A DNA stretch of 33,958 bases from a candidate division NC10 bacterium CSP1-5. Lineage in GTDB: Bacteria > Methylomirabilota > Methylomirabilia > Methylomirabilales > CSP1-5. Below, in pieces: positions 1 to 33,958 of the stretch. Below the pieces are notes generated by a model. The model saw only the letters and a list, made by a program, of their open reading frames with translations. It did no database searches and was not told the DNA's origin. Both the position numbers and the translations under genes were made by a program. The stretch covers positions 1 through 33,958 of the forward strand of contig LDXR01000023.1 of assembly GCA_001443495.1 (NCBI GenBank). Reading direction: 5' to 3'. The number at the start of each line of letters is the position of its first letter. Within the stretch, counting starts at the first letter, position 1.

Positions 1-551
1 GGGGGGACTGGCCCCAACCCTTCTCCGTCGAGCTGATAAGGGGGGGTCGGCGGATTCGGGATCGGGTTGTTATTCGCATCGAAATAGGCAAACCTGGGGT
101 TCGTGATGTTCAACCCCAGTACCTGCCCTTGGTCGCAGGTATAGGCCGCTGGGGTCCCGACCGCCGCCCGCACCCGTATCAGGGAGGTGCCGTTGAGACA
201 GAAGAGGAAGACATTGCTGGTCCCGCTCCCGTCGGCATCGCCATAGACGGCCAGCGCGTTGTCCGTGGCGACCTGAATGGCGACAGGATTAGCCAAGTCG
301 TTCACGGGATTGGCGTCGAAGTTCTCGGGGAAGTAACCGGCGTTCCGCAGCAGGGTGGAGATCTGGTCCATGGCCGCTCGAGCGCTCTGCTGCACGTCCA
401 CTTTCCCCTCCCCCTTGGCGTAAATGGTCTGGTTGGATTGGAGTACGATGTAGACCGCGAACAGCACCAGGAGGAAGACGCTCAAGCTGACGATCGTCTC
501 CAAGAGGCTGTGGCCCTGGTCTTTCCGATGGAGCGCGTAGTTCATCCTCAT
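1..551 (-). CDS. PilW-like prepilin (minor type IV pilin), 3' end outside window
   Basis: The protein opens with a short charged leader and a type IV prepilin cleavage site, Gly13 followed by HSLLE with Glu at +5, then a hydrophobic helix of about 20 residues. The motif QQSARAAMDQI followed by LLRNAGYFPE is typical of PilW-type minor pilins, which are cut by the prepilin peptidase and help prime the pilus or pseudopilus. His at +1 of the mature protein is unusual, since Phe or Met is normal. The ATG at 551 overlaps the stop of the upstream PilV-like gene as ATGA, indicating translational coupling. The reading frame is open to the left edge, so the C-terminus is missing. It is a paralogue of the PilW-like gene at 2866-3573. 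Confidence 0.85.
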   Translation of the reverse strand, partial: MRMNYALHRKDQGHSLLETIVSLSVFLLVLFAVYIVLQSNQTIYAKGEGKVDVQQSARAAMDQISTLLRNAGYFPENFDANPVNDLANPVAIQVATDNALAVYGDADGSGTSNVFLFCLNGTSLIRVRAAVGTPAAYTCDQGQVLGLNITNPRFAYFDANNNPIPNPPTPPYQLDGEGLGPVP

Positions 552-1120
552 AGCCTCGTAATATTCGTCATCAACCGGACCCCCGTCGGCCTTCCCGGGT
601 AAGTGATCGTGACGGTGACCTGGGTTAATGTCGCGCTCAGTGCGGCGACGCCAACCTGCCCCCGTCCGTTCAGGCTGATGCCCTGCCCCGTGGAAAGGGT
701 GCTCCACTGTGCCTTCTCGGTCGCAGTAAAGGTAAAGCCGTCGCCTTCAGCCGCCAGGGCATAACGCCACCGACGCGCGATCGTCCGCTCGGGCTCCCCC
801 GGCGGAAGGGATCCTGGATTCAAGGTATCGAAGTTGTTCAGGCTATTGATATTGTCAAAGGGAAGAGCGGAGATGTCCTCGAGGATCTGCCTACCCGCCG
901 TGAGGGCCATCGTCATCTTCCCCGCCTGTGTGATGTTTCTATAGCCCGTGGGAAACGTGGCGGCTATGGCCAGGAGTGCCACGGAGAGGACGGCTCCTCC
1001 TACCAGGACTTCGAGGAGGCTGAAGCCAGCCAGGCTCCACAGGCCCTTGCCTAGCTTTGCATCGCGGCCCGTCCAGGCGCCTGGCTCGGCGCCTCGGAGT
1101 GGACTTTCAGCAGAAATCAC
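548..1120 (-). CDS. PilV-like prepilin (second copy)
   Basis: Predicted 190-residue minor pilin. The prepilin site is G32 followed by FSLLEVL, with Glu at +5 and a hydrophobic N-helix. I chose the GTG at 1120 because a perfect AGGAGGT ribosome-binding site (1127-1133) lies six bases upstream; the ATG at 1192 has no such site. This gives an unusually long leader of 32 residues. Alignment by eye with the PilV-like protein at 3566-4030 shows shared SVALLAI, FPT, LPF or RPF and NN-DT elements in the same order, so the two are paralogues. The stop overlaps the next prepilin start (ATGA). Role inferred: minor subunit that with PilW and PilX initiates pilus assembly in the inner membrane. Confidence 0.85.
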   Translation of the reverse strand: MISAESPLRGAEPGAWTGRDAKLGKGLWSLAGFSLLEVLVGGAVLSVALLAIAATFPTGYRNITQAGKMTMALTAGRQILEDISALPFDNINSLNNFDTLNPGSLPPGEPERTIARRWRYALAAEGDGFTFTATEKAQWSTLSTGQGISLNGRGQVGVAALSATLTQVTVTITYPGRPTGVRLMTNITRL

Positions 1121-1592
1121 GTATGTACCTCCTAGACCATTGCTCGCAATAAATAGAGGCTTGCACGATCTATGCCAGCAAAGATGACTCACCCTACGAC
1201 CCGCGGTGAGCCCATGAAGCCCCCTTTTTCCGTAAGATGTACGGCTACTCGATTCAGGCGTGGGCCAGTCTTCCCGCGTGCTTCGATCCCTTCTGACCGA
1301 GAATCGGACACAGCGTGGAAAGGACAGGTGGGACTAGTCGTCTGCTACAAGAGGCTATCTGAGGCTGTCTATGGAGGTGGGCAGAGATACTTGATGATTA
1401 TTAAAGTAATACATTAAGAAGCGAAGACTGCGCGCCAGGTGCCGGCTACGGGCCGGATCAACATGAATGTCAGGGTTTTATGCTGGAGGGCGCGAACCAC
1501 CGCGGCTCGGGGCGAATGCGCGAGCATGGGTCTTGCTATTGAGAGCGTGTTGGCACGCTGGACTCTGGAAGCTCGGGGGCAATGTCCAAACG
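1121..1592. other. intergenic spacer between PilX-like and second PilV-like genes
   Basis: This 472-base spacer has no ORF I can support on either strand. It holds an AT-rich island around 1396-1420 in otherwise GC-rich sequence, a plausible promoter zone for the second prepilin pair, but I cannot place convincing -35 and -10 boxes or a sigma-54 site. A stem of about seven pairs (ACTCACC near 1188 with GGTGAGC near 1205, plus-strand reading) lies 70-90 bases upstream of the GTG start and could be part of a leader. I see no good match to a c-di-GMP riboswitch core. Confidence 0.5.
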
Positions 1593-2777
1593 TCAAGAGG
1601 ACGGGAGGCGCTCTTGCCAGGAGCCGACCGTCGGCCTGAAGGCGCCACCAGGGGTAAGAGAGCGGGCAAGGGCCAGATCGTAGTGGAACTGAACGCCATC
1701 CTCGAGGTCTATCTCATCACCGATGAGGGACCCGTAAACCGTCCATCCGGCGGACCATTCGACCTCAGCACCCAGACCCTGGGCGTAAATCGCTCCGCGA
1801 AACTGGCCTCCCCCTGGGAATCCCTTCACGGCATCTTGCCCCCCCTTTGAGGAGAAGATCAAGAGATCCGAGGGCTTCCGGGTACTTGCGGCGGTCGCAT
1901 TGATCATCGCCCCGCCCTGGGCATGGAAGGTGCCAGTCATGTAAATGACCACGGGCCCCGTGATGTTCAGCGTCGCCCCCGTTCCCACATCAATCGTGTT
2001 GAAGTAATAGGTTCCCGCACTCAGCGTCGCCGTGGCACCGTTCGCCACGGAGAGATTGGGTGCAGGAGGAGTTGGAGGGGCAGTGTTCACCGGAGGAAAG
2101 GTGACGGAAGGCGCCGGCGCAGTGGTCGTGCCCGTTATTGTGGAACCTGAACCGAGCGTTACGGTACCTACGGCCTGGGCATTCCCCTTCACGGTGCTCC
2201 CTGTCCAGAGGACGATGTTGCCGTTGCTGCCGATATGGGCCTGCGATGGCGGGCCAATAGGATAGTTACCCAGGGCGGAGTCATAGCTGTCTACGAGCAC
2301 GCCGTCCTGCAGCCCGGTCACCCCCAGACCATATGCGGCGAACCTAAATGGCGAGGCCGGCTGCACGCGCACCTCCACGCGGGACGTGGCGCTGGGGGGG
2401 GTGCAGTTCCGGACACAGCCCATGGCAACGATAATCCGCTGATTGGGGTCGGCAGGGGCGGTGATTGCGGGAGGTGAGCACCTCGGGGGGCAAACGTCCA
2501 CCCGATAGCTTCCAGGCCCCAAGTTGACGTCTGCATTTTGGGGAATCGTTCCTACATATCCGCTATTCGCGGTCAACTGCGCGATGGCCATTTCGGCCGC
2601 CGCCTCGGCCAAATGATACGCCTGCACTCGGTTCCGTTCGTTGATGGCGATCAGGGTTTCCGTCGAGGAGATGCTCATAAAGGCGCTCCCCATGATCAAC
2701 AGGAGCGTCATGACGAGCAGGGTGATGACCAGGGCAATCCCTTCTTGACCTCTCCCCCTCTTCATCATCTTCATCAT
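1593..2777 (-). CDS. PilX-like minor pilin-associated protein with C-terminal DUF7305-like region
   Basis: Predicted 394 residues. The N-terminus MMKMMKRGRGQEGIALVITL followed by a hydrophobic stretch matches PilX N-terminal domains, where the helix ends in SISSTE and is followed by ERNRVQAYHLAEAA. The long C-terminal half contains small-residue beta repeats (GSNGNIVL, GNAQAVGTVTLGSG, VANGATATLSAGTYYFN) and the GPVVIYMTG and GGQFRGAIYAQG segments found in the DUF7305/bactofilin-like tails of large PilX proteins. I chose the ATG at 2777 because GAGGAG lies nine bases upstream. The gene lies 88 bases after the PilW-like gene and appears to have its own promoter. Role inferred: accessory subunit of the pilus-tip complex. 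The family call is firm; the tail function is not known. Confidence 0.8.
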   Translation of the reverse strand: MMKMMKRGRGQEGIALVITLLVMTLLLIMGSAFMSISSTETLIAINERNRVQAYHLAEAAAEMAIAQLTANSGYVGTIPQNADVNLGPGSYRVDVCPPRCSPPAITAPADPNQRIIVAMGCVRNCTPPSATSRVEVRVQPASPFRFAAYGLGVTGLQDGVLVDSYDSALGNYPIGPPSQAHIGSNGNIVLWTGSTVKGNAQAVGTVTLGSGSTITGTTTAPAPSVTFPPVNTAPPTPPAPNLSVANGATATLSAGTYYFNTIDVGTGATLNITGPVVIYMTGTFHAQGGAMINATAASTRKPSDLLIFSSKGGQDAVKGFPGGGQFRGAIYAQGLGAEVEWSAGWTVYGSLIGDEIDLEDGVQFHYDLALARSLTPGGAFRPTVGSWQERLPSS

Positions 2778-2813
2778 CCCAGGGCTCTCCTCTGCCTGAC
2801 GAGCGTGCCACAT

Positions 2814-2843
2814 AGTATAACCGAAAAGGGCCGGATCCTGCAA
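2814..2843 (-). promoter_or_regulatory. candidate sigma-70 promoter for the PilX-like gene
   Basis: On the minus strand TTGCAG (2843-2838) and TATACT (2819-2814) are separated by 18 bases. The -10 box matches the consensus at five of six positions and the -35 box at three. It lies about 37 bases upstream of the PilX-like ATG, in the gap after the PilW-like gene. Confidence 0.45.
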
Positions 2844-2865
2844 CACGATACCTCTGCGAGGGGCA

Positions 2866-3573
2866 TCACAACCCTAGATTCCTGGGGCGCACTTCGGCCC
2901 GCAGGGTAAAGGGCTGTGCCTTGCTTCCGGTCTGGGCATCTTGTGTCGTGATCGTCACCGAGATGCGTCGAATGTTGCCAAGGCTGCCTCCTGGAACAGC
3001 AGCAGGGGGGGCGGGACAATCGGGGGCGGCGGCGCCGCCCAGGCAAGTGTTGTTGGCATCATAATAGGTAAACCTCAAGGTTGTCACGCGCTCGGCGAAC
3101 GACTGGGCTCCTCCTGCGACCAACCAGCTCGTGCAGGTCGGGCCTGCGGGTGGGGACCACCGCTCGCGCCGGATCTTTGGAGGATCGTTTATACAGTTCG
3201 GAGTGCACGCGGGGTCGCGAGTATATTCGACTCTTTCGGTCGTGCCGTCGGAATCGACATCGGCGATGAATCTGATACTCGTGGCGGTCGCCGATTGGAT
3301 CGCCGTCGGGCAGACTGGTGGAATGACAGGTGGCTCCTCCGGGTAAAGTCCCGCCAGGCGTAACTCCCGGACGATCCGGTCTACGGCGATCCGGGCGTTC
3401 TGTTGGAGATCGGCCTGCTGCTCGCCCTTGACGAAGGTGACCTGGTTCACATCATACAAGAGGTAGAGCGCGAGCAGGACGACACCGCTGATCGCCGTGG
3501 CAGTCAAGACCTCGACCAGGCTAAAGCCCGCCTCACTGCGTCCATCGCCGAATCGATCGCGCTGTCTACCCAT
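2866..3573 (-). CDS. PilW-like prepilin (first copy)
   Basis: Predicted 235 residues. A 16-residue leader ends in Gly, followed by FSLVEVLTATAISG with Glu at +5 and a hydrophobic helix, the hallmark of class III minor pilins. QQNARIAVDRIVRELRLAG is the conserved PilW block. The C-terminal half has four or more cysteines (VCPTA, DPACTPNC, NNTCLGG, PDCPAP) that could form disulphides outside the cell. The start is either ATG 3573, overlapping the upstream gene by eight bases, or ATG 3585; neither has a strong ribosome-binding site, so coupling to the upstream PilV-like gene is likely. It is a paralogue of the partial gene at 1-551. Confidence 0.85.
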   Translation of the reverse strand: MGRQRDRFGDGRSEAGFSLVEVLTATAISGVVLLALYLLYDVNQVTFVKGEQQADLQQNARIAVDRIVRELRLAGLYPEEPPVIPPVCPTAIQSATATSIRFIADVDSDGTTERVEYTRDPACTPNCINDPPKIRRERWSPPAGPTCTSWLVAGGAQSFAERVTTLRFTYYDANNTCLGGAAAPDCPAPPAAVPGGSLGNIRRISVTITTQDAQTGSKAQPFTLRAEVRPRNLGL

Positions 3574-4030
3574 AGCGAGCCACATAGGTCACGATGGTGA
3601 TGGTTTGATTTCCGCTCTCGCGCCACCCCACCGTGATGGTTACCTGTTTCAAATCGGCGAGCCCCAGGGCGTTCTCTACGACCTGGACCGTCCCCCACCC
3701 CTGGGGCAGGGCCCCAGCCGGATTCGCCGGCGCAACGTCAGTCGTCCATCTGTTGAAGTGGGCAAGGACTGGTGCTGTGAGACCGCCCGGGGCGGGCAGC
3801 CGCGTGTCAAGATTATTATAAGAGGAAACCTCCGCGAACGGGCGGGTCCGGATCATCTCGATCATCTCCTGCGCTAACGATGAGGCCTGGCTCATATGCC
3901 CCCCGTACCGGACATTCTGCAGGGCCGTGGGGAACAGGCCTACGATCGCCAGGACCGCGACCGAGATAATGGCGGCCGCCAGCAGGACCTCGGCGAGGCT
4001 CAGACCCTTTTCGCGAAGGATGTGGCTCAT
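3566..4030 (-). CDS. PilV-like prepilin (first copy)
   Basis: Predicted 154 residues. A nine-residue leader MSHILREKG precedes LSLAEVLLAA, giving a prepilin peptidase site with Glu at +5. The block SVAVLAIVGLFPTALQNV, then MIEMIRTRPF and NNLDT, is characteristic of PilV/type II-like minor pilins. The ATG at 4030 overlaps the FimT-like stop as ATGA; an earlier in-frame ATG at 4048 would sit inside the upstream gene and is less likely. It belongs to the FimT-PilV-PilW-PilX run and should insert in the inner membrane before incorporation at the pilus base or tip. Confidence 0.87.
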   Translation of the reverse strand: MSHILREKGLSLAEVLLAAAIISVAVLAIVGLFPTALQNVRYGGHMSQASSLAQEMIEMIRTRPFAEVSSYNNLDTRLPAPGGLTAPVLAHFNRWTTDVAPANPAGALPQGWGTVQVVENALGLADLKQVTITVGWRESGNQTITIVTYVARYG

Positions 4031-4500
4031 GGGCAGCTTACCTTGCATGCCCGAACTCGCCCGGACGGGGATGCCACCACGGCATAGGTGCCGGCACTGT
4101 TTGTCATGGTGATCGTGCTCCCGGACGCTTCTCCTTTAAGATCATAGGTTACCTTGTCCGCCTCCGAGGTCAAGGTCAGCCCATCGGGGAGATCGGCCCG
4201 CCTCACATCCACGAACCACACTGCGGGAGGACCCGCGGAAACCTTTCGCTGGAGCAGGTAGCCTCCCGCCGGGACCGCAGCGTCACAATTCGCGAAGCAG
4301 ATGCGGTGGTCGAGCTGCAGCGAGACGGCCTTCTGGCGAGCCAGGCGGAGGTCTCCCGCCAGATTCCAGGCCGCTCCGCGCAGCCGGTACGCCTCGAGGG
4401 TTCGGAAAACCGACGGCATAACCATCCCCACCAGGACCACAAGGGCGACCCCCACCATGAAGAGCTCCATGAGGCTGAACCCCTTGTCGTCTCCCACCAT
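4027..4500 (-). CDS. GspH/FimT-like prepilin
   Basis: Predicted 157 residues. MVGDDKG followed by FSLMELFMVG is a short prepilin leader and cleavage site, followed by a hydrophobic helix and the GspH/FimT signature in which LRGAAWNLAGDLRLARQKAV leads into the globular domain. A pair of cysteines (CFANC) lies mid-protein and another (CKVSC) at the C-terminus, probably a disulphide as in FimU/GspH pseudopilins. ATG 4500 is preceded by AGGAG seven bases upstream; this ribosome-binding site overlaps the stop of the phosphodiesterase gene (TAG then GAG), so the two are almost certainly co-transcribed. Longer forms starting upstream read into that gene and are rejected. Confidence 0.88.
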   Translation of the reverse strand: MVGDDKGFSLMELFMVGVALVVLVGMVMPSVFRTLEAYRLRGAAWNLAGDLRLARQKAVSLQLDHRICFANCDAAVPAGGYLLQRKVSAGPPAVWFVDVRRADLPDGLTLTSEADKVTYDLKGEASGSTITMTNSAGTYAVVASPSGRVRACKVSCP

Positions 4501-4510
4501 CGGGGCGCTC

Positions 4511-5281
4511 CTACGCCACCGGTGCAAACCGATACTCCTTTCCCTGCTCCAGGATCTGACACCCTGGGACATCTTTCTTAAGCTCGTCAATGATCTCAGC
4601 GGTATACTGGGGCTTCAAGTGATACGCATACACGGTCGCCTTCACGCGCGCCTTGGCCAGTTCCGCCTTGAGGGCTTGCGGGGTCAGATGTCCGCTCACG
4701 TCTGCGAGTCGTTGGAGCCGATTGGGGAAGGTGGTCCCGATCATGACTGCCCGGAGGTTCGAGATGTCCTGCGCCGCCTTCCAGACTGCCTCCGTCGGGC
4801 CCGTATCTCCCAGGTGAAGCAGGGTTCCGAAATCGCCCTCGACGAAATAGCCAACACTGATCACCGAATGGGACAAGCGAATCGGGGTGACCCGGAAATG
4901 GCAGAGGGGAGTCGGCCTCCCCTCGGGGAGGGGGCGAAAATCGAGGATGGGCATTCGTGAATTCGGGATCTCGGTGAAGTTGGGCCACAAGACGTTATTC
5001 AGCAGAGAGCCCTTCAGGGCCTCGAGCACCGGCTCGATACTGTGGACGGTGATGGGCCGGTCCCGCTGACCAAAGATGTTATCCGCCAGGTGGGCCAGCC
5101 CGCGGACGTGGTCCAGGTGCGTATGTGTCAGAAGGACCGCCTCGATCTGCGCCTGCTCAGGGATCTCCAGGACACCGGTGACGGACCCCGCGTCGATCAG
5201 CAGGGTCTCATCCAGGAGGAAGCTGGAGAGGTGGTATCGCGGCGCCTCACCGCCAAAGCATCCGAGCACCCGGTACCTCAT
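4511..5281 (-). CDS. class II 3',5'-cyclic-nucleotide phosphodiesterase-like metallo-beta-lactamase-fold protein
   Basis: Predicted 256 residues. The zinc site THTHLDHVRGL (His53, His55, Asp57, His58) matches the H-x-H-L-D-H core of class II cyclic-nucleotide phosphodiesterases. Later motifs fit: a VLWPNFTEIP segment, LHLGDTGPTEAVW with the bridging Asp, and VSGHLTP with a metal-binding His. Members hydrolyse cAMP or cGMP in the cytoplasm or periplasm; I see no signal peptide, so cytoplasmic action is inferred. ATG 5281 has GGAGG six to seven bases upstream and overlaps the HD-GYP stop as ATGA. The substrate is not proved, and other MBL-fold hydrolases remain possible. The position between a c-di-GMP-type hydrolase and pilin genes suggests a role in nucleotide signalling for surface behaviour. 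Confidence 0.78.
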   Translation of the reverse strand: MRYRVLGCFGGEAPRYHLSSFLLDETLLIDAGSVTGVLEIPEQAQIEAVLLTHTHLDHVRGLAHLADNIFGQRDRPITVHSIEPVLEALKGSLLNNVLWPNFTEIPNSRMPILDFRPLPEGRPTPLCHFRVTPIRLSHSVISVGYFVEGDFGTLLHLGDTGPTEAVWKAAQDISNLRAVMIGTTFPNRLQRLADVSGHLTPQALKAELAKARVKATVYAYHLKPQYTAEIIDELKKDVPGCQILEQGKEYRFAPVA

Positions 5282-7077
5282 GCCCGACCTCCGCTGGACG
5301 CCGACGGTTGAGACACCGCTCCCCTTCTCTGTGGAGCCCTCTTTTCCAGATGCTCCAACGCCTGTGAGCTGATTCGTCCACCCCGAAAGGCCCGCAGGAA
5401 CGCCTCCGCCACCTTGGGGTCGAATTGCGACCCGGCACACCGTTCGATCTCAGTGGCCGCCGCTTCGTCGCCCAACCGCGGACGGTAAGGGCGGTCAGTG
5501 GTCATGGCATCAAAGGCGTCGGCGACGGCGATCACGCGTGACGCCAGCGGAATCTCGTTCCCCTTCAACCCCTGCGGATACCCCTGACCATCGCAGCGCT
5601 CCTGATGATGCCGAACCGCCGGGATCACCGCCTCGAGCTGCTTGATCGGCGCGAGGATTTCCGCCCCGAGCTCCGGATGGAGACGGATGTGCGCCAGCTC
5701 TTCGGGGGTCAGGGGGCCGTGCTTGAGGAGGACCCCGTCCCGAATTCCGATCTTTCCCACATCGTGCAAGATCGCGGCCAGCTCGAGCGTCTCCTTCTCC
5801 TCAGGCTTCAGGCCCAGTTCTTCCCCGATGGCCAGCGAGATATCCACGACGCGCCGCACGTGGCCGCCCGTGTACGGGTCTCGCTTCTCGATCGCCTCGG
5901 CCAATGTCGCCGCCGTACTGAGGAAGGTCTCCTTCACTTCCTCGTAGAGTCGCGCGTTCTCAATCGCGATCCCCACCTGACGGGCCAACGATTCGAACAG
6001 GCGCTGATCCTCCCCATCGAAGGGACGATCGCTCCGTCGGTTGATGGCCTGGAGTACCCCGATGATCCGGTCCCGGCTCTTCACGGCAACACAGATCATG
6101 TTTCGGGTGACGAAATGGGTTCGGACGTCGACCCGCCGTGAGAAGCGGGGATCGCGCCGCACATCGCTCACGACGGTGGATTGCCCGGTCCTGGCCACCC
6201 ATCCCGCGACGCCCTCCCCGACCTTGAGCCGGACCTCCTTCACCTCTCTCCCGCGCTCCCCTAATGCCACCTCAAAGACCAGCTCGTCGCACGCCTCGTT
6301 CAGGAGGAGGAGAGACCCGACCTCACATTCCATGAGGCGCGTGGCGGCCTCCACCGCCCGCCTGAGCACCTCCGAGATCTGCAGGGTCGAGTTGAGAATG
6401 GCGCTCAGCTCCATCAAGCTTGAGCACTGTCCCACCCGTTTTGCCGCCTCGGAGTAGAGGCGAGCGTTCTCCACCGCCATCCCCAGCTGATGTCCGATGG
6501 TCGCAACCAGGTCGGCATCGTCCCGATGAAACGAAGGAGAGGGCGGAAGGCGGAGTAGCTCGAGCACTCCGGCGAGGTGGCCGGAGACCCGCAAGGGGAC
6601 CGTAAGAAGCGAGGCCCGCCCCCCTGTGAATCGGGGAAGGGCCCAGCCGGGTGGCGCCGCCCCGACCGTCCGAAGACGCGCGCCATCGCCCCCCGTGACG
6701 ATCTCCCGGCGATGCGCCCCCTTGAGCGAGGCAGGTGCCAGCGAGATCGGAGATCCATTCTTTCCGCGCTGCATCCCGAAAAGCACCCGCTTCCTGTGCG
6801 GATCGATCTGCAAGAGGACGCCGTAATCAGCGGCCAGGCCCTGCAGGATGATCTTCAGGAGTGCTTGAAAGAGCGGTTCGAGCTGCAACGTGGTTGTCGA
6901 AGCCCGCCGGATGGCCTGGAGAAGCCTGACCCGGCGGTCCTGCGTCTTGAGCTCTTTCTCCAGTCCGGCAATCCGCGCCTGCTGACGGTCGAGCTGGCGT
7001 TGGTAAGAGGTGAGGAGCCGCCGCACCCCGACTGGGGACTTTTGCCCGCTTCGGCGTGCCTGTTGATGTCTGCCCAC
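5278..7077 (-). CDS. GAF-GAF-HD-GYP protein, probable cyclic-di-GMP phosphodiesterase
   Basis: Predicted 599 residues. A short coiled coil (about 22-58) leads to two GAF domains (about 62-205 and 220-378), then an HD-GYP domain (about 385-565). The catalytic set is visible: His406, HD at 438-439, Lys442, His467, the His490-His491 pair and the GYP triplet at 499-501 within DGQGYP. Such enzymes cleave c-di-GMP to pGpG or GMP and often cGAMP; the GAF domains presumably sense a small ligand or redox state. There is no membrane segment, so it should be cytosolic. The GTG start at 7077 has AGGAGG just upstream and lies eight bases after the trpA stop; the stop overlaps the next gene (ATGA). HD-GYP proteins control type IV pilus motility in other bacteria, in keeping with the pilin genes downstream. 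Confidence 0.9.
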   Translation of the reverse strand: MGRHQQARRSGQKSPVGVRRLLTSYQRQLDRQQARIAGLEKELKTQDRRVRLLQAIRRASTTTLQLEPLFQALLKIILQGLAADYGVLLQIDPHRKRVLFGMQRGKNGSPISLAPASLKGAHRREIVTGGDGARLRTVGAAPPGWALPRFTGGRASLLTVPLRVSGHLAGVLELLRLPPSPSFHRDDADLVATIGHQLGMAVENARLYSEAAKRVGQCSSLMELSAILNSTLQISEVLRRAVEAATRLMECEVGSLLLLNEACDELVFEVALGERGREVKEVRLKVGEGVAGWVARTGQSTVVSDVRRDPRFSRRVDVRTHFVTRNMICVAVKSRDRIIGVLQAINRRSDRPFDGEDQRLFESLARQVGIAIENARLYEEVKETFLSTAATLAEAIEKRDPYTGGHVRRVVDISLAIGEELGLKPEEKETLELAAILHDVGKIGIRDGVLLKHGPLTPEELAHIRLHPELGAEILAPIKQLEAVIPAVRHHQERCDGQGYPQGLKGNEIPLASRVIAVADAFDAMTTDRPYRPRLGDEAAATEIERCAGSQFDPKVAEAFLRAFRGGRISSQALEHLEKRAPQRRGAVSQPSASSGGRA

Positions 7078-7085
7078 CGCTCCTC

Positions 7086-7880
7086 CTATCCCATCGCCTG
7101 CTTCAAGGCCCGGACAAATGCGGCCACGTCCTCGACGAGTTCCGGACCGCGGCCTCTTTGCTCGATGCGGTCAACGATGGCCGATCCTACGATCACCCCG
7201 TCGGCAAGGGCCGCGACGTGTGACACCTGCGCTACAGTACTGATGCCGAACCCGACCGCAATGGGCTTGTCGGTCACCCGGCGCAGGCGGGCCAGAGAGG
7301 CCTCGAGATCGGACTGCACACTCTCTCTGGCGCCCGTCACCCCTTTGAGGGCGACATAGTAAATGTATCCCTGAGACACCTCCGCGATGCGGCGCAGCCG
7401 CGCCTCGGTGCTCGTGGGGGCGGCCAGAAAAATCGTATGGACTTGAGCGGTCGTGCAATACGCCTGCAACTGTTGTGCCTCTTCGGGAGGTAGGTCCGGG
7501 ACGATGATCCCGTCCACCCCGGCATCGCCGGCGTGCCTGGCAAACTCGCGAGCCCCCATGCGGAGGATCGGGTTGACGTAACTCATGAGGACGATGGGAA
7601 TCGGCGATCGGGCACGGATCTGCTCCACCAATCCGATGACCCCCTTGAGTGTGACCCCGTTCTCGAGGGCCCGCTGGCTCGCTCGCTGGATCGTCGTCCC
7701 ATCGGCCAGCGGATCGGAGAAGGGGACGCCGAGCTCGAGGAGGTCTGCCCCCGCCTCCCCAAAGGCCCATGCCAGTTCCCGGGTCGTGGACAAGTCCGGA
7801 TCCCCGGCGGTGATGAAGGGGATCAAGGCCTTGCCTCGTGCGGCTCGCAGGTCCCGAAAACACCGGTCGATCCGATTCAT
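7086..7880 (-). CDS. trpA: tryptophan synthase alpha subunit
   Basis: Full-length, 264 residues. It splits indole-3-glycerol phosphate to indole and glyceraldehyde 3-phosphate and channels indole to TrpB. Catalytic Glu49 (LLELGVPFSDP) and Asp60 (PLADG) fall at the canonical numbering, and the phosphate-binding loop (VGFGIST) and GSAIVDRI segments are present. The ATG at 7880 has only a weak GAAG upstream; the 30-base gap to trpB is filled by a heptamer repeat, so translation may depend on trpB. It is the last trp gene, but the HD-GYP gene follows after only eight bases with no terminator. Confidence 0.98.
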   Translation of the reverse strand: MNRIDRCFRDLRAARGKALIPFITAGDPDLSTTRELAWAFGEAGADLLELGVPFSDPLADGTTIQRASQRALENGVTLKGVIGLVEQIRARSPIPIVLMSYVNPILRMGAREFARHAGDAGVDGIIVPDLPPEEAQQLQAYCTTAQVHTIFLAAPTSTEARLRRIAEVSQGYIYYVALKGVTGARESVQSDLEASLARLRRVTDKPIAVGFGISTVAQVSHVAALADGVIVGSAIVDRIEQRGRGPELVEDVAAFVRALKQAMG

Positions 7881-7881
7881 G

Positions 7882-7912
7882 CTTCAACGTCCAATGTCCG
7901 ATGTCCAACGTC
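7882..7912 (-). repeat. four degenerate tandem heptamers between trpB and trpA
   Basis: On the minus strand the spacer consists of four consecutive heptamers of consensus GAC(A/G)T(C/T)G. The first unit shares its GA with the TGA stop of trpB, and the trpA ATG follows the array within a few bases. No second inverted arm is visible here, unlike the other arrays in this window. Confidence 0.75.
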
Positions 7913-9152
7913 AGGGATCACGGCGTTCCCGTACCAAATCCCGAATCCCTCCCTGCTGCGGTGCCTCGCCCGTGATCTCAGAAACGAGCTCGACGTCCTT
8001 ATCCCCGCGGCCGGAAAGATTGATCAGAAGGATACCATCCCGTCCGATTTCGGACGCCACCCGGGTCGCATAGGCAATGGCGTGCGCACACTCCAGGGCC
8101 GGGATGATGCCCTCGAGGACGGCGAGGAGCCGGAAGCCCTGCAGGGCCTCCTCATCCGTCACCCAGACGTATGCCGCACGGCCGATCTCCATGAGGTACG
8201 TGTGCTCGGGTCCGACGCCGGGATAATCGAGCCCTGCCGACACAGAGTGCGTGGTTTGAATCTGGCCGTCGCCGTCTTGCAGGACGTAGCTCAGCGTCCC
8301 GTGAAGCACCCCCGGCTCGCCAGCCGCAAAGCGAGCCGCGTGCTTGCCCGATTCGATCCCGAGCCCCCCGGCCTCGACGCCGATCATCCGGACGCCGGCA
8401 TCCTCGATGAAGGGGTGAAAGAGGCCAATGGCGTTCGACCCTCCTCCCACACACGCGAGCAGGACGTCAGGGAGCCGGCCTTCGGCCTCGAGGATCTGGG
8501 CCCGCGCCTCCCGGCCGATCACCGATTGAAAGTTGCGGACCATCAAGGGAAAGGGGTGGGCCCCCAGGGCCGAGCCGAGGACGTAGTGCGTATGATCAAC
8601 ATGGGTGACCCAATCCCGCATCGCCTCATTGATCGCATCCTTTAACGTGCGACTGCCGGCCTCTACCGGCACCACCTCCGCCCCCAAGAGCCTCATCCGG
8701 AACACGTTCAGGGCCTGACGCCGCATGTCTTCCGTTCCCATGTAGACGCGGCACTCCAGGCCAAACAGCGCCGCTGCGGTCGCCGTCGCCACGCCGTGCT
8801 GCCCTGCCCCCGTCTCTGCGATGACCCTGGATTTTCCCATCCGGCGGGCCAAGAGCACCTGTCCCAGGGTGTTGTTGATCTTGTGCGCCCCCGTATGGCA
8901 CAGATCTTCCCGCTTGAGGTAGACCTTTGGTCCTCCGAATTTCTCGGTGAGGCGGCGGGCAAAGTAGAGCGGGGTCGGCCTTCCGGCGTATCGCTCAAGG
9001 TAGTAGGTCAATTCCGCCTGAAAGGCCGGGTCCTGCTCTGCCTCGCGGTACGCCCGCTCGAGGTCCTCCAGCGGCGCCATCAAGGTTTCGGGAACGTAGC
9101 GGCCCCCGTAGCGGCCGAAATGTCCCTCACGATCTGGAAGGGGCCAACTCAT
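7911..9152 (-). CDS. trpB: tryptophan synthase beta subunit
   Basis: Predicted 413 residues, the usual length for TrpB1. It condenses indole with serine using pyridoxal phosphate. The PLP lysine is Lys91 in HTGAHKINN, and the phosphate-binding glycine loop [10 protein letters not shown] and the C-terminal LSGRGDKD are intact. The N-terminus [22 protein letters not shown] is typical. I chose ATG 9152, which overlaps the trpF stop (ATGA) and has GAGGGG upstream; a longer upstream reading simply runs through trpF out of frame. The stop codon is the first part of a heptamer repeat. Forms the alpha2-beta2 complex with TrpA encoded just downstream. Confidence 0.98.
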
Positions 9153-9766
9153 GCTGCCCCCCTCACGCATGCGATAAAATCCCGCAGTTTTTGGGGATCC
9201 TTGCGGCCCGGCTCGGATTCCACCCCGCTTGAGACATCGACCGCATACGGATGCACCTCGCGGATCACCTGGGCGACGTTCTCCGGGTCGAGCCCCCCCG
9301 CGATGATCACGCGTCCGAAGGCTTTGGCAGAGGACGCGACCTCGAGAGGAAAGGTTTGCCCTGTCCCTCCCAATCTCCCCTCGACGAACGTGTCGAGGAG
9401 AAAGGCGTGGACGCGATAGGCCTCGAAAGGGGGCGGCGGTCCCCCGCGTCTGACCCGAAAGGTCTTGATGACCGATACAGCGAGATGGCGACAGTACTCC
9501 GGAGCCTCGGATCCGTGCAGCTGGACCGTCCGGAAACCACAACGGTCTATCACCCGCTCGATCTCTGCGACCGGATGATCGGCAAAAACCCCCACCGGAC
9601 TGACGAGCGGCGGAAGATCGTTGACAATCTCGCGCGCTGCATCGGGATCGATATACCGTGGGGTGCCCGCCACGAAAATGAAGCCGAGGGCGTCGGCCCC
9701 CGCCTCGACCGCCATCTCGGCGTCCTTGGCGTTCGTGATCCCGCAGATCTTCACCCTAACCGGCAT
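9149..9766 (-). CDS. trpF: phosphoribosylanthranilate isomerase
   Basis: Predicted 205 residues, a single TIM barrel. Catalyses the Amadori rearrangement of N-(5-phosphoribosyl)anthranilate. The N-terminal VRVKICGIT carries the catalytic cysteine (Cys8), GVFAD and QLHGSE follow, and the C-terminal DVSSGVES carries the catalytic aspartate. The GLGGTGQTF-like segment ([10 protein letters not shown]) and AGGLDPENV phosphate-binding region are present. ATG 9766 has GGGAGGGGG upstream and overlaps the trpC stop by 11 bases; upstream extension would read through trpC in another frame. Separate from TrpC, unlike the enterobacterial fusion. Confidence 0.97.
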
Positions 9767-10553
9767 GCCCCCTCCCCAAGAGGTCCCGAACCTTCTCCCC
9801 GACGTCTTGGGCGCGGAGGAGCCCTTCCCCGACCAGGATGGCGTCCACCCCGGCCGCCTCGAGGCGCGCCACCTCCTCACGATGGCTGATGCCGCTCTCG
9901 CTGACCACCACGACCTCTTGAGGGATCTCAGCGAGCAGGGCAAACGTCGTCTCGAGCGAGACCTGGAAGGACTTCAGGTCCCGGTTGTTTATCCCCACGA
10001 TCGGGACCTTGGCGCCCAGCGCCGCCTGTAGCTCCTGCTCTGTGTGGACCTCGGTCAGGGGATGAAGGCCCATCTCGTCTGAGAGCGCCAGAAGGTCTTG
10101 CAGGGGTTGTGCCTCTACGATCGCTACGATCAAGAGGATGGCGTCGGCCCCCCACGCACGCGCTTCATAGACCTGGTACGGATCAAGGATGAAATCCTTG
10201 CGGAGGACCGGAAGGGACACGCTCGCCTTCGCCCGGGCCAGATCGTGCAGGCTTCCCTGGAAAAACGGTTCATCGGTGAGGACAGAGATGGCAGCCGCTC
10301 CGGCCGCCGCATACGCGCGGGTCAAGCGCTCGAGGTCAAACCCCTGTCGGATGATTCCTTGCGAGGGAGAGGCCCGCTTTACCTCGGCGATCAAACGGAT
10401 CCCTCCCCCGCTCGATTTGCGGTCCAGCGCCCGGTGAAAGTCACGAGGCGGTGGCAGATCTCGGATCCGGGCCTTGAGATCCGAGAGGGGGACTGTCGCC
10501 TTCCGGGCGGCAACCTCTTCCCGCTTCGCTTGCACGATCCGTTCCAGAATCAT
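9756..10553 (-). CDS. trpC: indole-3-glycerol phosphate synthase
   Basis: Predicted 265 residues. It closes the ring of carboxyphenylaminodeoxyribulose phosphate to indole-3-glycerol phosphate. Conserved IAEVKRASPS (57-64, with catalytic Glu57 and Lys59), the LRKDFI lysine (Lys119), GINNRDL and SESGI are all in order, followed by a phosphate-binding LVGEGLL. The start MILERIVQAKREEV is typical for the family, with GGGG seven bases upstream of ATG 10553. It sits 43 bases downstream of trpD and overlaps trpF. Confidence 0.98.
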   Translation of the reverse strand: MILERIVQAKREEVAARKATVPLSDLKARIRDLPPPRDFHRALDRKSSGGGIRLIAEVKRASPSQGIIRQGFDLERLTRAYAAAGAAAISVLTDEPFFQGSLHDLARAKASVSLPVLRKDFILDPYQVYEARAWGADAILLIVAIVEAQPLQDLLALSDEMGLHPLTEVHTEQELQAALGAKVPIVGINNRDLKSFQVSLETTFALLAEIPQEVVVVSESGISHREEVARLEAAGVDAILVGEGLLRAQDVGEKVRDLLGRGHAG

Positions 10554-10596
10554 CGTCGTTCCCCGCCCTACGCAGTGAGCCGACTGTCGCGCCCCC

Positions 10597-11640
10597 TCAT
10601 TGATTGCAGAACGCCACGGCCTTCTCCAGTTTCTCCCATGCCGTCCCGCTGTCAATGGATCGCTCCGCACCCCTGATCCCTTCCTGGATATCCTGCGCGC
10701 CCCCCCCAGCCGCGATCGCCGCACCCGCGTTCAAGACAACGATGTCCCGCCTCGGGCCCTTGGCCCCCTGCAGGATCTGCCGGATGATCCCGGCATTGGC
10801 GGCCGGATCGCCCCCCGTGAGGTTCGCGAGCGTTGCTCGGGGAATGCTGAAGTCCTCCGGCCGGACAAAGTAGGTTCGCACGACTCCGCCCCGGACCTCG
10901 GAGATCTTCGTCTCGGCCATGGTGGAGATCTCATCCAGGCCGTCCATTCCGTGCACGACAAATGCCCGGTGGCACCCGAGCTGGTGTAAAACATTCGCCA
11001 GCACCTCGGTGAGCTTCCCATCATAGACCCCGATCACCTGCGCCGAGGCCCTGGCTGGATTGGTCAGAGGCCCCAGGAGATTGAAGAGCGTTCGGATCCG
11101 GATCTGGCGGCGAGCCCCCATTACATGCCTCATGGCCGGATGGAGGAGCGGGGCGTAGAGAAAGCCGATCCCGACCTCGTCAATACACCGGCCGACCCGC
11201 TCGGGGGAAAGATCGAGGGGGATCCCGAGCGCCTCGATGGCATCCGCGCTCCCGCAGACTCCGGAGACGGAGCGGTTCCCATGTTTGGCCACCGGAATCC
11301 CCGCCCCTGCCACCACGAAGGCGGCCGCCGTGGAGATATTGAAGGTGCCTCGCGCGTCCCCACCCGTCCCGCACGTATCAACGAGCAATCCCTGTCCGGG
11401 ACGGGACAAGCCCTGGACGGCCGCGTGCTGCGTCGGAACACCCGTCACTTTCTCTCGCATCACCTCGACAAAGCCAGTGAGCTCCTCCGGCGTCTCCCCC
11501 TTCATCCGCATGGCCGTCAGGAAGGCCGCAATCTGCGCATCGGAGGCCTCGCCGGACATGAGGACCTCCATGACCCCCCTCGCCTCCTCGCGGCTGAGGT
11601 CTTGCCCCTCCACCACCTTGGCGAGGGCCTCCACGATCAT
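10597..11640 (-). CDS. trpD: anthranilate phosphoribosyltransferase
   Basis: Predicted 347 residues, full length. Transfers phosphoribose from PRPP to anthranilate. The PRPP-binding glycine loop DTCGTGGD (88-95) followed by FNISTAAA, the KHGNRSVS motif and the GPLTNPA segment are all intact, as is the metal-binding GLDE in the later half. ATG 11640 has AGGAG eight bases upstream. It is separate from the TrpG amidotransferase, which precedes it by 51 bases; no regulatory element is evident in that gap. Confidence 0.98.
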   Translation of the reverse strand: MIVEALAKVVEGQDLSREEARGVMEVLMSGEASDAQIAAFLTAMRMKGETPEELTGFVEVMREKVTGVPTQHAAVQGLSRPGQGLLVDTCGTGGDARGTFNISTAAAFVVAGAGIPVAKHGNRSVSGVCGSADAIEALGIPLDLSPERVGRCIDEVGIGFLYAPLLHPAMRHVMGARRQIRIRTLFNLLGPLTNPARASAQVIGVYDGKLTEVLANVLHQLGCHRAFVVHGMDGLDEISTMAETKISEVRGGVVRTYFVRPEDFSIPRATLANLTGGDPAANAGIIRQILQGAKGPRRDIVVLNAGAAIAAGGGAQDIQEGIRGAERSIDSGTAWEKLEKAVAFCNQ

Positions 11641-11691
11641 CGCTAAGGCTCCTGGGCTCTCCGTCTCAGGGATCAGGCGGACGCCCGACTG

Positions 11692-12255
11692 CTACAACTG
11701 GAGGAAGTTTCGCAAAAGATCCTTGCCTACCCGGGTCAGGATCGACTCCGGGTGAAACTGGACCCCTTCCACCAGGTGCTCTCTGTGGCGAAGCCCCATG
11801 ATTTCCCCCTCGGCCGTCTCCGCCGAGACCTCGAGGCAGGCGGGAAAACTCTCCCGCTCCACCAGAAGGCTGTGATAGCGGGTCGCCTCGAAGGGGTTCG
11901 GCAGATTCCGGTAGACCGTGCGCTCGTCGTGACGGATCAGGGAGGTCTTCCCGTGCATCAGCCGTCCGGCCCGAACGATCCTTCCCCCGAATGCGGCTCC
12001 GATACATTGGTGCCCCAGACACACCCCGAGAATGGGGATGCGGCCGGCGAGGTGGGAGATCACCTGGCCCGAGATTCCCGCCTCGGTCGGGGTGCAAGGC
12101 CCAGGGGAGATGACGATCCGCGCCGGGCGAAGGCGTTCCACTTCCTCCACGGTGATCTTATCATTGCGCACGACCTGGACCTTTTCGCCAAGCTCCCCGA
12201 GATACTGAGCCAGGTTGTACGTAAAGGAGTCGTAGTTGTCGATCAGCAGTACCAT
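11692..12255 (-). CDS. trpG: anthranilate synthase glutamine amidotransferase component
   Basis: Predicted 187 residues, a class I glutamine amidotransferase that supplies ammonia to TrpE. The catalytic triad is Cys79 (LGVCLGHQ), His168 and Glu170 (VQFHPES). The N-terminus [15 protein letters not shown] is canonical, so I use ATG 12255, 13 bases after trpE, rather than the longer form that overlaps trpE. No good ribosome-binding site precedes it (only GAAG), so coupling to trpE translation is likely. It could also serve aminodeoxychorismate synthase, as is common when only one such subunit exists; this is inference. Confidence 0.97.
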
Positions 12256-12268
12256 GGCGCTTCGCGCA

Positions 12269-13768
12269 CTAGCCACTCTCCACAACGAGGCCTGCCTCGG
12301 CCATCTCCACGGCTCGAAGCATGGCCGCCGCCTTGTTCAGGGTCTCTTGGTACTCCCGCTCGGGCTCCGAGTCGGCCACGATCCCGGCTCCCGCCTGGAT
12401 CCAGGCCCGCTCCTTCGCGAACAGGACCGTGCGGATGGTGATGCACGTATCCATGTTCCCCGAAAAGCTGATGTAGCCGATCGCCCCCGCATACGGACCC
12501 CTTTTCACCGGCTCGAGCTCTTCGATAATCTCCATCGCCCTGATCTTCGGGGCCCCGGACACGGTGCCGGCGGGAAACGAGGCGCGGAGCACATCAAAGG
12601 CATCCTGCCCCTCCCGGACTCGCCCCCGCACATTCGACACGATGTGCATGACGTGGGAGTACCGCTCGATCACCATCAGCTCGTTGACCTCGACGCTCCC
12701 CGTGGCGGAGACCCGGCCGACGTCGTTGCGCCCGAGATCGACGAGCATGATATGCTCTGCCCGCTCCTTCGGGTCCGCGAGAAGCTCGGTCGCCAGGGCG
12801 CGATCCTCGTCCTCGGTTCCGCCTCGGGGCCTGGTCCCGGCGATGGGACGCAGGTCGATCTGCCCCTCCTCCAGCCGCACCAGGACCTCGGGAGAACTCC
12901 CGGCCAGCGACAGGTCTCCGAGGTGGAGGAAGTACATGTACGGGGAGGGATTGATGATCCTCAGGGCCCGGTACACGTCAAAGGGCTGGGCCGTTGTCTT
13001 GATCTCGAACCGCTGGGAGAGGACGGCCTGGATGACGTCCCCCGCCGCCACATACTCCTTGCACCTCTGGACCGCCCCACAGAATTGCTCGCGGGTGAAC
13101 GTCGACGTCACCCCCGGAGAGCGGGATGCCACCGGGGTAACGGGGGGTTGATCCAGCGGCTTGCGGAGATCGGCGACCAGTGCTTCGATCTTCGAGCAGG
13201 CGAGATCATAGGCGGCCTCGGCGGTGCTGGTGGCGGTGTCGGGGACATACGCATTGGAAACCACCTGGATCCGCTGACGCAGGTTATCAAAGATGAGCAG
13301 CGTATCGGTGAGCATAAACAACGCATCGGGCAGCGCCAGATCATCCTCGGTGCGGTCCGGCAGGGCTTCGAAAAAGCGGATGGTATCATAGGACAGATAC
13401 CCGACCATGCCGCCGAAGAACCGTGGCAGGCCGTCGACCTTGGCGGGTCGGTAGATACTGAGGACTTCCTTGACGAGATCCAGCGGGTTGCTGATCCTCC
13501 GTTGCTCCGGAGGCACGCCAGGCCTCGAAAGCGTTGCCTGACTTCCCTTGGTCCGGATCACCAAGGAGGGATTCCGCCCCATGAAACTGAAGCGGGCCCA
13601 CTTCTCCCCCCCCTGGACGCTCTCGAGGAGAAAGGCGTAGTCTCCCCCCTTGATCTTCAAGAAGGCCGAGACGGCCGTCTCGGTATCGGCCAGGACCTCG
13701 CGGTAGACCGGAATCAGGTTTCCCAGGCGAGCCTTTGCCGTGAATGCCTTCCGGGACGGGTAATACAT
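12269..13768 (-). CDS. trpE: anthranilate synthase component I
   Basis: Predicted 499 residues. Converts chorismate to anthranilate with TrpG. The N-terminal domain keeps the feedback site LLES followed by a downstream serine (RFSFMG), so tryptophan inhibition is likely. The chorismate-binding domain shows [49 protein letters not shown] and a C-terminal [14 protein letters not shown] 13768 has AGGAG six bases upstream. It heads the trpEGDCFBA run. A candidate promoter lies about 30 bases upstream and leaves too short a leader for classical attenuation. Confidence 0.98.
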
Positions 13769-13795
13769 CAATGACTCCTGTAGCTAGGGCACGAT

Positions 13796-13824
13796 AAGTT
13801 AGCATGAACAAAAGGAAGGGTCAA
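13796..13824 (-). promoter_or_regulatory. candidate trp operon promoter
   Basis: On the minus strand TTGACC (13824-13819) and TAACTT (13801-13796) are spaced by 17 bases. The -35 box matches at five of six positions, the -10 box only at three. Predicted start of transcription is about 13789, roughly 20 bases before the trpE ATG, enough to include its ribosome-binding site but no leader peptide. Confidence 0.4.
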
Positions 13825-13851
13825 GCGTGCCATGAGCGGGCAATGGTATGC

Positions 13852-14030
13852 GGTCCCGAAGGAGTTCGGCGTCCTTCGGACCGGCCGGGGTCCCGCCACG
13901 GCAACAGCGCCTGCAGGTCCCGAGCGACATTGGCGAAAGCGGTGGGGTCCCTCGGCAGGCGACGGCCTGGGAAACCGAGGCGCGATCCGTGCCCGACTCC
14001 GTTGCACGGATCGTGAACACGGAGGGACCC
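13852..14030. other. self-complementary non-coding stretch upstream of trpE
   Basis: The 363-base gap between trpE and the HAD gene has no ORF I trust. It contains several perfect stems: 13856-13863 with 13872-13879; 13983-13992 with 14004-14013 (10 pairs); 13956-13960 with 13965-13969 inside 13950-13955 with 13975-13980; and 13945-13953 with 14022-14030 (9 pairs). The last two share bases 13950-13953 and so exclude each other. This could be a structured leader, a small RNA or decayed sequence; no run of T follows on either strand, so it is not a standard terminator. Confidence 0.4.
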
Positions 14031-14131
14031 GGGCCGTAAGCCGCCGAACAGGGTCGCCGCGAGAGCCCCCGAGCGAGGGGTCGAAGGTGCTGCCCGTCGG
14101 ACTCCGGACCTCGGACTAGGGAAGGAGATTC

Positions 14132-14731
14132 TCAGCGTGAGTGGTCGTGGGGGCTGATCTGGGGAGCAAGAGAGGGAAGGACGTGAGACCATGAATGGAT
14201 GCGCAGGATTCGTACCGGCAAGGGGCCCTGATTCCATGGTTGGTCAAAGAGCAGGACACGATCGCACACCCCTGCCGCCGCGACCGCGACCTCGTACTCA
14301 TCCTCCAACAACACGTCGAGCTTGAGCCGCGTGGCGGCCCGGCGCTTGTGGAGTGGCGCGTCCAGCCCGTCCCGGTCCTCGATCGCGTCAAAGAAGTGGG
14401 AAAGCCCTCGCGCCTCCATCCACCGCTCCGTGATGGCCCGATCCCGCCTGGGCCGTCCGGTGATGATAAAGAGGCGATGACCTGCTCGATGGAGCTCTTC
14501 GATCCCCTCCATGGCGCCGGGCACGAGGGGACGGGAGCCCAGGAAGTCGGCCCGATAGAGTTCCTCAAAAAAGGCTGCGATCGCGTCGGCAGGGATCTCG
14601 GGGTGGCGCCGGAAGATCTCCCATCGCGCCTCGGTCACCGGCACCTTCAGCCCAAACCGCCGGTTAAAGGCCTGGAGGTACCTGGGCAGGGAATCGGCCA
14701 TCACATCGTCGATGTCAATCCCGATCCGCAT
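14132..14731 (-). CDS. HAD-superfamily 5' nucleotidase (NT5C-like)
   Basis: Predicted 199 residues. The N-terminal motif IGIDIDDVMADS carries the two HAD aspartates (D-x-D), followed by the second motif FIITGRPRRD and a C-terminal LLEDEYEVAVAAA with the metal-binding acidic pair region and FDQPWNQ. This layout matches the NT5C/YqfW family of 5'(3')-deoxyribonucleotidases or related phosphatases. ATG 14731 is chosen because the HAD motif starts immediately and the upstream codons lie in a heptamer repeat. It is flanked by non-coding repeat on the upstream side and a structured gap on the downstream side, so it is probably a solitary gene or the end of the helicase transcript. The substrate is unknown. 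Confidence 0.75.
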   Translation of the reverse strand: MRIGIDIDDVMADSLPRYLQAFNRRFGLKVPVTEARWEIFRRHPEIPADAIAAFFEELYRADFLGSRPLVPGAMEGIEELHRAGHRLFIITGRPRRDRAITERWMEARGLSHFFDAIEDRDGLDAPLHKRRAATRLKLDVLLEDEYEVAVAAAGVCDRVLLFDQPWNQGPLPVRILRIHSWSHVLPSLAPQISPHDHSR

Positions 14732-14736
14732 CACGT

Positions 14737-14764
14737 CGTTCACCGTTGACAGTTCACGGTTCAC
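14737..14764 (-). repeat. four tandem heptamers upstream of the HAD gene
   Basis: On the minus strand four consecutive heptamers of consensus GTGAAC followed by a variable base run up to a few bases before the HAD gene start. One unit has a single change (GTCAACG). Confidence 0.7.
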
Positions 14765-14772
14765 GGCTAGTA

Positions 14773-14838
14773 AGCGGGCAGGCTAGAAAGCTATAAGGCT
14801 CAAAGCGTTCCAGCGTCCCAGCCTGCTAGCCTTCCAGC
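14773..14838. repeat. inverted arms of degenerate octamers after the helicase gene
   Basis: The left arm (about 14782-14806) consists of octamers beginning GCT and ending in A-rich triplets, and the right arm (about 14807-14838) contains octamers ending in AGC, for example GTTCCAGC and GTCCCAGC. Read on the opposite strand the right arm has the same GCT-initial form, so the two arms are imperfectly complementary and could fold into a long hairpin downstream of the helicase stop at 14847. Confidence 0.65.
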
Positions 14839-14846
14839 GGCCACCG

Positions 14847-17771
14847 TTAGCTGGCCTCAGTCCCCCACGCGCTGGGACAGATCTCGCGGAAGGCGCAGTA
14901 GCCGCAGGCCATGTAGCTCGGCCTGGCGGTGAAGTGCCGCGCCCGGATCCCCGCCGCGACCTCTTTGACGATCTGTGCCGTCTCCTCGATCGCCTCCGCA
15001 CTCTCCTCGGTGGCGCCGGTCAGTCCCGACTCCAAGAAATGCAGCTCCACCCGGGTCGGGATCTGCCCCACCATCTGACGGTAGGCCAAGGCGTAGATCT
15101 GGAGTTGCAGGCTTTCGCGCGCCCGGCGCTTCGCCTCCTTGGGCTCGCGGACATCGGACGACTTATAATCAATGATGACCGCTTCATCTCCCCGCACATC
15201 GACCCGGTCCCAGCGCCCGATGACCCGGTCCCGCCCCAAGGTAAAGCCGAACTCCTTCTCGATGAAGGTGGGAATCGTCCCGGTGCCCTCCTCCTGGTTG
15301 AAAAATCGCCTGAGGGTCTGTCGGCCCGCCTCAAGACGCTGCTCCTCATGGTCGCGGGAGAGAAACCCGCGACTGACCCAGGAGCCCTCAAAGACCGCCC
15401 AGAGCGTCTCGAGCGTCATCCGCTTCCCTCGCATCTTCCCGCGGAAGTAGGCCTGGATCGCGTCATGGAGGGCCTTGCCATAGATCACGGTGTGGTGCTC
15501 GCGAATGGGCACCCGGAGGACCTGCGCGTACTTGTACTTGAGGGGGCAGGTCCGGTAGTCGTCCACGCTGAGGGTGCTCAGGGTCAGGATCGCCTCAGGG
15601 GCCATGGGCTCGATCACGCCCGACCCCTCCCCCACGGGTGGGGCGAATCGCGCGATCACCTCATCCGGCGAGGCGCGGAAGGCGGCCTCCGCCGACCTCG
15701 GCTGATCCAGCGCCTCGAGGACGAAGGGGCTCACCTTCTTCGGCCTCCCGGTCCCGGCGTCCCGCTGCGAGGTGAGAACCAGCTCGTCCTTGGCCCGCGT
15801 CATGCCCACGTAGAAGAGGCGCCGCTCTTCCTGCAGCCGCACATCCCCTTCGGGGACCCGATCCTTGACCAGGGCGGCAGGCAGCTCGATGGGATCGCGT
15901 CTCCCCCGGTTCGGGAACCGATCAGCCGTGAGCCCGACCAGAAAGACCACGGGAAACTCCAACCCCTTGGCCCTGTGGACCGTGAGGACACTGACCGCAT
16001 CCATGTCCACATCCGCCTCGGCCACCGGCGGGTCCTCACCCGCCTCGAGGAGCTTCTCCTGGTATTCGACGAATTGCGTCACCCGATCGAGCCGCGCGAC
16101 GTCGCCGAACCGCTTGACCTTTTCGAAGAAGCGGGCGATGTTCTGCACCTGAACCTGGCTCGCGACATCCTGTGCCGCCATGAGCCGCTTCAGTACCCCA
16201 CTCTCCATCAGGAAATGGTAGAGGACCTCGCCGGTGCGGAGCCGCTGGGCCCTCCGGACATACTCCTCGAGATCCCCGAGGAGCTTCTGGATGGTTGCCA
16301 GTCCCTCACCCGAGAGGTCATGAAGTCCCGCCCCCTCGACATTCGTGAAGACCCAGAAGAGGCTGCGGTGCATCCGGCGGGCCGCGGCGCTGCACCGCGC
16401 CAGATCGAGCGGGGGCACGCGATACAGATCGCTCACCGCCAGGTGGTAGAGGGACTGGTTCTCCTCCGGATCCGCCACCACCCGGAGGAACGACATCAGA
16501 AGACGGATCTCCTCCCGGGCGTAGAGACCATGCGCGCCCGAGAAGCGCCACGGCACCCCCTTCATATTCAGGGCCCGCAGGAAGGGATCGGCGTCGCGGT
16601 TCGTCCGAACCAGAATGGCCATGTCCCGATACCGGTATTTCCCGGAGCGCGCCTTGGCCTCGATCAGCTCGGCGACCCCGTCCGCCTCGCTCCCTGCCGT
16701 GTCGTAATGGCGGTGCTCCACCGGACGGCCCTCCCCGCGAAGGGCGCGCAGATGTTTGTCCACCCCCCGCCGCGCCTCCAGGCGTTCGGGGTCATTGTGG
16801 CGGATGAGACGGACCGCGGCATCGAGGATCGCCTGGCCCGAGCGGTAATTGTCGTTGAGCACCACCACGGCCGCCTGGGGATAGGCTTCGGTGAAGCTCA
16901 ATAGATTGCTCACCGCCGCTCCTCGGAACTTATAGATCGACTGATCGTCATCCGCCACCACGGTGAGATTTCCCTCCGGACGGGCGAGCGCCTTCAGCAG
17001 CTCCCACTGGGCGTAGTTGGTGTCCTGAAACTCGTCCACGAGAATGTAGCGGTATCGACTTCGGACCTCGGCAAGGATCGCGGGATGTTCTCGAAAGAGC
17101 CTGAGGGCCAAGGTGACCTGATCCCCGAAGTCCACCCGCCCCTCCCGGGCCATCAGCTCCTGGTACTTCTGGTACGTCAGGGCGATTTCTCGCTGGCGCC
17201 GGGCCTCTTCCTGCAGGCGGGCATCCTCCGGGTGGGCGCGTGCCCGCTCGGCGAGCCTTTCGGCAAGCTCAAGGTACTCCGCCGGACTCACCTCCTCATC
17301 TTTGGCCCGGCTAATGAGGGTGAGGATCGCCTCGATGTATCTGGTGGGGTCTCCCAGGGGGCGATAGTACGCGAGGGGAAATTCGAAGAGGCGTTCCCGA
17401 AAAAAGACCGCCTGCTCGGGGCGGCTGAGAACCGTGAAGTCGGGGTCGAGACCGAGCGCGAGGGCCTGTTCGCGAAGAACGCGATCGCCGAAGGCGTGAA
17501 AGGTGCTGATCCACACCTCCGCGTAGCCGTACGGAACCAGGAGATCGACCCGCTCCTCCATCTCGCCCGCCGCCTTGTCCGTGAAGGTGAGGGCGAGAAT
17601 CTCGCTCGGCCGGGCCCGCTTGGCCCCGATCAGATAGGCGATGCGGCGGGTGAGGACAGTCGTCTTTCCGGTCCCCGCGCCGGCTACGATGAGGAGCGGT
17701 CCCTCGGGCGCGGTGACCGCCCGCGCCTGGTTCGTATTGAGTCCATCGAGGACGGTCTCGACCTCTCCCAT
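14847..17771 (-). CDS. UvrD/PcrA-type helicase fused to Fe-S PD-(D/E)XK nuclease
   Basis: Predicted 974 residues. The helicase part has Walker A GAGTGKT (31-37), Q-motif LNTNQARAV, LTFTDKAA, VDEFQDTN, ADDDQSIYKFRG, LNDNYRS, VLTVHRAKGLEF and LFYVGMTRAKD: all superfamily 1A motifs. The last 250 residues form a RecB/AddB-like nuclease domain with GRWDRVD and VIIDYKS, plus four cysteines in AddB/Cas4 arrangement (YRTC early, then CGYCAFREIC at the end) that should hold a 4Fe-4S cluster. Fused helicase-nucleases of this sort process DNA ends for recombinational repair. ATG 17771 has GGAGG four bases upstream. No AddB, AdnA or RecC partner is in view. Start and fusion are clear; the exact pathway is inferred. 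Confidence 0.9.
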   Translation of the reverse strand: MGEVETVLDGLNTNQARAVTAPEGPLLIVAGAGTGKTTVLTRRIAYLIGAKRARPSEILALTFTDKAAGEMEERVDLLVPYGYAEVWISTFHAFGDRVLREQALALGLDPDFTVLSRPEQAVFFRERLFEFPLAYYRPLGDPTRYIEAILTLISRAKDEEVSPAEYLELAERLAERARAHPEDARLQEEARRQREIALTYQKYQELMAREGRVDFGDQVTLALRLFREHPAILAEVRSRYRYILVDEFQDTNYAQWELLKALARPEGNLTVVADDDQSIYKFRGAAVSNLLSFTEAYPQAAVVVLNDNYRSGQAILDAAVRLIRHNDPERLEARRGVDKHLRALRGEGRPVEHRHYDTAGSEADGVAELIEAKARSGKYRYRDMAILVRTNRDADPFLRALNMKGVPWRFSGAHGLYAREEIRLLMSFLRVVADPEENQSLYHLAVSDLYRVPPLDLARCSAAARRMHRSLFWVFTNVEGAGLHDLSGEGLATIQKLLGDLEEYVRRAQRLRTGEVLYHFLMESGVLKRLMAAQDVASQVQVQNIARFFEKVKRFGDVARLDRVTQFVEYQEKLLEAGEDPPVAEADVDMDAVSVLTVHRAKGLEFPVVFLVGLTADRFPNRGRRDPIELPAALVKDRVPEGDVRLQEERRLFYVGMTRAKDELVLTSQRDAGTGRPKKVSPFVLEALDQPRSAEAAFRASPDEVIARFAPPVGEGSGVIEPMAPEAILTLSTLSVDDYRTCPLKYKYAQVLRVPIREHHTVIYGKALHDAIQAYFRGKMRGKRMTLETLWAVFEGSWVSRGFLSRDHEEQRLEAGRQTLRRFFNQEEGTGTIPTFIEKEFGFTLGRDRVIGRWDRVDVRGDEAVIIDYKSSDVREPKEAKRRARESLQLQIYALAYRQMVGQIPTRVELHFLESGLTGATEESAEAIEETAQIVKEVAAGIRARHFTARPSYMACGYCAFREICPSAWGTEAS

Positions 17772-17845
17772 CCTCCCTCCGTCCCCGCGAGGGTGTCACA
17801 GTCGCCGGAGGGTGTCAAGGCGTCGCCGCGGCCGCCCGACCCATT

Positions 17846-19420
17846 CTACATCTGCATCCCGTACTTCTCGAGCGCCACGCCCCGTGCACGATCGAGGTTG
17901 GCTATGGAACTATTATAGTTGGTCAGGGATCTGACCTCTGCCGACAGAGCTACCGCCAGCTCACGCTGGAACCGGAGGACCTCAAAGGTGGTGGAGACTC
18001 CGGCCTCCAGCCGTTTTGTTTCGATCCGGAGCTGTTCCTCGGCCAGCACCCGGGCAGCCCTGGTCTGCTCCACGAGCTTGGCATCTCTCTCGATCCTCCT
18101 CACGGCCTCCCTCACTTCGGCCGTGATGTTGAGTTCCAGACTCCGGAGGGAGACCCGGGCCTGATCCCGCCCGAGCTGGGCCTTGAGGTATTCGGCTCGG
18201 GCCGCCCGATTTCCCAGGGGGAAGGAGAAGACCAGGCCGACGCTTCCCTCGTAGAAGTCCCGGGAAACCATTTCCTCGTTCGCCTTCCCGAAGTTCCCTC
18301 CGAGCCCATTGGCCCCCACGCTCCCCTCAAGGGCAAGATCGGGGAGGAGTTGGTTTCGCGTAAACCGGACGTTCAGCTCGCGGCTCGCGAGGTCTACCTT
18401 CGCCGCGCGGTAGTCGGGCCGCTTCTGGAGGCCGTCGGCGATCGCCCCCGGAAGATCCAGGCTCACCGGGTCGAACCGGGCCGGGTCGGCCGGCAGGATG
18501 GCCCCGCCCCACTCCCCCTGGGCGGGGATGTTCAAAACGACCTTGAGACGATCCTCGGCATCCTGCAGCTGTTTCTCCGCCACGGTGACTCCGGCTTCTC
18601 TCGCCGCGACATCCGCCTCGGCCTGGGTAATCTCGACTGGAGCCGCCACGCCGGCCCGGACCCGAGCCCGGTTCAATTGTGACAGTTCCTTGGCCAGGCC
18701 GAGGGAGCGCTGCGCGACCTTGAGATCCTCCAGGGCGAACACGAGCTCCCAGTACGCGGTCTGGACTTGCGTGATGACGTCCATGACCCGCTGCCGCAGC
18801 CGGTCCCCGGAGATCTCACGGTCGTTCTGGGCAATCTTGATGGCGGTGCGGTTGACGTCCACCCCGAAGTTCTTCAACAGGGGCTGCGTCAGGGTCAAGG
18901 TCAGGTCGTTGGTGTAGGCCGGGTTCAGCACCTGGAGAAAACTGGTGTTGGTATCGTTCCGGTTGGTGCCGTAGCGCACTTCGTAATTGGCACCGGTCGG
19001 GAGGAACTGGCGGATCCCCGCCGCGCCGTCGATATCCTCGTTCTCATTGACCGCATTCAAGGCCAACCCCGACCGGTTCTGGAGCTTGCTCTTGGAGAAG
19101 AAGATTTCGGCGAACGCGGCCGGATCGAAGACGGCTTTCGCGACGGTGACGTCGGCCTCCCGGATCTTGGGGTTGAATCCCTCGATGGCGATGTCCAGGT
19201 TATTCTTGAGGCCTAACAGGATACTCTCCTTGAGGGAGAGGACCATCACCTGTGCCGGCGGTCCGGCGGGGCTCGCTGCTGGCGGTTCGACCGTGCCGCT
19301 CGGCCCTGAGCTCGCCGAAGGGCTCACCGGAGGCTTCTCCTGACCCAGGGCGGGCCCGACCCACAAGAAAAGGGCCGCAAGGGCCCCCACACCGATCCAC
19401 ACGTTCCTCAGGTTCCCCAT
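17846..19420 (-). CDS. TolC-family outer membrane efflux protein
   Basis: Predicted 524 residues. A signal peptide ends near ALG at residue 26, followed by a proline/serine-rich linker, then two outer membrane efflux (OEP) repeats with long helices: LTLTQPLLKNFG, VMDVITQVQTAYWELV, ARVRAGVAAPVEITQAEADVA, then LPDLALEGSVG, LKAQLGRDQARVSL and ETKRLEAGVSTTFEVL. It forms a trimeric channel across the outer membrane and periplasm. ATG 19420 has AGGAGGAGGAG upstream. It lies 27 bases after the PEGA lipoprotein gene and about 1.5 kb downstream of the split MacB transporter, whose outer-membrane exit duct it may provide. Confidence 0.92.
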   Translation of the reverse strand: MGNLRNVWIGVGALAALFLWVGPALGQEKPPVSPSASSGPSGTVEPPAASPAGPPAQVMVLSLKESILLGLKNNLDIAIEGFNPKIREADVTVAKAVFDPAAFAEIFFSKSKLQNRSGLALNAVNENEDIDGAAGIRQFLPTGANYEVRYGTNRNDTNTSFLQVLNPAYTNDLTLTLTQPLLKNFGVDVNRTAIKIAQNDREISGDRLRQRVMDVITQVQTAYWELVFALEDLKVAQRSLGLAKELSQLNRARVRAGVAAPVEITQAEADVAAREAGVTVAEKQLQDAEDRLKVVLNIPAQGEWGGAILPADPARFDPVSLDLPGAIADGLQKRPDYRAAKVDLASRELNVRFTRNQLLPDLALEGSVGANGLGGNFGKANEEMVSRDFYEGSVGLVFSFPLGNRAARAEYLKAQLGRDQARVSLRSLELNITAEVREAVRRIERDAKLVEQTRAARVLAEEQLRIETKRLEAGVSTTFEVLRFQRELAVALSAEVRSLTNYNSSIANLDRARGVALEKYGMQM

Positions 19421-19447
19421 GCTCCTCCTCCTGTCGACGAACGGCGC

Positions 19448-19789
19448 TCACCGGTCTCCACTGTCGGGAGCTGGTGCCTCCTCCACGGACTCGAATCGAA
19501 TATAGACGGCGTCTGGCAGATACAGGCCCCAGTAGAACAGCTCCCGCGACACGTCGACCGTGGCATCATGATACCCGGGAAGCTGGGCCGTCACCTTCAC
19601 GCCCCCAAAGTCGCCAGCGTACAGAATCGGGGACGTTCCAATCACCTCTCCATCCACCACGATCTCGGCATTCCCTGGTTCCGTAAAGACCATCATGGTC
19701 GAGGCACACCCACTTGAGAGCCAGGCAAACCCGATGAAGCCCAGCACCGCTGCGACGCGACGGTGCTCACCGCTGATCACTCGACGCAT
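19448..19789 (-). CDS. small PEGA-domain lipoprotein
   Basis: Predicted 113 residues. A signal sequence ends in the lipobox LSSGC (Cys28), so the protein should be lipid-anchored in an outer or inner membrane. The mature part is one PEGA-type beta domain: EPGNAEIVVDGEVIGTSPI then KVTAQLPGYHDATVDV. A hydrophobic LFYWGLYLPDAVYIRFE segment follows. PEGA domains are extracytoplasmic and usually protein- or glycan-binding, but no specific function is known. ATG 19789 has AGGAGGG upstream, directly next to the conserved hairpin of repeat copy A. It probably shares a transcript with the TolC gene. Confidence 0.8.
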   Translation of the reverse strand: MRRVISGEHRRVAAVLGFIGFAWLSSGCASTMMVFTEPGNAEIVVDGEVIGTSPILYAGDFGGVKVTAQLPGYHDATVDVSRELFYWGLYLPDAVYIRFESVEEAPAPDSGDR

Positions 19790-19801
19790 CGTCCCTCCTA
19801 T

Positions 19802-19915
19802 CTAAAGTAAACGCACAAAGTGCGTTTACTTTGGAGCAATGGAGCAGTAGAACAATAGAATGATTTTGCAGGCGAAATGCTCCATTGCGGTCCAATGTTC
19901 TATTGCTCGATTGTC
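19802..19915 (+). repeat. intergenic repeat element, copy A
   Basis: The element starts with a perfect hairpin: 13-base arms 19804-19816 and 19820-19832 around an AAA loop. Next come octamers of consensus GCAATAGA/GCAATGGA (about 19835-19862), a spacer containing GGCGAAATGC, then the same octamers in inverted orientation to 19915. It is homologous over its whole length to copy B at 31848-31969, which lies in the opposite orientation; by eye most positions agree. It sits between the His-rich protein gene and the PEGA gene. Confidence 0.85.
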
Positions 19916-19951
19916 ACAAGATGAGATGCGTTTGTGTTAGTGTCTCCGTGC

Positions 19952-20947
19952 TCAGGGGCAGATCCGCACGGAATGCCCCATGCTGCTGGAGGCGCATCGG
20001 GTGGCTCCCGACCGCTTCTCTCGGCCGCCCGTGGTGAGCACCGTCGAACCGCTCTGAACGCTGTGGCTCCCGACGTGGGGGAACCCTGCGACCTTCCCCC
20101 CGCGGTGAGCACCGTCGAACCGGATCGCCGGGGCTCGGGGGTGCAAGTTCAGGGGGTGATGGTGATGCTGTCCAGCGCCGTGGTCTTTCGGGAAACGGTG
20201 CTCAAAATGGGGGTGATCCTTGAAAGACTTCTTCCGGAAATGGGGGTGGTGGAAAAGTGATCCGTGGTGCAGGGGAAAAGCGGGGACAAAGGCTGTCTCA
20301 ACGATAAGGGCTACAGGCTGGGTCACAATCACCTGGGGCTCGGGGGGCGCAGGGGGCTCCACCGCCACCAGCGCAATGCCTCTCTCTGCCGCCACCCCCT
20401 CAAGGGTCTGCAAGGCGGTCTCGGGCGTTTGAAGAATCCGCCCCGTGGAGCTGGCTGCCAGGAGTGAGCGCGCGAGATCGGCCATCCACCAGGGATCGAT
20501 CGGCTCGTCGAGCATCCAGCCTGCCGGGGGCAGGATCCCCCGCTCGAGCAGCGCGTTGGCCGCCTGGAGCGGGGTCGGGCGATGCGCCAAGGCCAGTCTC
20601 TCGGCCAACGCGACGGCGACGCTCCCCTGGGTCTCGGAGGCAGGCGGTGCGGTGGGGCTCACCGCAGGACTCACCGCAAGCGGCACAGGACTGTCTTCGC
20701 GCGATGGAGGTCCGATGGCAGCCCGTATGCTCTCCGTCCCGCGAGAGGCGGACGAGGCCACAAAGAGGCGGGCCTGGCGTCGAAACCGCTCCGGGATCAG
20801 GGCCGGGTTGTCGACGATATTCTGAACCCCACGGTCGTCCACCCAGCCGTAGAGGTCGGCCCAGGCTGCAGCGGGAAAGACCAATGCCAGGCACAGGACC
20901 CAGAGTAGTCGCCGCAACCATGCCTGCCCCTGTCTCGACGGTGCCAC
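19952..20947 (-). CDS. exported His-rich protein with DUF4124-like N-terminus
   Basis: Predicted 331 residues. A signal peptide ends near AWA at residue 30; the mature start DLYGWVDDRGVQNIVDNP resembles the DUF4124 domain, a short periplasmic module. A proline/alanine/serine-rich linker follows, then, at roughly residues 225-270, a His-rich region (LHHGSLFHHPHF, FEHRFPKDHGAGQHHHH) that could bind metal ions. The last 50 or so residues cover a duplicated DNA segment (20001-20122) read in shifted frames and look non-conserved, so the true C-terminus may be eroded. The start is GTG 20947, 21 bases after the slp-like stop, so it probably belongs to the sigma/MacAB operon. Metal binding is inference from composition. 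Confidence 0.65.
   Translation of the reverse strand: MAPSRQGQAWLRRLLWVLCLALVFPAAAWADLYGWVDDRGVQNIVDNPALIPERFRRQARLFVASSASRGTESIRAAIGPPSREDSPVPLAVSPAVSPTAPPASETQGSVAVALAERLALAHRPTPLQAANALLERGILPPAGWMLDEPIDPWWMADLARSLLAASSTGRILQTPETALQTLEGVAAERGIALVAVEPPAPPEPQVIVTQPVALIVETAFVPAFPLHHGSLFHHPHFRKKSFKDHPHFEHRFPKDHGAGQHHHHPLNLHPRAPAIRFDGAHRGGKVAGFPHVGSHSVQSGSTVLTTGGREKRSGATRCASSSMGHSVRICP
20001..20122. repeat. imperfect tandem duplication inside the His-rich gene
   Basis: Plus-strand GTGGCTCCCGAC occurs at 20001 and 20063, and the 19-mer GGTGAGCACCGTCGAACCG at 20033 and 20104. Offsets of 62 and 71 bases are not multiples of three, so the two copies are read in different frames of the overlying gene. 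A shorter related piece (GGTGAGCACCGTCG) appears inverted at about 19760-19773 in the PEGA gene. Confidence 0.7.
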
Positions 20948-20968
20948 CCCGATCGCCCCCTTCCCGTC

Positions 20969-21502
20969 TCAATGACGATATCGAAACAGGCCAAACCGGT
21001 GCCGGTACCACCAGCGATCGGCCCACAACGAATCGTGCCACACTGGGCTATAGGCCGCGCGCTGGCGCTTGGGCCAGAGGTGCAGGTACCGCCCTCGGAG
21101 CAACGGGAAGGTGTACGTCACCTCGCCGATGGGACGTGCGGTGACGCCCTCCACATCGCCCACCACCGTGACTTCCCGTCCGGGCCCGTAGATCGCCGGA
21201 TCGAGGAAGCCGTCCATCACGACGATAAAGCGTCCTCGGGATTCGTCGGTCTCCTCGGGCCGATCCTGCCTCCCGAGAGGTCGCTCGAGAACCTCTACCT
21301 CGGTCCCGCTCGGCTTTGGCGTCACGTGCAGGATCTCCCCGCCCAGGACCATCGTCCGTCCGCGCGACGCCTCCGGCCGCGTCCAGGCGTCCGTCAGGGT
21401 GAGGGTGCGGTCCGCCCCCGCCTGGAAATCATCGGGAATGACCGAGGCGCACCCCACCAGCATCAGCGGCAGCGTTACACCAAGGGCGAATCGCCTCCAC
21501 AC
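20969..21502 (-). CDS. Slp-family outer membrane lipoprotein
   Basis: Predicted 177 residues. A signal sequence with lipobox LVGC (Cys18) is followed by ASVIPDDFQAG and the conserved core GGEILHVTPKPSGTEVEVLERPL, then a GRFIVVMDGFLDPAIYGPGREVTVVGDVEG block, all typical of the Slp/YeaY family of outer membrane lipoproteins induced by starvation or envelope stress. The C-terminus is rich in Trp, Tyr, His and Arg. The start is GTG 21502 with GGGGGG six bases upstream, ten bases after the MacB permease stop. Position in an ECF-sigma-led block suggests envelope stress control. Confidence 0.85.
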   Translation of the reverse strand: MWRRFALGVTLPLMLVGCASVIPDDFQAGADRTLTLTDAWTRPEASRGRTMVLGGEILHVTPKPSGTEVEVLERPLGRQDRPEETDESRGRFIVVMDGFLDPAIYGPGREVTVVGDVEGVTARPIGEVTYTFPLLRGRYLHLWPKRQRAAYSPVWHDSLWADRWWYRHRFGLFRYRH

Positions 21503-21512
21503 GGTCGCCCCC

Positions 21513-22745
21513 CTACTCGTAGCGCAGCGCCTCGATCGGATCGAGGGACGCCGCCTTCCGCGCCGGGTAGTACCCGAAGAAGACGCCGACCACCGTCGAG
21601 AAGAGAAAGGCCAGGAGAATCGCCTGGGGCGCGATCAGGGTCTCCCACTGGGCGAGAAAGGAGAGGAGGGCCGACCCGCCGACCCCGAGGGCGATCCCGA
21701 CGAGGCCCCCGATCAGGGCCAGCGTCACCGCCTCGATGAGGAATTGCGTCAGGATGTCGCGCTCCCTGGCGCCGACCGCCATGCGAATCCCGATCTCCCG
21801 GGTCCGCTCGGTCACAGAGACAAGCATGATGTTCATGATCCCGATGCCCCCGACCAGGAGGGAGACGGAGGCGATCGCCCCCAGGAGTAACGACATGGTC
21901 CGGGCCGACTCCTCCTGGGCGGCAAAGACCTCGGAAAGGTTCCGCACGGTAAAATCATCCTCTTGTCCCGGCTGCAGACGATGCCGCTGCCGGAGCAACA
22001 CCGTCATCTGTTCCACCGCCTCGTCCATCCACTCGGGCCCCTTGGCCCTGACGATGATCGCCCCGACACTCCGGGCATTGGCCTGGCTCACTCCCAGGAC
22101 CTTCCGCTTCGCCGTGGACAGGGGAATGACCACGATGTCGTCCTGATCCTGTCCCCAGGCCGACTGCCCTTTGGCGACCAGGACGCCAACGACGGTGAAG
22201 GGGACCTTCTTGATCCGGATGATCTCGCCCACCGGATCCGAATCCCCGAAGATATTCGCGGCCACCGTTTGGCCGAGGAGGACTACTTTGGCCGCCCCGT
22301 CCACATCCTGCGACATGATGTCCCGGCCGGAGACGACCGGCCACTCCCGCACCACGAGGTACTCCGGGGTCGCCCCTTGAATGACCGTGGACCAGTTCTG
22401 GTTCCCGAAGACCACCTGCGCCGTCCCGCGCATCGTGGGCGCCGCGGCCTCCACGGCAGCTACCTCCCGGGCAATGGCCGTGGCATCATCCTCGGTCAGC
22501 GTGAGGAGAGTGCCGTGCCCTAGGCGGATCCCCCCGCTGGTGGTGCTCCCGGAGAGGACGATGATGACGTTGGATCCGATGCTCCGGATCTGCTCGGCGA
22601 TCCGCTCGCGCGCGCCGGAACCGACCGCCATCATGGCGATCACCGCGCTGACGCCGATGATGATCCCGAGCATCGTGAGTGCGCTTCGGAGCTTGTTGAC
22701 CCGCAACGCCCTAAGGGCGATCTGGACGCTGGCCCCGATGTTCAT
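21513..22745 (-). CDS. MacB-like ABC transporter permease
   Basis: Predicted 410 residues. One transmembrane helix near residues 22-42 ([21 protein letters not shown]), a large periplasmic MacB-type domain, then three helices near residues 275-390 with [43 protein letters not shown], the FtsX signature. MacB permeases act as mechanotransmitters: ATP hydrolysis in the cytoplasm drives substrate from the periplasm into a TolC duct. Here the permease is a separate chain from the ATPase, whose stop it overlaps (ATGA at 22745-22742). The substrate (macrolide, peptide, lipid or siderophore) cannot be read from sequence. Confidence 0.92.
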
Positions 22746-23455
22746 GTCGTCGCCTCCTGGGGGGGCTGCGCCGCGACGGCCCGATCGGTCAAGAGCACGC
22801 CGTCGCGGAAGGTGAGAATGCGGCGCGCGTATCGCGCCATCTCCTCGTTGTGCGTCACCAGCACGATAGTCATTCCACCGTGGTTCAACTCCTGGAAGAG
22901 CGTCATGATCTCGGCACTCGTGCGGGTGTCCAGGTTGCCGGTCGGCTCATCCGCCAGGATCAGGACCGGATCGTTCACCAGGGCGCGCGCGATGGCGACC
23001 CGCTGCTGCTCCCCGCCGGAGAGCTGCGCCGGGTGGTGATCCGCTCGATCAGCGAGACCCACCGCCGCCAGCTTGGCCTGCGCCTTGGGCCGCCGCTCGC
23101 CGGGCGGCGTCCCGTTGTACAGGAGGGGAAGCTCCACGTTCTCGAGCGCGTTGACCCTCGACAGGAGATTAAATCCCTGGAAGACAAACCCGATCTTGCT
23201 GTTCCGGATCCTGGCCAGCTCGTCGCGGCTGAGCCGCGAGATGTCACGACCCTCGAGGAGATACCGCCCCGATGTCGGGGTGTCGAGACACCCCAGGAGG
23301 TTCATGAAGGTCGATTTGCCCGAGCCGGAGGGTCCCATGACCGCCACGAACTCTCCCCGCTGAATGTTCAGAGTGACCCCCCGCAGGGCCTCCACGGCCA
23401 CCTCACCGATCCGGTAGGTCTTGGCCAATGAGTCAACTTGGATAATCGCCGTCAT
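22742..23455 (-). CDS. MacB/LolD-type ABC transporter ATPase
   Basis: Predicted 237 residues. Walker [11 protein letters not shown]-loop [10 protein letters not shown], signature [15 protein letters not shown], Walker [13 protein letters not shown] and the switch histidine in VTHNEEMA are all present, with the class features of the MacB/LolD/FtsE group. It powers the permease encoded next. ATG 23455 lies 14 bases after the adaptor gene and has only a weak GAGA ribosome-binding site, so coupling is likely. Order adaptor-ATPase-permease is the usual one for split MacAB systems. Confidence 0.95.
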
Positions 23456-23469
23456 GCAATGTGTCTCGT

Positions 23470-24699
23470 TTAGAAGCCGAGAGACCGCCGGCGCTGCTGT
23501 GGGAAGGGCCCGCTCCCCTGCTGGGGGCGCCGGGATCCATCCCGTGCGCCCAATCCGACCACGACCGACTGCCCCTCTGTGACGTCCCCCTCGAGGACCT
23601 CGGTGAAGTATTCGTCGCTCAATCCGAGCTTGACCGCCACCCCGCTGAGCCGCCCCTCATCGAGGATCCAGATCTGCGATGGCCCGCGAGCCTTTTCCTG
23701 GGCCGAGAGGGGCTCCCCGTTAGGAGAGGGGGGCTTGAACCGCAGCGCCGCGTTGGGAATCTTGAGGACGTCCGCCCGCCTGTCCACGAGGATCTTCACG
23801 TTCGCGGTCAACCCCGGCTTGAGTTTCAAATCGGGATTGACCACCGTGACCACCACGTCATAGGTCACCACATTTTGCTGCACGATCGGGGCCTGGCGGA
23901 TCTGGACCACCTGACCCTTAAACATCTCCCCCGGAAAAGCGTCCACGGTAAAGCTCGCCTGCTGGCCCACCTGAATCCGGCTGATGTCCGCCTCGTCCAC
24001 GTTGGTATCCACCTGCATCTTGGTGAGGTCCTCGGCGATCAAGAAGAGCGTCGGGGCCTGGAGCGACGCGGCCACCGTCTGCCCGACATCGACGTTCCTC
24101 GCAATCACCACGCCATTGACCGGAGCGTAAATATAGCTGCGGTCGAGGTCCACCTGAGCCGCTCGAAGGGCGGCGAGCGCCGCCTCGACTCGGGCGGCCG
24201 CCGAGTCGTAGCTGGCCTGGGCCGAGTCCCGCTCCTCCTGGGAGATCCCCCCCTCCTGAAAGAGGGCAGCGCGGCTGTCCCGTTTGATCTTGGCATCCTT
24301 GACAGTCACCCTGGCATTGTCCACGTCGGCCTTCGCTTGGTTGACCTTGGCCTCGAAAGTATCCGGGTCGATCCGAGCGATGAGCTGCCCCTTTTCCACC
24401 CGAGAGTTGAAGTCGGCGTACAGATTCTTGATCCTTCCAGAGATTTGGCTCCCCACCTGGACGGTGATCACGGCGTTCAGCGTTCCGCTGGCCGAGATCG
24501 TCGCGACGATCTCCCCCCGCTCGACCGGCGCGGTCCGGTACTTGGGGCTCTTTTCTGAGCGGAGCCAGGCCACGCCGCCGGCCCCGATGAAAAGGGCGAG
24601 GAGGACAAGGATGCCGATGATCCTCGCCTTGGGCCGTCCCATAATGGTCATCACCGCCTCTCGGATGCTCGGACTCTTATCGGACCCTCGAGCTTTCAC
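23470..24699 (-). CDS. MacA-like periplasmic adaptor (membrane fusion protein)
   Basis: Predicted 409 residues. A cytoplasmic N-tail and one transmembrane helix (about 27-46) precede a lipoyl/barrel-sandwich half ([30 protein letters not shown]), a helical hairpin of two long Ala-rich helices (about 110-170), the second lipoyl half ([21 protein letters not shown]), beta-barrel ([24 protein letters not shown]) and membrane-proximal domains. This is the MacA pattern, linking MacB to TolC. I chose GTG 24699 since GGAGG lies six bases upstream; ATG 24651 with GAGG is a shorter alternative. The C-terminus is Gly/Gln/Arg-rich. Confidence 0.92.
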
Positions 24700-24720
24700 A
24701 CCCTCCCTCCGGTACCTAGC

Positions 24721-24734
24721 TTCCTGTGCAGGAA
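24721..24734. promoter_or_regulatory. small dyad upstream of the adaptor gene
   Basis: TTCCTG and CAGGAA flank two bases in the 48-base gap between the Spy/CnrX-like gene and the adaptor gene. It could be an operator or a small mRNA hairpin; nothing else supports a function. Confidence 0.25.
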
Positions 24735-24747
24735 TCAGTGCAAGAGC

Positions 24748-25134
24748 CTACCGTTCGCCCCGCTGCTCTCTCTCCGCGTCCCACGCCTTGAGGAAGGCCT
24801 CAAACCGGGGCTGCTGGTCTGGGGTCAGCATAGCCCGGATCCGTCCGCGGGCCCGCTCCTTGATCTCGCTCACCTGGGGCGCGATCGTCTTCCTGACCTC
24901 CGCGAACTCACCCCGGGTATCGTCCAGGATCCGATCAAGCTCCTTCCGCTGATCAGAGGTCAGTTGCACGTCCCGGGTCAGCAAGGAGACATACCGCTCC
25001 CGATCGAAACGCCCCCCTCGTCCTTCGGCCGATGCTCCATACGACCGCTCATACAGGCGGAGCCCCATAGCCCCGGCGGCCAGTCCCAGCGTAAAGACCA
25101 ACGTGTAGACGATGACGTGGACTCGTCCCCTCAT
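24748..25134 (-). CDS. Spy/CpxP/CnrX-like periplasmic sensor or chaperone
   Basis: Predicted 128 residues. One N-terminal membrane helix (about 7-26) anchors or exports the protein; the rest is an all-helical domain with the LTSDQRKELDRIL and LTPDQQPRFEAFLKAW repeats (LTxxQ) of the Spy/CpxP/heavy-metal-resistance family. In such systems the protein senses metal ions or misfolded protein and acts on the anti-sigma factor. ATG 25134 overlaps the anti-sigma stop (ATGA). The likely complex is sensor, anti-sigma and sigma, as in CnrX-CnrY-CnrH; the CnrX metal ligands are not evident to me, so protein-damage sensing is equally possible. Confidence 0.82.
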   Translation of the reverse strand: MRGRVHVIVYTLVFTLGLAAGAMGLRLYERSYGASAEGRGGRFDRERYVSLLTRDVQLTSDQRKELDRILDDTRGEFAEVRKTIAPQVSEIKERARGRIRAMLTPDQQPRFEAFLKAWDAEREQRGER

Positions 25135-25586
25135 GGCGTCCGTTCTTCCGCTTCGAGGATCGATGCCAGGATCTGATCATGGGTCGGCCGGGGAATCCCC
25201 AGGAACGAGGAGGTCTCGGAGCCACCCGCCGGAGAGTCCAGGAAGGACAGGACCGGCGAGGGAGGAGGCGGGGAGAGGAGATAAGCCCCGCTCGCCAGCA
25301 TCAACGTCAGGCTGGCCAGGGTCGGGACGAGGAGCCTGATCCCGAATCGCGAGGCGACGGGTGGAGCTGCGGCCTCACCCAGCCGGGCTCGAAGCCGAGC
25401 CATGAAATAGGGGGATGGCTCGTCGTCAGCCGCCAACGCCTGGAGCAGGAGTCGGGTCAGTCGCCGGGTCCGGGCGACCGCCGCGCAGTGCGGACACGCC
25501 CGGAGATGTAGGGCAAGGGCGTCGGCCTCAGCAGATGCAAGGGCCCTCCGCCGGTCGAGCGTCTCTTTCGCCTCGCGGCACTTCAT
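25131..25586 (-). CDS. zinc-finger anti-sigma factor, membrane anchored
   Basis: Predicted 151 residues. The N-terminal cytoplasmic domain MKCREAKETLDRRRALASAEADALALHLRAC-type layout carries the HxxxCxxC zinc motif (His-Leu-Arg-Ala-Cys-Pro-His-Cys). One transmembrane helix (about 84-105) is followed by a proline-rich periplasmic tail. This is a classic ZAS-domain anti-sigma factor that holds its ECF sigma at the membrane until a signal triggers release. ATG 25586 has GGAGG five bases upstream and overlaps the sigma stop as ATGA; the longer upstream reading lies inside the sigma gene and is not used. Confidence 0.87.
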   Translation of the reverse strand: MKCREAKETLDRRRALASAEADALALHLRACPHCAAVARTRRLTRLLLQALAADDEPSPYFMARLRARLGEAAAPPVASRFGIRLLVPTLASLTLMLASGAYLLSPPPPSPVLSFLDSPAGGSETSSFLGIPRPTHDQILASILEAEERTP

Positions 25587-26191
25587 CCTTCCCTCCCGCC
25601 CCGATGACTCTCTCCGCCAAGGAGCGTGCGCAAAGCGCGCCGGGCCCGGAACAGGCGGAGACGCACTGCCATCTCTGAGCATCCGAGGATTCTCGCCACT
25701 TCCCTCGTTTCCATTCCCTCTCGCTCCTTCAAGAGGAGCACAGCCCGATCCTGCGGGGTGAGCTGGCCCAACAGCTTTTCCGCCAGGTCCCGGAGGAACA
25801 GGCGATCGATCTCACCAGGGGCGCTTTCATCCCGCGCCAGCCTATCGAGCACCGTCGTCTCGTCCGAACCCAGCTCGGAAAAAGATCGCTCCTGCCGCCA
25901 GCGAAGACGGCGGAGGTGATCGATGCACAGATTGACCGCGATCCGGGCCAGCCACGAGCCCACAGACGAACCGTGCTGGACCTGTCCCAGCGATCGATAG
26001 GCCCGGAGGAATGCCTCCTGCCCAATATCTTCCACCTCGGCACCCGGTACCATCCCCCGAATAACGCGAAACACCAACCGCCTATACCGGTGAACCAGCA
26101 CTTCAAAGGCCTGCTCCTCTCCTGCCAGGGTCCGACGGACCAGATCTCCATCCGAAGCCTGGTCTCCAAGATCGGGTTGCCCCTCACCCAT
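25583..26191 (-). CDS. ECF (RpoE-type) RNA polymerase sigma factor
   Basis: Predicted 202 residues. Sigma region 2 spans about 25-98, with the EDIGQEAFLRAYRSL block and the DNA-melting/-10 segment SWLARIAVNLCIDHLRR. Region 4 spans about 140-188 as a helix-turn-helix (ETREVARILGCSEMAVRLRLFRARRAL) that reads the -35 box. It directs RNA polymerase to an envelope-stress or metal regulon and is held by the anti-sigma factor encoded next. ATG 26191 has AAGG about eight bases upstream. An ECF-type promoter just before it (TGAAAC-N17-CGTC) suggests autoregulation. The downstream MacAB/Slp genes are likely targets. Confidence 0.93.
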   Translation of the reverse strand: MGEGQPDLGDQASDGDLVRRTLAGEEQAFEVLVHRYRRLVFRVIRGMVPGAEVEDIGQEAFLRAYRSLGQVQHGSSVGSWLARIAVNLCIDHLRRLRWRQERSFSELGSDETTVLDRLARDESAPGEIDRLFLRDLAEKLLGQLTPQDRAVLLLKEREGMETREVARILGCSEMAVRLRLFRARRALRTLLGGESHRGGREG

Positions 26192-26207
26192 GTCCCACTA
26201 CCTTATA

Positions 26208-26236
26208 GAGACGTATCGCATGGTAGGGATGTTTCA
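26208..26236 (-). promoter_or_regulatory. ECF-sigma-type promoter, probable autoregulation site
   Basis: On the minus strand TGAAAC (26236-26231) and CGTCTC (26213-26208) are spaced by 17 bases, matching the AAC/CGTC pattern of ECF promoters such as those of Bacillus SigM/SigW. CGATACGT is repeated just upstream of each box. The expected transcript start is only about ten bases before the sigma ATG, which leaves a very short leader. Confidence 0.6.
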
Positions 26237-26360
26237 ACGTATCGAAAGGCCTGTGTCCAGGGTCCCCTTGCGATGTTCGGTGTCGCCGAAGGACTCTCGT
26301 GTGCCACGGGGGAGGAGGCGTGTCGGAGATGGCCGTCGTCGAGGAAGGTACCCGCCATCG

Positions 26361-28454
26361 TCAAGACGGAGCGGGCTGAGAACCGGATCGCGGAGGGGTG
26401 GGGGTTCCCGGGCCGATCCCCCCCGAGGGGAGGACAGGGGCAGAAGGGGTGGCGGGCAGCGTAAAGGTAAAGGTGCTCCCCCGATTCTCTCCCTCACTCT
26501 CGACCGAGATCTCTCCGCCCTGAAGCTCGACGAGCCGCTTGGCCAGCGTCAGCCCAAGGCCAACGCCCGGGATCCGGCTGGCAACGGCATTCTGGCCTCG
26601 GCCAAAAGGATCAAAGATCCGCTGTCGGTCCTCCGGCCGAACCCCGATCCCGTTATCCCTCACGGAGACGGCCAGGGTGCCCGGGTCGCGGAGACAGGCG
26701 GACACGGTGACCTCGCCTCGGTCGGCGGTGAACTTGAGCGCATTGGAGACCAGGTTCAGGAGGATCTGCCGGAACTGATGCAGGTCACCCCGCATCGGGG
26801 GAAGCCGCGGCTCGCCCTGGACCGTGAATGCGATCCCCCTGTTCTCCGCCTGGGGGGCCATCAAGGCACTCACCTCCTCGAGGACGGCGAGGGGGCTGAA
26901 CTCCTCCGCGAAGAACGTTCTCCGACCCACGTCGTCCTGGGCGAGTTCCAGTAGGTCATTGGCCAATTTCAGGATGTGCTGCGCGCTGCCGTAGATGTTC
27001 TGCAGGTACTGCTGCTGACGCGTCGACAGGGGGCCGACCCGCTTGTCCTGGAGGAGCTCGGCGTACCCCAGAATCCCCGTGAGCGGCGTCCGCACTTCCT
27101 GGGAGAGCTGAGAGATGAACTTGTTCTTTTGGTTGTGGGTCTCGAGGAGCTGCTGGTTCGTCTGGAGAAGTTGATCGTGGAGCTGGGCGCTTTCCAGGGC
27201 CGTGGCCGCATGATTCGCGATGGCGGAGAGGAGGGCAAGGTCTGCCTCCCCGAACGGCGTCCGGTCGGTCCGATTAATGAGCTGAATCACCCCGAGGACC
27301 TTCTCCGCAGTCTTCACCGGGACGCAGAGCACGGACCGGGTATCCGAACCGATCAGGGCATCGACCCGGGTGGAAAACATGGGGTGCTTCCTGACATCGG
27401 GGATGACGAGCGCCTCTCCGGTCGAGGCCACCCAGCCGGCGATCCCCTCCTCCGCCGCGACACGCAGCCCCTGCAGCAATTCCCGCCGCTCCCCCAGGAC
27501 CACCGCGAAGGTGAGCTCCCCGGTCTCCTCCTTGAGGAGCAGCGAGCCGGCCTCGACCTTCATCAGCTCCACCACCTGCTCCATCACCAACCGCAAGAGG
27601 AGGGGGAAATCGAGCGTCGACGTAAAGGCGGCCGTCACCTGGTTCAGCACGCTCATCTCCTGGAGCCGCTGGTGCACGTGGCTGATGTCCTGGAGGATCA
27701 TGACGCCGCCTGCCGGCCTGTTGTCCTCGGTCAAACCGGTCATCGTCACCTTCAGGACCAGCCCGCCGTATTGAAACTCGAACTCTTCCCGCCCGCCGGA
27801 CTGCTCCATCCGTCGAATCGCCGCCGGGATGGGGTCGCCGAACACGGACGCGATGGGGACGGTGACGAGCTCTGTCTCTGATCGCCCGAGCAGCCGGACG
27901 CCGGCCGGATTGACATAGACGACCTGATGGGCCTCGTTGAACTCGATGACCGCCTCTCCCAGCGCGGCCAGCAAGGTGTCTAGGTGTCGCTTGATCGAGA
28001 GGAGCTCGCGCGCGATGACGCGGGGCCGCACGTCCTCGAGCCCCACCATGACCGGGGGCCCCGCGTCCACCTCCGCCCTGTCCAGGCGCCGGACGATGTC
28101 CAGGATGTCCACCACCATGGCATCCATGCGGCGCTTGGCCACATAGGCCTTCGCCCCCATCTCCTGCAGCTCCTGGGCGCTGGGAAGGCCCTCGGCGATG
28201 GTCGCGGTCACGACGACGACGGGGATGTGGGAGAGCTGGGGATCTTGCGACAGGTGGCGGCAGAGTTGGCGCCCATCCATCACGGGCATGATCAGGTCCG
28301 TGACGATGAGATCCGGCGGATGGCGCCGGGCTTGCTCCAGCGCCTCGAGGCCGTTCCGGGCCTTGGAGACGATAAAGCCCGCTTCCCCCAGCGCATCCCC
28401 CACGCCGGCGAGGATGATTTCGTCGTTATCGACGATCAGGATTTCCTTGGCCAC
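26361..28454 (-). CDS. REC-PAS-GAF-histidine-kinase-like protein with glutamine at the H-box
   Basis: Predicted 697 residues. The receiver domain (1-125) keeps Asp9/Asp11, phospho-acceptor Asp53 (VTDLIMPVMDG), Thr83 region and Lys107. PAS (about 165-280), GAF (about 290-430) and a dimerisation helix follow. The H-box reads FISQLSQEVRTPLTGILGY: the phosphorylatable His of SHELRTPL is Gln (codon 27101-27099, about residue 452). The ATPase domain looks intact, with LLNLVSNALKF, VRDNGIGV, DPFGRG and GVGLGLTLAKRL. The protein could be a pseudokinase or regulate through its receiver and ATP domains. GTG 28454 follows GGGAG and a good sigma-70 promoter. No membrane segment is seen. Confidence 0.88.
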   Translation of the reverse strand: MAKEILIVDNDEIILAGVGDALGEAGFIVSKARNGLEALEQARRHPPDLIVTDLIMPVMDGRQLCRHLSQDPQLSHIPVVVVTATIAEGLPSAQELQEMGAKAYVAKRRMDAMVVDILDIVRRLDRAEVDAGPPVMVGLEDVRPRVIARELLSIKRHLDTLLAALGEAVIEFNEAHQVVYVNPAGVRLLGRSETELVTVPIASVFGDPIPAAIRRMEQSGGREEFEFQYGGLVLKVTMTGLTEDNRPAGGVMILQDISHVHQRLQEMSVLNQVTAAFTSTLDFPLLLRLVMEQVVELMKVEAGSLLLKEETGELTFAVVLGERRELLQGLRVAAEEGIAGWVASTGEALVIPDVRKHPMFSTRVDALIGSDTRSVLCVPVKTAEKVLGVIQLINRTDRTPFGEADLALLSAIANHAATALESAQLHDQLLQTNQQLLETHNQKNKFISQLSQEVRTPLTGILGYAELLQDKRVGPLSTRQQQYLQNIYGSAQHILKLANDLLELAQDDVGRRTFFAEEFSPLAVLEEVSALMAPQAENRGIAFTVQGEPRLPPMRGDLHQFRQILLNLVSNALKFTADRGEVTVSACLRDPGTLAVSVRDNGIGVRPEDRQRIFDPFGRGQNAVASRIPGVGLGLTLAKRLVELQGGEISVESEGENRGSTFTFTLPATPSAPVLPSGGIGPGTPTPPRSGSQPAPS

Positions 28455-28490
28455 GCTCTCCCCCACGCCTACTCTAGCAACGCGTATGCC

Positions 28491-28520
28491 AATATACGGG
28501 ATTCCCCCCGCCTTTGACAA
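28491..28520 (-). promoter_or_regulatory. sigma-70 promoter of the REC-PAS-GAF kinase-like gene
   Basis: On the minus strand TTGTCA (28520-28515) and TATATT (28496-28491) are spaced by 18 bases, each matching consensus at five of six positions. Transcription should start near 28484, about 30 bases before the GTG start. This rules out the in-frame TTG at 28520, which is part of the -35 box. Confidence 0.65.
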
Positions 28521-28645
28521 GCCTGTCTTACCCTCCGCGTCCCTGGCTCAACCCCCGCCCCCCACGCCGACCTTCCCTTAGGGAACCAAATCAGCCCCAC
28601 CTCGTTGGCGCGTGTCAAAACACACATTAGAGGAACAGAAAGGCG

Positions 28646-28731
28646 GGAGCAATAAAGCAATGGAACAATAGACCGCATTCTCGCAATGGTCTTAGACCCT
28701 ATTGTCCAATGCTCCATTGCTCGAATGCTCT
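28646..28731 (+). repeat. intergenic repeat element, copy C (diverged, no AAAGTAAACG hairpin)
   Basis: Left-arm octamers related to GCAATGGA/ACAATAGA (about 28649-28672), a short spacer, and the same octamers inverted (about 28698-28728). The body resembles copies A and B, but the 13-bp cap hairpin is absent and the tmRNA terminator directly follows. Confidence 0.7.
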
Positions 28732-28773
28732 GAAAATAAAAAGGCCCCGGTTCCCCGGGGCCTTTTTATTTTC
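28732..28773. terminator. bidirectional intrinsic terminator after tmRNA
   Basis: A perfect 19-base-pair stem (28732-28750 with 28755-28773) around the tetraloop TTCC. Each arm combines an A/T-rich end with a GGCCCCGG core, so on either strand a GC stem is followed by TTTTTATTTT. It begins one base after the CCA of tmRNA. Confidence 0.92.
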
Positions 28774-29126
28774 TGGTGGAGGCGGCGGGAATTGAACCCG
28801 CGTCCGAGAACGAGCCCATAGAAGCCTCTACATGCTTATCCTGTGTTTTGATCTCGTCGGTGAAAACCCCCACAGGCAGGGTTCATTCACCGACCAGCCC
28901 TTTTGTTCTCGCCCCCCTCCCCCGGGCCGGAGAAGGGAGGCCAGCTCACCTGTATGACGCCTTACCCTACCCAGTAAGCGAGGCCAGGGAGGCGTGGCTG
29001 CTAGTTAGGCAGCCAGTGCCAATTCAGCGTTGGCAGTTGTGTTTTTCCCACCGGTTTTACGAGGGTGATGGGACCTCGGCATGCCACCTCTACCAACCGC
29101 GTCCCCGTCGAAACCGTTTCGCCCCC
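28774..29126 (-). ncRNA. ssrA: transfer-messenger RNA (tmRNA)
   Basis: About 353 bases. The 5' end GGGGGCGAAACGGTTTCGACGG and 3' end with TTCAATTCCCGCC and an encoded CCA can pair as the alanine-type acceptor stem (GGGGGCG with CGCCTCC); the GGACGCGGGTTCAA region is the conserved T-arm. The tag reading frame (29034-29005) runs from GCC and encodes ANAELALAA then TAA, a typical ALAA-ending degradation tag; the exact resume codon is inferred. Several hairpins in the middle match pseudoknot regions. tmRNA with SmpB frees stalled ribosomes and tags the nascent chain. smpB lies about 100 bases upstream on the same strand. Confidence 0.96.
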
Positions 29127-29129
29127 TTT

Positions 29130-29145
29130 GCGGCCTTGCGGCCGC
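29130..29145 (-). other. GNRA-type hairpin next to the tmRNA 5' end
   Basis: On the minus strand GCGGCC and GGCCGC flank the tetraloop GCAA, four bases before the predicted tmRNA 5' end. It may mark the 5' processing point of a longer smpB-ssrA transcript. Confidence 0.45.
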
Positions 29146-29153
29146 GGTGAAAT

Positions 29154-29233
29154 GGTGATTGGTGTTTAGTGATTAGTGATTGATGAAAACGCCCTTTCCC
29201 CCACCAACCACTAGTCACCATCCACTAGCCACT
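29154..29233. repeat. inverted arms of degenerate heptamers between tmRNA and smpB
   Basis: The left arm (29154-29186) has four to five heptamers of consensus AGTGATT/GGTGATT, and the right arm (29201-29233) has the same type inverted (AGTGGAT, AGTGGCT on the minus strand). A short spacer with a run of C separates the arms. The smpB stop TAG is part of a right-arm unit. Confidence 0.75.
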
Positions 29234-29686
29234 TCGTGCCTTCTTTAAAGCGTCGGCGACTTCCCGTTCCTGGACCCGTCGCTTGACATCCTCGCGCCTG
29301 TCGTACTGCTTTTTCCCCCGCGCCAGCGCCAACTCCACCTTCACCCGGCCATTCTTGAGGTAGAGGCTCAACGGCACAAGGGTGAGTCCCTTCTCCTGGA
29401 CTTTCCCGATGAGGCCCCGTATCTCATGCCGATGCAACAGCAGCTTCCTGGGGCGCAGCGGGTCATGATTGAGCCGATTGGCCGGGGCGTACGGACTCAC
29501 GTGACAATTGAGCAGGTAGACCCCGTCCCGCTCCAGAGCCGCATAGCTGTCCTTGAGATTCGCGCGCCCCTCCCTGAGCGACTTCACCTCGCTGCCGGTC
29601 AATGCGATGCCGGCTTCGAAGACCTCTTCGATGTGGTAGTCGTAGCGCGCCTTCCGATTCGTGGCGAGCACCCTGCCCTGCGCCAT
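29225..29686 (-). CDS. smpB: SsrA-binding protein SmpB
   Basis: Predicted 153 residues, normal length. The N-terminus VLATNRKARYDYHIEEVFEAGIALTGSEVKSLREGRANLKDSYA is characteristic in composition and motif order; further on, HVSPYAPANRLNHDPLRPRKLLLHR and the C-terminal tail KKQYDRREDVKRR complete the family signature. SmpB binds tmRNA and mimics the anticodon stem in the stalled ribosome. ATG 29686 has AAGGAGGG directly upstream. It lies upstream of ssrA, and the stop codon falls in a heptamer repeat. Confidence 0.98.
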   Translation of the reverse strand: MAQGRVLATNRKARYDYHIEEVFEAGIALTGSEVKSLREGRANLKDSYAALERDGVYLLNCHVSPYAPANRLNHDPLRPRKLLLHRHEIRGLIGKVQEKGLTLVPLSLYLKNGRVKVELALARGKKQYDRREDVKRRVQEREVADALKKARSG

Positions 29687-29721
29687 CCCTCCTTACTCCT
29701 GCCCGCGCGGCCGCCGACTCT

Positions 29722-30681
29722 TTAAGGATACGCACTTTTGCCTCTTTTTTCAAGTTCTTCTCCCGGTTTTCGAGGCGCGACACTCCCCCCACTCCATAGC
29801 ACCCAGAGACCCGGCAGGCCCCGGATCGGTACCCCGCGCGTGATCAGGCCTTCGGCAGCGAGGACGTCGAGCGCCCTTTCCACCTCGGGGAGGGACACGT
29901 CAAAGAGCCGAGTCATGATCCGCTCCTGACTCGCGATGGCATTCCTGAGGTGCTGCGTCACCACTTGGAGGACTGCATCGGCCCGCGGAAGCCTTTCTCC
30001 CATCATGATCTGCTCGGGCAGCCAGTTCTCCAGCAGATCCCAGCGGTAGCAGAAGGAGGGCTCGTAGATCTCTTCGGTCTTGACCACCCACAGCTTCCGT
30101 TGCAGCTCGGTCATGGCGCGCTCGAATTCCCGCGTCCGGTCCGATGCCTGGAGTCCCGTCCGGCGGCGAAGCGCGGGTGTGTCCGTGGGGCTCGTCTCTA
30201 TCAAGGCATCCATGATGCGAAGGGCGGTCCGGCCGAGACGCCCGTCGCGATAGTCCGCCAGGGAGTCGCCGCTCCGCCTTCCCTCACGGATCAGGGCCAC
30301 GAAGGCGGGAAGGAGCTCGAGCGAGACGAGCGTCGGCCTTCCCTTGAGGAGCTTGCCATAATAGACGAGGCGCTTGGCCGGGAGGATGTCCTTCAGCTCC
30401 CAGGTGAGGAGCACTCCCGGATCATGGTGGGTATGCTTGGGCCAGCGGGGATGCCGGCGGCCAGAGACGGCTACCCAGAGGCAAGGGGCGGAGAGGCCAA
30501 AGGTGCTGAAGGTGAAGGAGTAGCCGACCTGACGGACGAAACGAAGGGCATCCCGTTCGGTCCGCACTCTGAGGTGCGGAAGCCGATGAAACGTCCGATC
30601 CCTGAGGGCCTCCAGGATCGCCCGTGTGAGGGGGAATCGACTCGGGTGGGCGGTCCTGCGGTTAGCGGCTGCGGAGGGCAT
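29722..30681 (-). CDS. putative winged-helix (AlkZ/YcaQ-related) protein
   Basis: Predicted 319 residues. I do not recognise it with certainty. The N-half has FVRQVGYSFTFSTFG, PCLWVAVSGRRHPRWPKHTHHDP, LTWELKDILPAKRLVYYGKLLKGRP and LVSLELLPAFVAL; the C-half, FERAMTELQRKLWVVKTEEIYEP and VERALDVLAAEGLITRGVPI, suggests winged-helix modules as in AlkZ/YcaQ-type DNA glycosylases. I cannot find the QxD or QxQ catalytic motif of YcaQ, so glycosylase activity is not supported. I chose ATG 30681, overlapping the DGQHR gene by 20 bases; the longer reading runs in that gene. Overlap implies joint expression with the DGQHR protein. Confidence 0.6.
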   Translation of the reverse strand: MPSAAANRRTAHPSRFPLTRAILEALRDRTFHRLPHLRVRTERDALRFVRQVGYSFTFSTFGLSAPCLWVAVSGRRHPRWPKHTHHDPGVLLTWELKDILPAKRLVYYGKLLKGRPTLVSLELLPAFVALIREGRRSGDSLADYRDGRLGRTALRIMDALIETSPTDTPALRRRTGLQASDRTREFERAMTELQRKLWVVKTEEIYEPSFCYRWDLLENWLPEQIMMGERLPRADAVLQVVTQHLRNAIASQERIMTRLFDVSLPEVERALDVLAAEGLITRGVPIRGLPGLWVLWSGGSVAPRKPGEELEKRGKSAYP

Positions 30682-31786
30682 CCTTGAGCTCGCGGACGAG
30701 GATCTCGACCGTGCCTCGCGTCCCCCCGGCCTGCTTCTGCCGCCAGGCCCCTTCGGTCTCGAAGCGGGCGTCGCCGATGCGGGCACTCCACGGGGCGACC
30801 GCCTCCCGGATGCCAGCGGCGTCAAAGGGGTCTTTCTTGCTCTCCCGGGCGGCCACCATCACATCGGGCGAGACGCGGATAAACGCCCTGAGCGCCGTCC
30901 CCGTCTTGATGCTGTATTTCCGGCCTGCCCAGGCCTTGGGAAAGGCCGCCGCGATCGCCTTGAAATAGTTCAGGAAGAATCGGCGTGCCCCCTCGCGCAG
31001 CTCCTTGGCCCGCCCCTCTCCGCCGATCTTCCGGACCGTCTCAAGGAGCTCTACCATCTCCTCGGCCAGGGGCGCCTGCGAGACCTTCCCCCGCCCCACC
31101 CCGAGGATGCGGATCTCTCCCGCCAGTGGAGATGACTCTGTCTCGTTCAGCGCCCGGATCACGTCGTGGGCCAGGGCCTGGTTCTCGTTCGTGTACAGCC
31201 GTCGTCCGGCCAGGCTGATCAGGTGAGATGGATTCAGGCGGGTATGCTTGGCGTTGATGGTGACAAAGAGCTCCACGACCTGTCGGTCATCCAGGTTATC
31301 AAAGACGACGGCCGGAACCTCCATCCCCTTGAGCTCGTCTGCCGCGGCATGCAGCGCCAACAGCCGATGCTGGCCATCCAGGGCCCGCAGGATGCCTGGC
31401 TCTTCCGGGATCTGCAGGACCCCCACACTTCGACCGGCTCCCCCGGGCGCAAACTGCAGTCGCCGCTCGGCAATGATGATCACCGCCCCGGGGATCGCCG
31501 GGAGATTTCCCCCCTCCTGGCACTCCCGGTAATACTTCAGGAGCTCCTCGATCTTCCGACGGATCAGGGGCCGCTGAAAGGCGGTCTCGCCCTGGGCGAT
31601 CCGCTTCTCCAGCAGCTCCCAATTAATGCGCGAGGGCCGGCGGCGCCTCTTGCCGGGGGGTTCCTCGGCCGAGGCGTACCCCAGGACTTCGAACCTCACC
31701 AGCCGGTCAATGTCCGCCGCCGAGAAAGAGGCCTGATAGAATTCGACGCCGAACTGCTTGACCTTGTGGGCGGGCACCGTAATCAT
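30662..31786 (-). CDS. DGQHR-motif (DndB-like) protein
   Basis: Predicted 374 residues. The diagnostic motif ALDGQHRLLAL is at 135-145 (DGQHR at 137-141), followed by VPAVVFDNLDDRQVVELFVTINAKHTRLNPSHL, where FxxIN and the NAKHTRLN segment recur in the family. Members include DndB, a regulator in phosphorothioate DNA modification, and proteins in 7-deazaguanine DNA systems; many are orphan. Basic stretch EEPPGKRRRRPS (41-52) may contact nucleic acid. ATG 31786 has GGAGG four to five bases upstream. No dndA, C, D, E or dpd genes are in view, so the specific role is unknown. Its partner is the overlapping winged-helix gene. Confidence 0.8.
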   Translation of the reverse strand: MITVPAHKVKQFGVEFYQASFSAADIDRLVRFEVLGYASAEEPPGKRRRRPSRINWELLEKRIAQGETAFQRPLIRRKIEELLKYYRECQEGGNLPAIPGAVIIIAERRLQFAPGGAGRSVGVLQIPEEPGILRALDGQHRLLALHAAADELKGMEVPAVVFDNLDDRQVVELFVTINAKHTRLNPSHLISLAGRRLYTNENQALAHDVIRALNETESSPLAGEIRILGVGRGKVSQAPLAEEMVELLETVRKIGGEGRAKELREGARRFFLNYFKAIAAAFPKAWAGRKYSIKTGTALRAFIRVSPDVMVAARESKKDPFDAAGIREAVAPWSARIGDARFETEGAWRQKQAGGTRGTVEILVRELKDALRSR

Positions 31787-31847
31787 CGTGCCTCCACTAG
31801 TATCGCTCCAACTCATTGCCAACGGACAACGATGCCAGCAAGCCTCT

Positions 31848-31969
31848 GACAATTGAGCAATAGAACATTAGACCGCAATGGGGCATTTCGCCTCCAGAAT
31901 CGCCCTCTTGTTCTATTGCTCTATTGCTCCATTGCTCCAAAGTAAACGCGCTTTGCGCGTTTACTTTAG
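31848..31969 (-). repeat. intergenic repeat element, copy B
   Basis: In the opposite orientation to copy A. The cap hairpin has 13-base arms 31939-31951 and 31955-31967 with a TTT loop. Octamers GCAATAGA (minus strand) run through about 31906-31937, then a spacer with GGCGAAATGC, then inverted octamers to 31848. CTAAAG at the hairpin end supplies the TAA stop of gcvPB (31968-31966). Confidence 0.87.
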
Positions 31970-33456
31970 GTCGGTTGCCAACGCAGTTTGGGCTCCCGGG
32001 CGGCCTTGGTCTCGTTCATGCGGGTCACCCGCGGGTTGTGGGGCGCCAGCCTGAGCATCTCCGGGTTCTCCTGGGCCTCCTGGGCGATCCGCCTCATGGC
32101 CGCGATGAACTGATCCAACGTCTCCTTGCTCTCGGTCTCCGTCGGCTCGATCATCAGCGCCCCCTTGACGATCAGCGGGAAGTAGATGGTCGGGGGATGA
32201 AAGCCGTAGTCGATGAGCCGCTTGGCGATATCGAGGGTGTGGATATCGTTCCGGGCCTGCAGGGCATCGGAGAAGACGCATTCGTGCATGCAGTGGCGAT
32301 CGTACGGGAGGTGGTAGACCCCCTTGAGCTGGCTGAGGATGTAGTTGGCATTGAGGATCGCGACCTCGGCCGCGCGCCGGAGCCCGGCGGCCCCCATCGA
32401 CCGGATGTACGTATAGGAGCGCACCAGCACCCCGAAGCTCGCGGCAAAGGCGCGCACCTTCCCGATCGACTTCGGCCGCTGGTAATCAAGCACAAACCGG
32501 TTCCCCTTCTTCTCCACCGTCGGGAACGGCATGAACGGCGCCAGGTGCTTTCTCAGGGCGACGGGGCCCGCCCCCGGCCCCCCGCCGCCGTGCGGCTGGG
32601 AAAAGGTCTTGTGCAGATTGATCTGGATGACATCAACCCCCCAATCGCCGGGGCGGCTGATCCCCATCACACTGTTCAGGTTAGCCCCATCGCAGTACAC
32701 CTGGCCTCCCTTGGCGTGAACGATCTTGGCGACGTCGACGATGTTTTCCTCGAAGAGCCCCAGGGTGTTGGGATTGGTGACCATGATGGCGGCGACCTCC
32801 TCATCCATCACCTCGGCCACCGCCTTAGCCTCCACGACGCCCCGGGGTCCCTCCTTGACGGGCACCACGCGGTAGCCGCACAGCGCCGACGTCGCCGGGT
32901 TGGTCCCATGGGCCGAATCGGGAATCAGGACCTTGGACCGGGGATTGCCCCGCGAGGTGTGGTAGGCCCGGATCATCATGAGGCCGGTGAGCTCACCATG
33001 GGCACCCGCCGAGGGCTGGAGCGTGACTCGGTCCAAGCCGCTGACATCGGCCAGGTACTGCTCCAGCTCCCACATCAACTGCAGCGCCCCCTGACTGAGC
33101 TCCTCGGGCTGGTATGGATGCGCCTTGGCGAACCCGGGGAGGCGGGCCATGTCTTCGTTGATCCGGGGATTGTACTTCATCGTGCAGGAGCCCAGCGGGT
33201 AGAACCCCAGGTCAACGCAGTAGTTCCACTGCGAGATGCGGGTGTAGTGGCGGATCACATCGACCTCACTCACCTCGGGCAAGCCGGGGATGCCGTCCCG
33301 AAGGAGTCGCCTGGGGATCAAGGCCTCGGCCTTCTTCTCCGGCACGTCGCTCGGCGGGAGCGAGTAGCCCACCCGTCCCGGCGAGCCCTGCCCAAAGATC
33401 AACGGCTCGTTGAGGACCAGCCCCCGCGTGCCGACCGTGTTCCCGGTGCCGCTCAT
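31966..33456 (-). CDS. gcvPB: glycine dehydrogenase (decarboxylating) subunit 2
   Basis: Predicted 496 residues, the C-terminal half of the two-part P-protein. It holds the pyridoxal phosphate lysine (Lys283 in [17 protein letters not shown]), the [13 protein letters not shown] motif, QPSAGAHGE and SAHGTNPA. The P-protein decarboxylates glycine and passes the aminomethyl group to lipoylated H-protein. ATG 33456 has GGAGGT five to six bases upstream and overlaps the gcvPA stop (ATGA); a longer reading would run within gcvPA. The stop lies in repeat copy B, whose hairpin might end the transcript. Confidence 0.98.
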
Positions 33457-33958
33457 CGCCCACCTCCCAGCGCCTTGGCCAGCGCGTCGATCTCGGTGCG
33501 GCTGTTCTGCTCCGTGACGCAGACCAGGAGGCAGTCCTTGAGTTCCGGGTAGAACCGCCCCAGGTCCAATCCGCCGATGATCTGCCGCTTGAGGAGACCT
33601 GTGAGAACCTCGCCCGGTTTCCTCTTGGTGCGCAGGACAAACTCGTTGAACGTCGGGCCCGTAAAGCGGAGGCTGCACCCGCGGATCTTCGCCAGCTGCT
33701 CCTTGGCGTACGCCGCCTTGCGCAGGTTCAGCAGGGCGACCTCCCGCAGGCCCTGTGGACCCATGGTCACCATGTACATCCCCGACATATTGGCGATCAG
33801 CGACTCACTCGTACAGATGTTGGAAGTCGCCTTCTCCCGTCGAATATGTTGTTCCCTGGTCGCCAGCGTCAGGACATACCCGGTCCGCCCCTCACGGTCC
33901 ACCGTCTGGCCCACCAACCGCCCGGGCATGTGCCGGATGAACTTCTCCCGGGTCGCGA
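33453..33958 (-). CDS. gcvPA: glycine dehydrogenase (decarboxylating) subunit 1, C-terminal part
   Basis: Partial: about 167 residues from the C-terminal third; the frame is open to the right edge and the family is about 445 residues. The visible segment ([76 protein letters not shown]) is characteristic of GcvPA, which with GcvPB forms the P-protein. The internal ATG at 33929 is not the start. The stop overlaps the gcvPB ATG. gcvH and gcvT are probably outside the window to the right. Confidence 0.96.

Follow-up and report, generated by a model that had tools for sequence, protein, structure and literature searches.

The stretch of DNA analysed here (the window; 33,958 nucleotides, contig LDXR01000023.1 of the candidate division NC10 bacterium CSP1-5) encodes, on its reverse strand, a DGQHR-domain protein and an AlkZ-related protein in immediate succession (Table 1). 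The ORF coordinates confirmed the 20-base overlap between the two genes given in the initial annotation, which had also correctly placed them between a repeat element and smpB-ssrA; the gene found upstream of the DGQHR gene, past the palindromic repeat, is gcvPB. The DGQHR ORF has an ATG start and a GGAGG-like ribosome-binding site, and the GC contents at the three codon positions are coding-like for both the DGQHR gene (69/45/83%) and the AlkZ-related gene (67/49/76%). In the sister genome (G009, locus L083), taking the start chosen here, the two genes lie a few bp apart, the 20-bp overlap not being conserved.

The repeat is genuine and dispersed, its half-site (GAGCAATRGAACAWTAGA) giving 47 matches across the window genome versus none for a reversed control pattern. 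Two copies (~28647-28730 and 31850-31937) bracket the block formed by the DGQHR and AlkZ-related genes, smpB and ssrA; however, given a third copy at 19834-19908, this bracketing needs no special explanation. Elsewhere in the window (23470-26191, reverse strand), a row of genes encodes an ECF sigma factor, a possible zinc-finger protein, an LTXXQ/heavy-metal-resistance-like protein and one efflux protein of HlyD type, possibly forming a metal-stress operon.

Table 1. Features of the DGQHR locus, in coordinates of the window
Feature	Coordinates	Strand	Evidence and remarks
DGQHR-domain protein, 374 aa	30662..31786	-	TIGR03187 and Pfam DndB above cut-off; orthologues with the same start; structural model and fold matches
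QR pair, residues 71-72 (Q71 R72)	31571..31576	-	Invariant in 42 orthologues; motif named in PMC4619093
DGQHR motif, residues 137-141 (D137-R141)	31364..31378	-	Invariant in 42 orthologues; positions derived from a start at 31786
FxxxN motif (FVTIN), residues 174-178, inside FVTINAKHTRLNPSH	31253..31267	-	F174 and N178 invariant in 42 orthologues; motif named in PMC4619093
AlkZ-related protein (Pfam AlkZ-rel PF24741), 319 aa	29722..30681	-	Profile match; catalytic QxD position replaced
Overlap of both coding regions, 20 bp	30662..30681	-	ORF coordinates
smpB, downstream neighbour	29225..29686	-	Profile match
ssrA (tmRNA)	28774..29126	-	
Palindromic REP-like repeat in the gcvPB-DGQHR intergenic region	31850..31940 (palindrome also given as 31850-31937)	.	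One of many dispersed copies

Family membership and distribution of the DGQHR protein

The DGQHR family is known mostly from DNA-modification systems, and has been named and interpreted through the phosphorothioate and deazaguanine modifications of DNA. The window protein exceeded the cut-offs of both the TIGR03187 DGQHR profile (122.6 bits, cut-off 58.9 (58.85)), which was matched by all 42 aligned orthologues, and Pfam DndB PF14072 (49.9 bits, cut-off 29.1), in agreement with its earlier description as an orphan, DndB-like DGQHR protein. It reached the equivalog cut-off of neither DpdB (48 versus 300 bits) nor DGQHR_dnd_1 (44 versus 450 bits). The earlier statement that dnd and dpd genes are lacking was upheld across the window genome for the two marker genes searched, DndC (the sole marker for dnd) and DpdA, neither of which was matched there, and a single DGQHR match was found in this genome.

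Within the phylum, DndC scored above its cut-off in one of 95 genomes (G079) and DpdA in none. The dnd region of G079 spans positions 101402-111307 of contig 39 and contains DGQHR proteins of its own (101402-102217 and 108890-109723) beside DndC at 110012, whilst the orphan DGQHR gene of the same genome sits apart on contig 2, so that this genome serves as an internal control.

Orthologues of the orphan gene were found in 66 of the 95 genomes, usually in single copy; a search for the DGQHR family as a whole counted 68 genomes, the difference being due to other DGQHR proteins in G024 and G026. According to record titles and NCBI lineages, orthologues occur in Methylomirabilota/Rokubacteria, Syntrophaceae, other 'Deltaproteobacteria', Binatota, Acidobacteriota and Myxococcota, with full-length identities to the window protein of 47-97% and near-equal lengths and starts. 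Seventeen of 199 Acidobacteriota genomes carry the orthologue at 560-607 bits, the next-best DGQHR protein scoring 161 bits, and this gap indicates that the orphan orthologues form a group distinct from other DGQHR proteins. Four Acidobacteriota genomes (G148, G159, G207 and G124) carry a second DGQHR group, which scores 150-161 bits and stands apart from the orphan one. The distribution in Rokubacteria is core-like and not patchy; the gene is largely missing from family f6 of the same phylum, and hence is not essential across the phylum. In a quick tree, the window protein grouped with its own genus and the Syntrophaceae proteins fell among those of Methylomirabilota with moderate support, a position from which some horizontal transfer of the gene appears possible.

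The genomic surroundings of the orthologues differ between lineages, and no neighbour cluster common to different lineages was found; a conserved operon partner, whether for the DGQHR or the AlkZ-related gene, was consequently rejected. In one lineage (Binatota/'Deltaproteobacteria', loci L133-L138) the orthologue lies between rnc and der, a conserved housekeeping neighbourhood whose domains were checked in L135, and neighbours at other loci include genes for a lipid A acyltransferase, a rubredoxin reductase or FAD oxidoreductases. Searches of plasmids, phages and viral contigs brought up no orthologue: plasmid and phage domain matches were at most 29% identical among the matches listed, and the viral-contig scans, in which patterns were matched, confirmed no relative. 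The possibility that the gene is prophage or plasmid cargo was rejected on these grounds. Judged from these comparisons of sequence, the lone DGQHR gene is a deeply conserved and widespread chromosomal gene.

It could be argued that the protein is a remnant of, or a regulator left behind by, a lost dnd or dpd system. DndB acts as a regulator in Salmonella, and the Pfam DndB membership of the window protein, along with its weak similarity to DpdB, DndB and DGQHR_dnd_1, is consistent with such an origin. However, the extent of full-length identity, the invariant motifs and the membership of one discrete group argue against decay, as does the scarcity of DndC and DpdA in the phylum, and we rejected this explanation as very improbable owing to that conservation and to the marker genes not being found. 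Considering that the group is usually single-copy, and that modification genes were detected in the phylum in one dnd-bearing genome only, the modification label misleads for this branch; the orphan DGQHR gene is instead a chromosomal gene whose role can be tested directly.

The AlkZ-related neighbour is dispensable

The neighbouring protein had been described as AlkZ-like with no visible QxD/QxQ motif, and both parts of this description proved sound. An HMM search placed it well above the cut-off of Pfam AlkZ-rel PF24741 (98.5 versus 26.5 bits); nine of 19 family members also match Pfam AlkZ-like PF06224, and over its last ~90 residues the family profile aligns with TfuAlkX (9ZD6), with an E-value of 3e-4 and agreeing registers. 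The 9ZD6 entry is the crosslink glycosylase TfuAlkX (PMC13303869). When the 19 members were set by eye beside Rokubacterial YcaQ-like proteins, neither Q nor D was present at the site of the Q-phi-D or (Q/H)-phi-Q motif, both catalytic positions being replaced (FVEDVGGLQLDS in the YcaQ-like proteins versus FVEDVGFCSTFY in the AlkZ-related proteins). The profile alignment of the two families supports the C-terminal half, whilst at the QxD site, in the N-terminal part, the register was set by eye, with a global profile alignment putting this stretch in the same region. A structure prediction for the protein, made from two sequences, did not succeed (pLDDT 35). The family thus resembles the AlkZ/YcaQ (AlkX) glycosylases in its profile matches, but differs in the replaced QxD motif and in a conserved pattern of its own (HxHHD...WxLKDxLP...YYGK); the neighbour is a separate winged-helix protein, probably DNA-binding, that does not carry the known glycosylase motif.

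The initial annotation had further suggested that the two genes form a small module for DNA-modification sensing, repair or defence. This was not supported by a neighbourhood survey, which showed that the pair is not conserved together: adjacency, with an overlap of at most 20 bp or a gap of a few bp, occurs in two species of this one genus, and outside the genus the two genes were not neighbours at any locus examined. The families also occur separately within the phylum, and in other lineages an AlkZ-related protein of any kind was present in three of 28 genomes that carry the DGQHR orthologue. In G012, a sister genome, the DGQHR protein is 97% identical to that of the window, and its AlkZ-related neighbour has been reduced by internal deletion to a remnant of 145 codons or fewer. 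The AlkZ-related neighbour is dispensable. The G012 locus (L051) also holds, at ~4300-6032, an AbiEi/AbiEii toxin-antitoxin pair between the remnant and smpB.

Such a module could nonetheless be maintained in genomes where both genes are present but not linked, with a DGQHR NTPase loading or regulating the AlkZ-related protein on damaged DNA in repair or modification sensing. Besides the adjacency in two species, co-presence in the phylum appears to favour this: the AlkZ-related gene was found in 67 of the 95 genomes, with both genes present in 59, neither in 21 and one only in 15 (AlkZ-related in 8, DGQHR in 7), a raw association with a Fisher p of 4e-9 that carries no correction for phylogeny. 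Within lineages, however, the association gave p = 0.07 in family f7 and p = 1.0 in families f2-f4, indicating that the raw value is carried by the lineages themselves. Moreover, three genomes of genus f1 (G010, G011 and G013; completeness 85-96%) that contribute double absences also have no smpB match, so that these triple absences probably reflect an assembly gap at the repeat-bracketed region and not true loss; in another genome (G008), smpB is missing and both genes are present. Together with the low co-occurrence in other lineages and the eroded neighbour in G012, this renders a repair or sensing module improbable, and the pair as a module was rejected given its one-genus adjacency, the separability of the families and the erosion in G012. 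A defence role is likewise unlikely, since the annotated neighbours are housekeeping genes and plasmids, phages and viral contigs yielded no orthologue. It would be a mistake to annotate the two genes as a defence module linked to modification.

Predicted fold, proposed role and relation to known systems

An AlphaFold model of the DGQHR protein (pLDDT 77, pTM 0.70) has an alpha/beta N-terminal part and is all-helical from approximately residue 237. The best match of this model in the PDB was a ParB N-domain, at an E-value (0.055) that is not significant alone, and the ParB-like PadC was also listed; no PDB match reached E 0.001 and TM-scores were low. Among the PDB searches of this analysis, a weak match to NifE also appeared. 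In a library of viral structures, the model matched an occlusion protein (E 1.5e-4) and, more weakly, DndB-like proteins and GmrSD N-terminal domains. A sequence-profile comparison of DGQHR with ParB was not significant (E 0.22; an unrelated control gave 0.30). Motifs common to GmrS and DGQHR have been published, together with the prediction of a ParB/Srx fold for both (PMC4619093), and DpdB is described as a ParB-like ATPase (PMC12839542). The motifs and the predicted fold of the window protein point to a ParB/sulfiredoxin-like nucleotide-binding domain.

The analysis shows the family membership, the orthology and the solitary context of the gene, the lack of DndC and of any DpdA above cut-off, and that the neighbour can be lost; what we infer of nucleotide use, DNA association and biological role can be outlined as follows. 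The N-terminal ~230 residues would constitute a ParB/sulfiredoxin-like domain bearing the QR, DGQHR and FxxxN motifs, through which the protein probably binds and hydrolyses nucleotide, by analogy with DpdB and GmrS. Contacts with DNA or with a partner, or else dimerization, would fall to the helical C-terminal part (residues ~237-372). Overall, the protein may regulate or maintain the host chromosome as a DNA-associated factor that is switched by nucleotide, operating without phosphorothioate or deazaguanine modification. The AlkZ-related gene is not an obligate partner, although it is probably co-transcribed with the DGQHR gene in this genus.

The shared GmrS motifs, and the viral-library matches to GmrSD N-terminal domains, also suggest a different activity: the protein could be a restriction-like or nicking enzyme that belongs to the ParB/Srx-GmrS type, acts alone and is directed against foreign modified DNA. 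We regard this as unlikely, for neither an HNH nor any other nuclease partner is conserved nearby, the neighbours are housekeeping genes wherever they are annotated, orthologues were not seen on plasmids or phages, and the distribution in Rokubacteria is core-like, not patchy. We lean towards a gene that stands alone on the chromosome, is a member of one discrete orthologue group and is predicted to encode an NTP-dependent, DNA-associated regulator that is independent of dnd and dpd. A more far-reaching proposal, which we put forward tentatively and with some doubt, is that the orphan group represents a new NTP-switch, chromosomal and of ParB/Srx class, which deep-branching bacteria would use to maintain the chromosome or for RNA/DNA housekeeping; if true, the DGQHR fold would be used outside DNA modification as well, in a role unrelated to it.

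Several known systems resemble the window protein in part. It shares the DGQHR domain with DndB and DGQHR_dnd_1 and exceeds the Pfam DndB cut-off, but it falls far below the DGQHR_dnd_1 equivalog cut-off, has no dnd cluster around its gene and comes from a genome without a DndC match; in the dnd-bearing genome G079, moreover, separate DGQHR proteins lie in the dnd region and the orphan lies elsewhere. DpdB, the described ParB-like ATPase, aligns with its DGQHR region over residues 68-288, yet the score is far under the 300-bit cut-off and the phylum has no DpdA above cut-off. With the GmrSD N-terminal domain (DUF262) it has in common the QR, DGQxR and FxxxN motifs and the predicted ParB/Srx fold, although it reaches 17 bits against Pfam GmrSD_N (cut-off 33.2) and does not carry the HNH GmrD domain. 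As for ParB, Noc and PadC, the profile match of DGQHR is not significant, the predicted structure gave fold matches of the strengths stated above, and the VPAVVF...INAKHTRLNPSH segment of the window protein resembles IPAII...NIQREDLNPIE of ParB.
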